This document shows, piece after piece, positions 1 to 64,000 of a stretch of DNA of 64,000 nt (its first letter is position 1; every line of letters begins with the position of its first letter). The notes beneath the pieces were generated by a model that worked only from the letters and a program-made list of their open reading frames with translations, searched no databases and was not told the DNA's origin. A program made the translations under genes and the position numbers. Origin of the DNA: Methylocapsa acidiphila B2 (GTDB lineage: Bacteria > Pseudomonadota > Alphaproteobacteria > Rhizobiales > Beijerinckiaceae); the NCBI RefSeq assembly GCF_000427445.1, contig NZ_KE386496.1:186001-250000 (forward strand), given 5' to 3'.

Positions 1-1885
1 CTTCGACGTCGATGGCGACGTAATCGGCGGTCGGAAGAGATTGCTCGTCGAGCTCGCCGCATTGGTCGGCCGCGATATTGCGGGTCCGTAAAAGAATCTT
101 TCCGCCTTTCGGCATGGCGTCGCGCGCGTTGACGATCAGATTGACGATGACTTGCTCGAACTGGTTCAGATCCGCCTTGACGAGCCAAAGATCTCGGCCG
201 TGCCGCAGGTCGAGATCGATCTTCTCGCCGACTAGGCGCCGCATCAGCATTTGCAGATCCGCCAGAACGTCGCCGAGCTGCAAGACCTGAGGCCGCAGGG
301 TCTGCCGGCGGGAGAAGGCGAGCAGCTGACGCACGAGCCCCGCGGCGCGGTTGGCGTTCTGCTTGATCTGCATGATGTCGCGGAAGCTCGGGTCCGTCGG
401 TCGATGATTGGCGAGGAGCAGATCCGAATAGCCGATGATGGCTGTGAGCACATTGTTGAAATCATGCGCGACGCCGCCTGCGAGCTGTCCGATGGCCTGC
501 ATCTTCTGCGACTGCGCATAATTGTCTTGCAGCGTGCGCTGCTCGGTCGTGTCGAGCGCGTAGATCGTCGCTCCGGAGCCGTCGCCTTCGTCTGATCCGG
601 AGATGAAGAGCCGGGCCGAACGCTCGCCGCCGCCGACAAGGGCGGCGTCGACCGGGGGCATGTCGCTCGTCGAATGGCGGGCGGCGGCGAGGGCGGCCTC
701 GAGGGCGGTCCGGTCGCGCTCGAGAACCCCGGCGAAGATCGAGCCGGCGGGCGCGTCGGAAGACGGCGTCCGCGCCTCGGGCATCAGGCGCGCAAAAGCC
801 GCGTTGGCGCGAATGAATCGTCCCTCTCGGTCGACGATTGCGATCGCCATCGGCGTCGAGTTGAAGAATCGCGTGAAGCGGAGTTCGGCCGCGCGCGAAG
901 TCTCGGCCGGCTCCTTGTCTTGGGCGCGATCGAGGACGAGGGTGCGCGAAGGGCCGGCCGCGCCGTCCTGTCCAAAAGCGACGCGGTGGAGCAAGCGGGC
1001 GGGCAAGCTTTGGCCGTTGCGGCGCTTCAGGTCGATGTCGAGGCGCTCTGTGCGCACCTCGCCGGCGGCGCCTGCGATTGGAGTCAGGAGCGAAGCGCCG
1101 TCGCCGGCCATGAAATCGGCCAGCGCGAGCCCGCCCGAGCCGACCTGGGCGAGATCGTAGTCGAGCCAACCCGCTAGCGTCGCGTTCATATAGGAGACGG
1201 AGCCTTCCCGATCGCTCGAAAAAAAGCCGGCCGGGGCATAATCGAGAAAATCGATCGCGTGCTGCAATTCCTGAAAGACGTTTTCCTGCCTCTCCCTTTC
1301 GCGAGTCACGTCGGCGACGGTCCAGAGAACCGCGCGCCCGCGCTCGAAAGCCAGCGGCCTCACCTTGATCTTGTACCAGCCGACGCGCCCCTCGCCGTCG
1401 AGCGCGGGAGAGAGGCGCAGCTCCTCCACGTGGCGCCTCCCGTCGCGGGCGGCTTGAGCAAGCCTGTACACGGCTTCCGAAACTTCCGGCGTTCCAGAGA
1501 AGAGCCGCTCGACGGTGCGCAAATCGGCTTGGCTCTGCGCGCCGGCGAGCCGCATATAGCTCGGATTGGCGTAAAGGACGGCGCCTGATCCATCGACTGC
1601 GATCAGTCCCTCCGGATCGTCGTCGCAGACGAGTTTCGTGAGGTCGTTTTTCGTCGACTGGCCGACGAGTTGAAGAAAACCGGCGGCGATGGCGAAGAGA
1701 GCGCATATGCCGATAATCGCGAGAATGGCGAGCAGCCCGAGCACGAGCGTCGCCGCTTGGTCTTTCGGCAGGACAGAAAAAGCCGCCGCCGCGCCGGACA
1801 TAACGAGAGCGAGAGCCAGGACCAGACCAGGGCTGCCGAGCCTCTCGCTTCGGTCGATCGCAATGGAATTCAACGGGTCGCTCAT
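1..1885 (-). CDS. cckA: Hybrid sensor histidine kinase CckA, 3' end outside window
   Basis: Cell-cycle kinase of alphaproteobacteria; in the family it phosphorylates ChpT and through it CtrA and CpdR. Reading from the ATG at 1885, two hydrophobic segments (about residues 20-41 and 46-66) anchor it in the inner membrane. A long PAS-type region follows, then the H-box GGVAHDFNNVLTAIIGYSD with the phospho-accepting His474. Next come the conserved stretch LLAFSRRQTLRPQ and the start of the ATPase domain with the N-box VNLIVNARDAMP. The reading frame runs off the left edge, so the rest of the ATPase domain and the receiver domain are outside. A longer overlapping reverse frame (462-2111) is arginine-rich and is not the gene. 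Identity is strong because the H-box and the following 60 residues follow the CckA pattern closely; the exact start is likely but not proven. Confidence 0.9.
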   Translation of the reverse strand, partial: MSDPLNSIAIDRSERLGSPGLVLALALVMSGAAAAFSVLPKDQAATLVLGLLAILAIIGICALFAIAAGFLQLVGQSTKNDLTKLVCDDDPEGLIAVDGSGAVLYANPSYMRLAGAQSQADLRTVERLFSGTPEVSEAVYRLAQAARDGRRHVEELRLSPALDGEGRVGWYKIKVRPLAFERGRAVLWTVADVTRERERQENVFQELQHAIDFLDYAPAGFFSSDREGSVSYMNATLAGWLDYDLAQVGSGGLALADFMAGDGASLLTPIAGAAGEVRTERLDIDLKRRNGQSLPARLLHRVAFGQDGAAGPSRTLVLDRAQDKEPAETSRAAELRFTRFFNSTPMAIAIVDREGRFIRANAAFARLMPEARTPSSDAPAGSIFAGVLERDRTALEAALAAARHSTSDMPPVDAALVGGGERSARLFISGSDEGDGSGATIYALDTTEQRTLQDNYAQSQKMQAIGQLAGGVAHDFNNVLTAIIGYSDLLLANHRPTDPSFRDIMQIKQNANRAAGLVRQLLAFSRRQTLRPQVLQLGDVLADLQMLMRRLVGEKIDLDLRHGRDLWLVKADLNQFEQVIVNLIVNARDAMPKGGKILLRTRNIAADQCGELDEQSLPTADYVAIDVE

Positions 1886-2145
1886 CGAAAGTCACCTTGG
1901 CGAAAGCGCTGGCGAGATCGGCTGGCTCGCGATGTCGTGAAAATGCAGCGCCGGCGAAGTCTTTGCAAGAATGTGTAAAAAAACGTCGAAGCCGATGGCC
2001 GCCCACACTTCGTCGGACGGATCGGCGCTGGATGGTCAACCAATTCGATCCTGGCGCGTTGAGCGAATGTCGACACAAAGGAGCGGCCGACAGTCCTAAG
2101 CCTTGCGTCATGCGGCGCGAGAATCCGATGCCGAGGAATTGAATA

Positions 2146-2421
2146 ATGACAGGTTCAGCGACGATCTGCTTTGCGGCGATCGTGTCTTTGGCCGCGACGA
2201 GCGGCGCTTTTGCGCAAACTTATTATCGTGACGACGTTCCGCCGCCGCGTCCCCTGCCGGCGCAGCCCTATCCCTATCCGGGTTGGACGTGGGAAGGTCG
2301 GTCGGCCGCCGAGCAGGACCGGGCGAACTATGATTGGTCCGGGACGCGTGGGCGCATGGGGCTCGGCGCGAGCCCGATGCACCCTGAAGGCCCAGGCAAT
2401 TTTTCGACGCCTCGGCCATAA
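2146..2421 (+). CDS. Small secreted proline/tyrosine-rich protein
   Basis: A 91-residue protein of unknown function. The first 23 residues form a typical Sec signal peptide, with cleavage predicted after AFA and before QTYY. The mature part is rich in Pro, Tyr, Trp and Gly (PYPYPGWTWEG) and has no cysteine, so it is probably a small periplasmic or surface protein. GAGG lies about 10 bases before the ATG. A strong hairpin starts 9 bases after the stop, consistent with a single-gene transcript. No family is recognised; the reality of the gene rests on the signal peptide, ribosome site and terminator. Confidence 0.6.
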   Translation: MTGSATICFAAIVSLAATSGAFAQTYYRDDVPPPRPLPAQPYPYPGWTWEGRSAAEQDRANYDWSGTRGRMGLGASPMHPEGPGNFSTPRP

Positions 2422-2429
2422 TTCACGAA

Positions 2430-2456
2430 GATTTTGGATCAAGACGATCCAAAATC
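2430..2456. terminator. 11-bp hairpin, TTTTGGATC family
   Basis: Perfect inverted repeat GATTTTGGATC / GATCCAAAATC around the 5-base loop AAGAC, directly after the small secreted gene. The A/T ends of the arms could act as a bidirectional terminator. Sequences of the same design lie at 11228-11254 and 32111-32140. Confidence 0.6.
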
Positions 2457-2696
2457 TCGAAGGCGATAAGGCGCATGTTCTGAGCGGGATACGGACGAAA
2501 TGCCGCTCCCGCTATTTTTTGCGCCGAGCCAGCGATTTTTTCCGCCAGGCCAAGGGCACGGGGGGCCGAATCGGGGCGAATCGAACATTAATCATTTGCG
2601 CACGGCTTCGGCCGAGGCGGCTTGCATCTCGACGAGCGATCGGGGCATGATAAATTTCGCCATCCCTGATCGCGCTTAGTCGAGGTAGCCGCACCA

Positions 2697-3686
2697 ATGC
2701 AGGCCTTGAACGACCTATTGGCGAGCAAAAGCTTGATGTTCGTCGCCTCGGCCCTCGCCGTCTTCATCGCGGCGATCCTGCTCTATTTTCTATTTCGACT
2801 CGCATTCGGCCGCAGGCTCCGCTTGCCCGGAAACGGTCGAGGCCGGCTCCCCCGGCTCGGCGTCGTCGACGCCTTCGATCTCGATCGGCAGCGCCAGCTC
2901 GTCATCGTGAGGCGCGACAATGTCGAGCATCTCATCATGATCGGCGGTCCCAATGATCTCGTGATCGAGTCGCAAATCATTCGCGCAGAGGCGCGCGAGC
3001 CGCGGATTCGCGATAAGGAGCCGAGGGAGGCGATGCAGGCGCCGCCCAGCGCGGCGTGGCCCCCGGAACTCGACGCCGCCTTGCGGCAGCCGCCTCTTCC
3101 GCCATCTGCGCCCACGCCCATGCCCTCGTCTGCGCCCATGCCGGCAGGACCGGGGCCTTTGCGCAAGCCCCCGGTCTCGTCTGCGCCCGCCGCCGTCGAG
3201 CCCCAGTCCGCGACGTCCATGGCCGAGGCGTCGTCGTCCCTGACTTCGCCGCCGCGATCGCCTGTTTTTCCCTTGCCGCCGAGGCGTCCAGCCCCGGCTT
3301 TCGCGCCGAGGCAGCCCCCCGCGCCGCTCGGGCGCCTCGACCAGGCGCAGCGGGAAAAGGCGGAAGGGGGGGCTAGCGCGCAAAGCATATTTCCGCGTGC
3401 GCCGCTGGCGACCCCTTTCCTGCGGTCTGCGCCGCCCAGATCCGAGCCGGAAGGCGGCGCCGCCAAGCTATCGCCTACGAAAGTCGCCGATATGACGGTC
3501 GCCGGCTCGCCAGCGGCGGGTTCGGAACCGGAGGTCGCCGAAATAGACCCGCCTGAAACTGCGCCGTCGCAGACCATCGCCGCGCCGCTGGTCGCCTCGA
3601 GCGCGCCGGACGCTGCGAACGCGGATCCGTTGGATTCCATAGAGGAAGAGATGGCCAAGCTACTCGGGCGTAGCCCGGCGAATTGA
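2697..3686 (+). CDS. FliO-like flagellar biosynthesis membrane protein with long Pro-rich tail
   Basis: 329 residues. One transmembrane helix (about 13-36) is followed by a short basic stretch and a compact cytoplasmic segment, DRQRQLVIVRRDNVEHLIMIGG, then PNDLVIES. That segment is the signature of alphaproteobacterial FliO-like proteins, which help assemble the FliP/Q/R export gate. Residues from about 110 to 320 are low-complexity Pro/Ala/Ser sequence, and the extreme C-terminus is acidic (SIEEEMAKLLG). The gene stands alone, 43 kb from the motility block of this window. FliO assignment is by motif; a non-flagellar protein sharing the domain cannot be excluded. The ATG at 2697 places the membrane helix at the usual distance from the N-terminus. 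Confidence 0.6.
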   Translation: MQALNDLLASKSLMFVASALAVFIAAILLYFLFRLAFGRRLRLPGNGRGRLPRLGVVDAFDLDRQRQLVIVRRDNVEHLIMIGGPNDLVIESQIIRAEAREPRIRDKEPREAMQAPPSAAWPPELDAALRQPPLPPSAPTPMPSSAPMPAGPGPLRKPPVSSAPAAVEPQSATSMAEASSSLTSPPRSPVFPLPPRRPAPAFAPRQPPAPLGRLDQAQREKAEGGASAQSIFPRAPLATPFLRSAPPRSEPEGGAAKLSPTKVADMTVAGSPAAGSEPEVAEIDPPETAPSQTIAAPLVASSAPDAANADPLDSIEEEMAKLLGRSPAN

Positions 3687-3915
3687 AACTCGCACGTCCA
3701 AGTCCTCCGAGTGCAGAGCGAAAGCGCCGGAGGGTTGGGCGAAGACCGATCGGGGCCGGTGTGGATTTATGAATGGAGCCAAGCCCGGCGCCTAAAAGCA
3801 AGAGCTGGGCGTTCGCGACTGGGAGCGCGAGGAAATCACTCGATTAGACAATTTTGAATGCGCCGGCGCCGAAATTGGGCGAAGCGCTCCCTTACAGGCG
3901 AGTCTTTCCTTATTT

Positions 3916-4335
3916 TTAGTCGTCGCGATAGACCCGCTCGCGCCTCTCGTGGCGTTCCTGCGCCTCGACCGACAATGTCGCGATCGGCCGCGCATCGAGG
4001 CGCTTCAAGGAAATCGGCTCGCCTGTTTCCTCGCAATAGCCATAGGTGCCATCGTCGAGACGCCCGAGAGCGGCGTCGATCTTGGCGATCAGCTTGCGTT
4101 GGCGGTCACGGGCGCGCAACTCGATCGCTCGATCCGCTTCTGACGACGCCCGATCGGCCAGATCCGAATGATTTTCGCTTTCGCTCTGCAGAACAATCAG
4201 GGTTTCTTTGGCCTCGCGCAGAATGTCTTCTTTCCAATCCAGCAGCTTTTTCCGAAAATATTCGCGCTGCCGATCGTTCATGAAATCTTCGTCTTCAGAA
4301 GGCTTGTAATTATCGTTCATTAGTTCGGTAGGCAC
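3916..4335 (-). CDS. dksA: RNA polymerase-binding transcription factor DksA
   Basis: Binds the RNA polymerase secondary channel and, with ppGpp, retunes transcription under starvation. The protein has the coiled-coil segment (DRQREYFRKKLLDWKEDIL and on) and the C-terminal globular motif YGYCEETGEPISLKRLDARP. Only the first of the four zinc cysteines of E. coli DksA is present; the others are Thr, Ser and Ala. That is usual for the alphaproteobacterial branch and suggests a fold that does not need zinc. Start choice: a GTG at 4335 is preceded by GGGGAG eight bases upstream, a much better ribosome site than that of the ATG at 4320, so the 139-residue form is preferred. The gene is monocistronic. 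Confidence 0.9.
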   Translation of the reverse strand: MPTELMNDNYKPSEDEDFMNDRQREYFRKKLLDWKEDILREAKETLIVLQSESENHSDLADRASSEADRAIELRARDRQRKLIAKIDAALGRLDDGTYGYCEETGEPISLKRLDARPIATLSVEAQERHERRERVYRDD

Positions 4336-4594
4336 TTGCGAGTCTCCCCAAACCCAAAACGGAGCCCTTATAGCCTTTACTTCGTCTACAGACAATAAAA
4401 TGTCGAGCAAACAGGAAGGCGCGGCAGATCTGTCCACTAAATGGGAAATGCCCGCCTGCTGAATTTTCGCGAAACCATGAAGCGATTCGCTACGAAACGT
4501 CGTTCGGCGGACACGGAATGCGTTGAACCACCGTCCGGCAGCGCCTTGAAAAGAAATATTTGCAATCTCGGAGCTATCTCGAACGCCGCCGGAC

Positions 4595-5815
4595 TCACCC
4601 CTCGACGTTCATGGCTTTGCGTAAATTTGCGGCGACCTTGTCGAGAAAACCCGTGGTCGACAGCCAAGGCTGGTCGGCGCCGACGAGAAGCGCGAGATCC
4701 TTGGTCATGAAGCCGTCCTCGACGGTCGCGACGCAGACCTTTTCCAGCGTTTGCGCGAATTTTGCGAGATCGGCGTTGAAATCGAGCTTGGCGCGATGCG
4801 CGAGGCCACGGGTCCAGGCGAAAATCGAGGCGATCGAATTGGTCGACGTGTCCTTGCCCTTTTGATGCTCGCGGTAATGGCGCGTCACGGTCCCATGCGC
4901 GGCCTCGGCCTCGACAGTTTTTCCGTCCGGGCTCATCAAGACCGACGTCATCAGGCCGAGAGAGCCGAACCCCTGGGCCACCGTGTCCGACTGAACGTCG
5001 CCATCGTAATTCTTGCAGGCCCAGACATAGCCGCCGGACCATTTGAGCGAAGAGGCGACCATGTCGTCGATGAGGCGATGCTGATAGGTCAGGCCGGCGG
5101 CGCGAAAGGCTTCCGCGAATTCGCTTTCGAAGACTTCCTGGAAAAGATCCTTGAAGCGGCCGTCATAGCTCTTGAGGATCGTGTTCTTCGTCGACAGATA
5201 GACCGGATAGTGCCGGTTCAGCCCGTAATTCATCGAGGCGCGAGCGAAATCCCGAATGGAATCGTCTAAATTATACATCGTCATTGCGACGCCGGAGCCC
5301 GGATATTTATAGACCTCCTTTTCGATGACCGTTCCGTCTTCACCCTCGAACTTGACGGTCAACCGTCCTTTGCCAGGAACCTTGAAGTCGGTGGCGGAAT
5401 ATTGATCGCCGAACGCATGGCGGCCGATCACGATCGGATTGGTCCAGCCTGGCACGAGGCGCGGCACGTTTTGGCAGATGATGGGCTCGCGGAAGATCAC
5501 GCCGCCGAGAATGTTGCGGATCGTTCCATTCGGCGATTTCCACATTTGCTTCAGCTTGAACTCTTCGACCCGCGCCTCGTCCGGCGTGATCGTCGCGCAT
5601 TTGACGCCGACGCCCCATTTCTTAATGGCGTTCGCGGCCTCTACCGTCACCCGGTCGGCGGTCGCGTCCCGGTTCTCGATCGAGAGGTCGTAATATTCGA
5701 GATCGAGGTCGAGATAGGGATGAATGAGCTTGTCGCGGATGTCATGCCAGATGATCCGGGTCATCTCGTCGCCGTCGAGTTCGACGATAGGACTATCGAC
5801 CTTGATCTTGCTCAT
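4595..5815 (-). CDS. icd: NADP-dependent isocitrate dehydrogenase
   Basis: TCA-cycle enzyme converting isocitrate to 2-oxoglutarate and CO2 with NADPH formation. The 406-residue protein begins [20 protein letters not shown], typical of the eukaryote-like (type II) homodimeric NADP-IDH common in alphaproteobacteria. It carries the metal/substrate segments [11 protein letters not shown] and [19 protein letters not shown] and ends on a lysine-rich helix. An in-frame extension to 5911 lacks family similarity, so the ATG at 5815 is taken. It stands alone between dksA and an unknown membrane protein, all on the minus strand. Confidence 0.95.
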
Positions 5816-6142
5816 TCTTGGGGCCCTTGAAATTTCAGCGGAAGCGAGAGAATTCTTTAGCGCATGCGCTCGAGAAAGTTGCGTGACTTTTTGGCCTCGG
5901 CGACCCCGCACGTCGAGAGGGGATCCGCGCGGCCGAATGCGAGCGTCTTAGAACGCCGAAAGGCTCGATCGCAATGGGTTCCGCGATTGGCGGCGTCCGG
6001 TCCCGCACTGAGCCGTGCGAGCGGTCGAGCCGCTCCCCGCGGGGAGCGCAAAAGAAACCGTTGAAAGAAAACGTCGAATGAACTGGGCGCCGATCAAAGG
6101 TCCCTTGGCGACAGGTCGGCGGGATCAGCCGCGGCGGCCGAT

Positions 6143-6880
6143 TCATTTCCCGGTTCCGGCGCGCAGGGATTGCGCGACTGCCGGATCGACGTCGCCGACG
6201 AGGGAATCGAGAATCGCCTGATTTTGGGGGGGCGCATTGCGATAGGCGGCGACCAAAGCGGCTTTGCGACGCGGCTGATAAGTGAGGATCTTACGAATCT
6301 CGTTTTTGACGGCAATTTGCACGTCCTTGTCCGCCAAGGCGTTCGACGTGGCGGCGCGCTCGAGGCGCATGTCGGCGAGGCTCGATTCATTCGGAGCCGT
6401 GAGATAGGCGTTTTCGAGGAAAGAAACGCCGCCGTCGTTCGCTTGCCCGCCGGGAAGGTTCGCTAGCAAGAGCCAGGCTGCGCCGTTGATGGGGGAATAG
6501 GCGAGCGCCGTTTCGGCCCGCGATCTCGTCAGTTCGATGCGGGCGGCGTTGGCGGGCGTGAGAGCGGCGGCCCGATCGAGCCACATAAGGCTCGAATCGG
6601 CGAAGGCGGCGTCCGCCCAGAGGTCTCCTCTGATCCCGCCAAGGTAAGCAGCGAGCAAGGCGCTCAATCGATGATCTCCGGCCGCCGCGGCGCTGGCCTT
6701 GTCGTGCGCGAGGCCGGCTGCTTTAGGACGCAATAGCTCAGGCAGGAGGAGCCATAGGCCGCTGAGCGCGACTAGGACTCCGAAGGCGAGCAGCGCCTTG
6801 CGGACGGAGGCCGCCGCCGAGGAGATAGCCGGCGCCGGCGCTTTTTGGTAAGACGCCGAGTGCAAAGGGGGGCTCACCAT
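6143..6880 (-). CDS. Membrane-anchored alpha-helical protein of unknown function
   Basis: 245 residues: a short cytoplasmic N-terminus, one hydrophobic helix at about 28-49 (ALLAFGVLVALSGLWLLLPEL), then a soluble, alanine-rich, all-helical region. The middle part (LDRAAALTPANAARIELTRS and following) reads like tetratricopeptide-type helical hairpins, so a periplasmic scaffold role is possible. No enzyme motif is visible. It could be linked to polysaccharide export, where small membrane-anchored helical proteins are frequent, but the neighbours (icd, metallophosphatase) give no support. Codon use matches the host genes, so it is probably a real, vertically inherited gene. Confidence 0.6.
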   Translation of the reverse strand: MVSPPLHSASYQKAPAPAISSAAASVRKALLAFGVLVALSGLWLLLPELLRPKAAGLAHDKASAAAAGDHRLSALLAAYLGGIRGDLWADAAFADSSLMWLDRAAALTPANAARIELTRSRAETALAYSPINGAAWLLLANLPGGQANDGGVSFLENAYLTAPNESSLADMRLERAATSNALADKDVQIAVKNEIRKILTYQPRRKAALVAAYRNAPPQNQAILDSLVGDVDPAVAQSLRAGTGK

Positions 6881-7192
6881 CCTGTATGTCCCTCGATCTT
6901 GCGCCTATGCCTGTCGGCGCTGAAACTAAGTGGAACCGCCCGCTGCGAACTCGTCGCTACTCCAACCTCCAGCCGAGAAAGTCGCGTCGAGCAGGGGGCT
7001 GAAGCAAGACTTGAGGGGCGGGCGGTCATAGGCGAGGAAGGTTGCTCATCGCTACATCCTCAGCGGCGGTCTGTCGAGTTCTGACGCCGCCCGCACCTGT
7101 AAAGGGCAGGAGCCGTGCGCCGCCGCGAATTCGGACACAGACCCTCGACCAGGTCTTAAAACTCACGGGACTTCCTGGCGTTTGAACATGCT
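6881..7192. other. Intergenic, no gene seen
   Basis: About 310 bases between two minus-strand genes. Short frames on both strands lack ribosome sites and family resemblance. It presumably holds the promoter of the membrane-anchored gene (to its left) and the end of the metallophosphatase transcript start region; no clear hairpin or tRNA is seen. Confidence 0.5.
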
Positions 7193-7942
7193 CTAGAGGA
7201 AGCCGATATTGTCGCCCTCGAGCCATAAGCAGGTCAATCGGCCGGTCGCATAGGCTCCTGTATCGATGCCGATGCGGTTTGGCCGCACCTCCGGATCCTT
7301 CGTCGGCGTATGGCCATGCACGATCACTTTCTCAAACGGTTCCTCATGCGCCAAGAAGTCCTCTCTGATCCAAAGCAAATCTTCGTCACGTTGACGCGAC
7401 AACGGCGCGCCGGGCCGCACGCCGGCGTGAACGAAGAAATAATCGCCACAGGTGAAAGACAGGGGGAGCTCGGCGAGAAAGCGACGGTGGCTCGCGGGGA
7501 TCGTCCGTGAAAGCTCTTCCGCAAGCGCGGCCTGCTCCATGGGGCCAGCGTTGATCGAGGGCTTTAGCCCATAGGACAAAAGCGTCGTCAAAGCGCCGAA
7601 GCGGGCCCAATCCTTGAGAATCGCAGGATTTTCGAGAAACTCCACGAGACAGACCTCGTGATTGCCTTTCAAGCAGAGGGTCTGGTGGGTTTCTGCGCGC
7701 CGGATCAGCCGATTGAGCACCCCCGCCGAATCAGGGCCGCGGTCGATATAGTCGCCAAGAAAAACTTCAACCGCGCGTTCGATCGGACGCGCCTCGAGAT
7801 CCTGGTCGATCCGCAGGAAAAGCTGGTCCAGAAGATCGGCGCGGCCATGAATGTCGCCCGTCGCATAGATCCTCAGCCCGTCTGGAACGGCCGGGCGCAC
7901 GGGGTCGGCTGAGCGGAAAAGAGGCGATTTCCACATTAACAC
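7193..7942 (-). CDS. Metallophosphoesterase, PPP-type serine/threonine phosphatase family
   Basis: 249 residues carrying the calcineurin-like motifs in order: GDIHG (Asp30, His32), GDYIDRG (Asp64), KGNHE (Asn94, His95), and the later VHGHT histidines at about residue 208. These bind two metal ions and hydrolyse phosphomonoesters. The spacing and [10 protein letters not shown] place it with bacterial PPP phosphatases (PrpA/ApaH relatives), so substrates may be phosphoproteins or dinucleoside polyphosphates; sequence alone does not decide. There is no signal peptide, so it is cytoplasmic. It appears monocistronic. Confidence 0.8.
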
Positions 7943-8193
7943 GCCAGTTCATGAAAGCGGCGGATTGCCCCGGCCCGCGCCGGAAGGAGGGCCGTACAGC
8001 CAGCGACGATGAGAAGCAGGACCGATGGCGAACGCCTCGCCGCGGGGTGCGGCCCGGTCGAACGCACGGAACGCTTCCTGTTCCCATTAAACGCGAATCG
8101 GGTCCAGTTCATTTGATCCATAGCGGCGCGATATTCTAATGTTCAGCTTATGGCCGAAGCAATCGGGTAAGAGTCGTAGCGGCGAGGGCGGGC

Positions 8194-8598
8194 TTGAAAG
8201 CGAAGATCAGCATCATCTGTATCGGCGTGCGCGACTTCGAAAAATCGCGGAGTTTTTATCGGGACGGCCTCGGCTTTCCGACCCATAATTATATGATGGG
8301 CGACGATCATGCCATGTTCGCGATGGAAGGCGCTTGGCTTTCGCTCTATCCGCGTGACAAGCTCGCGGCGGATGCAGGGGCGCCTTCCGACGGCGCAGGC
8401 TTTTCCGGCGTCACGTTCGCGCATAACGTAAGCTCGAAGGAGCGGGTGGACCTCCTCTTCACGGAACTCATCGGCGCCGGCGCCAAGCCGATCAAATCGC
8501 CGCAAGACGCCGCTTGGGGCGGCTATCACGCCTATTTCGCCGATCCGGACGGCTATTTGTGGGAGATCGCCTATAATCCGTTCACGGACCTGACCTGA
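8194..8598 (+). CDS. VOC (glyoxalase/bleomycin-resistance) superfamily protein
   Basis: 134 residues in two beta-alpha-beta-beta-beta modules. The first starts ISIICIGVRDFEKSRSFYRDGLGF; the second ends HAYFADPDGYLWEIAYNP, the classic VOC C-terminal signature with the metal-ligand glutamate in LWEIAYNP. Members are metal-dependent isomerases, dioxygenases or small-molecule binding proteins, and the substrate cannot be told. The only suitable start is a TTG at 8194 behind the purine-rich GGCGAGGGCGG. Confidence 0.8.
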   Translation: MKAKISIICIGVRDFEKSRSFYRDGLGFPTHNYMMGDDHAMFAMEGAWLSLYPRDKLAADAGAPSDGAGFSGVTFAHNVSSKERVDLLFTELIGAGAKPIKSPQDAAWGGYHAYFADPDGYLWEIAYNPFTDLT

Positions 8599-8751
8599 CC
8601 CTGACGCAGGTTGGCCATGCGACAGTCTGGGCTCCGACGAACGCCTGCCTCTCGCGTTGTTTTGCTCGGAGTCTGGCGGGCGACCGAACGGCTCGTTCTG
8701 AAGAGTTGGAGTCGGCGAGGCGCGCGGCGAAAACTGCCTAAGTCCGCGGCG

Positions 8752-10338
8752 TTAAAAGGGTTCCGCTTTGAGGAAAGCCTTGAAGGCCGCGACCGCCTTT
8801 TCGAGTTCTTTGTCCATATCGGCAGTGGCTGCGCCCCACCGTTCGGCGGCCGCGATCGCCGCTTCGTCATGTGCTCCGGCCTCGTCGCGCCAAGCGCGAG
8901 TTTCCGCCTCTACGAAAGGGGTCTTGGCCTCTTCGTCATGCATCTCGCCGAGGGCCGCCTGCAAATCGCCGAGCGATTGCACAAAGCGCTTCATCTCCTT
9001 TCGGTCAGCGACGCCGTCGAGGGCGTCGCCGAAAAATTCGCTCATGTAGCGCAGCTTCTTGGCCTCGATCCGCACCCGGTGGCGCGCCTCGGATCCAAGA
9101 TTGGCGAGATCGGCGCCGAGAGTTTTGAGCTTCTTGGATCGCTTTTTCAATCGGCCGCCGATGAAGTTGGAGAGCGAGGCTTCGAGCGCGTCGGATGGCT
9201 GCGCGCGCCATTGGCCATTTTCGATCCAGGCGATCAACTCGATGAGAAGGATCCGCCCCCGCGCGCTTCGCGCTCCATTGAGAGCCTCTTGATAAAGCCG
9301 GCGGCGCTTGGCTTCGAGGCGGTCTGCGAAAGGTTGCAGGGCCTGCCGCGCCGTCGGATCGGTCTTGGGCGAGCGCAGTTTCGCGCATAGAATATCGAGG
9401 TCGCGCGCCGCTCCGAGCAGGCCTGCGAGCCATCTGAGCTCATCCTGGATCTTGGCGACCGCGTCGTCGCGAACCATTGGCTTGAACAAGCTGATGGTGG
9501 CGCGCAGGCGCCTGATCGCGACGCGGGCCTGATGAACGGCCTCGACTCTGTCGTCCCCCGAAAAGGCGGCTTCATTCAGCATGAAATCATGGAGACGCCG
9601 GGAACAAATCGATCGGAACGCCTGCGGGTTTGTCTTTTCGGCGGAAAGGCGAAGCTTTTCTCCCTTGGCCGATCGGCCCCAGGAGCCTCGCGCGAGAAGA
9701 TAGCCGCGTTCGGCTTTGCTGATTGCGCTCGGGAGCAGCGACGTCTCTTGCACAAGCCGCCGCGCGACGTCGAACAAGCCGGCCGCGTCGCCGCCTTTCA
9801 GCTCCAGCTCCAGCTCGCTGATCGGGAGCTTGGAACCGCCGGCTTCGATCTCGCCTCGATCCACGGCGCATTCGATGCGCGTGGCGCCCTGATCCAACTG
9901 GAAGGACATGCGCTCGATGCAGACCCGAAAGAGGGGACGCAGCGATTCGCGGATTTCGCGCCGCTCGGTCAATTCTCCGAGAGGCGTTCCGTCGATCGCC
10001 GCGAAATCAAGCGCAGGGCCGGTGATCTCGCATTCCCACTCCCTTCTCTGGACGCCTGATTCCATGTCGCGCTTGACGGTTTGAACGAGGCGTTTGGCCG
10101 ATCGCCGCAGACGCAGGGAGAAGCCGTGTTTCCAGAGGTCTCGATCGGCCGTGTCGAAATAGGTCGCATCGAGGCGTTCGAACCGAGCGTCCTCCGGCCT
10201 GCCGTTCAAAGCCGGCGCGCCCAGGATCCTTTCCAACTCCGTCGGCGCGAAGAGAAATTTCAGTTCGGTCTCTAGCGCCTTGTCGGAGGCGGGGAGCGCT
10301 TTTTGATCTTCGCCGGATTTATACTTGTGCGCTCTCAT
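8752..10338 (-). CDS. CYTH and CHAD domain protein, probable inorganic triphosphatase
   Basis: 528 residues. The N-terminal half is a CYTH domain: the ELKF tetrad near residue 26, then charged strands such as YFDTADRDLWKHGFSLRLR lining a tunnel for triphosphate and metal. In the family this part hydrolyses inorganic triphosphate. From about residue 235 a CHAD helical domain follows, with the conserved histidines in EAVHQARVAIRRLRA and EARHRVRIEAKKLRYMSEFF, which binds polyphosphate. The domain order and length match ygiF-type proteins. It is a single gene with no obvious partner; the ATG at 10338 has a weak ribosome site but gives the expected N-terminus. Confidence 0.88.
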   Translation of the reverse strand: MRAHKYKSGEDQKALPASDKALETELKFLFAPTELERILGAPALNGRPEDARFERLDATYFDTADRDLWKHGFSLRLRRSAKRLVQTVKRDMESGVQRREWECEITGPALDFAAIDGTPLGELTERREIRESLRPLFRVCIERMSFQLDQGATRIECAVDRGEIEAGGSKLPISELELELKGGDAAGLFDVARRLVQETSLLPSAISKAERGYLLARGSWGRSAKGEKLRLSAEKTNPQAFRSICSRRLHDFMLNEAAFSGDDRVEAVHQARVAIRRLRATISLFKPMVRDDAVAKIQDELRWLAGLLGAARDLDILCAKLRSPKTDPTARQALQPFADRLEAKRRRLYQEALNGARSARGRILLIELIAWIENGQWRAQPSDALEASLSNFIGGRLKKRSKKLKTLGADLANLGSEARHRVRIEAKKLRYMSEFFGDALDGVADRKEMKRFVQSLGDLQAALGEMHDEEAKTPFVEAETRAWRDEAGAHDEAAIAAAERWGAATADMDKELEKAVAAFKAFLKAEPF

Positions 10339-10823
10339 GGATTGCCTTCGCCGCCGCCGTTGCGCGGATCGTGCGCGCCGGCGCTTTTTCCGTCCAGCTT
10401 GAAAACGGCGGCGCAGGCGCGTGGGCGCGGTTACGCCGAGGAGCGCCTCGCTCTCAGCGCGTCGAGGTCTTCAAGGCGTTCATTCGTACACTTGTAGGAT
10501 AGTCTTCGACAACTTATGTGACGAGGCCGACGGAAAAATTCGTGAATCGGATGCGGAGGCTATTTTCGATGCGGTGCGCATGTTTTGAAATGTTCTAATT
10601 GGGCGTTCGTTCATTTTCGTTTGTTGAATGACGAATAATAAAAACCAAATAAGATCATAATGATAGAGTTAAATTATTTTAACCTGCGCCACATTGAAAT
10701 GCTGTTCAGACTATGTTAATCGTGACGCCGTAGAGTAAGGTAGTTCTTCTGTGTTATATTTGTGTGCTGACAGATTTGAATATTTAGCTTTTGACAAATA
10801 ATAGCCAAATTTAAGAGGAAAAA
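10339..10823. other. AT-rich intergenic region
   Basis: From about 10500 to 10820 the sequence turns markedly AT-rich compared with the flanking genes. It contains no plausible gene and probably supplies the promoter of the DUF6197 gene. The drop in GC continues through that gene, which suggests transfer. Confidence 0.6.
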
Positions 10824-11219
10824 ATGGTTCAAAGGGAAGTTATTATCGAGGTTTTGCTTGAGGCTAGCAATCTCTTGCAGAAAAAGGGTTGGAATAAATA
10901 TTCCATGGCTCTCGACCAATACGGCAAGAAATGCGGTCCGGATAGTTCCGATGCGGCATGCTATTGTCTGTCTGGAGCGCTCGTCAAAGCATGGCGATCC
11001 ATTGATCCAGAAAACGAGAATTTCTATTTCAGATATTTTGAAAAGAAGTTTTCGGACGTTTTGCGCGCCCGATATAATTATGATCGGACTTTTACGCAGT
11101 GGAATGATCATGTTGCAACGTCCCGTGAGGATGTCGTCAACTTGATTCATTTAGTTGTGACGTCGCTTTTGGTTGAGCAACCTTTGTTCGCTCCTGAGGT
11201 TGAACGGCTGAGCGCTTAA
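10824..11219 (+). CDS. DUF6197-like small protein of unknown function
   Basis: 131 residues starting at an ATG with AAGAGGA six bases upstream. Landmarks are a Lys-rich N-terminal helix with QKKGWNKYSMALDQYG, a Cys-containing patch CYCLSGALVKAWRSID, and a C-terminal YDRTFTQWNDHVATSREDVV segment. This arrangement (LxxxGW, then CxxGAL, then WND and a helix) is what I recall of the DUF6197 family, for which no activity is established. Base composition is clearly lower in GC than the neighbours and a strong hairpin follows 9 bases after the stop. It looks like a self-contained acquired cassette. Confidence 0.65.
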   Translation: MVQREVIIEVLLEASNLLQKKGWNKYSMALDQYGKKCGPDSSDAACYCLSGALVKAWRSIDPENENFYFRYFEKKFSDVLRARYNYDRTFTQWNDHVATSREDVVNLIHLVVTSLLVEQPLFAPEVERLSA

Positions 11220-11227
11220 CTGACGAT

Positions 11228-11254
11228 GTTTTTGGATCTGCTCGATCCAAAAAC
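11228..11254. terminator. 11-bp hairpin, TTTTTGGATC family
   Basis: Perfect inverted repeat GTTTTTGGATC / GATCCAAAAAC around the loop TGCTC, starting 9 bases after the DUF6197 stop codon. It is nearly identical in its arms to the hairpins at 2430 and 32111. Confidence 0.65.
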
Positions 11255-11669
11255 ACTGAAATGATGGAAGTTTATCATTGGCGTGGGATGCGGGCGGAAC
11301 GTCGATGCCCCGCGTTCCTCTTTCGGCATTTTGGGATTGTCGCGCGAGTTCTTCAACAGAGAACGCGGTTCGCTGATGATTCGCGCCGTCGCCTGATGCG
11401 CTATCTCCTCGCCGCGTGATTGGGTCTCGAAGAATGAGACGAATCGCAAACGCCGTTTAGGGCGTGTGTAGACATCCGCGCCGAGCGGCGCCTCGCATGT
11501 GGATGTGATTGCGATGAAGGTTGATGTTTAGGCGGGCGTTCCATCTAGCAATAGCCCTTCAGCCTCGGATCGGCGCAAGATGGCTTGGCGCCGCGTCTGT
11601 CACAGTTCGGCGTGCGCCGCGTTCAATTTGCCAGGCCCCGTGCTTATGAGGCTTCGACTTCGCGAAACA
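11255..11669. other. Intergenic, no gene supported
   Basis: About 415 bases between two convergent genes. Base composition returns to host-like values. Short frames exist but none has a ribosome site or recognisable motif. Confidence 0.5.
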
Positions 11670-12485
11670 TCAATGGACTTGCAGCAGGAGCGCCACGAGC
11701 TCGCTCTGGCGATGCGTTCCGGTCTTCGCAAAAATTGACTTCAATTGGTTCCGCGCCGTCTCGCGGGAGATTTTAAGCTCGATCGCCGCGATCTCCGGTC
11801 CGGCTCCACGGGCGATGATGCATGCAAGCTTCGCCTCCGATGGCGTGAGGCCGAAGGCCTTCGCCAAGATCGGCGCCGGCGGACCAGGCTTCGGTCCCAG
11901 GGCGTTGAGCGTCAGCAGAGCGCGAACTTCAGGAGAGGGCCATCTCGCGGCGGGATCAATCGGCCAAATCCGCAAGAGAATCGGCAATTTGTCCTGACGC
12001 GGCACGATCAGCGGGTCGGCCGGCGGCGTAAGTTGAAATGGTTGCGACTTGAGCTGATCCGTGAAGGTTCTGAGCTTGGCGCGCGCCTCGATGTCGCGGA
12101 TCAAGAGGCGCCGGTCCTTGACGCGCACGTCATTATCGAAGGCCTCGACGGCTGAAAGATTGACGCCGACGACATATCCGTCGAGATCCAAAAGCACTGC
12201 GGGACCGCGCAGCATATTGAGCGCGTTCTGCGAATTGAACGTCTCGACGTCTGACCTCGACAAGGCTGCGATTTCGACCAATCGGCGGGTGAAAGCCGCG
12301 AGGATTCGTCTTTCCTCGGTCTCCAAGTCGATTTCGTCATAGCACACGGCAAATGGGGTCATCGGATCGCCAATATAATTCGTGTGAGCGTTGCGGCGCA
12401 TGCTGGGCCCCATCTCTTTCGTGCGTTCGAATAAAATGGTCCCGGTCTGACCAGAATGCGTGCAAGTCTCTTTCCGGGCAGTCAC
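11670..12485 (-). CDS. LuxR-type helix-turn-helix transcriptional regulator
   Basis: Up to 271 residues. The C-terminal 65 residues are a LuxR/FixJ DNA-binding domain: FGLTPSEAKLACIIARG, then ISRETARNQLKSIFAKTGTH, then RQSELV. Before it lies a PAS-like segment (AVLLDLDGYVVGVNLSAVEAF). No receiver domain or autoinducer-binding signature is evident, so the input signal is unknown. It shares the terminal AKTGTHRQ(S/A)EL design with the regulator at 45913 but lacks that protein's N-terminal 140 or so residues. The start is uncertain: ATGs at 12485, 12401 and 12362 are all possible. The long AT-rich region upstream is probably its promoter. Confidence 0.75.
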   Translation of the reverse strand: MTARKETCTHSGQTGTILFERTKEMGPSMRRNAHTNYIGDPMTPFAVCYDEIDLETEERRILAAFTRRLVEIAALSRSDVETFNSQNALNMLRGPAVLLDLDGYVVGVNLSAVEAFDNDVRVKDRRLLIRDIEARAKLRTFTDQLKSQPFQLTPPADPLIVPRQDKLPILLRIWPIDPAARWPSPEVRALLTLNALGPKPGPPAPILAKAFGLTPSEAKLACIIARGAGPEIAAIELKISRETARNQLKSIFAKTGTHRQSELVALLLQVH

Positions 12486-13152
12486 AAATTTAGGTAAAGG
12501 CGGATTGAGTTTCTGCGCTACGTAATAATGGATAATGATCTATCGAATTAAGCGGTACTCATAGATTCTATTGCTAGGTTAAATTATGGAGCGGATATGA
12601 TTTTTTGATGTGCTGCAGCGCACACTCCAGCCAAAACTGAGCGATAGCCATAGTCGATTTTCGTACAATTGGTGCATCTTTATATAAGTTTATAATCATC
12701 AGGGGGGCACGTTGATGCTGACGTTTATTGTAAGCTGGATTTGACAAGAAAACAGCAAAAACAGAGCTGTCACAGGACCTGCTAAATATAATATTTATTT
12801 TGATAAAAATAACCTATTGAAATGCGTAATTCATTTTTCAAATATGCGGACGTTTCGTCGCCTGGTCTGGGAGCCGCCGCCCACGCTTTGATGTCGTCCA
12901 TAGTTTTCGTTTTTTGCTATAGCATCGCGGTCTCGAGTCGAATGCAGACTAAAAGCGGGCGTCTCCGTCCTGCTGTTTAGGCCGACGCATGAGCCTTCGC
13001 CGCAATTTTGGCGATGGCGAGACGGCGCGAAGATAAGTAATCAAAGCTCGCCGCCGCCGTGATTCTTCTGTGTCGAGACGGCGGATGAGGCGTCATTCAG
13101 CAAGGGCTTACGCCGATTGGTGTCGGCGAGTGAGCAATAAAGGAGCCATGGC
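12486..13152. other. Long divergent intergenic region, AT-rich in the middle
   Basis: About 670 bases separating the LuxR-type gene (minus) and thrS (plus). The part up to about 12840 is AT-rich and includes the short palindrome AAATATAATATTT near 12783. The part nearest thrS is GC-rich and includes a small GCCGA/TCGGC hairpin before the thrS ribosome site AAAGGAG. No T-box or riboswitch pattern, tRNA or gene was found. Confidence 0.5.
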
Positions 13153-15099
13153 ATGATTTCGGTGACGTTTCCCGATGGCGCTGCGCGCGCCTATGAAGCT
13201 GGCCTCAGCGGCTTTGAGATCGCAAAGAGCATCTCTCCTTCGCTCGCGAAGCGTGTTGTCGCCATGGAGCTCGACGGCGATTTGCGCGACCTCGCCGACT
13301 CCGTCACGCGGGACGCGCGCATCGAATTTATCGGCCGCGACGATCCACGCGCGCTCGAGCTCATTCGGCATGACGCCGCGCATGTGCTCGCCGAAGCCGT
13401 CCAAACGCTTTTTCCGGGCGTTCAGGTGACGATCGGGCCGGTGATCGAGAACGGCTTTTATTATGATTTCCACCGTGATGAGCCCTTCACGCCGGAGGAT
13501 TTCGCTGCGATCGAGAAGAAAATGGCCGAGATCGTCGCCCAGGATCGGCCTTTCACCAAGGAAATTTGGTCTCGCGACCAAGCCAAGTCTTGGTTCGAGA
13601 CCCATGGCGAAGCGTTCAAGGTCGAGCTTGTCGACTCCATCCCGGGGAACGAGGATCTGAAGATCTATCGGCAGGGCGATTGGCTGGATCTCTGCCGAGG
13701 TCCGCATATGCCCTCGACGGGCCGGATTGGCAAAGCGTTCAAGCTCATGAAGGTCGCGGGCGCCTATTGGCGCGGCGATTCGGCCAAGCCGATGCTGCAG
13801 AGGATCTATGCGACGGCTTTCGCCAGCCAGGACGAGCTCGCCGCCTATTTGAAGCAGCTCGAAGAGGCCGAACGGCGAGACCATCGCCGCCTCGGAAGGG
13901 AGATGGACCTCTTCCACTTCCAGGAGGAAGGTCCTGGGACCGTCTTCTGGCACCCTAAAGGTTGGACCCTGTTCCAGACTCTGATCGCCTATATGCGGCG
14001 GCGTCAGCAGGCGGAAGGCTATCAGGAGGTCAACACGCCGCAGGTGCTCGACCGCGCCCTATGGGAGACGTCGGGCCACTGGCAGACCTTTCGCGAGAAC
14101 ATGTTTTTGACCAAGACCGAGGACGAGCGGGTTTTCGCCCTGAAACCGATGAATTGCCCCGGCCATGTGCAGATTTTCAAGAACGGGTTGAAGTCCTATC
14201 GAGATCTGCCGATGAAGATCGCCGAATTCGGCGTCGTGCATCGTTATGAACCTTCGGGCGCCCTCCACGGGGTGATGCGCGTGCGCGCCTTCACGCAGGA
14301 CGACGCGCATATCTTCTGCACCGAGGATCAGATCATGGCGGAGAGCATGAAGGTCAACGACCTCCTTCTCTCCATCTATGAGGATTTCGGCTTCGAGGAC
14401 GTGGTCATCAAGCTGTCGACCCGGCCGGAAAAGAGGGTCGGCTCGGACGAGGCCTGGGACAAGGCCGAGGCCGCGCTCGGCCGCGTTCTCGAGCAGATCG
14501 CGGCGCGCGGCTTCAAGACCGGAATCAATCCGGGAGAAGGGGCTTTCTATGGGCCGAAGCTCGAATATACGTTGCGGGACGCGATCGGCCGCGAATGGCA
14601 ATGCGGCACGACGCAGGTCGATTTGAATATGCCTGGGCGTTTCGGCGCGTTTTATATAGCGCCGAGCGGCGAGAAAACGACGCCCGTGATGATCCATCGG
14701 GCCATATTCGGCTCGCTCGAGCGATTCACCGGGATCTTGATCGAGCATTTCGCCGGCCATCTGCCGCTCTGGCTGTCTCCGGTTCAGGCCGTCGTCGCCA
14801 CGATCACGCAAGAGGCTGACGATTATGCCTTCGAAATCGCCGCCGAGGCCCGTAAACGCGGCCTTCGGATTGAGATGGATCTGAGAAATGAAAAGATCAC
14901 CTATAAGGTGCGCGAACATTCCCTAGCTAAGATTCCCGTCCTTCTCGTCGTTGGCAAGCGGGAGAGCCAAGAGCGCGCAGTCTCGATTCGTAGGCTCGGC
15001 TCTGCGGAGCAAGCGTCATGGAGCATAGAGGACGCCCTCGCCGCGCTGGCGGCGGAAGCGACTCCGCCGGATTTGAAACTGGCCACAGCGGGAGCGTGA
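13153..15099 (+). CDS. thrS: Threonyl-tRNA synthetase
   Basis: Charges tRNA-Thr and edits mischarged Ser. The 648-residue protein is complete: an N-terminal TGS domain (1-62), an editing domain with [10 protein letters not shown] (metal His near 75-79) and DLCRGPH, and a class II catalytic core with [10 protein letters not shown] (zinc-ligand Cys335) and motif 2 around [20 protein letters not shown]. Motif 3 ([15 protein letters not shown]) and the anticodon-binding domain from about residue 540 follow. The ATG has AAAGGAG seven bases upstream. A three-codon-sized out-of-frame ATG (ATGGCATGA) overlaps the start and could mildly couple initiation. Confidence 0.97.
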
Positions 15100-15408
15100 G
15101 TAGAGGGCTTGAGCATTGGGCGCGAGGCCGGCGCGGGCCCAGGCGCGGTAATCTTCCTTCGGATGATTCGCCTACTTTGTGAGAATAGCTCAATAGTGCG
15201 ACGATGAAATATGTGCGGCGGCTATGTCGCCGCGCATCCAGCGATTGTGCAAAAACACACATTCGCTTCCTCCCAGCCCATTAGTGGATGGCGTTTTTTG
15301 GATCGCATATCGCGCGGTCTGTCATTGCTCGGGTTTTTTGGTTGATTTTTGGATACTAACGTAGCTTAATAGGAACGAAGCAGCCTGCTAATCGACGCGA
15401 GATTGCAA
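15100..15408. other. Intergenic, no gene seen
   Basis: About 310 bases between thrS and the sugar transferase gene. The right part is AT-richer and probably holds the promoter of the latter. No strong hairpin with a T-run follows thrS. Confidence 0.5.
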
Positions 15409-16866
15409 ATGTACTTTAACCGCTTGAGCCGGATAGCGGAGTCTGAGGTCCGAGTCGAGCGAAGCGTGAAGCGGATTGACGTCTCGTATAAGAATATCGA
15501 GACGATCGCCGGCTTCGTTGATATATTAGTTATAGTATTTGCGAGTGGTTTCGGAGGCGGCCTTTATCAATATCTTTGGTATGGGCAGGTGACCGGGGCC
15601 GAGGTGAATTTTGCCGTCGGCGTCGCCAATAGCTTGCTCTATGTCTATGTCGCGGGCTCGCGCGGCCTTTATCGTTTGCCTGTTCTTCTTGAACCCTCGC
15701 GCTACTTGGCGCGTATTTTCATGACGTGGGCGATCGTCGGTCTTTTCGTTACGTCCTTTTTGTTTTTCATCAAGGGGGAGACGGCCTTTTCGCATGGGGC
15801 GATGATTACTTCCGCCATGTTGCAAATCGTCTTGCTGCTTCTCGCGCGGTGGATCGCTGAGAAGGCGTCGAGATCGATGATGGCGACGGGCAGCCTGGCC
15901 GGGCGCCGCATCGTGACCATCGGGGAGCCGGACGAACTCCTCAGATTGAGCGCCGCCCTTCTGTTCCGCTATTTCGGCCTCAACGAGGTCGCGCGCGTCT
16001 CCGTCTCGGCAAAGCACGGGCCCGCGTCGGATGACCTCCTCGTAGATCTCGACCGCGCGCTCCATGAGGCGCGAGAGCAGGGCGTGGACGAATTCGTCGT
16101 GGCGCTTCGTTGGGACAGCAAGGAGCTTCTCGAAACGATCCGCACCCGGCTTCGCGCGTCCCCGCTCCCCGTGCGTCTCTTGCCCGATCACACAATCCGG
16201 TCGGTGCTGGGCCGGCGGGCGCTTTCGACGCGCGGCCCTGCTCTCACGGTCGAACTCCAACGCGCGCCTTTGACCCCGGTCGAGAGAATGACCAAGCGGG
16301 CGCTCGACCTTCTGGGCGCCGTAACGGCGATTGCGCTCTTGTCGCCGCTTCTGATCGCGACCGCTATCGTGATCAAGCTCGACAGTCCCGGTCCGGCAAT
16401 CTTCCGTCAGCGTCGAAACGGCTTCAACACGCAGCCCTTCGTCATCTTCAAGTTTCGGACAATGACCGTCCAAGAGGATGGCGCGACGATCACCCAGGCG
16501 AGGCGCGGGGACCACCGCGTGACGCGGGTCGGCCAGTTTTTGCGGCGGTCGAGCATGGACGAGCTGCCGCAGCTCTTCAATGTCCTGTTAGGCGACATGT
16601 CTTTGGTGGGGCCGCGGCCGCATGCGCTCGCCCATGACAATGAATATAAAGCGCTGATCGCAAAATATGCCTTCCGCCATCATGTGAAGCCCGGGATCAC
16701 GGGCTGGGCGCAGGTCAATGGCTTACGGGGCGAAACTGGACGTTTGGAACAGATGGTGGAGCGCGTCAGACTCGACCTTTGGTATATCAACCATTGGTCG
16801 TTCAGCCTCGACATCAACATCCTCGTGCGAACCTGCTTCGAAGTGCTGCGCAATCGCGCCTATTAG
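15409..16866 (+). CDS. Polyprenyl-phosphate hexose-1-phosphate transferase (exopolysaccharide initiation)
   Basis: Initiates a surface polysaccharide by moving sugar-1-phosphate from a UDP-sugar to undecaprenyl phosphate at the inner membrane. The 485-residue protein has about four N-terminal transmembrane helices (from residue 33 to 150), then a Rossmann-like CoA-binding region (GRRIVTIGEPDELL). A fifth helix (LLGAVTAIALLSPLLIATAI) leads into the PglC/WbaP catalytic domain with KLDSPGPAIFRQRR, FKFRTM, SSMDELPQLFNVLLGDMSLV, GPRP and KPGITGWAQV. This layout is that of WcaJ/ExoY-family enzymes. The sugar (glucose or galactose) cannot be told. No polymer operon is adjacent. A TTG two codons upstream is an alternative start. 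Confidence 0.88.
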   Translation: MYFNRLSRIAESEVRVERSVKRIDVSYKNIETIAGFVDILVIVFASGFGGGLYQYLWYGQVTGAEVNFAVGVANSLLYVYVAGSRGLYRLPVLLEPSRYLARIFMTWAIVGLFVTSFLFFIKGETAFSHGAMITSAMLQIVLLLLARWIAEKASRSMMATGSLAGRRIVTIGEPDELLRLSAALLFRYFGLNEVARVSVSAKHGPASDDLLVDLDRALHEAREQGVDEFVVALRWDSKELLETIRTRLRASPLPVRLLPDHTIRSVLGRRALSTRGPALTVELQRAPLTPVERMTKRALDLLGAVTAIALLSPLLIATAIVIKLDSPGPAIFRQRRNGFNTQPFVIFKFRTMTVQEDGATITQARRGDHRVTRVGQFLRRSSMDELPQLFNVLLGDMSLVGPRPHALAHDNEYKALIAKYAFRHHVKPGITGWAQVNGLRGETGRLEQMVERVRLDLWYINHWSFSLDINILVRTCFEVLRNRAY

Positions 16867-16900
16867 ATCATCACGCGCAAAAGCGTGAACGTTTTGATCT
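16865..16900 (+). terminator. Nested hairpin after the sugar transferase gene
   Basis: Outer arms AGATCA / TGATCT enclose an inner stem CACGC / GCGTG with loop GCAAAA. It overlaps the stop codon region of the gene and is followed by GAGATAG rather than a T-run, so terminator activity is plausible but not certain. Confidence 0.45.
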
Positions 16901-16955
16901 GAGATAGCGTAACGACGGCGGGTCCGACGACCGGCCGGCGGATCAATACGGTTCC

Positions 16956-17190
16956 CTAGGCATAGGGACTGCCGACATAAAATTCGCCGCTGCTGTGGTC
17001 GAAGTTGGCGAGCAGGCCTCCGCCGACATTGGCGTCGTTGAGACCATATCACATCGATAATATATCAATGTCGACGACCGTCTCTTCCTCTTTAGGGTTG
17101 GTCCTGTAATCCAGGAATAGAACCGCCGCCCAAAGGCCAGCTGTCCGGGTCGACGACGACCCGAAGTCTGGCGGCCGCCGCGCCAGTTCT
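16956..17190 (-). pseudogene. Decayed C-terminal gene remnant
   Basis: On the minus strand the translation reads LRVVVDPDSWPLGGGSIPGL, then after a frameshift EEETVVDIDILSM, an in-frame TGA, and GLNDANVGGGLLANFDHSSG to a TAG at 16956. The pieces read like one protein C-terminus with host-like codon use, interrupted by one frameshift and one stop. No start or upstream domain is left. The family is not recognised. The continuity of the pieces is an interpretation of the translated frames. Confidence 0.45.
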
Positions 17191-17365
17191 TCTGCGTCGC
17201 GCAGGCGGACGTGAGCACGCGCGACCACGCGCCCCTGCCTGAAAGGGCCTATCCTAATCAGAGAACTGATAGAATAGGCTCAATGTTTTTGAACCGGAGC
17301 GAATGACTTATGTCGACAAGAGCCGAATGCTCCAGTCGTCATCCGTCGTGCTTCTCCTTCACGCG

Positions 17366-18418
17366 TCAATAGAGCGGATACACCTGAACCTGGCTCCGAA
17401 CCGGTCCGATTGAGAGCCATCCGTCAGCGATTGAGATCGGCACAGGCAGGCGTGATCCGCCACCAGCCTCCCGCTTGCCGAGGACATTCGCCACCAGCGA
17501 GCCGGCGGCGATGAGCGTGGGATCGACGCCGAGCTTTTGCAGAAACGGCTCAAGGCCCGCGATCGTGGCGGGAAAATTGCCCGTGATCCTGTGCTGATCG
17601 TCGAGAGCAAGTTCGCCATGGCCTTCGAGGGTCGAAGTGCCGCTCGCGAGGCGGATCGTCTTGAGATCGACCTTGCCGCCGGCCACGCGCCATTGCTCGA
17701 GGCTGTCCTGCAGCTTCGCAGCGCCGGCGAGATTCGCTTGCGTGATCGTCCCGGCGATCGTTGTCGTGACCGGCGGCTGTAGGCCGAAGCGGCTGTCGAG
17801 CACGGGAGCCTGGGCGTCGTTCACGGTCAGGCGGAAATCATAAGAAAAGGGGGCCGCGCCGGGCGGCGAAACGACATAGGCCAGCACATTGCTGGCGCTG
17901 CCCGACGCTTTTTCGAGATCGCCGAGGAGGCCCTGCACGGTCACCTGCTCGCCGAGAAGGGAGATGCGCGAAAAAGCCTCCGGCCGTCCCACGAATTCCA
18001 TGCCGAGACTGCCCCATTGAGCCACCGCGTCGACCGCGCCGTCGCTCGTCTTGACGATGAGTGGCGCCTCCAATTCGGCGACGAGGGTCTGCGACCGCAA
18101 CAGGGGGCTGGCGACGCGAAGGCCCCGCAGGCTGCCGGTGAATTTCTTGCCGGCGATCTCTCCCTGGAACAGGGGATTGGCGCAGGACACCTCGATTTCG
18201 AGCGGATAGCCGGAAATGCGCTTATCTGGACAAATCCAGCTGCGGCCGGCGGCGGCTTCATGCTCGATCCACGTGGCGAGGGCGCCGTCCGCTCGCCGCG
18301 ACGCGACGAACCAAAACAGCGACCAGCCGATGATCACTGCGGCGAAAAGGGCCAAGACCATCGTGATCGGTCCGCTCGAAATCAAACTCTTCTTGGACTC
18401 AGAGCCTTGTGACGCCAT
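17366..18418 (-). CDS. DUF2125 domain protein
   Basis: 350 residues starting at an ATG with GGGAGG seven bases upstream; an in-frame extension to 18478 has no support. One transmembrane helix (about 20-40, ending in FWFVASRRADGAL) is followed by a large periplasmic region. That region has the family opening motif CPDKRISGYPLEIEVSC (two cysteines that could form a disulfide) and repeated beta-strands. DUF2125 proteins are widespread in alphaproteobacteria and have no assigned role; the repeated beta-structure resembles envelope proteins of the AsmA/YdgA type. It is transcribed divergently from the ChaC-like gene. Confidence 0.75.
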   Translation of the reverse strand: MASQGSESKKSLISSGPITMVLALFAAVIIGWSLFWFVASRRADGALATWIEHEAAAGRSWICPDKRISGYPLEIEVSCANPLFQGEIAGKKFTGSLRGLRVASPLLRSQTLVAELEAPLIVKTSDGAVDAVAQWGSLGMEFVGRPEAFSRISLLGEQVTVQGLLGDLEKASGSASNVLAYVVSPPGAAPFSYDFRLTVNDAQAPVLDSRFGLQPPVTTTIAGTITQANLAGAAKLQDSLEQWRVAGGKVDLKTIRLASGTSTLEGHGELALDDQHRITGNFPATIAGLEPFLQKLGVDPTLIAAGSLVANVLGKREAGGGSRLPVPISIADGWLSIGPVRSQVQVYPLY

Positions 18419-18564
18419 GTTTTTTCCTCCCGGAGAGTCAATGCGCCGTGGGCCTTTTTCTTGTTGCGCGCGCTCCATGCCTGGGGCGAAGCTGGAAAGG
18501 TCCTCGACTTTTCTCTTTGCGCATCATCGTTTATAGCGCCGCCGGTCATGGAGCAAACATTCGA

Positions 18565-19089
18565 ATGACTCTAGGTGAGGATCTTTGGATCTTCGGTTAT
18601 GGTTCCTTGATGTGGCGGCCCGGCTTCGACTTCGTCGAGCGGCAAGGCGCGATCGTGCGCGGCTATCATCGCTCGCTTTGCGTCTATTCCCATGTTCATC
18701 GTGGAACCAGCGAGCGGCCGGGCCTCGTGCTCGGACTCGATAAGGGCGGTTCGTGCAAAGGGGTCGCGTTTCGCGTCGCTGCAGGTCGGGCAGAGACGAC
18801 GCTCGCCTATCTCCGCGCCCGTGAGCAAGTCACGTCGGTCTATCGCGAAATTTCCCTGCCGGCGCGGCTCGCCGACAAACGGATGGTTCACGTCGTATGC
18901 TATGTCGCCGACCGCGCTCACGCCCAATATGCCGGACGGCTCGCGCGCGACGAACTCGCGCGCCTGGTGGAGCAGGGCGTCGGCCAATCAGGGGCGAATT
19001 CCGAATATGTCAAGAAGACGCAAGCTCATCTCGCCGAGCTCGCCATTCGCGACGAGATCCTGGACTGGCTGTCGAAGGAACTCGGCTGA
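18565..19089 (+). CDS. ChaC-like gamma-glutamylcyclotransferase
   Basis: 174 residues. The N-terminal LWIFGYGSLMWRPGFDF is the YGSL substrate-binding loop of gamma-glutamylcyclotransferases. RGTSERPGLVLGLDKGG and the catalytic glutamate in YLRAREQVTSVYRE complete the ChaC pattern. The family breaks down glutathione to 5-oxoproline and Cys-Gly in the cytosol. The start MTLGEDLWIFGYG at 18565 is chosen because upstream in-frame sequence does not fit the family and overlaps the divergent gene's promoter. Confidence 0.88.
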   Translation: MTLGEDLWIFGYGSLMWRPGFDFVERQGAIVRGYHRSLCVYSHVHRGTSERPGLVLGLDKGGSCKGVAFRVAAGRAETTLAYLRAREQVTSVYREISLPARLADKRMVHVVCYVADRAHAQYAGRLARDELARLVEQGVGQSGANSEYVKKTQAHLAELAIRDEILDWLSKELG

Positions 19090-19139
19090 GGCTCTTTTTT
19101 GTGCAATTTTTGATATGGCGCTCGACGTCGGGATCGCCC

Positions 19140-19625
19140 TCAGGCGCCTTCCGCGAGGCGGCTGGCGGTCAAATCGGCGAGCGCCGCCCGCCGCTCGTGC
19201 GGGCTTTCGGTCAACAGATGGACATGCCATTCGCGAACGCCCGCGCGCAAAGCCTCGCGGACCTGTTCCGGCTGGCCGCAAAATCGGCCCTCGCGCCATT
19301 CGAGCTCGAAAGCGGAGATCTGCCGCCGCGCATTTTGAGAGTCGAGCGCCACAGCGAGAACGATGGCCTTGTCGAATTCCGGCAGCCCGCCCCATAAGGC
19401 GTCGGCCTCGGCTGGAAACACCGAGCACACATAGCGACGCCCAGACAAACCGCGCCAGGCGTGGAAGCGTGAGGCCAAAGCGCGGCCCGCCAGACAATCG
19501 AGCGGGGCGTCGAGGCCGCGCGAACGCCATCTCGGGTCTTCGCGCGGCGCCTCGTCCGCGAGGTCGGGGCGCCGCGCAAGACGCGTGGCTCCGGTGACGG
19601 AATAAAACTGAACTAAAACGCCCAT
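19140..19625 (-). CDS. Hypothetical protein, 161 aa
   Basis: A cytoplasmic protein of unknown function with no signal peptide or membrane helix. Landmarks are RYVCSVFPAEADALWGGLPE, a segment DKAIVLAVALDS, and EWHVHLLTESPHERRAALAD near the C-terminus. Third-codon-position GC is like that of neighbouring genes and the frame is uninterrupted, which supports a real gene. The WHVHLLTE stretch resembles neither metal-binding nor nucleotide-binding motifs known to me. It faces the ChaC-like gene tail to tail. Confidence 0.5.
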   Translation of the reverse strand: MGVLVQFYSVTGATRLARRPDLADEAPREDPRWRSRGLDAPLDCLAGRALASRFHAWRGLSGRRYVCSVFPAEADALWGGLPEFDKAIVLAVALDSQNARRQISAFELEWREGRFCGQPEQVREALRAGVREWHVHLLTESPHERRAALADLTASRLAEGA

Positions 19626-19753
19626 GACGCTTCGCCCAACGAATCAACTGGAACAAAGCTAGAACATATTCATCTCTTGTCAACCATGACGCGTAAAAGA
19701 CACGAAAAAATGAAAAAGACGTAGGAAGCCGCAGGCGCTCGACCCCCGAGCGC

Positions 19754-20524
19754 TCAAAGCGCGGCCACGTTCCTCGGCTGGCCTGCGGCGCCTTTGAGGG
19801 AGGGGTCGGCGGCCAGCGCCTCAGCGACGAGCTTTGCGGTCGCGGCTTCGATCCGCGTCTCGAGAGCGGTCATGAAGCTTTGTTTGTCGAGGCCAGTTCC
19901 GATCGGCTCGAGAAAGGCGATCACAGCGGTTCCTGGACGTCGCAGGCCGTTGCCGCGCGGCCAGAAAAGGCCCGTGTTGAGGGCGACCGGAACGCAGACC
20001 GCGCCGGCTTCGACATAGAGATGCGCGACTCCGGCCTTATATTGCAGGGGGGCGTCGACCGGGCGGCGCGTGCCTTCCGGAAAGATGATGATCTGGCGGC
20101 CTTGGGCGAGCGCTTGGCGGACCTGGCGGTTGAGGTCCGACAGGGCTTGCCCGCGCTTCGCCCTGTCTATGGCGACTTGCTCGGCGCGTTGCAGATACCA
20201 GCCGAAAATCGGGATGGCGACCAATTCCCGCTTGAGGACGAAGCTGAAATCATGCGCCGCCAAGGGGAGCGCCAGGGTTTCTAGCGTCGATTGATGCTTG
20301 GCGGCGATGAGGCAGGCGCCCGCGGGCAGGTTTTCGAGACCGCGAAATTCAACTTTGATCCGGCAGATCTTCTCGAGCAGCCAAAGCGAGGCGCTGACCC
20401 AGATCCGCGCGAGGCTTTGCACCGCAAGTCGGTTAAAGGCGAGATAGGGCAGTCCTAAAATCGCAAGGACGGCGGTGAGAAGATAAAACAGCGCGGTGAA
20501 AAGATGCGACCTTATCGAGAGCAT
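19754..20524 (-). CDS. plsC: 1-acyl-sn-glycerol-3-phosphate acyltransferase
   Basis: Makes phosphatidic acid from lysophosphatidic acid and acyl-ACP or acyl-CoA at the inner membrane. The 256-residue protein has an N-terminal membrane helix, the active-site block AAKHQSTLETLAL (an HX4E variant of the usual HX4D) and block III FPEGTRRPVDA. Block IV PVALNTGLFWPRG follows. The HX4E change is also seen in other alphaproteobacterial PlsC proteins, so activity is expected. An 80-base gap separates it from the PsiF-like gene on the same strand. Confidence 0.85.
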   Translation of the reverse strand: MLSIRSHLFTALFYLLTAVLAILGLPYLAFNRLAVQSLARIWVSASLWLLEKICRIKVEFRGLENLPAGACLIAAKHQSTLETLALPLAAHDFSFVLKRELVAIPIFGWYLQRAEQVAIDRAKRGQALSDLNRQVRQALAQGRQIIIFPEGTRRPVDAPLQYKAGVAHLYVEAGAVCVPVALNTGLFWPRGNGLRRPGTAVIAFLEPIGTGLDKQSFMTALETRIEAATAKLVAEALAADPSLKGAAGQPRNVAAL

Positions 20525-20605
20525 GCGGGTGAGAGCCGAGGCGAGAGGGCGGTTTGATTTCTGATTTTGAAGGCTCGAGCCGGCGCGAGAGGGCGGAGCG
20601 GCCCC

Positions 20606-20827
20606 TCAACTCCGCTTGCATTTGGAGCGGAACGTCCAGCGCGCCTTGCCGTGCAGGCCCTTGGCGTCGGCTTGCTCGGAGCAGGCCTTGGATTTGGCTC
20701 TTTTCGCGGCGTCTGGACCGGCGTCCGGCTTAGCCGCGACCGTCGGCGCGGGCGTTTGCGCAGCGGCCGGCTGCGCGAAGGAAAGCGCCAGAAGTCCTGC
20801 GGCGATAATGGATGAAGTCGTCCTCAT
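20606..20827 (-). CDS. Small secreted PsiF-like repeat protein
   Basis: 73 residues beginning MRTTSSIIAAGLLALSFAQP, a clear Sec signal peptide cut near AAA-QTPAP. The mature part is a proline/alanine linker followed by one PsiF-type repeat with two cysteines: KACSEQADAKGLHGKARWTF, then RSKCKRS. PsiF repeats occur in small periplasmic proteins without a known biochemical role. The longer in-frame start at 20965 would bury the signal peptide, so the internal ATG is chosen. Confidence 0.65.
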   Translation of the reverse strand: MRTTSSIIAAGLLALSFAQPAAAQTPAPTVAAKPDAGPDAAKRAKSKACSEQADAKGLHGKARWTFRSKCKRS

Positions 20828-20934
20828 GTCCGAAATCCTTTCGTGGCGTTTGATGCGCGCGCCCCCGCTACTTAACCGGCGGCCGCCGCGGAACCAAGGC
20901 GTAAAAATTCGGGGCGAGCCAAAGCGGATCTTTA

Positions 20935-20957
20935 CATATAAATATATCTGCATATAT
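20935..20957 (+). promoter_or_regulatory. AT-rich palindrome, candidate operator of the ArsR-metF-metH operon
   Basis: ATATAT-CTGC-ATATAT inverted repeat (20942-20957), overlapped by two CATATA direct repeats 16 bases apart, about 30 bases before the ATG of the ArsR-family gene. It stands out in a GC-rich setting. ArsR-family repressors commonly bind AT-rich inverted repeats at their own promoter, so an autoregulatory site is inferred. Confidence 0.55.
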
Positions 20958-20987
20958 AAACGCATCTAGTCGCTCTTGCCGAAGGCT

Positions 20988-22001
20988 ATGATGCCTCAAA
21001 CCGACCATGCGCCGTTCGAGACCATCCTCTCCGCTTTGACGGCGGCAGGCGAGGCGACGCGGCTACGCCTGCTCAGCCTTCTCGCCGAAGCCGAACTCAC
21101 CGTGACCGAGCTCGTCACCATATTGGGCCAGTCGCAGCCGCGCGTCTCCCGCCATTTGAAGCTTTTGGTCGAGGCCGGCCTCGTTGAGCGCCACCGCGAG
21201 GGCGCCTGGGTTTTCTTCTTCATCGCCCAGGCCGGACCGACGGCGCGTTTCGCGCGCGATCTCGTCGACCGGCTCGCGTCCGGCGACGCCCATCTTCTTG
21301 CCGACCGCGCTCGGCTCGCCGAGGTGCGCCAAGCCCGCGCGGAGCAGGCCGCGCGCTATTTCGCGGCCCATGCGGCGACCTGGGACGACGTGCGAGCGAT
21401 GCATGTTCCAGAGGAGCGCGTCGAGGCGGCGATCCGCGAGGCGATCGGCGCGAAGCCCTTGCATGCGGCGCTTGATCTCGGGACCGGCGGCGGGCGCATG
21501 CTCGAGCTTCTCGCGCCGCTGGCGTCCCGCGCGGTCGGCGTCGATCAATCGCCGCAAATGCTGAGCGTCGCCAGGGCGCGGGTCGAGCGCGCCGGCTTGC
21601 GCAATGTCCAGTTGCGCCAGGGTGACATCTACGCCTTGCCGGTCGAGCCTGACTTCTACGATCTCGCCATCATGCATCAGGTCTTGCATTATCTCGACGA
21701 TCCGCTGCGCGCGATCCGCGAGGCCGCGCGGGCCTTGCGGCCGGGCGGGCGGCTCCTCGTCGTCGATTTCGCGCCGCATGAGCAGGAGGAGCTGCGCGTC
21801 GCTCATGCGCATCGCCGCCTCGGCTTCAGCGGCGAGGAAGTGGCGGGATTCATGACCGCTTCCGGATTGGATTTCGTCATGCGGCGCGACCTTGCGCCCG
21901 AGGCGCGCGAGGGCGGCAAGCTCACCGTTTCGCTCTGGCTCGGCCGCGACCGCCGCATGCTCGCCGATCCCGTCCCTTTAACCACGCGAGAAGTTGCATG
22001 A
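20988..22001 (+). CDS. ArsR-family regulator fused to SAM-dependent methyltransferase
   Basis: 337 residues in two parts. Residues about 10-95 are an ArsR winged helix (EATRLRLLSLLAEAELTVTE, then LGQSQPRVSRHLKLLVEAG). From about 145 there is a class I methyltransferase with motif I ALDLGTGGGRMLEL, acidic motif II VGVDQSPQML, and AIMHQVLHYLDDP. It lacks the metal-binding cysteines of ArsR sensors of arsenic. Its stop overlaps the metF start (ATGA), so it is the first gene of a methionine-cycle operon. The likely role is a regulator sensing SAM or S-adenosylhomocysteine through the methyltransferase-like domain; whether it methylates anything is unknown. ATGs at 20988 and 20991 are both possible. 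Confidence 0.85.
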   Translation: MMPQTDHAPFETILSALTAAGEATRLRLLSLLAEAELTVTELVTILGQSQPRVSRHLKLLVEAGLVERHREGAWVFFFIAQAGPTARFARDLVDRLASGDAHLLADRARLAEVRQARAEQAARYFAAHAATWDDVRAMHVPEERVEAAIREAIGAKPLHAALDLGTGGGRMLELLAPLASRAVGVDQSPQMLSVARARVERAGLRNVQLRQGDIYALPVEPDFYDLAIMHQVLHYLDDPLRAIREAARALRPGGRLLVVDFAPHEQEELRVAHAHRRLGFSGEEVAGFMTASGLDFVMRRDLAPEAREGGKLTVSLWLGRDRRMLADPVPLTTREVA

Positions 22002-22915
22002 GCGAGAATCCGTCCTGTGAGTTTCCGCGCGCGAGCCGGACGCATTGCCCCGACATTCGCGTGTCTTTCGAATTCTTCCCGCCCAAGACGGTCGCCATGG
22101 AGGCGATGCTGTGGGAATCGATCAACCGTCTCGCGCCGCTCGGGCCGTCCTTCATGTCGGTCACCTATGGCGCCGGCGGCTCGACGCGCGAGCGCACCCA
22201 TGCGACGGTGGCGCGGCTCGCCAAGGAGGGCGTCGTCAAGCCAGCCGCGCATCTCACCTGCGTCGGCGCGGGGCGGGAGGAAATCGACGCGATCGCGAAA
22301 GGCTATTGGGACGCGGGCGTCCGCCATATCGTCGCACTCCGCGGCGATCCGCCGGAGGGCCTCGGCGCGAAATTCATGGCCCATCCGGAAGGCTATGAAA
22401 GCTCCTGCGCGCTGGTCGCCGGCATCAAGAAAATCGGCGATTTCGAGGTTTCGGTGTCCGCCTATCCAGAGCGCCATCCAGAAAGCCTGTCGCTCGACGC
22501 CGACCTTGATTTCCTGCGCGCCAAGGTGGACGCCGGCGCCAATCGAGCGATCACCCAGTTCTTTTTTGAAAATGAAATCTATCTTCGCTATCTGGACCGC
22601 ATTCGCGCCGCCGGCATCGAAATTCCGGTCGTCCCGGGCGTGATGCCGATGCAGAATTTCAAGCAGACGGCGGGCTTCGCCAAAAAAGCGGGGGCGAGCG
22701 TTCCGCAATGGCTCGCCGATCGCTTTGAGGGATTGGACGACGACCCGCAAACGCGCAGCCTGGTCGCGGCGACGGTCGCCGCCGAGCAGGTGTTGGGCCT
22801 TGTGGATCACGGCGTCCGCGATTTCCATTTCTACACCAACAATCGCGCGGATCTCGTCTATGCGATCTGCCATCTTTTGGGGCTTAGGCCGAAACTCGAG
22901 CAAAAGGCCGCTTGA
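21998..22915 (+). CDS. metF: 5,10-methylenetetrahydrofolate reductase
   Basis: Reduces methylene-THF to methyl-THF, the methyl donor for MetH. The 305-residue protein has the family pattern: VSFEFFPPKT near the N-terminus (catalytic Glu), VTYGAGGSTRERT, LRGDPPEG, ANRAITQFFFEN and PGVMPMQNF. It folds as a FAD-binding TIM barrel. It overlaps the upstream regulator gene by four bases and is directly followed by metH, which indicates a tightly coupled operon. Confidence 0.95.
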   Translation: MSENPSCEFPRASRTHCPDIRVSFEFFPPKTVAMEAMLWESINRLAPLGPSFMSVTYGAGGSTRERTHATVARLAKEGVVKPAAHLTCVGAGREEIDAIAKGYWDAGVRHIVALRGDPPEGLGAKFMAHPEGYESSCALVAGIKKIGDFEVSVSAYPERHPESLSLDADLDFLRAKVDAGANRAITQFFFENEIYLRYLDRIRAAGIEIPVVPGVMPMQNFKQTAGFAKKAGASVPQWLADRFEGLDDDPQTRSLVAATVAAEQVLGLVDHGVRDFHFYTNNRADLVYAICHLLGLRPKLEQKAA

Positions 22916-25900
22916 ATGACGCATTCTTTTGACGGCGCGGCGACCCGCAAGGCGCTCCTCGAGGCCGCGCGGAATAGGATTCTCGTGCTCGACGGCGCTA
23001 TGGGCACGATGATCCAGCAGCATAAGTTCAGCGAGGCCGATTTTCGCGGCGCGCGCTTCGCCGACTGGCCGCGCGATCTGCGCGGCAACAACGATCTGTT
23101 GAGCCTAACCCAGCCGCAAGCGATCAAGGCGATTCATCAAGCCTATCTCGACGCCGGCGCTGATATTATCGGCACCAACACATTCAATTCGACGCGGATC
23201 TCTCAGGCCGATTACGGCATGGAGGCCTTGGCCGGCGAACTGAATTTCGCCGCGGCGAAGCTCGCCCGCGAGGCGGCCGACGAGGCCGAGCGCAAGACCA
23301 GCGTCCGTCGCTTCGTCGCCGGCGCGTTGGGGCCGACCAATCGCACCGCCTCGATCTCGCCCGACGTCAATAATCCGGGCTTTCGCGCGGTGAGCTTCGA
23401 CGAGCTGCGCGAGGCCTATGCGGAGGCGGCCCTCGCTTTGATCGAAGGCGGCGTCGACATCTTGATCGTCGAGACGATTTTCGACACGCTCAACGCCAAG
23501 GCGGCGTTGGCCGCGATCGAGGACGTCTACAACAAGACCGGCCAGCGTCTCCCGATCATGATCTCCGGGACGATCACCGATCTTTCGGGCCGCACGCTTT
23601 CGGGCCAGACGCCGACCGCTTTCTGGCATTCGCTGCGCCACGCCAAGCCGGTCTCCTTCGGCCTCAATTGCGCCCTCGGCGCGCGCGAGATGCGCGCCCA
23701 TCTCGCCGAGCTGTCGCGCATCGCCGACACGCTGATTTGCGCCTATCCCAACGCAGGTCTGCCGAATGAATTCGGCCTCTATGACGAGAGCCCCGAATTT
23801 ATGGCCGAGCTGATCGGCGAGTTCGCGGAATCCGGCCTCATCAACATTGTCGGCGGCTGTTGCGGCACCACGCCGCCCCATATTCAGGCGATCGCCGAAC
23901 GCATTAAGGGGCTCGCCCCCCGCGCGATCCCCGAGATCGCGCCATTGCTGCGCCTTTCCGGACTCGAGCCCTTCACGCTCACGCGCGACATTCCCTTCGT
24001 CAATGTGGGTGAGCGCACCAATGTCACGGGCTCGGCGAAATTCCGCAAGCTGATCAAGGAAAATGATTTCCCCGCCGCGCTTGACGTGGCGCGCGATCAG
24101 GTCGCGATGGGCGCGCAGGTCATCGACGTGAACATGGACGAAGGCTTGCTCGACTCGCAGGCGGCCATGGTCGATTTTCTCAATCTCGTCGCCGCCGAGC
24201 CCGACATCGCACGCGTCCCGGTGATGATCGACTCATCGAAGTTCGCGGTCATCGAGGCCGGGCTCAAATGCGTGCAGGGCAAGGGCATCGTCAATTCCAT
24301 CTCGATGAAGGAAGGCGTCGAGAAATTCATCGCCGACGCGCGGACCGTGCGCGCCTATGGCGCGGCTGTGGTCGTGATGGCTTTCGACGAGAAGGGCCAG
24401 GCCGACACGCGTGGCCGCAAGGTTGAGATCTGCTCGCGCGCTTACGACACCCTCACGAAGGAGGTCGGCTTTCCGCCTGAGGACATCATCTTCGATCCGA
24501 ATATTTTCGCCGTCGCCACCGGCATCGAGGAGCATAATAATTACGGCGTCGATTTCATCGAGGCGGCGCGGGAGATCCGCCAGCGCTTTCCGCTCGTGCA
24601 TATTTCCGGCGGCGTCTCCAATCTCTCCTTCTCGTTTCGCGGCAATGAGCCGGTCCGTCAGGCCATGCATTCGGTGTTTCTCTACCACGCCATTCAAGCC
24701 GGCATGGATATGGGCATCGTCAACGCCGGCCAGCTTTCGGTCTATGCCGAGATCGACCCAGAGCTGCGCGACGCCTGCGAGGACGTCATCCTCAACCGCC
24801 GTCCAGATTCTACAGAGCGCCTGCTCGCGCTCGCCGAATCCTACAAGGGGCAAGGGGCGGAAAAGGTCGAGAAAAACCTCGCCTGGCGCGAGGAGCCGGT
24901 CGCAAAGCGGCTAGAGCATGCGCTCGTCAATGGCATAACCGAGTTCATCGATCGCGACGTGGAGGAGGCGCGCCTCGCCTCCGCGCGCCCGCTCGACGTC
25001 ATCGAAGGGCCGTTGATGGCCGGCATGAATGTGGTCGGCGACTTGTTCGGCGCCGGCAAGATGTTCCTGCCGCAAGTCGTCAAATCGGCGCGGGTCATGA
25101 AACAGGCCGTCGCCTATCTGATGCCCTTCATGGACGAGGAGAAGCGCCGGACCGGCTCCGGCGAGCGCTCCACCGCCGGCAAGATCCTGATGGCGACGGT
25201 CAAGGGCGACGTCCATGACATCGGCAAGAATATCGTCGGCGTCGTGCTCGCCTGCAATAATTACGAGATCATCGATCTCGGCGTCATGGTTCCGGCGGCG
25301 CGCATACTCGAGACCGCCCAGGCCGAGAAGGTCGACGCCATCGGGCTTTCCGGCCTCATCACGCCCTCGCTCGATGAAATGTGCTATGTCGCCGCCGAGA
25401 TGGAGCGCGCCGGCTTCGACGTGCCGCTGTTGATTGGCGGCGCGACGACGAGCCGGGTGCATACGGCGGTCAAGATCCATCCGAACTATGCCAGGGGGCA
25501 GGCGGTCTATGTCACCGACGCCAGCCGCGCCGTTGGCACGGTGCAGGCTCTGCTCTCCGCCGCGTCGCGCGACGACTACATCGGAACGATTCGCGCCGAA
25601 TATGGAAGGGTTGCGGAGGCGCATCGCCGCGCCGAGATCGACAAGCAGCGTCTGCCGCTCGTCAAGGCGCGGGCCAACGCCTTCAAGCCTGATTGGGCGG
25701 GCTACGCGCCGCCGCGGCCTCTCTTCACCGGCGCGCGCGTGTTCAGCGCCTATGATGTGGCCGAGCTCATCCCCTTTATTGATTGGACGCCCTTCTTCCA
25801 GAGCTGGGAGATGCGCGGCCGCTTTCCCGCCATTCTCGACGATCCGAAGCAGGGGGAGGCGGCGCGGCAACTCTACGAGGACGCGCAAGCCATGCTTGTC

Positions 25901-26659
25901 CGCGTCGTCGAGGAGCGTTGGTTCGATCCCAAGGCGGTCATCGGCTTCTGGCCGGCGAATAGCGTCGGCGACGACATCGAGCTCTACACGGGCGAGTCCC
26001 GCGCCGACGCGCTGGCGCGCCTCCACACCTTGCGCCAGCAATTGCCGCGTCGCGACGGCAAGCCCAATCTCGCGCTCGCCGATTTCATCGCCCCGGCCGA
26101 GTCCGGCAAGGCGGATTATATCGGCGGCTTCGTCGTCACCTCGGGCGCGCAGGAAGGCAAGATCGCCGATCGCTTCGCCCGCGCCAATGACGATTATGGC
26201 TCGATCCTCGTGAAGGCGCTCGCCGACCGTATCGCCGAGGCTTTCGCGGAGCGCATGCATGAGCGCGTGCGGCGGGAATTCTGGGCCTATGCGCCGGACG
26301 AGGCGCTGACCCATGAGCAGCGCCTTGCGGAGGAGTACCGGGGCATTCGCCCGGCGCCCGGCTATCCGGCCCAGCCCGACCACACGGAAAAGGCGACGCT
26401 TTTCCGCCTGCTCGACGCGGAGCGCAAGGTCGGCGTGGCGCTGACGGAAAGCTTCGCCATGTGGCCCGGCGCCTCGGTGTCCGGCCTCTATTTCGCGCAT
26501 CCCGACGCGGATTATTTCGGCGTCGGCAAGATCGAGCGCGATCAGGTCGAGGATTACGCGAAACGCAAGGGCATGAGCGTGGCTGAGGCCGAGCGTTGGC
26601 TTTCGCCGGTGTTGAACTATGACCCGGCGACGCTGGCGGCGGCTGCGGCGGCGGAGTGA
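22916..26659 (+). CDS. metH: Cobalamin-dependent methionine synthase
   Basis: Transfers the methyl group of methyl-THF to homocysteine through cobalamin. At 1247 residues it has all four modules of full-length MetH. The homocysteine domain has zinc cysteines in [10 protein letters not shown] near 320. The pterin-binding domain begins about 355 ([17 protein letters not shown]). The cobalamin cap and Rossmann domains include DVHDIGKNI with lower-ligand His767 and [13 protein letters not shown]. The activation domain from about 930 has the SAM-binding [12 protein letters not shown]. The start codon directly abuts the metF stop. The enzyme needs B12 import or synthesis, not seen here. Confidence 0.97.
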
Positions 26660-26838
26660 GCGCATGCGTTCATGTTAGGTTTGTGATGGGGCGTGCAGAG
26701 AGCAGAGATTTTCTCCTGAATTCTGTACGCCATAAGGTGTTGATATAATTGACGCGGTTTTGCCGTGCAAAAATCTTGAATTTTGCAAGATCGACGGCGA
26801 TTGCCGACACTGAAATCTTGCTGCATTCTGCGGGCGAC

Positions 26839-27363
26839 ATGCGACTTGTAATCCTTACGGGCGCTTCCGGTTCTGGCAAGACCTCAATCGCTAACGCGAT
26901 CAAGCTCGAACGCCCCGAGCTCGCCGAAGTGCTCCACTTCGACTCCATCGGGGTTCCTTCATCAGAGGCTATGGTGACCGGGTGGGGGTCCGGCGAGGCT
27001 TGGCAACGCGCCATGACGTTCGCGTGGATGGCGCGGATTGCAGGTTTGGGCCGCCAGAAGCGCGCCGTGCTGTTCGAAGGCCAAATGCGGTTGGGCTTCA
27101 TGCGCGAAGGTCTGTCGTCAGCTGGTATCGCTGATTTTAATGCGCTGCTTGTTGATTGCGATGACGAAACCCGGACGCGACGTCTCGTCGCAAACCGAAA
27201 TCAACCCGAACTGGCGAACACGACGATGATGAATTGGGCCTCCTATCTGCGGCGAGAAGCGCAGGAGGCCGGTTATGAGATTCTCGATACGTCGCGAGCC
27301 CCGCTTGAAGCAAGCGTCGCGCATGTTTGCTTACATTTGATGGGTCCCTCTCCCACGGGATAG
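26839..27363 (+). CDS. P-loop NTPase, probable small-molecule kinase
   Basis: 174 residues starting MRLVILTGASGSGKTSIA. The Walker A GASGSGKTS opens the protein. HFDSIGVPS and a lid-like segment CDDETRTRRLVANRNQPELA follow, giving the layout of nucleotide or shikimate kinase-like P-loop enzymes. The substrate is unknown; related proteins are annotated as adenylate-kinase-like or toxin-modifying kinases. An in-frame extension to 26749 lacks a ribosome site. It stands alone in the gap after metH. Confidence 0.7.
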   Translation: MRLVILTGASGSGKTSIANAIKLERPELAEVLHFDSIGVPSSEAMVTGWGSGEAWQRAMTFAWMARIAGLGRQKRAVLFEGQMRLGFMREGLSSAGIADFNALLVDCDDETRTRRLVANRNQPELANTTMMNWASYLRREAQEAGYEILDTSRAPLEASVAHVCLHLMGPSPTG

Positions 27364-27490
27364 CACGGCCAAGCCTAGCCCTTTCGCGATTCTCTCAAAA
27401 CTTGCGGCTTTTGAGGCGTTTTCGTGCGTTCCAAATATCTTGATAAATGCACGGCAAAGACGAAGAAGTCGCCTACGCCTGTCGCATGGT

Positions 27491-27907
27491 TCAAGCGACT
27501 CGCGCCTCAACGTACTTTTTGAAGTTATTCAAAATCGCTTGCCAGCCGCCGCGCTGCATTTCGACGGAATTCTCTTTTTCGGGTTCGAAGCTGACACGCA
27601 CCGTTACGTCGCCAGCGTCGGCCAAGAACTCGACGGCGCAGGAACGGTCTCCAAAGTTAAATTCAATCAGCTTGTCAGCTATGATCTTGGTGTATGTTCC
27701 GGCGAAATCAAAGCCAAAGCTGCCGTCTTTGGCCTCCATGCGCGACGTGAATTCCCCGCCGACGCGGAGATCGACCGTGGATTTGGTTGTGTGCCAATCA
27801 TCCGACGCCGCATTCCACTGCTTGATGTCGTCTGGAGTTGTGTAAGCGCGCCAGACCTGCCCAACAGGCGCCGCGATCTTTGTTTCGACGGTAATCTTCT
27901 CGCTCAT
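27491..27907 (-). CDS. SRPBCC (AHSA1/START-like) domain protein
   Basis: 138 residues. The opening ITVETKIAAPVGQVWRAYTT, PDDIKQW and the C-terminal GGWQAILNNFKKYVEAR are the signature of AHSA1-type SRPBCC proteins, which form a deep hydrophobic ligand pocket. Such proteins are often partners of ArsR-type repressors or bind lipids, but no partner is adjacent here. GGAAAAG lies close before the ATG. Function is unassigned beyond the fold. Confidence 0.85.
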   Translation of the reverse strand: MSEKITVETKIAAPVGQVWRAYTTPDDIKQWNAASDDWHTTKSTVDLRVGGEFTSRMEAKDGSFGFDFAGTYTKIIADKLIEFNFGDRSCAVEFLADAGDVTVRVSFEPEKENSVEMQRGGWQAILNNFKKYVEARVA

Positions 27908-28239
27908 GGCTTTTCCTTTCTGTTAGCGTTGTCATGTGGACGCGCATGCCAGCTAGTCTGTATCTCTTCAAGGCTAAAGCCAACCAGTTTGCGCGGTTCC
28001 CGCGAGAGCTCCCAAAAAATCCCCAGAGTTTTAGGTCAAAATCGTCGGTGCAGAATTCTTGATTTTCGAGCAAGGGAGAAGGTCCGTTTCGGCTTGAAGG
28101 GCGATATTCAAATTTGGGCAGCGCCTAAATCTCTTTAGTCACCGCTACGATCCCATTGGGGTACGACCCAGCATCATTGCGAGCCGCTATATTAACCGAA
28201 ATGAATCGCGCGCCGCGCGCGTCGAAAGTGAGGAGCATG

Positions 28240-29190
28240 ATGAAAGCAGCGCAATTCAGGCGGTTCGGAGGTCCGGAGGTCCTCGAGATCGTGGATCTTC
28301 CAGATCCACATCCGGGTCCGGGACAGGTCCGGATCGTCGTGCGCGCGGCCGGCATCAATGCGACCGAGTGGAAGCTGCGCAAGGGCCTGTTGAACTTCGG
28401 CGATGGGCTGCCGCAGACGACGGGTCGGGACGTTGCGGGCGTCGTCGACGAGGTCGGGGAAGGCGTCACAGATGTCGTTGTCGGCGACCGGGTATTCGGT
28501 GTCTCCGACGACGGCGCCGGAGCGGCCGAACTGGCGCTTCTGACCCATCGGGCGCCGATCCCGCCATCCCTCGGTTTCGTCGACGCCGCCAGCCTGCCCG
28601 TCGCGCTCGAAACCGCCACGCGCAGCCTGGACCAACTCGGCGTCGGCCCCGGCGTCATCCTGCTCATCAACGGCACCACAGGCGGAATCGGTGGCGTCGC
28701 CGTTCAACTCGCCATCGCCCGCGGCGCGCGCGTGATCGGCGCCGCCGGCGCTGCCAACCAGGACTATCTTCGACTCCTTGGCGCCGAACCGGTGACGTAT
28801 GGCGAAGGCATGGCCGATCGAGTCCGCGCCCTCGCGCCCGATGGCGTCGACGCCGCGCTCGACGTCGCCGGAAGCGGAGTGCTGCCCGAGTTGATCGCTC
28901 TCGCGGGCGGCCCTCAGAACGTGGTGACGCTCGCCGACATCGACGGAGCGAAACAGCACGAGGTGCGCTTCAGCAGCGGGTTTCAAGGCCACGCCTTTCA
29001 CGCGCTTGCTAAAATAGGAGGCCTCATCGAAGCAGGCCGCTTTTGGCTTCCCGTCGAGCGAACCTACCCGCTCGACGAGATCTCGGAAGCGCACCGCGTC
29101 AGTGAGCACGGGCATGTTCGAGGCAGGATAGTGCTGGTGATCCCACCGCTCCGATCCATTTGGCGGACCTGTTCTTGCTGGTTGGACTGA
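28240..29190 (+). CDS. Zinc-independent quinone oxidoreductase, MDR superfamily
   Basis: 316 residues of the medium-chain dehydrogenase/reductase type: an N-terminal GroES-like domain (MKAAQFRRFGGPEVLEIVDL) and a Rossmann domain with the NADPH motif ILLINGTTGGIGGVAVQLAI. It lacks the catalytic and structural zinc ligands, as in quinone oxidoreductases. It ends with LDEISEAHRVSEHGHVRGRIV, typical of the family. The ribosome site AGGAG fits the second of two tandem ATGs (28240). The electron acceptor in the cell is unknown. Confidence 0.85.
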   Translation: MKAAQFRRFGGPEVLEIVDLPDPHPGPGQVRIVVRAAGINATEWKLRKGLLNFGDGLPQTTGRDVAGVVDEVGEGVTDVVVGDRVFGVSDDGAGAAELALLTHRAPIPPSLGFVDAASLPVALETATRSLDQLGVGPGVILLINGTTGGIGGVAVQLAIARGARVIGAAGAANQDYLRLLGAEPVTYGEGMADRVRALAPDGVDAALDVAGSGVLPELIALAGGPQNVVTLADIDGAKQHEVRFSSGFQGHAFHALAKIGGLIEAGRFWLPVERTYPLDEISEAHRVSEHGHVRGRIVLVIPPLRSIWRTCSCWLD

Positions 29191-29300
29191 GACAGACGCC
29201 GCCGAAATCTCTGGCGCCGTGCGGCCAAAGCCGCAGAGCCTCGTCAAGCATGCGGTGGCCGATATGGATTAGGCTTCTTCCATCGGCCATCGTCGGAATC

Positions 29301-29372
29301 CGTCATTCATCTCAAGGCCGGCATGACAGGATCGATCCGCGCGCCAAACGCGCCGCCGCGAGATGAATGACG
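29301..29372. repeat. 72-bp element bounded by a perfect 13-bp inverted repeat
   Basis: CGTCATTCATCTC (29301-29313) is answered by GAGATGAATGACG (29360-29372) with 46 bases between. The inner part is itself GC-rich and partly self-complementary. It lies in the gap between the convergent oxidoreductase and amidase genes. It could be a miniature palindromic repeat element or a large bidirectional terminator. Confidence 0.55.
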
Positions 29373-29398
29373 AGTTGCGATTTCAGACCACAGCAGCC

Positions 29399-30145
29399 CT
29401 ATTTCGGCTGCGCCGCGATCACCTTGCGCAGCGTCGCGATGGTCGAGACATCCGCGATCCCATCGACCAGCTCGGGGCGGAAATGGCGCTGGAAGGCGCT
29501 GACGACCGCATGGGTCTTGCTGCCATAAAGGCCGGTGATGTTCAGCCCATAGCCATAGATCGCGAGCAGGGACTGCAGCCTTTCGACCTCGAGCCCATGC
29601 GCGCCGCGCTCGAGCTTTGGGCCGTCCTCGATCGGGCAGGGGGCGACGTAATGGCCGACGCCGGCCTTGGCCAGGCGCTCCCAGGGAAAATATTCGCCGG
29701 GGTCGATCTTGCGGTCGGGCGCGAGATCGGAATGGCCGAGCACGCGCTGCGGCTTGATCTTGTGGCGCGCGATAATGTCCTGGCAGAGCGCGATCACGAC
29801 CGCGATCTGGGATTCCGGATAGGGCGGCGCGCCGCCGAGATGGCCGGCGTTGGCGATCTCGATCCCGATCGAGACGGTGTTCATGTCGCGGTCGCCGGCC
29901 CAATAGCCGATGCCGGCGTGCCAGGCGCGGCGCGCCTCCGGCACGAGCTGGAACACGCTCCCATCCTCATAGACGAGATAATGCGCCGAAACCTGCGCCT
30001 CGACGTCGCAAAGCCGCCGCAAGGCGGCCTCGCCCGTGGTGATGCCGGTGTAATGAAGGATGATCGAATCCGGCTTCCGGCCGAGGCGTTCGCCGTGGTT
30101 TGGCGAAGGCTCGACCGTCGCGGCGATAGAGGTGTCAGGTTTCAA
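29399..30145 (-). CDS. AmpD-like N-acetylmuramoyl-L-alanine amidase with peptidoglycan-binding domain
   Basis: 248 residues. The amidase_2 domain has the zinc ligands His31 (ILHYTG), the HAGIGYWAGDRDMNTVSIGIE block, and GHSDLAPDRKIDPGEYFPW with the last His and Asp. A C-terminal peptidoglycan-binding domain begins near 185 (EVERLQSLLAIYGYGLNITG). It cleaves the lactyl-amide bond between MurNAc and the stem peptide, probably on recycled anhydro-muropeptides. No signal peptide is visible. It starts at a TTG only 12 bases after the upstream lipoprotein gene; the ribosome site is weak, so translational coupling is likely. Confidence 0.85.
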   Translation of the reverse strand: MKPDTSIAATVEPSPNHGERLGRKPDSIILHYTGITTGEAALRRLCDVEAQVSAHYLVYEDGSVFQLVPEARRAWHAGIGYWAGDRDMNTVSIGIEIANAGHLGGAPPYPESQIAVVIALCQDIIARHKIKPQRVLGHSDLAPDRKIDPGEYFPWERLAKAGVGHYVAPCPIEDGPKLERGAHGLEVERLQSLLAIYGYGLNITGLYGSKTHAVVSAFQRHFRPELVDGIADVSTIATLRKVIAAQPK

Positions 30146-30157
30146 GTGCTCAGAGTT

Positions 30158-30493
30158 TCAGTAACCGTAATAACCCGTGCAGACGGGATTGCCATAGGGG
30201 TCATAGCCCCAGCGCGCGCATCGCGCGGGGGGCGGCGCCGGCGGGGGATAATAGGCCGGCGGGGGCGGCGGCGGAGGCCTGGTGTTCGCGCCGACGATCG
30301 CCCCGGTGGCCGCTCCGAGCGCGCCTCCAGCAAGAGCGGCGCCGACGCCGCCGCCCGTGGCCGCGCCGAGCGCCGCGCCAGTCGCGCCGCCGAGCGCTGC
30401 GCCGCTCGTCGCGCGCTGCTCGGGCGTGTAGCCGCATCCGGCGAGCGCCAGGGACGAGACGACCAGAGCCGCGAAGGGAAGAGATTTGTGCAT
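30158..30493 (-). CDS. Glycine-zipper lipoprotein
   Basis: 111 residues. The signal peptide with lipobox LALAGC gives a lipidated Cys near residue 20. A glycine zipper follows (GAALGGATGAALGAATGGGV and on), then a proline-rich linker and the short C-terminal domain RWGYDPYGNPVCTGYYGY. Such YMGG-like proteins sit in the envelope. The adjacent amidase gene suggests a cell-wall context. The ATG at 30493 is preferred over a nearby in-frame ATG three codons upstream. Confidence 0.75.
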   Translation of the reverse strand: MHKSLPFAALVVSSLALAGCGYTPEQRATSGAALGGATGAALGAATGGGVGAALAGGALGAATGAIVGANTRPPPPPPPAYYPPPAPPPARCARWGYDPYGNPVCTGYYGY

Positions 30494-30684
30494 CAGCGTC
30501 ACCTAAGCGTTTCGGTTCGCTTAACCCCGTCGGCCCAAACACTATAGGCGGGGCGTGAGGTCAAGCCAGAACTCGTTCTTCGGTTGTGAGTTTCAATTGC
30601 AGGGGGCATTTGAAGCACGGCGTTAATTGACAATCGATGAATGGCCGCGATTGACGGCGCCCCGCTTCGCGCCTATTTCCCCAA

Positions 30685-31070
<386 letters not shown>

Positions 31071-31199
31071 TTTTGCCACGAGCCTCCACGAGGCTATCGC
31101 GTTTTCCGGCGTGATTGCGCCCACATGGTGGGGCGCGACGCGCGGGGCGGGAGACCAGCCTCAATAGACTTTCAACGGTTTCGTCGCCATATTGCATCC

Positions 31200-31502
31200 A
31201 TGACCGCCATTCTCTTCGACACGCTTCGCTTATCCCGCACCTTGCGGGATAAGGGCCATTTCTCGGCCGAGCAGGCCGAAGCGCTCGCCGAAGCCTTGGG
31301 CGAGGCGACTCAGGGCGACCTCGCCACGAAAGGCGATTTGCGGGAGACAGAAGCGCATCTGAACGCGAAAATCGAGGCGGTAAAAGCCGATATAGCCGAG
31401 GCGAAGGCCGACATCCTGAAATGGGTCGTCGGCGCCATCGGCTTTCAGACGGTCGTGATTTTGGGCGCTCTCGTCTCGCTGGTCAGAATTTTCGCGAAAT
31501 AG
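31200..31502 (+). CDS. Small coiled-coil membrane protein, CCDC90/DUF1640-like
   Basis: 100 residues starting MTAILFDTLRLSRTLRDKGH. The region 25-70 (FSAEQAEALAEALGEATQGD and following) is heptad-patterned and predicted coiled coil. A C-terminal transmembrane helix (VVGAIGFQTVVILGALVSLV) follows. This is the layout of the DUF1640/CCDC90 group, whose bacterial members are often mobile and multi-copy. Function unknown. The in-frame extension to 30966 lies inside rnpB and is rejected. Confidence 0.7.
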   Translation: MTAILFDTLRLSRTLRDKGHFSAEQAEALAEALGEATQGDLATKGDLRETEAHLNAKIEAVKADIAEAKADILKWVVGAIGFQTVVILGALVSLVRIFAK

Positions 31503-31548
31503 CGAGGCGCGGCCTGCGGCGCAATCAGTCGCGGGACCAGCAAGACCT

Positions 31549-32031
31549 TCAAAACAAGAGCTGGAGGAAGTCCAGCGCCGCCGCATAAATGCCCGGCCAT
31601 TCGCTTTCGCGCGGACCGGCGATATTCAAGGCGCCCGCCTCGAGCCCGGCGATCCAGTCGCGCGCGGTGAAAACCGCGTCGCGAGAGCGAAGGTCGGTCA
31701 CGAGATGCGGCTTTCGGCGGGCGCGGGCGCAGTCGATCGTATATGCCGAGCCCGGGGAGACGGAAATCTCCGATGCGACGATGACCAAGGTTCCGTCGCT
31801 GTCTCGGACATTCCATCGCGTGCGCTGTTTCGGGTCCGCGCTCGGCGTTTGCTTCATGCGCGGATACTTGGCCAATAGGCCCGGCGGGTCCGGGCAATCT
31901 TCGGCCCAGCCGTCTTGCGGGCACCAGCCGAAGTAATCGAGGCCTCGCCTTATGGCAAAGTCCAGGCCGGCTCGGTCGACGCCGCTTTGTCCCCCTGAGA
32001 CGATGCGCGCGAGCCCTCTGGCGACGCCCAT
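31549..32031 (-). CDS. Putative molybdenum carrier-like Rossmann protein
   Basis: 160 residues. LARIVSGGQSGVDRAGLDFA and WCPQDGWAEDCPDPPG at the N-terminus, LVIVASEISVSPGSAYTIDC in the middle and the C-terminal NIAGPRESEWPGIY form the pattern of the 'putative molybdenum carrier' family, related to the YpsA/lysine decarboxylase-like Rossmann fold. The homologous plant-type proteins bind polyoxomolybdate; binding here is untested. AGAGG five bases before the ATG at 32031 makes this start better than the ATG at 32046. Confidence 0.8.
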   Translation of the reverse strand: MGVARGLARIVSGGQSGVDRAGLDFAIRRGLDYFGWCPQDGWAEDCPDPPGLLAKYPRMKQTPSADPKQRTRWNVRDSDGTLVIVASEISVSPGSAYTIDCARARRKPHLVTDLRSRDAVFTARDWIAGLEAGALNIAGPRESEWPGIYAAALDFLQLLF

Positions 32032-32110
32032 TTTGACCTCTTGCATTGACGAATTCGGCGATCTCGCGAAGAACGGTCGCCTTCAGGTCTGAAAGGGCGC
32101 CTAGATCATG

Positions 32111-32140
32111 ATGTTTTTGGATGGAAACATCCAAAAACAT
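32111..32140. terminator. 13-bp hairpin with GAAA loop, TTTTTGGATC family
   Basis: Perfect inverted repeat ATGTTTTTGGATG / CATCCAAAAACAT around a GAAA tetraloop, 80 bases from the start of the molybdenum-carrier-like gene and 320 upstream of rpsA. It is the third copy of this hairpin design in the window, with compensatory changes at the arm ends. Confidence 0.6.
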
Positions 32141-32460
32141 GAAACGTGATCGAGTCTCGAAAATGAGAACGGGATTTTTCGTGAAAAACCGGATTCCACT
32201 TTTTCGCATCCCACTTTTGCGGAAAAGGCGCCGACGGCCCTGCCGTGTATGTTTTCGCCTTCAAACCGGCCTGTCGTCCTTGCCGCCGCGCCCCGCCCTT
32301 GCTAGATAAGGCCCCTTGAGCCCTGCTTCTTCCCGCCGTCCCAGCGCCGGCCCGCTTCATGCGGAGGTCCTGTCGCCAAGTTGACGGACGCCGGCGGAGA
32401 GAAGCGCAACCAACATGAACAGCCGGCGCCGCCCAGATTTTCGGGCAATCAGGAGACCAA

Positions 32461-34227
32461 ATGGCATCACCTTCCAGCTACGCGCCCTCGCGCGACGATT
32501 TCGCGGCGCTTCTCGACGAGAGCTACGGCCAGAACGAGGCCTTTGAAGGCTCGGTCGTCAAAGGCATTGTCGTCGCCATAGAAAAAGACGTCGCGGTCAT
32601 CGATCTCGGCCTGAAGACTGAAGGGCGCGTCGCGCTCAAGGAGTTCCAGGGTCCGGGGCGCGAAGGCAAGCTCAGCGTCGGCGATGAGGTCGAGGTTTAT
32701 CTCGAGCGCATCGAGAACGCCCTCGGCGAGGCCGTCATCTCCCGCGACAAGGCGCGCCGGGAAGAGAGCTGGATCAAGCTTGAGAAGGCCTTCGAGAACC
32801 AGGAGAAGGTCGAAGGGATCATCTTCAACCAGGTCAAGGGCGGCTTCACCGTCGATCTCGACGGCGCCGTGGCCTTTCTCCCGCGCAGCCAGGTCGACAT
32901 TCGCCCGATCCGCGACGTGACGCCTCTCATGCAGGCGCCGCAGCCCTTCCAGATCCTCAAGATGGACCGCAGGCGCGGCAATATCGTCGTCTCGCGCCGC
33001 ACCGTGCTCGAGGAATCCCGCGCCGAGCAGCGCCACGAGATCGTCGCCAACCTCGAGGAAGGTCAGGTGATCGAGGGCATGGTGAAGAACATCACCGATT
33101 ACGGCGCCTTCGTCGATCTCGGCGGCATAGACGGGCTCCTCCATGTCACCGACATCGCCTGGCGGCGCGTCAATCATCCGACCGAGGTCCTGACCATCGG
33201 CCAGACCGTGCGGGTGAAGATCATCAAGATCAATCACGAGACGCACCGCATCTCGCTCGGCATGAAGCAATTGCTCGACGACCCGTGGCAGGGAATCGAG
33301 GCGAAATATCCAGTCAATGCGCGGTTCCGCGGCCGGGTCACGAACATCACCGACTACGGCGCCTTCGTCGAGCTGGAGCCTGGCATCGAAGGCCTGATCC
33401 ACGTCTCGGAAATGTCCTGGACCAAGAAGAACGTGCATCCCGGCAAGATCGTCGCGACGAGCCAGGAAGTCGACGTTCAGGTGCTCGAGGTCGATCCGGT
33501 CAAGCGCCGCATCTCGCTCGGGCTCAAGCAGACCCTCGCCAATCCGTGGGAGGCCTTCGCCGAGAAATATCCGATCGGCTCCGAAGTTTCGGGCGAGGTC
33601 AAGAACAAGACGGAGTTCGGCCTGTTCATCGGCCTCGACGGCGACGTCGACGGCATGGTGCATCTTTCCGACCTCGACTGGAACAAGCCCGGCGAGCAGG
33701 TCATCGAGGACTATAAAAAGGGCGACATCGTCAACGCCAAGGTCCTCGACGTCGACATCGAGAAGGAGCGGATCTCGCTCGGCGTCAAGCAACTCGCCTC
33801 CGATCCTTTCGCGGCGAAGCCGGTCGAAGCCGGCAAGCCCGGCGAGGAAGGCGCAGCCGACCTCAAGAAGGGCTCGGTCGTCACCTGCGAGATTCTCGAG
33901 GTGAAGGAGGGCGGCCTCGAGGTGCAGATCGTCGGCACCGAGTTCAACGCTTTCATCAAGCGCAACGAGCTCGCCCGCGACCGCGCCGACCAGAAGCCGG
34001 AGCGCTTCGCCGTCGGCGAGAAGGTCGACGCCCGGATCACCCAGTTCGATCGCCGCGCGCGCAAGATCGCGGTCTCGATCAAGGCCCTGGAGGTCGCCGA
34101 GGAGAAGGAGGCGATCGCCCAATATGGCTCGGCCGATTCCGGCGCATCGCTCGGCGACATTCTGGGCGCGGCGCTGAAGGCCCGCGAGGAAGGCCCCAAG
34201 AAGGGCAAGGGCGCGGACGAAGAATAA
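32461..34227 (+). CDS. rpsA: 30S ribosomal protein S1
   Basis: Binds mRNA on the small subunit and promotes initiation on structured or leaderless-like messages. The 588-residue protein contains six S1 RNA-binding repeats; the repeats are clear at NITDYGAFVDLGGIDGLLHV, NITDYGAFVELEPGIEGLIH and NKTEFGLFIGLDGDVDGMVH. The C-terminus is short and lysine-rich (KKGKGADEE). AGGAG stands seven bases before the ATG. A strong intrinsic terminator follows. A reverse frame covering the whole gene is a codon-bias shadow. Confidence 0.97.
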   Translation: MASPSSYAPSRDDFAALLDESYGQNEAFEGSVVKGIVVAIEKDVAVIDLGLKTEGRVALKEFQGPGREGKLSVGDEVEVYLERIENALGEAVISRDKARREESWIKLEKAFENQEKVEGIIFNQVKGGFTVDLDGAVAFLPRSQVDIRPIRDVTPLMQAPQPFQILKMDRRRGNIVVSRRTVLEESRAEQRHEIVANLEEGQVIEGMVKNITDYGAFVDLGGIDGLLHVTDIAWRRVNHPTEVLTIGQTVRVKIIKINHETHRISLGMKQLLDDPWQGIEAKYPVNARFRGRVTNITDYGAFVELEPGIEGLIHVSEMSWTKKNVHPGKIVATSQEVDVQVLEVDPVKRRISLGLKQTLANPWEAFAEKYPIGSEVSGEVKNKTEFGLFIGLDGDVDGMVHLSDLDWNKPGEQVIEDYKKGDIVNAKVLDVDIEKERISLGVKQLASDPFAAKPVEAGKPGEEGAADLKKGSVVTCEILEVKEGGLEVQIVGTEFNAFIKRNELARDRADQKPERFAVGEKVDARITQFDRRARKIAVSIKALEVAEEKEAIAQYGSADSGASLGDILGAALKAREEGPKKGKGADEE

Positions 34228-34267
34228 CGCCATCCGGGCTGCGCTTGCGGCTCGACAGAATTCAACG

Positions 34268-34298
34268 CCCGCGCGGCCCCCCGCGCGGGTTTTCTTTT
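34268..34298 (+). terminator. Intrinsic terminator of rpsA
   Basis: Nine-base GC-only stem CCCGCGCGG / CCGCGCGGG with a CCCC loop, immediately followed by TTTTCTTTT. It starts 41 bases after the rpsA stop and ends 22 bases before the next ATG, so the Hsp70-like gene has its own promoter or depends on read-through. Confidence 0.9.
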
Positions 34299-34319
34299 GA
34301 CTGGAAGCAAGGAACGCCC

Positions 34320-35621
34320 ATGCCCGGCAAGGACGCGGCCGCGCCGATCGGCCTCGGCGTCGATTTCGGCACGACGAATAGCGTCGTCGCGCTCGCCTAT
34401 GCCGACGGAAGCGTGGAAAGCCTGGCGTGGCCCTCGGCCTTCGGCCAAACGGACACGTTTCGCACGGCCTTGATGTTCTGGCGCGAGGGCCGCGCCGGAG
34501 TCCGTCACGTCGCCGGTCCGGCCGCGATCGCCCGCGCAATCAATCCGGAGGGCGATCAGCGCTTCATTCAATCGATCAAGACTCATCTCGCGAGCCCCTT
34601 GTTCACGGAGACGCGGCTTTACGGCGAGCGCTTCACCATCGAGCGGCTGGTCGCGACCTTTCTCGCCCGCCTCTTCGATCATGACGCGCTGCGCGCCGGA
34701 ACGCCGCTCGCCGTGGCGGCCGGGCGGCCGGTGGTCTTCGCGGGCGAGCGGCCGGACGAAGCGCTGGCGGTCGAGCGGCTCGCAACCGCATTCGCCGAAG
34801 CCGGCATGAAGAGCGTCGAGTTCGCCTATGAGCCGCTCGGCGCCGCCTATTGGCATGCGCGCAAATCAGCGCGGGAAGAGATCGTGCTCGTCGCCGATTT
34901 CGGCGGCGGCACCAGCGATTTCTCCTTGCTCCGTTTTTCCCGAAATGCAGGCCGGCTCGAGGCGCAGGCGCTCGCCCATGACGGCGTGGGCGTCGCCGGC
35001 GACTCTTTCGACTATCGCCTCATCGACCATGTGGTCTCGCCGCGTCTCGGCAAGGGGACGCTCTATAAGTCTTTTGACAAGCGCCTGCCGATCCCCGCCT
35101 ATTTTCATGCGGCCTTCGCGCAATGGCATCAGCTCTCCTGGCTCAAATCGGCGCAGACCCTGGCCGAGCTGAAAAAGCTCACGGCAAGCGCCGAGGCGCC
35201 TCGGCTGCTGGAGGATTTGACGATTCTGATCGAGCAGGATCTCGGCTTCGAGCTCTACCGCGCGATCGGCGGGCTGAAGGCGAGCCTGTCCGCCGCGCCG
35301 GAGGCGCATTTCACCTTCGCCCGCGAGGGGATCGAGATCGAGGCGGAGGTGACGCGAAAGGATTTCGAGGCATGGATCGCCGATGATCTCGATCGGATCG
35401 CACAGGCGATGGATCGCGCGGTCGAAAAGGCGGGGCTGAATTTCGCCGATGTCGACGCGGTGTTTCTAACTGGCGGGACTTCTTTCGTGCCCGCGGTGCG
35501 GGCGATGTTCTCGGAGCGTTTCGGCGAGTCGCGCCTCCATGTCGGCGACGCCTTTCAATCCGTAGCGTCGGGGCTCGCGTTGATCGCGGCGGATCGGGCG
35601 GGTCTCAGAGCTGGCGCATGA
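34320..35621 (+). CDS. Hsp70-family protein, YegD-like
   Basis: 433 residues with the actin-like ATPase fold of Hsp70: phosphate-1 loop GLGVDFGTTNSVVALAY, phosphate-2 loop VLVADFGGGTSDFSLL, and adenosine loop AVFLTGGTSFVPAVRAMF. The substrate-binding beta-sandwich and lid of DnaK are absent, as in YegD. Its clients are unknown. AAGGAA precedes the ATG at 34320; an earlier in-frame ATG at 34245 lies in the rpsA terminator and is rejected. Confidence 0.85.
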   Translation: MPGKDAAAPIGLGVDFGTTNSVVALAYADGSVESLAWPSAFGQTDTFRTALMFWREGRAGVRHVAGPAAIARAINPEGDQRFIQSIKTHLASPLFTETRLYGERFTIERLVATFLARLFDHDALRAGTPLAVAAGRPVVFAGERPDEALAVERLATAFAEAGMKSVEFAYEPLGAAYWHARKSAREEIVLVADFGGGTSDFSLLRFSRNAGRLEAQALAHDGVGVAGDSFDYRLIDHVVSPRLGKGTLYKSFDKRLPIPAYFHAAFAQWHQLSWLKSAQTLAELKKLTASAEAPRLLEDLTILIEQDLGFELYRAIGGLKASLSAAPEAHFTFAREGIEIEAEVTRKDFEAWIADDLDRIAQAMDRAVEKAGLNFADVDAVFLTGGTSFVPAVRAMFSERFGESRLHVGDAFQSVASGLALIAADRAGLRAGA

Positions 35622-35655
35622 GACGCGCGCCGGCTCGAAGCGAGCGGCAAGAACA

Positions 35656-37119
35656 TTATTCTGAATCGTCCTCGAACAGCATCTCTTCGTCGGGAAGCGC
35701 TGGCGGCAGACTGAGCCGTTCGCGCAGGGCCTTGAATTCCGTCGTCAAAAGCAACGGCTTGGCCATGACCGACGCGAGTTCATTGGCGCGCTTCTGCAAG
35801 GCTGCCGTCTTCTCCGGATTTGCGGCTGCGACATCGTTCTTTTCCGACGGATCCTTGGCGATATTGTAAAGCTCGACGGCGGCCGGCAGCGGCGTGCGCC
35901 AGATCAGTTTCCAGTCGCCTTGCCGGACGCCGGCCCGAAACGGCTCGACATTGTAGATGACCTCGGTGCGCGGCGAGGACTGGCCCTCGGCGATCGCGGC
36001 CCAAACGTCATACCCGTCGAGCGGTTTGTTCTTGCCGAGTTTGCCGCCGGCCAGCTTCACAAGGGTCGGATACATGTCGGTGACGTGGATCATGCCGTCC
36101 ACGGCGCCGCCGGGCTTTATCTTTCCCGGCCAGTTAGCGAGCGATATTACCCGGGTGCCACCCTCGTAGAGAGAGCCTTTTCCATCTCTATAAGGGCCGT
36201 TATCGACGGGAATCTTGATTTTGGACATATCGCCTTCGCCCGCGAACATGGCGTTTCGCGTGCCGCCGTTGTCGCTTTGGAAGATGATCAGCGTGTTGCC
36301 CCGCATCTTCTTCTTGTCGAGAGCCTCGACGACGCGGCCGATCTGGTCGTCCATCGCGGTGATCTGCGCGGCATAGGCGCGGCGGCTCGGATCGGCGATG
36401 CTCGCGTAGCGATCGAGATAGGCCTGCGGCGCCTGATAGGGCGTGTGCGGCGCGTTGAACGCCAGATATAAAAACAACGGCGTCGCGGCGTCATGGGATT
36501 CGATCAGCGCCACTGCGTCGTTTCCGAGCAGCGTCGTCGAATAGCCTGGCTCCTTCACGGACTTATTGTCGCGATACCAATCGACGACGCCGTGCTGCTC
36601 ATGGGTGAAATAATCGATCTCGCCGATGAGCGGCCCGTATTGGTGATCGAATCCGCGTTGACGAGGCCAGTATTTCGGATCGCCGTGGCCGAGGTGCCAT
36701 TTGCCGACGATCGCGGTTTCATAGCCCGCGTCCTTCAGCGCTTGCGGCAGGAGCCATTCATCGGTCGCGAGGCCGTAAGTGTGGGTCGATAAAATGACCG
36801 CCGTCTGCAGTCCGTATCGGAAGGGATAGCGGCCCGTCATCAGCGCCGCGCGGGTCGGCGTGCACATGGGCTGAGCGTAAAACTGTTCGAGGCGCGCGCC
36901 GCCTTTGGCCAGCGCGTCAATATTGGGCGTTTGAATATCTGAGCCGTGATAGCCGACGTCTTTCCAGCCCTGATCGTCGGACAGGATGTAAACGATGTTC
37001 GGCGGCTGGATCCGCTCTGCGGCGAGGTCCTGCTGGGCGATTGCACCGGCCGCCGGAATCGCGGCTGCGATCAACGCCGCCAATGCTCGGGCGATCAAAC
37101 GGTTCAGCGGCAAGCTCAT
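35656..37119 (-). CDS. Secreted type I sulfatase (arylsulfatase family)
   Basis: Hydrolyses sulfate esters in the periplasm or outside the cell. The 487-residue protein starts with a Sec signal peptide (residues 1-28, cut after AIA). NIVYILSDDQGWKDVGYHGS carries the first calcium-binding aspartates. The C-X-P-X-R signature MCTPTRAALMTG follows, in which Cys86 would be converted to formylglycine. FQSDNGGTRNAM provides the distal metal site. The layout is close to arylsulfatase B/N-acetylgalactosamine-sulfatase types. Activation requires a formylglycine-generating enzyme, not seen in the window. GGGAGG precedes the ATG. Confidence 0.9.
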   Translation of the reverse strand: MSLPLNRLIARALAALIAAAIPAAGAIAQQDLAAERIQPPNIVYILSDDQGWKDVGYHGSDIQTPNIDALAKGGARLEQFYAQPMCTPTRAALMTGRYPFRYGLQTAVILSTHTYGLATDEWLLPQALKDAGYETAIVGKWHLGHGDPKYWPRQRGFDHQYGPLIGEIDYFTHEQHGVVDWYRDNKSVKEPGYSTTLLGNDAVALIESHDAATPLFLYLAFNAPHTPYQAPQAYLDRYASIADPSRRAYAAQITAMDDQIGRVVEALDKKKMRGNTLIIFQSDNGGTRNAMFAGEGDMSKIKIPVDNGPYRDGKGSLYEGGTRVISLANWPGKIKPGGAVDGMIHVTDMYPTLVKLAGGKLGKNKPLDGYDVWAAIAEGQSSPRTEVIYNVEPFRAGVRQGDWKLIWRTPLPAAVELYNIAKDPSEKNDVAAANPEKTAALQKRANELASVMAKPLLLTTEFKALRERLSLPPALPDEEMLFEDDSE

Positions 37120-37720
37120 TTCAAAACCTCCCTAAGCTCCAAGCGAATGCTCGAGATGAAAAGCGGCCCATTTTGTGGAGGCGCGACCGAAGCGACATGC
37201 CCGCTTTCACGCCCAGCTTTTTCTATGACCAACGGCGCGTCGACCAATGACAAATTCAGTTCCGCATGTCGAACGCTCGACTTTGCGTCCGACGCACCAA
37301 TAAATGGGCGAAAGCGCGCTGTCGACCCATCGCTCGGGCGCAAAGGTCGTCGGCGCAGGCGACCGAGCTTCGGCTCCGGCTGCGATCCGGGCGACTCCAG
37401 GATAGGGTCGGTCCTCAGAGAGCGATCTTGGAGGTGCATATGGCGCTCTCCTCGCCCCGGCGCCGGAACCGATGCTCATTCCGCTCGCGTGGATCGTGCT
37501 TGAGAAGGAAGAGACCAGTTGAGCCCGATTTCGATTGTTGTGAATCTCGTCCGAAAGCGGGCGCGAGGCTGCGCTGCCTTCCAGATCGAAGCCGTTAGGA
37601 CGTGCGACTCAATCATACGCGGCGGACACACCGCCTTGTGCGCCTTGTCCTCAATTGGAATTCCGCGTGCGGCATGCCACAAGCGATCTCTGTGGTGTTG
37701 GATATTCGGGAGATGACAGG
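37120..37720. other. Divergent intergenic region
   Basis: About 600 bases between the sulfatase gene (minus) and the decarboxylase-like gene (plus). Short frames exist but none has both a ribosome site and a recognisable motif. It must contain both promoters. The length would allow a regulatory protein site, but no strong palindrome was noticed. Confidence 0.5.
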
Positions 37721-38695
37721 ATGAAGAGGAAGATCGGTCTTGAGGAGCATTTCTCGCATCCCGACACGGTTGGCGACTCGGAAGAATATTTCGTGGCGGA
37801 GAAATGGGACGAGATGAAGAAACGTCTCGTCGACATCGGGGATATTCGCTTGAGGCTCATGGATCAGCATGGCATGGAGATGATGATCATCTCATTGAAT
37901 TCGCCTGCTATCCAGGCCATCGGCAATGTCTCCAGAGCGGCGGAGACGGCGCGTCGGGCGAACGACTTCCTTGCCGAACACATCGCCAAAAGATCTGATC
38001 GATTCCGCGGCTTCGCGGCATTGCCGCTGCAAGATCCTGACGTCGCCGCCATCGAGGCGCGCCGATGTATCGTGGACCTCGGCTTCGTCGGCGCCCTTGT
38101 CAACGGCTTCTCTCAGGTCGGCGACGAAGAGGCGGCCGTCTATCTGGATGACAGCCGATACAAAGATTTCTGGGCCGAGTTTGCGAAATTGAACCGCCCA
38201 TTCTACCTGCACCCGCGCGATCCCATCGCGACATCCGCTCGCATCTATGACGGCCACCCCTGGCTCCTTGGCTCGGCATGGGCCTTTGGGGTTGAGACGG
38301 CGACGCATGCTCTCAGGCTGATGGGAAGCGGTCTGTTCGACCGGCATCCCGATCTACAGGTCATCCTCGGTCACCATGGCGAAGGGCTCCCCTTTCTGAT
38401 CTGGCGCGTGGACCATCGGGTCGCTACGGCGCCAAGGGGGATTCAGATCAAGAAGACGTTTCAGGAATACTTCCATCAGAATTTCTACATTACGACCTCG
38501 GGTTCATTTCGAACGCAAGCTTTGATCAACGCGATTTCCGAGATCGGATCCGATAGGGTCCTTTTCTCTACTGACTATCCATTCGAGGAAGTCGGCGACG
38601 CCGCCACCTGGTTCGATGCGGCGAGCATCGCTGAAAACGATCGCGAGAAGATCGGTCGCCTGAATGCGGCCAGGCTCTTTGGACTAACGCCGTGA
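37721..38695 (+). CDS. Amidohydrolase 2 family, gamma-resorcylate decarboxylase-like
   Basis: 324 residues. The N-terminal KIGLEEHFSHP provides the metal-ligand Glu and His; the core has FYLHPRD (His), VILGHHGEGLPF (His) and LFSTDYPFEEV (Asp). This is the ACMSD/resorcylate decarboxylase branch, non-oxidative decarboxylases of hydroxybenzoates. The substrate is not decided by sequence. AGG precedes the ATG at 37721, and the in-frame extension to 37655 lacks family similarity. It is divergent from the sulfatase gene. Confidence 0.82.
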   Translation: MKRKIGLEEHFSHPDTVGDSEEYFVAEKWDEMKKRLVDIGDIRLRLMDQHGMEMMIISLNSPAIQAIGNVSRAAETARRANDFLAEHIAKRSDRFRGFAALPLQDPDVAAIEARRCIVDLGFVGALVNGFSQVGDEEAAVYLDDSRYKDFWAEFAKLNRPFYLHPRDPIATSARIYDGHPWLLGSAWAFGVETATHALRLMGSGLFDRHPDLQVILGHHGEGLPFLIWRVDHRVATAPRGIQIKKTFQEYFHQNFYITTSGSFRTQALINAISEIGSDRVLFSTDYPFEEVGDAATWFDAASIAENDREKIGRLNAARLFGLTP

Positions 38696-38750
38696 TCGAT
38701 CCGCGCCCCGCGGCGAGCCAAGTTCGTTCAGGGCGCTCGCATGTCGCGCT

Positions 38751-39989
38751 TCACCCCAGTTCATTCTTGAAAATCGCGCCATCTTTCATGACGAGTTTCA
38801 GATTTCTCTCCGGCTGAAGCATGACGCGCAAATCTTTGAGCGGATCGCCCTCGACGACCAGAATGTCCGCATAAGCGCCCGGAGATATTGTGCCCAGTTG
38901 GCCTTTTTGCATCAGCAGTTCCGCATTGATTGCGGTAGCCGATCGAATCACATTGGCCGGCGTATCGAGATCAATCCGCATTTCAAATTCTCTGAGCTGC
39001 GCTTTTTGCGCCTCCGGGCCCCATAGATCGGTGCCGAAAGCGATCGGAACATTGTATTGTTTGGCCCATCTATAAACTTGTTTGCCCCTTTCGACCGTTT
39101 GCCTGACATTTTCGACAATTTTGTCCGAAAGATGCGTTTCGTGAGCGCTTTCGATGCGTTGAACAAGCGATATGAAGGTGAGGTCGAGGAATGCGCCGCT
39201 TTGCGCGATCATTGCGACGGTCTCCTCGTTGACAAAATTGGCGTGTTCGATCGAACGCACGCCTGCCTTTAGGCACCGTCGAACCCCTTCATCAGTGTAG
39301 ACATGGGCCATGACATAGACGCCGCGCGCGCGCGCTTCTTCGACGATGGCGCTCAATTCCTCTTCGGAAAATTCATAAAGCGTGGCGTGAGACTCTGACG
39401 GAAATACAACGCCGCCGGACACGAACAGTTTGATCTGCGTCGCGCCTTTCCGCAATTCTTCGCGCGCCGCCTTGCGCACTTCGTCAACGCCGTCGGCGAT
39501 GACCGACATGACTGAAAAGGGACCGATATGGCCGCAAGGGTCGATGAGTTCGCTGACTTTGCGAAAGTCAGCGCCTCCGCCTGTCTGCGTCAGCGCTTTG
39601 CCTGAATAAAATACGCGCGGGCCTGTGATCGCGCCGGTCGCCACAAGATGGGCGATCGAATAATCCGCGCCGCCCGCCTCGCGAATGGTCGTATATCCGT
39701 CCATGAGGCTGTTGCGCAAATAGTTCGCCGAAGCTATGGCGATTTCCGACGCCGAATAGGCGATGTTCTTTGGGCTTAGGGAAAGTCCGGTGATGTGCGC
39801 ATGAGCGTCGATCAGCCCGGGCATGAGCGTCCGGCCACCCAACTCGATTATTGCCGCGCCGGCGGGATCGATTGGCTCGGTAGACAGCGAATCTATGCGA
39901 TTATTCTTGATAAGAACATTGTACGATCGCTGCAGTTCCGTGAAGCCGTCCAGAACGAGACTGGCGTTGGTAAAGAGAGTGTCGGGCAT
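38751..39989 (-). CDS. Metal-dependent amidohydrolase, prolidase/imidazolonepropionase-like
   Basis: 412 residues. A small beta-sandwich frames a TIM barrel with the binuclear-metal ligands: LIDAHAHITG (two His), IKLFVSGG (carboxylated Lys), VMAHVYTDEG and SIEHANFV (His), and FGTDLWG (Asp). It ends with the typical GAYADILVVEGDPLKDLRVM. Members include dipeptidases that cleave Xaa-Pro or Xaa-Arg/Lys and other ring-amide hydrolases. No signal peptide is seen. It ends 55 bases from the convergent decarboxylase-like gene, so the two are not one operon. Confidence 0.82.
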   Translation of the reverse strand: MPDTLFTNASLVLDGFTELQRSYNVLIKNNRIDSLSTEPIDPAGAAIIELGGRTLMPGLIDAHAHITGLSLSPKNIAYSASEIAIASANYLRNSLMDGYTTIREAGGADYSIAHLVATGAITGPRVFYSGKALTQTGGGADFRKVSELIDPCGHIGPFSVMSVIADGVDEVRKAAREELRKGATQIKLFVSGGVVFPSESHATLYEFSEEELSAIVEEARARGVYVMAHVYTDEGVRRCLKAGVRSIEHANFVNEETVAMIAQSGAFLDLTFISLVQRIESAHETHLSDKIVENVRQTVERGKQVYRWAKQYNVPIAFGTDLWGPEAQKAQLREFEMRIDLDTPANVIRSATAINAELLMQKGQLGTISPGAYADILVVEGDPLKDLRVMLQPERNLKLVMKDGAIFKNELG

Positions 39990-40390
39990 TAAAATTCGCG
40001 CCTCGCGTTATTGCTTGCAGGCGCTCAAATAATTGCCGCGCAGCATCTTGATGATCGCCAAAGCCGTCAATCAGTCAAGCGGACCGATCGTCGTTCCAAG
40101 CGATTGCGCCATGTTGGCGCAGGGTGGCCGAGATTGGTAAAGAGAAGCATCGTTCTGCTTCAAACGCATGAAACTTGCGAAGCTGCGCCGCTCGCTCCGC
40201 TGCCGTCTTTTCCCCGCGGAACCGGCGCCGGACATCCTCGTCCTCGATAGACTTGAATTCGGAGGCGCCGCCGACGTCTCGCTTGCCCTCAACCGCAAGA
40301 TCCCATATCGCAGCGCGGCTCGCTCCCGCTCTTTCGCTTGAGCGCCCCATGGCGTAAAGGCGTGGGATCTTCTCCGGACGCCAGACACTC
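39990..40390. other. Divergent intergenic region
   Basis: About 400 bases between the minus-strand amidohydrolase and the plus-strand ABC-F gene. Frames that cross it run into either gene antisense. It probably holds two promoters; no repeat or RNA gene was recognised. Confidence 0.5.
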
Positions 40391-42010
40391 ATGATTCGTC
40401 TCGATAATATAGGCAAGCAGAACGGCAAGCAGATCATCTTCGTCGAGGCGTCGGCGGCGCTCCTGAGAGGTGAGAAGGTCGGTTTGGTCGGCCCCAATGG
40501 CGCCGGCAAGACGACGCTGTTTCGGATCATCACGGGCCAGGAGCAGCCAGACGAAGGTCAGGTCGTCGCCGATCGAGGGATCACCATCGGCTATTTCAGC
40601 CAGGACGTTGGCGAGATGGCCGGCCGCAGCGCCGTCCTCGAGGTGATGGACGGCGCCGGCCCGGTGAGCGCCATCGCGGCCGAGCTGAAGGAGCTCGAAG
40701 CCGAGATGGCGGATCCCGAGCAAGCAGACATGGACGCGATCATCGAGCGTTACGGCGAGGCGCAGGCGCGTTTCGAGGATCTTGGCGGCTATGCGCTCGA
40801 GGGCCGAGCGCGCGAAGTTCTGGCGGGCCTCAGCTTCAGCGAGGAGATGATGGACGGCGATGTGGCCGCCCTTTCCGGCGGCTGGAAGATGCGTGTGGCG
40901 CTGGCCCGCATCCTCCTGATGCGTCCGGACGCTATGCTGCTGGACGAGCCGAGCAACCATCTCGACCTCGAAAGCCTGATCTGGCTGGAGGATTTTTTGA
41001 AAGGGTATGACGGCGCGCTGCTGATGACCGCGCATGATCGCGAATTCATGAACCGTATCGTCACCAAGGTTGTGGAGATCGACGGCGGCGCGTTGACGAC
41101 CTATTCGGGCGACTATGAATTCTATGAGCAGCAACGGGCGCTGAACGAGAAGCAGCAGCAGGCCCAATTCGAGCGCCAGCAGGCGATGCTCGCCAAGGAG
41201 ATAAAGTTCATCGAGCGCTTCAAGGCGCGCGCTTCCCATGCCGCGCAGGTGCAGAGCCGGGTGAAGAAGCTGGATAAGATCGAACGCGTGGAGCCGCCCA
41301 AGCGCCGACAATCGGTCGCTTTTGAGTTCCCGCCAGCGCCGCGCTCCGGCGACGATGTGGCGAGTTTGAAAAATGTGCATAAGCGCTACGGCAATAAGGT
41401 CATCTATGAGGGGCTCGATTTCGCTGTGAGCCGCAAGGAGCGCTGGTGCGTGATGGGCGTCAATGGGGCCGGTAAATCCACCCTGCTGAAACTCGTGGCC
41501 GGCGCCGCGCAGCCGGACAGCGGCGCGGTGGCCTTGGGGGGAAGCGTCAAGATGGGCTATTTCGCCCAGCACGCCATGGATCTGCTCGACGGCGAGCGCA
41601 CGGTGTTTCAAGCGCTGGAGGACTCGTTCCCACAAGCGGGGCAAGGCTCGCTGCGGGCGCTTGCCGGTTGCTTCGGATTTTCCGGCGATGACGTGGAGAA
41701 GAAGTGCCGGGTTCTATCGGGCGGCGAAAAGGCCCGGCTGGTCATGGCCAAAATGCTTTACGATCCGCCGAACTTTTTGGTGCTGGACGAGCCGACCAAC
41801 CATCTCGACATCGTGACAAAGGAGATGCTGATTACGGCGTTGTCGCAGTATGAAGGCACCATGCTGTTCGTTTCGCATGACCGGCGCTTCCTAGCGGCGC
41901 TGTCCAATCGCGTGCTCGAACTGACGCCGGATGGCGTTCACAAATACGGGGGCGGCTATACGGAATATGTCGCCCGGACAGGCCAGGAGGCGCCCGGACT
42001 GCGAAGCTGA
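40391..42010 (+). CDS. ABC-F family ATPase (ribosome-associated)
   Basis: 539 residues with two ABC ATPase domains and no membrane segments. Domain 1 has Walker A GPNGAGKT, signature LSGGWKMRV and Walker B LLDEPSNHLD; domain 2 has GVNGAGKS, LSGGEKARL and LVLDEPTNHLD. The linker near 235-300 is a charged helical hairpin (QQQAQFERQQAMLAKEIKFI) of the type that reaches into the ribosomal E site. ABC-F proteins rescue or regulate translating ribosomes; which subtype this is cannot be fixed by eye. It is transcribed toward ispG. Confidence 0.88.
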   Translation: MIRLDNIGKQNGKQIIFVEASAALLRGEKVGLVGPNGAGKTTLFRIITGQEQPDEGQVVADRGITIGYFSQDVGEMAGRSAVLEVMDGAGPVSAIAAELKELEAEMADPEQADMDAIIERYGEAQARFEDLGGYALEGRAREVLAGLSFSEEMMDGDVAALSGGWKMRVALARILLMRPDAMLLDEPSNHLDLESLIWLEDFLKGYDGALLMTAHDREFMNRIVTKVVEIDGGALTTYSGDYEFYEQQRALNEKQQQAQFERQQAMLAKEIKFIERFKARASHAAQVQSRVKKLDKIERVEPPKRRQSVAFEFPPAPRSGDDVASLKNVHKRYGNKVIYEGLDFAVSRKERWCVMGVNGAGKSTLLKLVAGAAQPDSGAVALGGSVKMGYFAQHAMDLLDGERTVFQALEDSFPQAGQGSLRALAGCFGFSGDDVEKKCRVLSGGEKARLVMAKMLYDPPNFLVLDEPTNHLDIVTKEMLITALSQYEGTMLFVSHDRRFLAALSNRVLELTPDGVHKYGGGYTEYVARTGQEAPGLRS

Positions 42011-42037
42011 CCGATATGCAGACGCTCGAGCTTCTCG

Positions 42038-43339
42038 TCACTCCGCCGCGCTTTTGGCGCCGCCGAATCGCCGCTGGATATAATCGTCCACAATCGTCTT
42101 GAATTCGGCGGCGATTCCCTCGCCGCGCAGGGTCATGGCCTTTTCCCCGTCGATGAAGACCGGCGCCGCCGGCGTCTCGCCCGTGCCGGGCAGGGAAATC
42201 CCGATGTCGGCGTGCTTCGATTCGCCTGGCCCGTTCACGATGCAGCCCATCACCGCGACATTCAGCGTCTCGACGCCGGGAAAGCGGGCGCGCCAGAGCG
42301 GCATCTCGTCGCGAATATAGGTTTGGATGTCGCGCGCGAGTTCCTGGAACACGGTCGAGGTCGTGCGGCCGCAACCGGGGCAGGCAGCGACCAGCGGAAC
42401 GAAGGTGCGAAAGCCCATGGTCTGCAGGATTTCCTGCGCGACCTTGACCTCCAGCGTTCGGTCGCCGCCGGGTTCCGGCGTGAGCGAGACCCGGATCGTG
42501 TCGCCAATGCCTTCCTGCAGAAGGATCCCGAGCGCGGCGGAGGAGGCGACAATGCCCTTGGAGCCCATGCCGGCCTCGGTGAGGCCTAGATGCAGGGCGT
42601 AATCGCTGCGCCGCGCGAGCGTGCGATAGACCGCGATCAAATCCTGCACATTGGAGACTTTGGCGGATAGGATGATCCGGTCGCGCGCGAGGCCGATCTC
42701 CTCCGCCCGCGCGGCGGAGAGCAGCGCCGATTGAACCATGGCCTCGCGCGTCACCGCCCCGGTCGAGAGCGGAACGGCGGCCTTGGCGTTCTGGTCCATC
42801 AGATCGGTCAGAAGCTCCTGGTCGAGCGAGCCCCAATTGGCGCCGATGCGGACCGTCTTGCCGTGTTTGATCGCCATTTCGACAATGGACGAGAACTGCC
42901 GGTCTTTCTTGTCCTTGAAGCCGACATTGCCGGGATTGATGCGATATTTATCGAGCGCCTCGGCGCAGGCCGGATGATCGGCGAGAAGCTTGTGCCCGAT
43001 ATAGTGGAAATCGCCGATGAGGGGGACCTCGCAGCCGAGCTGGCTAAGACGGTCGCGAATGTGAGGCACGGCGGCCGCCGCCTCGTCGCGATCGACCGTG
43101 ATGCGGACGAGCTCCGAGCCGGCGCGGGCGAGCGCAGCGATCTGCTGCGCCGTCGTCTCGATGTCGGCCGTGTCCGTATTGGTCATGGACTGGACGACGA
43201 TAGGCGCGCCGCCGCCGACCTCGACCGAGGCCTTGCCGACGCCGACCCGCACGCCGACGCTATGCCGGCGGGGAAGGGGGCCGGCTTCGTCCGGCTCGGC
43301 GGCGGAAAGGGAAAGCGGCGGGTTCTCGGCGATGTTCAT
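42038..43339 (-). CDS. ispG: 4-hydroxy-3-methylbut-2-enyl diphosphate synthase
   Basis: Penultimate step of the MEP isoprenoid pathway, reducing MEcPP to HMBPP with a [4Fe-4S] cluster. The 433-residue protein has the TIM barrel ([46 protein letters not shown]) and the cluster-binding C-terminal part with [12 protein letters not shown] and [18 protein letters not shown]. The alternative start is a TTG 11 codons upstream; the ATG at 43339 is preferred. The gene ends 27 bases from the convergent ABC-F gene. Confidence 0.95.
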
Positions 43340-43699
43340 TCGGCGCTCGGAGTTGGGGACATGCGCCGCCAATATGGAAGACAGGCGCGACGCGGTCGTG
43401 ACCTTGAGGGCTTAAGGATAGTCGTGGGGAAAAACGCCCTTGCCGTCAAGGGCCAGGGGCGTGGATCATTCCATCTCGCTCGCCCGTCTTCGCCGAGACG
43501 TCGCCGCGCCAAATCATCGTCGTTCTCGGGCGGTGGCGAGGGCGAAATAGATCGATGCGAGCCGCCTCTTGAAACTCTTGCCTCTGCACAAGGCCGTGAG
43601 GCCGCTTCTCAGGGCCAAGCTCACGTGATACAGCCTCGCGGTTTTTTCAATCGGGCGTAGCAAGCCCGCAAAAACGAAACGATCGCGCGAGCGGCGAGC
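43340..43699. other. Divergent intergenic region
   Basis: About 360 bases between ispG (minus) and the broken SGNH gene (plus). No RNA gene or strong repeat was seen; it should include the ispG promoter. Confidence 0.5.
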
Positions 43700-45087
43700 A
43701 TGACGAAGCCGTTGGACCTGAAGCAACTGCGAGCTAGCGTAAAAGCACGTAAGCTCCATGAGAATCGCTTCGAAAAATGGGCGCACGGCAGCCGATGGAG
43801 CGGGGGGCTGCTGCTCGTCGCATTCGCTTCGCTGCTTTTCGCGCTCGATAGCCTTTTGGCCTTCGGCTTGGTCTTGTCCGGGCTGCGGGAGCCTGATCTT
43901 TTCTATGTGACGGCCTGGATGAGCACGCGCGCGGCCGATCACGTCGACTTGGCCGGCTTGCGAAAGATCCTGCCGCGCCATCCGAGGCTCTATGGCTCCT
44001 ATAATGACCGCTTCGAGGCTGACGGCTTGCTCGGCGGCAGGCTGAGGCGCGACTTTCTGACCATCGCCCCCTCGAGCAAGCTAGACTGGGGGACGAAATC
44101 CTTCTGGTTCATGACGAATGATCAAGGCTTTCCGCCCGTTTCCGAAAGCCTCCTCCATTACGATATTCCAAAGCCCGCAGGCGCGTTCCGCGCGATCATG
44201 ATCGGGGGGTCGACGGTCGAGGGCAATGGCGTGAACAGCCCGCTCGAAAGCCTGCCGGCGAAGCTGCAGGCGGAGTTCGAGGCGGCGCTGCGGGAACATC
44301 CGACGCCAGCCATCGAGCGCGTCGAGGTGATCAATGCGGGCGTGTCGAACTATGCGTCGGACGATGAATATTTGTTTCTTCTCGCTGATCTGCTGCAGTT
44401 TCAGCCGGATCTCGTGGTCGCCTATGACGGCTGGAACGATGCTGAGTTTTGCCGACCTGGATCGCGGGCGACCGGACGACGCGCCCCTATCGCAACGGGC
44501 CGAAGCAGGACAATGGCGCCAGGGTGAACGACTCTTTCACCTCCTGGGGCGCCGTGCGGATCGCCGCGGCGATGACGGCCCAGCACGCGCTCGAGGCCTT
44601 GGATGGGTTCGCGACGTTCAAGCTTCTGCATCTGGCTTTGACGCGGGTTGCGCCCGTCGGTGCGGTCGAGACGCCCTATCTACCAGCCTATTCCGAGCGG
44701 GCCGCGCAATTCTACATCGAAAATCGCGAACGAATGTTGTTTCTTGCGAAGCAATCGGACGCCGGCTTCGCTTCGTTCCTGCAGCCGATCATCGGCGTCG
44801 ACGGCAAAGAATACGCTGAGATCGAACGGGCGCATGCGGCCCTCATGACGCCGACGGAGGTTCAGGAGCGCGCGGTTTTCTACGGGGCGGCGCGCCCCAT
44901 GCTGCGCGATTTCAAGGCCCGGCATGAAGACCGTGGCGTCTGCGTGGCGGACCTCAGCGACAGCGTGTTCAAGGGGCGCACCGAGCCGCTTTACGCTGAT
45001 GACGGGCACCTCTTGCCTGAGGGCAATAAAATCGTCGCGCAAAGGATCATGGCCGAGTTGCGCAGCTGCCAGCTGCTGCCTTTCTAA
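43700..45087 (+). pseudogene. SGNH/GDSL-type hydrolase-like gene split by one frameshift
   Basis: The first frame (from ATG 43700) has an N-terminal transmembrane helix near 34-56 and reads through the SGNH blocks MIGGSTVEGNGVN and VINAGVSNYASDDEYLF, then LVVAYDGWND. After residue 249 or so the same protein continues in the next frame from about 44449 to the stop at 45087, ending with the catalytic Asp-His block YADDGHLLPEGNKIVAQ. The break is at the T-run 44447-44450, where one missing base would restore a single protein of about 460 residues. Both halves keep host-like codon use, so the mutation is recent or a sequencing error. The intact protein would resemble membrane-anchored SGNH proteins of polysaccharide acetylation. 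Confidence 0.8.
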
Positions 45088-45912
45088 AAGCTTCTCGATC
45101 CGGGGCATTGCTCCGGTCGAGGATCAAGCGCAAATTCACTGCGTCTGTTCTTGGGGCGCCGGTCGCGAAACGCCAAGTGACAATTGGCACCGGCGAACAG
45201 CGCAATGCGGTATAGTAATTTACGAATGGTGGAATTTGCGATCGCATGGAGTCGCCCGGTCGGAGTGGGCGCAGACGAGAGGCCCTCCACAAAGTGTTCA
45301 TATCGCGAAGGGTCCGTTCGAGCGATCGAGCGCATGCCTCGGCGTTCCGCTTTTGGCGTTGGCCGCGCCGATGTCTGTCGGAGGGATTCGTCCAGCTCCG
45401 GGCAATCGCGGTTTTGTAAAGCGTCATGTTATCGGAGCGGGATTTGCGTAGCGTGGAAAGGAAAATGCTGGGGCCGAATTTCCATTCGGACTTCGCTCCA
45501 ACTTATCGAAATTGAGCGTTTCCTGATTTTGGCTCTCGATCCAAGCTCAGCGGCAGCTAGAGCTTGTGTTGAACAGATCAACTCTACATTTGGAAAAACT
45601 TGCTTGAGGTCTTTAGATTTGAGAGATTTTTTCTCCGGCATGTCCGGCCCCTGGGCAGAAAGCGCTTCTGACCGGGACGCCAAAAAATGAAATCCAGCCT
45701 GCCGTAATAAATCCCGCTCCCTTTTTCGAAACTCGATCACGCCTCCTAATTTTGGATGTTACTATCTTAGACTATCTTGATTTAAGCTTATAATCCTCGT
45801 ACTCAAGTACATAAGTTTCTAGCATATAGATAATCAGCTGAGTGTTCGTCGACTTTAATGTATAATGTATTTATTATAATAAATACTATATTTTATACTT
45901 CGTGAGTACAAA
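45088..45912. other. Long intergenic region, AT-rich on the right
   Basis: About 825 bases. The left 350 bases hold no credible gene. At 45470-45690 the plus frame LQLIEIERFLILALDPSSAA, then RACVEQINSTFGK, looks protein-like but lacks a start and ribosome site. From about 45740 the sequence becomes strongly AT-rich and ends with the palindrome before the LuxR-type gene. Confidence 0.5.
45867..45886. promoter_or_regulatory. Perfect 20-bp palindrome, candidate operator
   Basis: GTATTTATTATAATAAATAC is an uninterrupted palindrome centred at 45876/45877, 26 bases before the start codon of the LuxR-type gene. It lies in an AT-rich promoter-like stretch. A dimeric regulator, possibly the LuxR-type protein itself, could bind it. 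Confidence 0.55.
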
Positions 45913-47046
45913 TTGGACGCCCTGGCGCTTATTGCTATGATATATGAAAGCATGCTGGATCTAGAGGGGCTCCCCGATCTAGCGGAGGCATTAGTGCGTC
46001 TCGGTGGGGGACATGTAGGCGCATTGATCACGAGAGGCGATGCGGATTCTGCATCAATACTATCAGAGTTGAGCTATAATACAGATAAGAACGCCGAGAA
46101 ATCCTGGCTTGAAAGATACGCGCATATCAGCCCGCTTCTTCCTATGGTGAGGCGTGGAAAGCCCGGCGAAGTTATGACGGGATCGCGATTGGTCGCATCT
46201 GAATCCTATCAGAAGTCGGAATTTTATAACGAATGGGCCATCAAGCGCGACCACCTCGATTTCGTTGGGCTCATGCTGAGAAAAGAAAGTGGGATTGCGA
46301 CTTACTTCGCCATGTTTCGGCCGCGGAGCGCCGGCCTCGTGAGCCAGTCCGAGATCGAAAGCATGAAGATCGTCGCGCCTCACATCAAGCGCGCATATCT
46401 CATCAGTGATCTGCTCGGCGAATATAAAACGGAGATCGATGCGCTTGGAGACATGATCGCCAACGCCGGTTTCGGAACGATCCTTGCGGCGCAAGATGGA
46501 AAAATCCTTTATGCAAATCATTTTGCCGAGACGCTGATGCATTTCGGTCGCGGCCTGAGCGCTCGCCAGGGACGCGTCGTCGCGACAGACTTCCGGGCGG
46601 CGCAAAAGCTCACGGCGCTGATCGCTTCCGCTGCAAATCCGTCCGGCGGAAGATGGATAGGCGGATCGATGATATTGCCGGATCAGGACGGTCGCGGATC
46701 ATATGTCGTCCATGTGGTCCCTGTGTCCGAGCGAAACTCCCGTCGCATTATTTCCTATGACAATTTGGCGGCCGGCATTTTTATTCTGGATCGGCGCAGC
46801 GGCGCGGACGATCGCATCAGCGGCTTTGCGCGTCTTTTCGGTCTTAGTCCGACCGAAACGCGCGTGCTTTCGGAATTGATTTCGGGCGAAGGCCTCCCCC
46901 GCGCAGTGGAACGGCTGGCTATGACTGAGCCGACGGCGCGGACGCACTTACGCAACATTCTGGCGAAGACCGGAACGCATCGCCAAGCCGAGCTTATGCG
47001 CCTCTTTTTCGAAGTCACGATTCCCGGCCAAACGCCTCAGCGCTGA
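45913..47046 (+). CDS. LuxR-type transcriptional regulator upstream of motility genes
   Basis: Up to 377 residues. The N-terminal 150 residues are a GAF-like sensory region (from LEGLPDLAEALVRLGGGHVG). A PAS-like segment follows (FGTILAAQDGKILYANHFAE). The C-terminal DNA-binding domain is FGLSPTETRVLSELISGE, then EPTARTHLRNILAKTGTH and RQAELM. It precedes motA by 227 bases on the same strand. In rhizobia the LuxR-type pair VisN/VisR sits in the flagellar region and controls it, so a motility role is inferred, although only one such gene is here. The start may be the TTG at 45913 or the ATG at 45937. Confidence 0.8.
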   Translation: MDALALIAMIYESMLDLEGLPDLAEALVRLGGGHVGALITRGDADSASILSELSYNTDKNAEKSWLERYAHISPLLPMVRRGKPGEVMTGSRLVASESYQKSEFYNEWAIKRDHLDFVGLMLRKESGIATYFAMFRPRSAGLVSQSEIESMKIVAPHIKRAYLISDLLGEYKTEIDALGDMIANAGFGTILAAQDGKILYANHFAETLMHFGRGLSARQGRVVATDFRAAQKLTALIASAANPSGGRWIGGSMILPDQDGRGSYVVHVVPVSERNSRRIISYDNLAAGIFILDRRSGADDRISGFARLFGLSPTETRVLSELISGEGLPRAVERLAMTEPTARTHLRNILAKTGTHRQAELMRLFFEVTIPGQTPQR

Positions 47047-47273
47047 ATCGACCCGGTCTGCACATCGGCGACGCTACGGGACGGCGACGGCCAGAGGTCG
47101 CGGTGGAAAAGACGTCACGCGGTTTTCCATTATAGCGCGATCAAATCCGCTCCGCACGCGCCGACGGCGTGATGCACGACGGAGTTTTTCCCAGGAGCAA
47201 ACTTAATTCAGCTTGAAGCAAGGCCCGTTCGTTAACGATTTCTTGAGGCGCAACACGTGACGGAGGCAGGCAA

Positions 47274-48158
47274 TTGGCGTTCGCAATCGGCATAATCATC
47301 GCGATCGGATGCATGCTCGGCGGGTTTGCCGCAATGGGCGGCCATGTCTCGGTCATCTGGCAGCCTTGGGAGTTTGTCATCATTTTTGGGTCGTCTCTCG
47401 GCACCTTTATCGTCGCCAATTCTCTATTGACGATCAAGGATACGGGAAGCGCCATCGTTGAGGCGGTTCTTGATCGCGCGACATCGCAGCGCGACTATCT
47501 CGACGTTCTCGGCGTGCTCTACACCTTGATGCGCGAATTGCGCGGAAAGGCGCGCAGTGAGGTCGAGCAACATGTGGATAGCCCGAGCGAATCCACGATT
47601 TTCAAGAATTTCCCAAAGGTTTTGGCCGATAAGGATCTGACAAGCTTCATTTGCGACTATTGCAGATTGATCATAATCGGAAACGCTCGAACGCATGAAA
47701 TAGAAGCGTTGATGGATGAAGAGATCCAAACCGTCAGTCATGACAAGCTGAAGCCTTTTCATGCCTTGACGGCTATCGCGGATAGCTTGCCGGCGTTGGG
47801 AATCGTCGCGGCGGTGCTGGGCGTGGTCAAGGCGATGGGCGCGTTGGATCAATCGCCCGAGCTTCTCGGCGGCCTCATTGGAGCCGCTCTCGTGGGCACT
47901 TTCGCGGGCATCGTCATGTCCTACGCAATCGTTGGGCCGCTTGCGCATAAGATCAAGGTCACCAGATTACAGAGGGTTCGGCTTTACGTCATCGTCAAGC
48001 AGACCTTGCTCGCCTTCATGAACGGCGCCATGCCGCAAATCGCACTTGAACATGGACGCAAGACCATCGCGTCGCATGATCGTCCGTCTATCGACATGGT
48101 CGAAAATGAGACCGTCTCGGGTGGGGCCAGCAGAACTGGACAGCAGCAGGCGGCATAA
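47274..48158 (+). CDS. motA: Flagellar motor stator protein MotA
   Basis: Proton-channel subunit that with MotB drives the flagellar rotor. The 294-residue protein has four membrane segments: two near the N-terminus (1-50) and two at about 165-235, with the channel prolines in [16 protein letters not shown] and [10 protein letters not shown]. The cytoplasmic loop has the charged residues that touch FliG ([16 protein letters not shown]). The start is a TTG behind GGAGG with seven bases of spacing. No motB is adjacent. It begins the block motA-fliM-fliN-fliG-flhB. Confidence 0.93.
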
Positions 48159-48190
48159 GGCGGCGGCCATATTTATCCCCGAGGAATTCA

Positions 48191-49105
48191 ATGCTGAAAA
48201 GCGGACCTGAACGGCTTCTCGACGCCGCGGGCGTATCGGTGGACCGCATGCCGATGTTGCATGTGATCTTCGATCGGATGGCGGCCCATTGCTCGGAAAA
48301 CTTGCGGCAGTTGTCGGCTGCTCCAGCGTTTTTTTCTGTTGATTCGATCGGCACGACGCGCATTGGCGACGCGCTCGACGCATCGGAAGGCAGCGTCATT
48401 ATCGGAATATTCAACGTTCAGGCTTGGGACGCACGGATACTCATAGGACTGGGTCATAATTTCATCTTCGCATTGGCCGAAGCCTTGTTTGGAGGCGACG
48501 GCGGCGAAGCGCCGGGAGGCGACAAGCGTCCATTATCCAACCTTGAAATTCGTCTTGCTCAAAAGACGTTCGAGCTGCTCGGAAGCGCGCTCGAAAGCGC
48601 GTTTGCGACGGTCTACGCGGCGCAATTCAAATTGGAGCGCGTCGAAACCCGGCTCGATTTCGCGGTTATCGCGCCGAGAAATACCTTTGGCGTGAATGCA
48701 ACGATCAAGTTGCGGGTTTTGGGCCGCAGCAGCGGAATGTTCGTTCTCATTCCCCAGACGGCCTTGAATTCCGTCCGCCCACATCTGGGCCGAGATCTGT
48801 CGAACGATATGTCGGTCCGAGACCCCCGATGGACTAAGCAGATCACCAATGAAATCGGTCGCACGGAGGTCATCGTCCGCGGCGTCCTCCAGGAGCGTCA
48901 TTTTGTCTTGGGAGACATCGCCTCGCTCCAAATCGGCCATGTCTTCGCCCTCCAAGCCACGACGAAAACGCGCGTAAAGCTAGAGTGCAATGCGCAACCG
49001 CTCTTTTGGTGCAGCCTCGGTCAGGCGGACGGCGTCTATGTGCTTCGCGTTGATGATTTCGTGAACCAGGAACAGCAATTCATCGACGATATGATTCAAA
49101 ATTGA
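48191..49105 (+). CDS. fliM: Flagellar motor switch protein FliM
   Basis: C-ring switch protein that binds phospho-CheY and FliG. The 304-residue protein has the FliM middle domain (IGIFNVQAWDARILIGLGHN, then ALAEALFGGDGGEAPGG) and a C-terminal SPOA domain (EVIVRGVLQERHFVLGDIAS). The N-terminal CheY-binding peptide of enterobacterial FliM is not obvious, and the protein is shorter than the usual 330-340 residues. GAGGAA precedes the ATG. It follows motA by 32 bases. Confidence 0.88.
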   Translation: MLKSGPERLLDAAGVSVDRMPMLHVIFDRMAAHCSENLRQLSAAPAFFSVDSIGTTRIGDALDASEGSVIIGIFNVQAWDARILIGLGHNFIFALAEALFGGDGGEAPGGDKRPLSNLEIRLAQKTFELLGSALESAFATVYAAQFKLERVETRLDFAVIAPRNTFGVNATIKLRVLGRSSGMFVLIPQTALNSVRPHLGRDLSNDMSVRDPRWTKQITNEIGRTEVIVRGVLQERHFVLGDIASLQIGHVFALQATTKTRVKLECNAQPLFWCSLGQADGVYVLRVDDFVNQEQQFIDDMIQN

Positions 49106-49330
49106 AAAATATATGCGCCGGATCGCGTAAAATGTCGCTTCGGCGCGCTCACGGCGAGTCATGCGTTAAGATCTAATCTATGTTGTGTGGTCTGCTGCGC
49201 GGATGCGCCGTTTCGCGCCGCAAAAGTGAGCGTCGCGACGACGATCTAAAAGGAGGCGATCGCCGCGCATAAATCAAATAAGACAGACATCGACCAAAAT
49301 GTTCAACAATCGAATGGAGATAAATGAGCA

Positions 49331-49666
49331 ATGTCGGACCTAGACGACGCGCCGTTGCAACATGTCGAAGCTGGCGTCGACGAAATTCCTATTAAGGCTA
49401 CCAATCAGCAAAATCTCGATGTGATTCTTCGCATTCCGGTCGATGTTCAGGTCGTGCTCGGCTCGGCGACTATGCCTGTGTCGAACCTTTTAAAGCTCGG
49501 CCGGGGGGCTGTCGTTCCGCTCGATCATAGAGTCGGCGAACCGGTCGACGTCGTCGTGAATGGACGACTCATCGCGCGTGGGGAAATTGTCGTCGTCGAA
49601 GACGACAATTCGCGATTCGGCGTATCCCTGACGGAAATTGTCGGTCCAACCGGATCAATTGAATAA
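49331..49666 (+). CDS. fliN: Flagellar motor switch protein FliN
   Basis: Lower C-ring protein built of one SPOA domain. At 111 residues it has the core IPVDVQVVLGSATMPVSNLL, KLGRGAVVPLDHRVGEPVDV and VNGRLIARGEIVVVEDDNSR. GGAG lies 12 bases before the ATG. It is separated from fliM by an unusually long 225-base gap and its stop codon directly abuts the fliG start. Confidence 0.93.
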   Translation: MSDLDDAPLQHVEAGVDEIPIKATNQQNLDVILRIPVDVQVVLGSATMPVSNLLKLGRGAVVPLDHRVGEPVDVVVNGRLIARGEIVVVEDDNSRFGVSLTEIVGPTGSIE

Positions 49667-50704
49667 ATGACGATGGCTTCGATGACGATGAATGGCGGCG
49701 CAGGCGCGCGGTCGTTTAAGGGACCCGAGAAAGTCGCCGCGCTTCTGCTTGCGATGGGCAAGCCCCTCGCCGGTCGTCTCTTGAAGCATTTCGACGTCGA
49801 TGAACTCAAGCAGATCACGAGATCCGTAGCGGAGCTCGGAGTCGTGCCGGTTCCGACCATCGAGACGCTGGTCGAAGAGTTCGCCGGTCAGTTCATGAAC
49901 GGCGCCGATCTTCTTGGATCGCCGAACGAGGTTGAGCAATTGCTCGATGGCGTCCTGTCGCCGGAGCAGATTGCGGACGTCATGTCCGACGTGACCGGAA
50001 ATTCAAATCAGGCGATGTGGGAAAGGCTTTCCAATGTCCCGGAGTCGATCTTCAGCGGCTACTTACAGAAAGAACATCCACAAACGGCGGCGTTCATCCT
50101 GTCCAAAGTCAGCCCGGTCTGCGCGGCGAAAGTCATGGGGCTGTTTTCGAGGGATCTTCGGAATGAAATGATGCGGCGAATGCTGAGCATAGCGCCTGTC
50201 ACAGAGGCGGCGGTACGAATTATCCAACGGCAACTGCAGGAGGACTTGTTATCTAATCTTTCACGTCAGAGCGGGAGCGAGCAAAATGTGAGGATAGCAA
50301 ACATTATCAATAAGCTTGACCGCGATCAAATGGAGGACGTGATGCAGAGTCTCGCCGTGGCGCGGCCCAAAGCCGTCGAAGTGCTACGTGGCCTCATGTT
50401 CACTTTCGACGACATCATTAAGTTGCAGCCGAAAGCGCGCAGCGTGCTCTTTGATAAAATTCCAACTGAGCTCGTGGTTCTGGCGTTGAAAGGGACAGAT
50501 GCGGCGTTCAGAGACGCTATTTTGTCATCCCTCGCGACTCGGGCGAGACGCATCGTCGACAGTGAATTGGCAAATGGAGGGCCGGCGCTTCAGCGAGACG
50601 TCTTGAAGGCGCGCAGGATGATCGCCGATACCGCTCTTGAATTATCGAGCAACGGCGAAATTGAATTGAGTTCGTCGGAGGACGAGGACGAAATTTACGA
50701 ATAG
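49667..50704 (+). CDS. fliG: Flagellar motor switch protein FliG
   Basis: Upper C-ring torque-generating protein that links the MS ring to the stator. The 345-residue protein has the N-terminal domain (KVAALLLAMGKPLAGRLLKH), the armadillo middle domain with the EHPQTAAFILSKV motif (EHPQT variant of EHPQ), and the C-terminal domain with LMFTFDDIIKLQPKARSVLF. The charged C-terminal helix contains the residues that meet MotA. It starts with no spacing after the fliN stop. Confidence 0.94.
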   Translation: MTMASMTMNGGAGARSFKGPEKVAALLLAMGKPLAGRLLKHFDVDELKQITRSVAELGVVPVPTIETLVEEFAGQFMNGADLLGSPNEVEQLLDGVLSPEQIADVMSDVTGNSNQAMWERLSNVPESIFSGYLQKEHPQTAAFILSKVSPVCAAKVMGLFSRDLRNEMMRRMLSIAPVTEAAVRIIQRQLQEDLLSNLSRQSGSEQNVRIANIINKLDRDQMEDVMQSLAVARPKAVEVLRGLMFTFDDIIKLQPKARSVLFDKIPTELVVLALKGTDAAFRDAILSSLATRARRIVDSELANGGPALQRDVLKARRMIADTALELSSNGEIELSSSEDEDEIYE

Positions 50705-50718
50705 AAGCTGGCGGGTCA

Positions 50719-51804
50719 ATGTCAGAACAAGAAGACAAGGAAAGCAAGACAGAGGATCCGACCGAAGGCAAGATCCGCAACGAAATGGAACGGGGCAATC
50801 GCCCGTTCTCGCGCGAAGCGGCGACATTTGCTTCATTTGTCGGAATGTTGATCATAGCGTCCTTTCTAATTAGAGACGCCGGGCGCTCGGTCACCATCAC
50901 GCTTGAGCGATTGCTTGCGGCGGTTGACGATATTCACATCGGCAACGGCTATGACGCGGTTGCTTTGGCGGGCGTTATCGCCCGCAGCATATTCAATTCG
51001 CTCATTCCTTTGTTCGCCGTTTTTGTTCTGGTGGGCCTGTCGGCCTCTTTCATCCAAAATCCACCGAGCATTTCGTTCGAGCGCATCAAGCCTGACTTAC
51101 AACGGATATCATTGGTAAACGGTTGGAGCCGTATATTCGGAGCTCGCGGTCAGGTCGAGTTTCTCAAGGGCGCTTGCAAGATGCTTTTCATGGGCGTCGT
51201 CGTCGCCATATTTTTCCGTTCCGAGTTGGATGTGCTGGTGAACGCCATGGCGATCCAGCCGGAGACGATTCCCGAGTTGATTCTGACGACGGCCACGCGG
51301 CTGCTATCAATTGTCTGCATTCTCATGGCGTTGCTGCTTGTTGCGGATCTTCTCTGGGTCCGCAGACAATGGTTCAGCGACTTGCGTATGAGCAAGCAGG
51401 AAATTAAGGATGAATTGAAGCGCAACGAAGGAGATCCGATACGAAAGGCCAGATTGCGTTCGCTTGCGCTGGACCGCCTACGCAAGAGCATGATTGCGGC
51501 GGTGCCGAAGGCGACGGTGGTGATTGCTAATCCGACCCATTATGCGATCGCGCTTCGATATGTGAAGGAAGAGGGCGGCGCGCCCGTCGTGCTGTCGAAA
51601 GGGCAGGACTTTATTGCACTGAAGATTAAGGAGATCGCAGCTCAACATTCCATTCCGATTATTGAGGACAAGGCTCTTGCTCGGGCGATGTATGAGCGCG
51701 TGGAGATCGATCAAGCGATCCCGGTCGAGTTTTATCGAGCCATAGCCGAGGTGATCCACCTTCTCTACGCGAAGGGAGGCAAAAGGACGGCGGTGGCAAA
51801 TTAG
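50719..51804 (+). CDS. flhB: Flagellar export apparatus protein FlhB
   Basis: Switches the export gate from hook to filament substrates. The 361-residue protein begins MSEQEDKESKTEDPTEGKIR, followed by four membrane helices (about 33-55, 90-112, 145-165, 190-212) and a cytoplasmic domain with the self-cleavage motif NPTH (Asn271-His274) in VIANPTHYAIALRY. It is the last gene of the block, 14 bases after fliG. The fliP/Q/R and flhA partners are not in the window. Confidence 0.95.
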   Translation: MSEQEDKESKTEDPTEGKIRNEMERGNRPFSREAATFASFVGMLIIASFLIRDAGRSVTITLERLLAAVDDIHIGNGYDAVALAGVIARSIFNSLIPLFAVFVLVGLSASFIQNPPSISFERIKPDLQRISLVNGWSRIFGARGQVEFLKGACKMLFMGVVVAIFFRSELDVLVNAMAIQPETIPELILTTATRLLSIVCILMALLLVADLLWVRRQWFSDLRMSKQEIKDELKRNEGDPIRKARLRSLALDRLRKSMIAAVPKATVVIANPTHYAIALRYVKEEGGAPVVLSKGQDFIALKIKEIAAQHSIPIIEDKALARAMYERVEIDQAIPVEFYRAIAEVIHLLYAKGGKRTAVAN

Positions 51805-51954
51805 GAGGCGACGCCGGATATGGCGTCGGGAGGCGCCTTAGATCGACAGAAGGCGTCCGTAGTGACGTCGGTAAGGTCCTTCGAGACATCGCATCATCTT
51901 AAGTAATTGCGGAGCGACGAATACGATACGGCTCCTTGGCTCCAAGCAGCGTGG

Positions 51955-53478
51955 TCAATGTGGCGGCATCCAGATCCAAAGCGGCGGCGGCCCGGCGAAT
52001 CGAACATCTTTCGTGATTGTAGCGTCGTCGAGATTGTCTGGCTTGAGGTAAATGAAATAATTGTCGTTTCGCTGGAATAGTTCTTTTTGAGGCCTGCTCT
52101 CGGGGCTAATCAACATGCTGTTTGTGAATCGCACATGCATATAATGCGGCAGCAATTGAGCGTATTTGTCGATTTTGGCGTTGAGATCGAAGTGGTAAGA
52201 TTGTCTTCCAACCACTTTGAGAACCGCCGCCGTGGCTTTATCGATCGGCGTCAGGGGCATTTCTCGCCATTCTGATCCGACCTGAATGAAAGCCTGCACG
52301 CTTGGCTCGAGCACGTAGAGGGGCTTGTCGCCGGAAGTGTTCTCTAGATAGATCGTAACATCGTAATGATTGTCGCCTAGCTGCGAAATCGATTCAATTT
52401 CGCTTTTCAACGTCGACGTCGCGAGATCTTCGAGGGCGGAAAGACGGTCTTGCTCCAGAGCGATTTTATAGTGCTGATATCGCAGGACGCTATAATTTCC
52501 GAGCAACGCGAGCGTGAAAATTGCGGCGGCAATCCCGAGCGCGCGGCCGGCGGCCGCTGGGAGAAGGCCGCCAAGCTGGCGGAGTTCCCGGGCGCCATTT
52601 GTCCGCGAGGCGTGCGTGCTTTCCGACTGAAAGGCCTTGTTTCCTCGAGAGGAAATGGAGATCTGCGCAGGTTTGAATAGTTCGGCGTTTTCTCGGCGAT
52701 CAGAGCCAAGCGATCCGACTGGCGTCTGTTTCAGCGTCGAGTAGGCGGCGGCGACTGGCGGAGGGGATAGCGACAGCGTGCTCGGCTGGTGCGGCGCCAA
52801 AGGTGCAGTTGGCGCATAGAGCATGCCGTGCTTCATGTGATACATGCGGTCGGCGCGCTTTGCGAGTTCCAGATTATGCGTGACGATGATCATGCCACAG
52901 GGGGTCTCGCGGCGCAGTTCCTCCAAAAGCGTGATGATGTCGTCTTCGGTGTCCTCGTCGAGATCGCTTGTGGGCTCATCGGCAAAGAGGAGGCGCGGAG
53001 CATTGATCAGCGCGCGCGCGATTGCCACTCGTCTCTGTTCGCCGCCCGACATCTCGCCAGGATAGGCCGACATGCGCTCCGACAGGCCCACCCTCTCGAG
53101 GAGCGCCTGGGCGCGCGCATAAGCGTCTTCGGCCGCCATGCTGGCGCCGAGCAAAGCGGGCAAGGCGACATTGTCAATCGCTCGCAGGTTCGGGAGCAGA
53201 CTGAAGAATTGAAAGACGAATCCCATGCTCCGGCAGCGGATGTCGGCGATGGTCCTCTCAGGCGACGCCCAGAGATCTTGGTCATCCAGCAGCACCTGCC
53301 CTTCGGTCGGTTTCGCGAGGGCGCCGATCATCGCGAGAAGCGTCGATTTTCCTGAGCCGGAGGGGCCCACAATCGAGACGAATTCTCGCTCGCCGAGGGT
53401 GAGACTGGCCTGGCGCACGACTTCGCATTTGGCTCCATCGCCATAGCGCTTGCAAAGCCCTACGGCGCGCAAGATCAT
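51955..53478 (-). CDS. ABC transporter ATPase fused to a membrane-anchored periplasmic domain
   Basis: 507 residues. Residues 1-230 are a LolD/MacB-type ATPase: Walker A GPSGSGKST, Q-loop GFVFQFFSLLPN, signature MSGGEQRR, Walker B LLFADEPTSDLD. After a 90-residue low-complexity linker comes one transmembrane helix at about 325-345 (ALGIAAAIFTLALLGNYSVL). A soluble domain of about 160 residues follows (HYDVTIYLENTSGDKPLYVL and on), which topology puts in the periplasm. Such a fusion is rare. Its start overlaps the permease stop (ATGA at 53475-53478), so translation is coupled. Together with the permease and the propeller it forms one transcription unit; the cargo is unknown. Confidence 0.85.
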   Translation of the reverse strand: MILRAVGLCKRYGDGAKCEVVRQASLTLGEREFVSIVGPSGSGKSTLLAMIGALAKPTEGQVLLDDQDLWASPERTIADIRCRSMGFVFQFFSLLPNLRAIDNVALPALLGASMAAEDAYARAQALLERVGLSERMSAYPGEMSGGEQRRVAIARALINAPRLLFADEPTSDLDEDTEDDIITLLEELRRETPCGMIIVTHNLELAKRADRMYHMKHGMLYAPTAPLAPHQPSTLSLSPPPVAAAYSTLKQTPVGSLGSDRRENAELFKPAQISISSRGNKAFQSESTHASRTNGARELRQLGGLLPAAAGRALGIAAAIFTLALLGNYSVLRYQHYKIALEQDRLSALEDLATSTLKSEIESISQLGDNHYDVTIYLENTSGDKPLYVLEPSVQAFIQVGSEWREMPLTPIDKATAAVLKVVGRQSYHFDLNAKIDKYAQLLPHYMHVRFTNSMLISPESRPQKELFQRNDNYFIYLKPDNLDDATITKDVRFAGPPPLWIWMPPH

Positions 53479-54719
53479 TGTGCGTTCTCGGATTGAATCA
53501 TGGCGTAGGGCTCCGCATGGCGGGTGCGCCAAGCGGGGAAGAAAGCGCCGGCGACGCCGATCGCCACGGCGATTGCGGCCGAGGCGGCGGCGGCGGCCAA
53601 AATCGCCGAAGTCGGCGGCCAGCCGAACGGGACGCCGAGCGAGATGAAATAGAAGCCGAGAGACCGTGCGAAGGCGAAGATAAGCGATAGGCCGAAGGCG
53701 AGGCCGACGAGGCCGCCCAGTCCGACGATCAGGCCGGCCTCGGTCAGGATGACGCTCGTGATCTGCTCCGGCCGAGCGCCCATCGCCCGCAGAAGGCCAA
53801 TCTCCCGGTAGCGCTCCTGTACGATCGCCGAGAACAAGAGCGAGACAAGGAACAGCAAAGCGACAAGCAATAGGCCGGCGAAGATGGCGACGCCCCAGGA
53901 CAGGCTGGCCAACGCCTGCCTCGCCGCCGTAAACACGGGGTTTCCCGCGACGATTTTGAGTCCCGGGATTTGGCCTATGGCGAATCGCGCCTGTTCGGCG
54001 GAGGCTCCGGCGGTGAGTTGAATTAGAAAGGCTGACGCTCTGTCCGGCCTAAGATCGGGCAGACAGGCTGAGGGCGCGCCGCCGCCGCGGGGTCGATAGA
54101 GTTTGCGTGAGGCGGCCATCGCATCGGCGAGGCGGGCGAAGCTCAGGAAATAGGATTCATCGAAGGGGCCGACGCCGGTCTTCCCTAATCGCGCCGCAAT
54201 GATGAAAGTGAGCCCGCAGATCGTGGCGGCCTCGCCGGGTTTGGTCGGAACTCGATCGCCGACGAAAAGATCGTTCGAGGATTCCGCCCGATCGCGTTCC
54301 GCAAGCCATGGCTGGACGGTGAAATCCGTGGCCGGGTCATAAGCGATGAGATTGACCGCCCGCCCCTCGATTTCGGCGCGAACGATCCTCTGAGCCGCGA
54401 CTTTTCCAATTCCGGGCAGATGTCGCAACGTTTCGCCAAGGGCAGCATCGAGGTCTTGATCGGTCGGCTGAACGGTCAGCAAGCTGCTCGTGATGTTGAC
54501 GAGCGTTGCAGATGGAACGACGACGAGATCCGCGCCCATACGGGAAAAGGTCGTTGCGACGCCTTCGCGCAAGGCCGAGCCTATAACATAGGCGGAAAAG
54601 CCGGCGCCAACCGAAATCATCGCCGCGAGCCCCAAGAAAAGGCTTCTCAGGCGCCGGCGGCCGACGTTTTGAGCCGCGAGCCGCAGCAGCAAGAAAAGGC
54701 CTCGGCGGTTCAACGCCAT
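53475..54719 (-). CDS. FtsX/MacB-type ABC transporter permease
   Basis: 414 residues in the FtsX-like topology: one N-terminal helix (about 25-45), a large periplasmic domain, then three C-terminal helices (about 285-310, 335-360, 375-400) with ERYREIGLLRAMGARPEQIT between, the coupling motif of LolE/MacB/FtsX permeases. These transporters act as mechanotransmitters rather than classic importers. The start is taken at an ATG behind GGGGA; in-frame ATGs 7 and 10 codons upstream are possible. It lies 76 bases after the propeller gene and overlaps the ATPase start. Confidence 0.85.
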   Translation of the reverse strand: MALNRRGLFLLLRLAAQNVGRRRLRSLFLGLAAMISVGAGFSAYVIGSALREGVATTFSRMGADLVVVPSATLVNITSSLLTVQPTDQDLDAALGETLRHLPGIGKVAAQRIVRAEIEGRAVNLIAYDPATDFTVQPWLAERDRAESSNDLFVGDRVPTKPGEAATICGLTFIIAARLGKTGVGPFDESYFLSFARLADAMAASRKLYRPRGGGAPSACLPDLRPDRASAFLIQLTAGASAEQARFAIGQIPGLKIVAGNPVFTAARQALASLSWGVAIFAGLLLVALLFLVSLLFSAIVQERYREIGLLRAMGARPEQITSVILTEAGLIVGLGGLVGLAFGLSLIFAFARSLGFYFISLGVPFGWPPTSAILAAAAASAAIAVAIGVAGAFFPAWRTRHAEPYAMIQSENAQ

Positions 54720-54795
54720 CGAATCCCCGAATACGAACATGTGGCGCATTCGCCGCCGGGCTCGAACGAGTCTTTTGATTCGGCGGTCATTGGAC

Positions 54796-56475
54796 TCAGA
54801 CCGTGGTGCAACGGCTATGGATCAGCTCTTGATTGTTGCGGGGCACGATCACGCAATCATGATGTCCGCCGAAATTGGGCATGTAGCCCACCGGCTCCAA
54901 CGTGTCCTGAGTGAAGACGAAGGTGCCGCCTTCCAACCTCTGGAAGCCGCTAAAGATCTGGAGAACATATTTCCCGTCGTAGGTGACATGCATGGTCTGG
55001 CAATCGACCCCGACGTTTTCAAAGCGCTTGATCGTCGACCAGGTGTTGGTGTCGACGACGACGATCGCGCTTTTCGCCGGCTTTTGATGCAGCTCGGACA
55101 CGAACATTTTCGACCCGTCCATCGAGTATGTAATGTGGAACGGGCTCGGCGTCGCTCCGACCCAATGCGAATCCTTGAAATTCAGAATGCGGGTCCATTT
55201 GCGAGGATCCCGGTCGAGGCAGTTGAAAATGCCCATGCTGTTTTGCCGGGTGTTGTTGGTCATCGCGAACCATTTGCCATTGGGGCCAAAGCCGCATTCG
55301 TGGCCAGAACTGACCACCGTGTCGAGCCTGATCTCCCAAATGCCGTCGGCGATTTTCTTGACCGGGATATTCTCCTTCGAGGTTCCCTCGGGTGATGAAA
55401 TGCAGGCGACCGGCTCCATCGTGGTGCGATCGATCACGACGCCGACGGCGAACATGCGCAGCGTGACGAGCGACACGGGATGGATTGGATGATGCACGCA
55501 ATTGTCCGAGCCGGTCAGGCTGCGGACCGCATCGCCGGGAAGCTGCCCCGTGTAGGCGAGATATTCGCCCATAGGAACCATTTCCCAGTCGAGCTTATTG
55601 CCTTTCGTGCCGCGATAATCATAAAGCCCGGTCTCGGGCGCCATGACGAGTTGCGTGATGCGGACTGTCCCGCCCTTGAACCAATTGTCGGCGAGGGCGC
55701 CATTAGGCTCATCGCCGATCCAATCGAAGCGAAATGCAGCCAGCACCTTGGTCTTTTGGATGCCTGTGGCGCGGGAAAAAAATGCGACAATATCTTTCTG
55801 GCCGTCCGAAACGGAGAAGCCGGAGGCGTCGGGAAAGATGACGGTGTGAACCCCAAGTCCGATCCCCGTCGTCTCCGCGATATTCTCCAAAAGGTTCATC
55901 TGTTGGCCGTCGAAGCCGACGCGATAAATTTGATTGCCCTGGCCCCAAAGCGGATCGAGCATTCCATGCTCGCGCAATTGGCTCGGAATTCCATAAATCA
56001 GGGCGTTCTGGCCGCCTTGGGTCGAATTGATGAATTCGAATCCCTTGCGCGGCTCCGCCGAGGGGAAGGCCGCGAGATGATGCGCGATCGGGCAGCTGTC
56101 GCCATAATTCCAATATTCGATCCAGGCCATGGTTTTGCCGCTGGCGAGATCTTGCAATTGTGCGCCGCCGCCGAGCTTGGTGGGCGTCAGCCAAAGGTAG
56201 TCGCCGAGCGCATTGAAGCGAGGGGTCTCGCTCTGGGCTGTCGGTTGCGCGGAGGGGGCGCCAGCCGGCTCGCCGAAGAGACGCGACCAGAAGCCCTCGG
56301 CCCGCGCCCCTCCGCCGCCAAGAATTGCGCCGATGACGCCGCCGCCCGCGCCCTGCAGGATCTTTCTGCGATCGAGGGCGCCATGCCGGTTGAAGAGTTG
56401 CAGAGAAGCGGGCGCTGCAATTGTCCGAATCGTGGACCCTTCTTTTTTTGATGCGGACGAATCGCTCGGCGTCAT
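54796..56475 (-). CDS. Tat-exported NosZ-like beta-propeller without CuA domain
   Basis: 559 residues. A Tat signal (DRRKILQGAGGG at 35-46) precedes a beta-propeller resembling the N-terminal part of nitrous oxide reductase. Possible counterparts of the seven CuZ histidines are His132-His133 (PIAHHLAAF), His210 (GLGVHTVI), His392 (SGHECGFG), His447 (SPFHITYS), His496 (TMHVTYD) and His539 (GHHDCVIV). The spacing 392 to 447 equals the 55 of NosZ, and GHHDCVIVPRNN matches the NosZ EPHDC block. An extra DNCVHHPIHP lies at 324-333. The C-terminal CuA domain of NosZ is missing; the protein ends 20 residues after that His. Family membership is inferred from motifs, not a search; function is unknown. 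GGAAG precedes the ATG. Confidence 0.7.
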   Translation of the reverse strand: MTPSDSSASKKEGSTIRTIAAPASLQLFNRHGALDRRKILQGAGGGVIGAILGGGGARAEGFWSRLFGEPAGAPSAQPTAQSETPRFNALGDYLWLTPTKLGGGAQLQDLASGKTMAWIEYWNYGDSCPIAHHLAAFPSAEPRKGFEFINSTQGGQNALIYGIPSQLREHGMLDPLWGQGNQIYRVGFDGQQMNLLENIAETTGIGLGVHTVIFPDASGFSVSDGQKDIVAFFSRATGIQKTKVLAAFRFDWIGDEPNGALADNWFKGGTVRITQLVMAPETGLYDYRGTKGNKLDWEMVPMGEYLAYTGQLPGDAVRSLTGSDNCVHHPIHPVSLVTLRMFAVGVVIDRTTMEPVACISSPEGTSKENIPVKKIADGIWEIRLDTVVSSGHECGFGPNGKWFAMTNNTRQNSMGIFNCLDRDPRKWTRILNFKDSHWVGATPSPFHITYSMDGSKMFVSELHQKPAKSAIVVVDTNTWSTIKRFENVGVDCQTMHVTYDGKYVLQIFSGFQRLEGGTFVFTQDTLEPVGYMPNFGGHHDCVIVPRNNQELIHSRCTTV

Positions 56476-57012
56476 GGTTGCTTCCTATCGGCTTTGAGAT
56501 GTCGGTCTCGAGGCGTGAGCCCCAGAAAATCGAGAGGGATCGAGTAAGCGGCGGCGCAGGCCGCGCCTCCTGATCCAGAAAATCTTAGGCCGATCTATGC
56601 ACTCAACAATGATTTTTTACGACTGACGAAAACATTTCAGAATTTTTTCTTTAAGCGCGATGGTCAAGTCTCACCGCTTCGGGCGCACCGACAATCGAGA
56701 GATAAAAATATGGAGGGCCGCGATCTTCGGGGAGGTGCAAAAGGCGTTTGGCTGCGCGTCCGAGAAAAGGCCGCGCTCGGACGTCCGTCCGCGTCCCGCG
56801 CTCTGTGACTTTTCGCGCCGGAGAAGAGAAATGGCCCGAGAGAAAGGGATGTACCCTTCCGTCCGCGGCGAAAGGATGGATGGTGAGGGCTGGCGGCCAT
56901 CGGCAGGGCGGAGCGCCCTTCACCTGCGCCGGGTCGTCCGGTCCAGATGACCCAAACGACAAAGAGGCTGCTCTCGCGAGTTCATTCCAATCAACTGATT
57001 GTCGATAATTTC
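56476..57012. other. Intergenic, promoter region of the propeller operon
   Basis: About 540 bases. The stretch 56600-56655 is AT-rich and probably contains the promoter of the NosZ-like gene. The remainder is GC-rich, with frames lacking ribosome sites. Nothing else was recognised. Confidence 0.5.
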
Positions 57013-57040
57013 TGGAGCGGGCGAAAGGATTCGAACCGTT
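57013..57040 (-). repeat. 3' fragment of a tRNA-Gly gene, possible attachment-site scar
   Basis: On the minus strand the sequence ends TTCGCCCGCTCCA: acceptor strand CGCCCGC, discriminator T and encoded CCA, preceded by a T-arm with loop TTCGAAT. This is the 3' end expected of tRNA-Gly(GCC), whose acceptor is GCGGGCG/CGCCCGC. The D-arm, anticodon arm and 5' acceptor strand are absent, and one T-stem pair is mismatched. It lies 25 bases beyond the HAD gene stop. Such fragments typically result from integration at a tRNA 3' end. Confidence 0.6.
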
Positions 57041-57065
57041 CCCGCCGCCGATCCGACAAGAGCGC

Positions 57066-57875
57066 CTATCCGCCGCCCACGGTCTTGCCGACTATGCCCA
57101 AGGCCGCAAGCGCCTCTTCCAGAAATCCCTCGAGGTCGCTCGTTACGAAATCCACATGTGGCGGCGTATCTTCGGTGATTTCAAACGGTTCGCGGTGATC
57201 TTTCTGGCCGGGCTTTGGCACGACGAGCGCCGTCGTCATCCCCCTCTGGTGGGGAACGACGAGGTTGCGGGAGATGTCCTCGAACATGATGGCGCGTTCT
57301 GGATCGACCTCGTGCCGGTCGAAGAAGCGCTGATAAGTCACGGCCTCGGGTTTCGGCACGAAATCCGCGGCGACAATATCGAAAATATCCTCGAACATCG
57401 TATGGAGGCCGAGTGCCTCGGCCGTGCGTAGAGCGTGGTCGCGCGAACCATTGGTCAGGATGAGCTTGCGGCCGGGCAGGGCGGCGAGCGCGGCCGCGAG
57501 CAGGAGATTTGGCTCGAGCGAGGAGCGGTCGATGTCATGGGTGAAGGCGAGAAAGTCTTCCGCGCGGATGTCATGCTCTTGCATGAGTCCGCGCAGGGTC
57601 GTGCCATAGCGCTGATAATAATATTTTTGCAGCGCCCGCGCGGACATGCCGTCGAGGCCGAAGAGATGACCGAGGAAAAGCGTGATGCGCGCGTCGATCT
57701 TTGGCCAGAGATCGCTGCCGGCGGGATAAAGCGTATTGTCGAGATCGAACACCCAAGTGTCGATGTGCTGGAGAGCGTCGATGCGCGCCCCCGAGCCGGT
57801 TGGCGCCGCGCTCGTGCGCTGGGGTTCCGGTTCGGCCTCGGGCGCAGCCCGTGATGCGTGCGATCTATCGTCCAA
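57066..57875 (-). CDS. HAD-family pyrimidine 5'-nucleotidase
   Basis: 269 residues. HAD motif I is WVFDLDNTLYPAGS, with the SDT1/pyrimidine-nucleotidase TLYP variant; motif II is LILTNGSRDHA; motif III/IV is FVPKPEAVTYQ followed by AIMFEDISRNL. It dephosphorylates nucleoside 5'-monophosphates in the cytosol. The N-terminal 35 residues are a disordered Pro/Ala stretch; the TTG at 57875 is the only start in range, 17 bases after the argB stop, so the two are co-transcribed. The argB-nucleotidase pairing is common in alphaproteobacteria. Confidence 0.88.
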   Translation of the reverse strand: MDDRSHASRAAPEAEPEPQRTSAAPTGSGARIDALQHIDTWVFDLDNTLYPAGSDLWPKIDARITLFLGHLFGLDGMSARALQKYYYQRYGTTLRGLMQEHDIRAEDFLAFTHDIDRSSLEPNLLLAAALAALPGRKLILTNGSRDHALRTAEALGLHTMFEDIFDIVAADFVPKPEAVTYQRFFDRHEVDPERAIMFEDISRNLVVPHQRGMTTALVVPKPGQKDHREPFEITEDTPPHVDFVTSDLEGFLEEALAALGIVGKTVGGG

Positions 57876-57892
57876 AAACTGCTTTGCGTCCT

Positions 57893-58777
57893 TTACCTTG
57901 TGATTAGGGTTCCGGCGCCGTGATCGGTCAAAAGCTCGACGAGCACGGCGTGCGGGGTCTTGCCGTCGAGGATGACCACGCCCTCGACGCCTTGCTCGAG
58001 CGCGTAGATGCAGGTCTCGACCTTGGGAATCATCCCCCCGGTGATCGTCCCGTCGGCAATGAGCGCGTGAATCTGATCGACGCGCAATTCCTTGATCAAA
58101 TCCTTATTCTTGTCGAGAACGCCCGGCACGTCGGTCAAAAACAGCAGCCGCTTGGCCTTGAGGGCGCCGGCGATCGCGCCCGCGAAAGTGTCGGCGTTCA
58201 CATTATAGGTCTCGCCGTCGACGCCCTGAGCAATCGGGGCGAGCACGGGAATGAGCTCGCGCCCGAGCACCTGGTCGAGCACGGTCGTGTCCACTTTGGC
58301 AGGCTCGCCGACGAAGCCGAGATCGATCGCGCCGCTCGTCGGCGCGGCTTTATTGGCGATCACCATATTGCCGTCCTTGCCGCAAAGCCCGATCGCGCGT
58401 CCGCCTTCAGCGTTGATGAAGCCGACGATCTGCTTATTGATCGAGCCGGCGAGAACCATCTCGACGATCTCGATCGTGGCCCGATCGGTGATCCGGAGGC
58501 CGTCGGCGAAAGCCGATTTGATGCCAAGCTTCGCCAGCATGGCGCCGATTTGCGGGCCGCCGCCATGCACGACGACCGGATTGACGCCGGATTGCTCGAG
58601 CAGCACCATGTCGCGGGCGAAATCGCGCCCCACCTTGTCGTCGCCCATCGCGTGGCCGCCATATTTGACCACCACGATCGCCTCGTCATAATGCAGCATA
58701 TGCGGCAGCGCCTGCATCAGGATGGCGGCCTGCTCTTGCGCCCGCTCCTGCTCGCTGCGCTGGAATGTTTCGTTCAT
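57893..58777 (-). CDS. argB: Acetylglutamate kinase
   Basis: Second step of arginine synthesis, phosphorylating N-acetylglutamate. The 294-residue protein has the amino-acid-kinase core [22 protein letters not shown], the NAG-binding [15 protein letters not shown] and [12 protein letters not shown]. It has an N-terminal helix ([20 protein letters not shown]) of the kind that makes the arginine-sensitive hexameric form, so feedback inhibition is likely. It lies 82 bases after engB on the same strand. Confidence 0.95.
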
Positions 58778-58859
58778 CGAGTCCCGTCCGGCTTAACCCG
58801 TTGCAATGTCTATCCGTTCACTATGACAAGCTCAATGCTGCGCGCGCCTGGCGATCCGA

Positions 58860-59561
58860 TCACGGCTCGCGTTCGGCCAAGAGACGCGCGATCGCCGCGC
58901 GAAGCTCGCCGACGCCTTCGCCGGTTTGCGAGGAGGTGAAGATCGCTTCCGGAAAGGCGGCGGGCCGTTTTGCGATCGCGGCGAGCGTCGCCGCGACGCG
59001 CTCCTCCTGGTCGGCTTTCTTCACTTCGTCGCGCTTGGTCAGGACGATCTGATAGGACATGGCGGCGCGGTCGAGGAGATCGAACATCTCGAGATCGATC
59101 GGCTTCAGGCCATGGCGGCCGTCCACGAGCACGAACACGCGCAGCAATTGCGCGCGTCCGCGCAAAAAATCCCGCATCAGTCCGGTCCAGGACGCGATTT
59201 GCTCTTTTGACGCCGCCGCATAGCCATAGCCGGGCATGTCGACGAGGCGCAATTTTGCGCGATCGGCGTCGCCGCCCAACGCGAAAAAATTGAGCTCGCG
59301 CGTGCGGCCCGGCGTGTCTGAGGCGCGCGCGAGCCGCTTGCGATTGGTCAAGGCGTTGAGAAGTGAGGATTTGCCGACATTCGAGCGCCCGGCGAAGGCG
59401 ATCTCGGGCGCACCGGGCGGCGGCAGGCCGCCGATCTTCGCCGCAGCCCAAATGAAGGTGCACTCCTCGGCGAAGAGCTTGCGCCCGATTTCGGCGAAAT
59501 CCGGCTCATCCGGCGGGGGATGAGCTTGGTCGTCGCCGCTGGCGCTTTTCTCTTGGTTCAT
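58860..59561 (-). CDS. engB: Ribosome biogenesis GTPase EngB/YsxC
   Basis: Essential GTPase for 50S assembly. The 233-residue protein has G1 GRSNVGKSS, G2 region RASDTPGRTRELNFF, G3 VDMPGYGYA and G4 VLTKRDE, ending with the G5-like FTSSQTGEG. It has an acidic N-terminal extension of about 25 residues. It starts 17 bases after yidC, a usual neighbour, so the pair is one operon. Confidence 0.94.
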   Translation of the reverse strand: MNQEKSASGDDQAHPPPDEPDFAEIGRKLFAEECTFIWAAAKIGGLPPPGAPEIAFAGRSNVGKSSLLNALTNRKRLARASDTPGRTRELNFFALGGDADRAKLRLVDMPGYGYAAASKEQIASWTGLMRDFLRGRAQLLRVFVLVDGRHGLKPIDLEMFDLLDRAAMSYQIVLTKRDEVKKADQEERVAATLAAIAKRPAAFPEAIFTSSQTGEGVGELRAAIARLLAEREP

Positions 59562-59578
59562 GGTTTGGTGATTTTAGT

Positions 59579-61465
59579 TCAGCCTGGCGCTTTTTTTCTG
59601 AACATATTGGCGAGATTGTCCCAGAGCTCGATTTTTGCGCCGGCTTTCTTCATGAGCAGGCTTTGCTGGATGACGGAGAGCGTGTTGTTCCAGGTCCAGT
59701 AGATGACGAGCCCGGCGGGGAAGCTGCCCATGGTGAAGGTGAAGACCAAGGGCAGCCAGGCGAAGACCATTTTTTGCGTCGGATCCGCCGGCTCCGGGTT
59801 CATCTTCATCTGGAAGAACATGGAGACGCCCATGATCAAGGGCCAGACGCCGAGCATCAGATAGGCGCCGAACACCGGGATCTGGCTCGGATCGAAGGGC
59901 AGGAGCCCGAATAGGTTGAACACATTGGTCGGATCCGGCTGCGACAGATCCTTGATCCAGCCGAAGAAGGGCGCCTGGCGCATCTCGATCGTGATGACGA
60001 GCACTTTATAGAGCGCGAAAAACACCGGCAGCTGGATCAGCATCGGCAGGCAGCCGGCCACCGGGTTGATCCGCTCGCGCTTGTAGAGCGCCATGGTCTC
60101 CTGCGACTGCTTCGGCTTGTCGTCGGGATAGCGCAGCCTGATCGCCTCGATCTGCGGCGCGACCGCCTTCATCTTCGCCATCGCCATATAGCTGCGGTTG
60201 GCGAGCGGGAAGAACAGACCCTTGATCACGACGGTGAGGCAGAGAATGGCGACGCCGAAATTGCCGACGAATTTGTAGATATGGTCGAGCGCCCAATACA
60301 TCGGCCGCGTAATGAAATAGAACCAGCCCCAATCGATCAGGAGGTCGAATTTGAGAATGCCGAGGTTGCGCTCATAGGCGTCGAGCGCGTCGACCTCCTT
60401 GGCGCCGGCGAAGACCATGGTCTTGGCCGCGCCCGAGGCGCCCGGCGCGATGGTCTGGCCGGCCTCGCCGACGAAGCCCGATTGATAGATCTTGACCGGC
60501 GCGCCGGCTGCGCCCTCGGCCTGGCGCTCGGAAAAGCTGGCCGCGATCGGCCGATCCTGCGCCGGGATCACGGTCGCCGCCCAATATTTGTCGGTGATGC
60601 CGAGCCAGCCGCCGGTTCCCTTGAAGGTCTTCTGCGCGCCGTCCTCTTTCTCGATCTTGTCGTATTTGATCTCCTGCACGCCAGCGTCGCCGACGACCCC
60701 GACGAAGCCCTCGTGCAGCACGGCGAAATTGGCTGAGGCCGGCTTGCCGTGGCGGGCGACGATCGCATAGGGGTGCAGCGTCACCGGCTTTTGGGTCTTG
60801 TTCTCGACGCTGTCGGTCACGCTGAACATATAGCGCGGGTCGACCTCGATCTTGCGATGGAAGACGAGGCCCTGGCCATTGTCATAGCTGAGCGTGACCG
60901 GCTCCGTCTCGGTCAGGGTCTCGCGGTCGGCGCTCCAGAGCGCATCCGGGCCGGGCAGAGCTAAAACCTCGCCGGAGGCCGCGAAAAAGCCGGTCTCGGC
61001 GTAATAGGGCGCGGGCGAGCCGAGCGGCGAGAGCAGGACGATATTGGGGCTCTTTGGATCGGGGGTCTCGCGATAGGCCTTCAGCGAGACGTCGTCGATG
61101 TGGCCGCCCTTGAGCGAGATCGAGCCGAACAGGGCCTTGGTGTCGAGCTTGATCCTGGGGCTCGCGGCGAGCGCCTCGACGCGGGTTTTCGGCGCGGCTT
61201 CAGGAGCGCTCTGGCCGGGCGCGCCCTGTCCCGCAGCGCCCGCAAGGCCGTTTGGAGCCTGGCCCGGGATCTGGCTATTCGCCGTCGTCGCCCCCGAAGT
61301 CTGAGCGCCCGGAGTCTGGGCGCCCGACGTCTGGGCGGGGCGCTGCGCGAGCCGGGCCTTGTCCGGCGGCGGCGCGAAAAAATAGCTCCAGACAAGGACG
61401 ACGAGGCAAGAAAGGCCGATCGCCAAATAGAGATTGGTGGTGTCCCTGGGGTCCCGCTGCTGCAT
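59579..61465 (-). CDS. yidC: Membrane protein insertase YidC
   Basis: Inserts proteins into the inner membrane alone or with SecYEG. The 628-residue protein has an N-terminal helix ([20 protein letters not shown]) and an Ala/Gln/Pro-rich linker. The large periplasmic domain of gram-negative YidC follows (about 95-360). The conserved five-helix core ([59 protein letters not shown]) completes it. The start is uncertain: the ATG at 61465 gives the expected N-terminus but its AGAGG is too close, and an ATG at 61501 is an alternative. It lies 160 bases from rpmH with no rnpA between. Confidence 0.93.
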
Positions 61466-61624
61466 GCCTCTGGCGTCCGCGCTCGTGCCGATCCGCCCCA
61501 TCTCGGGGCATGTCCATAATAGGGGCCTGAAATCCAAAACCGCCAATGGGCCGAAAGCAATTGCGTCGGCTGGATTGGTCGCTGTCGGATTTCGCCTCGC
61601 GGCGCGCCCGGTCCGCGCCGCGCG

Positions 61625-61759
61625 TTAGGCGGAAAGCCGCTTGCGTCCGCGCGCGCGCCGCGCCGCGATCACCTTGCGGCCGCCGACCGTCGCCATACGA
61701 GCCCGAAACCCATGCCGCCGCTTGCGCACAAGCTTGCTCGGTTGATACGTCCGCTTCAC
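61625..61759 (-). CDS. rpmH: 50S ribosomal protein L34
   Basis: 44 residues read from a GTG with AAGGAG eight bases upstream: [20 protein letters not shown], then [20 protein letters not shown] and RLSA. This is the invariant L34 pattern. It is too short for most gene callers and starts with a non-ATG codon. It sits between rpe and yidC. In most bacteria rpmH is followed by rnpA, then yidD/yidC; here the 160 bases to yidC cannot hold rnpA. Confidence 0.96.
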
Positions 61760-61825
61760 CTTGAAAACTCCTTGGCCGACGCCTGAAAATGGAGCGAGCC
61801 TTATAGGGGCGCAAGGCGCGGCAAG

Positions 61826-62506
61826 TCAATTTGGCGTGGGGCGTCGTCCAAGCGCGGCGGCGCGAATTGCGGCGATATTGGCCGCGTAATGCTCGGGACC
61901 GCCCTTGAACACGGCGGAGCCCGCGACCAACGTATCGGCCCCGGCCGCCGCGACCAGAGCGGCCGTCTCCGGATTGATTCCCCCATCGACCTCGATGCGG
62001 ATCGGGCGCCGGCCGATCATCGTCTTGAGCTCGCTGATCTTGTCGATCGCCGAGGGAATGAAGGCTTGGCCGCCGAAGCCCGGATTGACCGACATGACGA
62101 GAACGAGATCTATGAGATCGAGGACATGCCGGACGCTCGCCGTCGGCGTCGCGGGATTGAGCACGACCCCTGCTTTCTTGCCGAGGCTCCGGATCGCCTG
62201 CAGCGAGCGATGCAGATGCTGCCCCGCCTCGACATGGATAGCGATCAAATCGGCGCCGGCTTCGGCGAAACCGGCCAGAAAGGGATCGCAGGGCGCGATC
62301 ATCAAATGCACGTCGAAGGGAATTGTCGCATGCGGCCGGAGGGCCGCCACGACAGCGGGACCAATGGTGATATTGGGCACGAAATGACCGTCCATCACAT
62401 CGACGTGAATCCAATCGGCGCCGGCTTCTGCAATTGCGCGGACTTCTTCGCCGAGCTTGGCGAAATCGGCGGACAGAATCGACGGGGCGATGACGAGAGG
62501 GCTCAT
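61826..62506 (-). CDS. rpe: Ribulose-phosphate 3-epimerase
   Basis: Interconverts ribulose-5-phosphate and xylulose-5-phosphate in the Calvin and pentose phosphate cycles. The 226-residue TIM barrel shows [37 protein letters not shown] and [11 protein letters not shown] with the catalytic aspartates and metal histidines. It follows cbbX by 37 bases on the same strand, so it is probably the operon copy (cbbE) serving CO2 fixation. Confidence 0.93.
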
Positions 62507-62543
62507 GCGAGCTTCTTTATCTATTTTTCCGAAGGATCGGATC

Positions 62544-63467
62544 TTATTTTTCTGACGGATGGGAATCGAAGACCCGGCTCGCGAGCACGTCCGGCGCGTC
62601 GATGGTCATGAGATCATCGAGCGAAACCGGGCCATCCTGTTCGAAATAGCGATTGGCGTGGCGCAGCCGCGCGCGATCGAGCGCATTGCGGATCGAGCGG
62701 GCGTTTGAGAAGAGCGGCTGCTTGCGTCGCGCGGCGATATAGCTCTCAAACGCCGCCTCGCCCGCTTCGCTGAACTTGTAGCTTTGCGCCGCGAGCATGG
62801 ACTTGGCGATCTGCATCAGTTCCGGGTCCGTATAGTCCGGAAAATCGATATGATGCGCGATGCGCGAGCGAAAGCCGGGGTTCGAGCGGAAGAATTGGTC
62901 CATCCTCTCGGCGTAGCCGGCGAGGATCACGACGAGGTCCTCGCGCTGATTTTCCATGACCTGCAAGAGGATTTCGATCGCCTCCTGGCCATAATCGCGC
63001 TCGTTCTCCTGCCGGTAGAGGTAATAGGCCTCGTCGATGAACAGGACGCCGCCCATCGCCTTCTTGAGGATTTCCTTCGTTTTCGGCGCCGTATGGCCGA
63101 TATATTGGCCGACGAGGTCGTCGCGGGTGACCGAGACGAGATGGCCCTTGCGAATATAGCCGAGCTTATGAAGGATCTGCGCCATGCGCAGCGCGACCGT
63201 GGTCTTGCCGGTGCCGGGATTGCCGGTGAAGGACATGTGCAGGGTGGGCGTCTCCGACTCGAGGCCCATGCGCCGCCGGACTCGGTCCACGATCAAAAGC
63301 GCCGCGATCTGGCGAATCCGCTTCTTGACCGGAGCGAGGCCGACGAGCTCGCGGTCGAGCTGATCGAGGACATCCTGAACATGCGTCTCGGCCAGCTCTC
63401 GGCGCAGATCGATCGTTTCGGGCGGCGCAGACGATCCGCTTTCCATCGAAATTTCGCTGCCTTCCAT
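62544..63467 (-). CDS. cbbX: RuBisCO activase CbbX (AAA+)
   Basis: Red-type RuBisCO activase that removes tight-binding sugar phosphates by pulling the large-subunit C-terminus. The 307-residue protein has Walker [14 protein letters not shown], pore-loop [11 protein letters not shown], Walker [12 protein letters not shown] and sensor residues in [18 protein letters not shown] seven bases before the ATG at 63467 sets the start; the longer in-frame ORF to 63713 overlaps cbbS and is rejected. It lies 43 bases after cbbS. Confidence 0.96.
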
Positions 63468-63510
63468 TTTCTGACCTCCGCGGGCCGCAGGGCGCGCGCG
63501 GGCGTCGGCG

Positions 63511-63936
63511 TCAAGATTTGTAGCGGTCGCCCTCCGGCCGGTCGGCGGCATAGGCTTGCGTCGCATAGATCTGCCGCCGGCCGGGGCCTTCTTGCCGGAG
63601 GAGGCGGAAGCCGGGTTCGGTCTTGGGACGTCCGACGATGAAAGAGATCCGCACGCTTTCCCAACCATGCGAGGCGTCGAATCCCGAAAGCCGAATATAG
63701 AAGCGATCGCCATGCGCCTTGCGGCAGGCGTCGAGCTCGATCATCACCGCCGCCGCGTCCTTGACGTCGAACATCGGCAGGTCCCACATTTCCCAATAGG
63801 TGTTGCGGGGATGCGGGTCGTCGGTATATTCGAGATTCACCGCCCAGCCCTTGTCGATGATATATTGCGCCTGGGAGCGGATCTGGTCGTCTGTGAGGTC
63901 AGGCAGGAACGAGAAGCAGCCTTGCGTGATGCGCAT
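63511..63936 (-). CDS. cbbS: RuBisCO small subunit, form IC
   Basis: 141 residues: [40 protein letters not shown] and [11 protein letters not shown] are the form I signature. The extended C-terminus ([20 protein letters not shown] and on) is the extra beta-hairpin of red-type enzymes. GGAG precedes the ATG, which lies 13 bases after the cbbL stop. It assembles as L8S8 with CbbL in the cytosol or carboxysome-free. Confidence 0.97.
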
Positions 63937-63949
63937 AAGGTCAAATCTC

Positions 63950-64000
63950 CTATTCCGCTGGAGTGACGGTCGGGACGAAATCTGGCGTGTCGGTCGATGC
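63950..64000 (-). CDS. cbbL: RuBisCO large subunit, last 16 codons and stop
   Basis: The right edge contains only the 3' end: STDTPDFVPTVTPAE and a TAG stop. This matches the C-terminal tail of form IC large subunits, the part that CbbX pulls on. The catalytic part lies outside the window. Identity is supported by the directly following cbbS and cbbX. Confidence 0.85.
   Translation of the reverse strand, partial: ASTDTPDFVPTVTPAE

Follow-up and report, generated by a model that had tools for sequence, protein, structure and literature searches.

Does the window, a stretch of 64,000 nucleotides from Methylocapsa acidiphila B2, encode a stray relative of nitrous oxide reductase (NosZ) or a member of another family of periplasmic copper enzymes? 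The question is raised by an open reading frame (ORF) of 559 codons on the reverse strand (54796..56475; P0001), for which coordinates, strand and length had been given correctly in the original prediction. There, the product was read as a Tat-exported, NosZ-like propeller with seven histidine ligands of a CuZ-type copper-sulfur cluster and without the electron-entry CuA domain. The ORF is real and conserved: against four orthologues, dN/dS was 0.07-0.09 (NG86, with dS near saturation), which indicates strong constraint by purifying selection. The host genome (4.1 Mb) carries pmoA and the host is therefore a methanotroph. In the most likely reading, the protein is a modified thiocyanate dehydrogenase (TcDH); it is probably a Tat-exported copper oxidoreductase of the Q-type subfamily, in which one histidine of the copper site is replaced by glutamine.

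Relationship to thiocyanate dehydrogenase

Searching the PDB with phmmer, the best match was pmTcDH of Pelomicrobium (5.2e-125), while the Thioalkalivibrio enzymes matched at 6e-112 and weaker (tpTcDH 2.4e-111); nine TcDH sequences were followed by just two matches at chance level. Identity to the TcDHs of these two genera is 40-44%, and a profile built from 37 relatives matched TcDH at 1e-184. For comparison of folds, an AlphaFold2 model was made with an alignment of 37 relatives (pLDDT 80.1, pTM 0.84). With this predicted model, Foldseek against the PDB returned 20 TcDH chains at the top (TMq 0.86-0.88, 38-42% identity), next in rank was NirF at TMq 0.45, and NosZ was absent among the best 50 of 1774 matches. 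As the best match by sequence and by fold, over the full length, is TcDH, the protein is a TcDH homologue and not NosZ. TcDH structures themselves resemble the NosZ propeller. No Pfam or NCBIfam model was found for the TcDH-like family, and its weak matches fall on generic propellers. Among 37 members these were DUF1513, DUF5074 (19/37), Cytochrom_D1, hydrazine synthase beta and TmcD, and for two of the 37 also L-NosZ (best 0.003); all were read as fold background and rejected as memberships.

The search against NosZ models proposed along with the original prediction gave no match for the protein. Within the host genome, TIGR04244 (NosZ) matched only a short stretch, which lies far from the gene and corresponds to the CuA portion of that model, and the lactonase-type NosZ model matched six places, none of them at this locus. 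Since the NosZ models found no match and the lactonase-type model has none at this locus, the proposed orphan NosZ-like CuZ enzyme is not supported. Profile-profile comparison with NosZ (a profile of seven sequences, from the 7/12 NosZ loci that were aligned) was not significant, with an E of 0.075 and a probability of 0.75%. The genes nosR, nosD and nosL were not seen in the ORF lists around the gene, from which this was judged.

The N-terminus carries a Tat-type signal region (56299..56373, reverse strand), in which DRRKIL (residues 35-40) is followed by a hydrophobic stretch. Tat export, predicted here by pattern, had been proposed before, and a loose RRxhh pattern recurs in 75/78 ORFs of the family.

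The putative copper site and its glutamine

The 13 active-site residues of TcDH were taken from the legend of Fig. 4 in PMC6504805. They were followed by alignment through 68 distinct Q-type sequences, namely 14 A-type (including that of the window), 4 A2 and 50 B-type sequences, and through eight H-type sequences (two TcDH and six of group C); identical rows were counted once and the fragments L069 and L072 were excluded from every residue count. Twelve of the 13 residues are invariant in 68/68 Q-type sequences. In the protein (all coordinates on the reverse strand), they include Lys100 (56176..56178; TcDH Lys103), His132-His133 (56077..56082; His135-His136), His210 (55846..55848; His206), Glu298 (55582..55584; Glu288), Asp324 (55504..55506; Asp314), His392 (55300..55302; His381), His447 (55135..55137; His437) and His539 (His528), the latter in the pair His538-His539 at 54859..54864. 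Together with the low dN/dS, this residue pattern is far beyond chance. The thirteenth residue, His482 of TcDH, corresponds to Gln493 (54997..54999). This position holds glutamine in all 68 Q-type sequences, the window's included, versus histidine in 8/8 H-type sequences, which carry all 13 residues.

Three further positions separate the two types. Met302 (55570..55572, reverse strand) is methionine in 68/68 Q-type sequences versus glycine in 8/8 H-type sequences (Gly292 of TcDH); Leu462 is fixed in the Q-type, whereas all eight H-type sequences have tryptophan (Trp452 of TcDH); and Thr99, present in 65/68 Q-type sequences, is glycine in 8/8 of the H-type. Met302 is a possible soft copper ligand, and it falls in a low-confidence part of the predicted model. 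The glutamine in the seventh ligand position, the methionine close to Glu298 (Met302) and Leu462 point to an altered site and perhaps an altered substrate.

How does this bear on the seven histidines first taken as CuZ ligands? All of them (His132-133, 210, 392, 447, 496 and 539) are present, as is the HHPIH cluster at residues 328-332. The comparison uses an assumed mapping of NosZ ligands onto TcDH. Six of the histidines fit the TcDH site, whereas His496 is ruled out as the seventh ligand by the alignment, in which Gln493 occupies the ligand position; in choosing His496, the original prediction overlooked the glutamine standing in place of TcDH His482. His496 itself occurs in 14/14 A-type rows (window aside), 1/4 A2 rows and 0/51 B-type rows. 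The cluster HHPIH (55480..55494, reverse strand) had been noted as an extra feature. The predicted propeller has the site residues where strands begin or close by, and HHPIH at the distal end of its strand and in the turn after it; an extra copper site at HHPIH is therefore unlikely. His329 is common to most relatives, also those of group C, and the remainder of the cluster is confined to the A group.

A NosZ-like copper-sulfur enzyme or orphan NosZ can now be judged against these residues. With the CuZ domain of NosZ the protein shares the plan of a propeller lined by histidines. The 55 residues between His392 and His447 equal the spacing of the two corresponding histidines that are invariant in the aligned NosZ set (H327 and H382 of L078), and three histidine pairs (392/327, 447/382, 539/494) are in register in the weak profile alignment. 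Unlike NosZ, it has glutamine at one of the seven sites, leaving six histidines plus Gln493 in the TcDH alignment, and it has no CuA domain, as it stops 18 residues past Cys541 of the HHDC block. Taken with the missing model match, the insignificant profile similarity and a fold ranking led by TcDH, this makes NosZ identity very improbable. Of the earlier reading, the histidine-lined propeller without CuA stands and fits TcDH, and the NosZ-like copper-sulfur identity falls.

Branch history, operon and occurrence

In trees from which near-duplicates were omitted, all Q-type sequences fall on the same side of a branch whose support is 99/98 (52 rows), 100/95 (48 rows) and 97/92 (36 rows, with the site masked). 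The 52-row tree gave a long-branch warning for L015, which was eased by the group C rows added in the 48-row tree. On the 48-row and the site-masked 36-row tree, the His/Gln difference at position 482 needs one change. Given group C as outgroup, its direction would be from histidine to glutamine, a polarity that depends on this rooting.

Group C (L015, L100-L104) consists of TcDH of the Thiohalobacter/Guyparkeria type; it belongs to the same family, has all 13 residues and histidine at 482. Its loci, unlike those of the Q-type, show a redoxin gene upstream in 6/6 cases; several also have RND, sigma-54 regulator or GAF kinase genes, and no transporter like that of the Q-type was found at these loci by BLAST. 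As far as the locus is described in the parts of PMC6504805 consulted, this arrangement resembles that of Thiohalobacter and Guyparkeria. Group C (with flanks L105-L110) occurs also in one genome of the host's own family.

Downstream of the 559-codon gene, after 46 nt, lies an FtsX/MacB-type ABC permease gene (53475..54749, reverse strand; PF02687 1.4e-16), followed by a gene for a LolD-like ABC ATPase fused to a membrane-anchored periplasmic domain (51955..53478, reverse strand; PF00005 9.1e-32). The likely ATPase start, ATG at 53478, overlaps the permease stop (ATGA). The LolD model matched the ATPase ORF at 4.5e-68, which is below the model's cut-off. Its C-terminal part (51955..52632, reverse strand) comprises one transmembrane stretch, predicted by eye, and a domain of about 170 residues for which no Pfam match was found. 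This operon is conserved. The permease follows in 14/14 A-type, 2/4 A2 and 51/53 B-type loci, and the two B exceptions lack room, so that the count is 51/51 for B-type loci with room. Where 3.3 kb or more of sequence lie downstream, all three parts follow in 10/10 A, 1/2 A2 and 36/36 B loci. In two Methylococcaceae MAGs, L027 (8 kb of room) and L028 (2.1 kb), the protein is kept and no transporter was found nearby. The annotated order on the Methylocella tundrae plasmid is hypothetical protein, ABC permease, ABC ATPase and hypothetical protein; there, the C-terminal domain of the ATPase is a separate gene, whereas it is fused in the host. Neither the promoter scan, the upstream RNA fold nor Rfam yielded anything beyond chance at the gene, and no sigma-54 site beyond chance was found near it.

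On the opposite strand, flagellar and motor genes adjoin the operon (47274-51804, forward strand; MotA, FliM, FliN, FliG and FlhB, by eye). Elsewhere in the window are a sulfatase gene with a secretion-type N-terminus (35656-37119, reverse strand; PF00884 8.7e-59) and two genes for regulators whose C-termini are LuxR-type by eye and alike (11670-12485, reverse strand, without a Pfam match; 45913-47046, forward strand).

Relatives were matched in 15/198 related genomes. Within the host's genus, which takes in the USCalpha_AHI MAG and Methylocella tundrae, 11/15 genomes (host included) carry one copy each, three of the A-type and eight of the B-type. Across this genus, A-type and B-type replace each other as if interchangeable. 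In the genus of Methylocystis rosea, 16/39 genomes carry a match, all about 80% identical. Evenly drawn samples gave 2/398 genomes for the phylum with tpTcDH as query (the host's own and G031) and 6/369 for the class of L027. Because the scan requires exact peptide matches, these counts are lower bounds. No relative was found in the viral contigs searched; plasmids contributed two records, both of Methylocella tundrae, with the Q-type protein annotated as hypothetical protein in both. The A and A2 types come from, among others, USCalpha_AHI, Methylocystis species, the two Methylococcaceae MAGs, one MAG of Enhydrobacter and one of Myxococcales, the last from a thiocyanate reactor series. The B-type is found in Methylocella tundrae, Reyranella and Ancylobacter, among others. 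Many hosts of the Q-type protein are methanotrophs.

This distribution bears on the idea of a non-catalytic copper binder, a periplasmic store or a means of delivering copper to the particulate methane monooxygenase. The host's pmoA, the mostly methanotrophic A-type relatives and the loss of one ligand would agree with it. The catalytic residues Lys100, Glu298 and Asp324 are, however, kept in 68/68 sequences, and B-type proteins occur in Reyranella and Ancylobacter and also in Methylocella tundrae, which according to the consulted part of PMC6522787 has soluble methane monooxygenase only. We therefore regard a mere copper binder as improbable.

Proposed function and comparison with known systems

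The modified TcDH retains the base, the acidic residues and six of the histidines, and is therefore best read as an enzyme that uses copper for redox chemistry on a small anion. In TcDH, as described in the part of PMC9456337 consulted, thiocyanate is bound across three coppers, the C-S bond is cleaved and two electrons are passed to a cytochrome c. For the Q-type protein we infer copper binding, ion number, substrate, electron acceptor and the role of the transporter. Its seven-bladed propeller would hold a copper cluster in an axial cavity by His132, His133, His210, His392, His447 and His539, surrounded by Lys100, Gln153, Glu298, Asp324, Asp540 and Arg555. The small anion, thiocyanate or something closely related, would be oxidised in the periplasm, with a cytochrome c receiving the electrons. 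The transporter of FtsX/LolD type and its anchored periplasmic domain may serve copper loading or the handling of a sulfur product. Against a copper oxidoreductase count the replacement of a defining site residue in every Q-type member, the two Methylococcaceae MAGs in which no transporter was found nearby, and copCD, tatA, fccAB and a sigma-54 system, none of which was seen beside the gene in the host's ORF list. Cyanase (PF02560) was not found in the host genome by a search whose control was positive in 1/14 genomes, which counts against a TcDH-type reading; according to the parts of PMC6504805 consulted, Thioalkalivibrio also lacks cyanase. The host genome holds one SoxY-like gene.

Could the protein be a plain TcDH that converts thiocyanate to cyanate and sulfur as in Thioalkalivibrio, with Gln493 binding copper adequately? 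Fold and twelve site residues agree with this, the transporter context is similar as far as it is described in the consulted part of PMC5744179, and two relatives (L029 and L038) come from thiocyanate bioreactors ('scnpilot' in the part of PMC5458468 seen). The bioreactor origin is a weak point, because it is noted by title for just 2/58 loci. Glutamine is fixed in one branch and histidine in the other, with accompanying differences at Met302, Leu462 and, in almost every sequence, Thr99, so that we consider plain TcDH activity possible and rather unlikely. Somewhat more readily, though still tentatively, we can imagine a copper centre rebuilt without His482, with Met302 or another branch-specific residue helping, to give a different cluster and a different reaction, whose substrate might be some other sulfur anion or pseudohalide and which would serve methanotrophs (USCalpha included) and other soil and freshwater bacteria.

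The TcDH family itself is already known; what is described here is a subfamily with a natural ligand change, in methanotrophs and others. In the literature searched, which lay mostly outside the subscription journals, no text linking TcDH with Methylocystis was found. Given its presence in 11/15 genomes of the host's genus and 16/39 of that of Methylocystis rosea, the protein may carry out an unrecorded periplasmic reaction of methanotrophs. TcDH has a rare copper centre at which a substrate is oxidised without dioxygen. As glutamine stands at this position in all examined sequences of a natural branch, with the rest of the site intact, the role of the ligand becomes testable in natural enzymes.

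Among known systems, the closest is TcDH of Thioalkalivibrio paradoxus and Pelomicrobium methylotrophicum (EC 1.8.2.7; PDB 5F75, 8Q9X), a solved three-copper propeller enzyme with which the 559-residue protein has in common the fold, Tat export, twelve of 13 active-site residues and the lack of CuA. In Thioalkalivibrio, following the parts of PMC5744179 and PMC5328954 consulted, two pairs of permease and ATPase genes come after the TcDH gene, as does a gene whose product has a single N-terminal membrane helix; a permease and ATPase downstream are thus shared with the host, a likeness by description. The TcDH neighbours copCD, fccAB and a sigma-54 regulator, and likewise tatA, were not seen beside the gene in the host's ORF list. 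By their PDB titles, engineered tpTcDH His482Gln (6SJI) and pmTcDH H447Q (8YU5, 8YU6) have glutamine at the equivalent position. The natural glutamine branch can thereby be set beside solved structures of this mutation; 6SJI, 8YU5 and 8YU6 are laboratory mutants, whereas the glutamine of the Q-type is natural and fixed across the whole branch.
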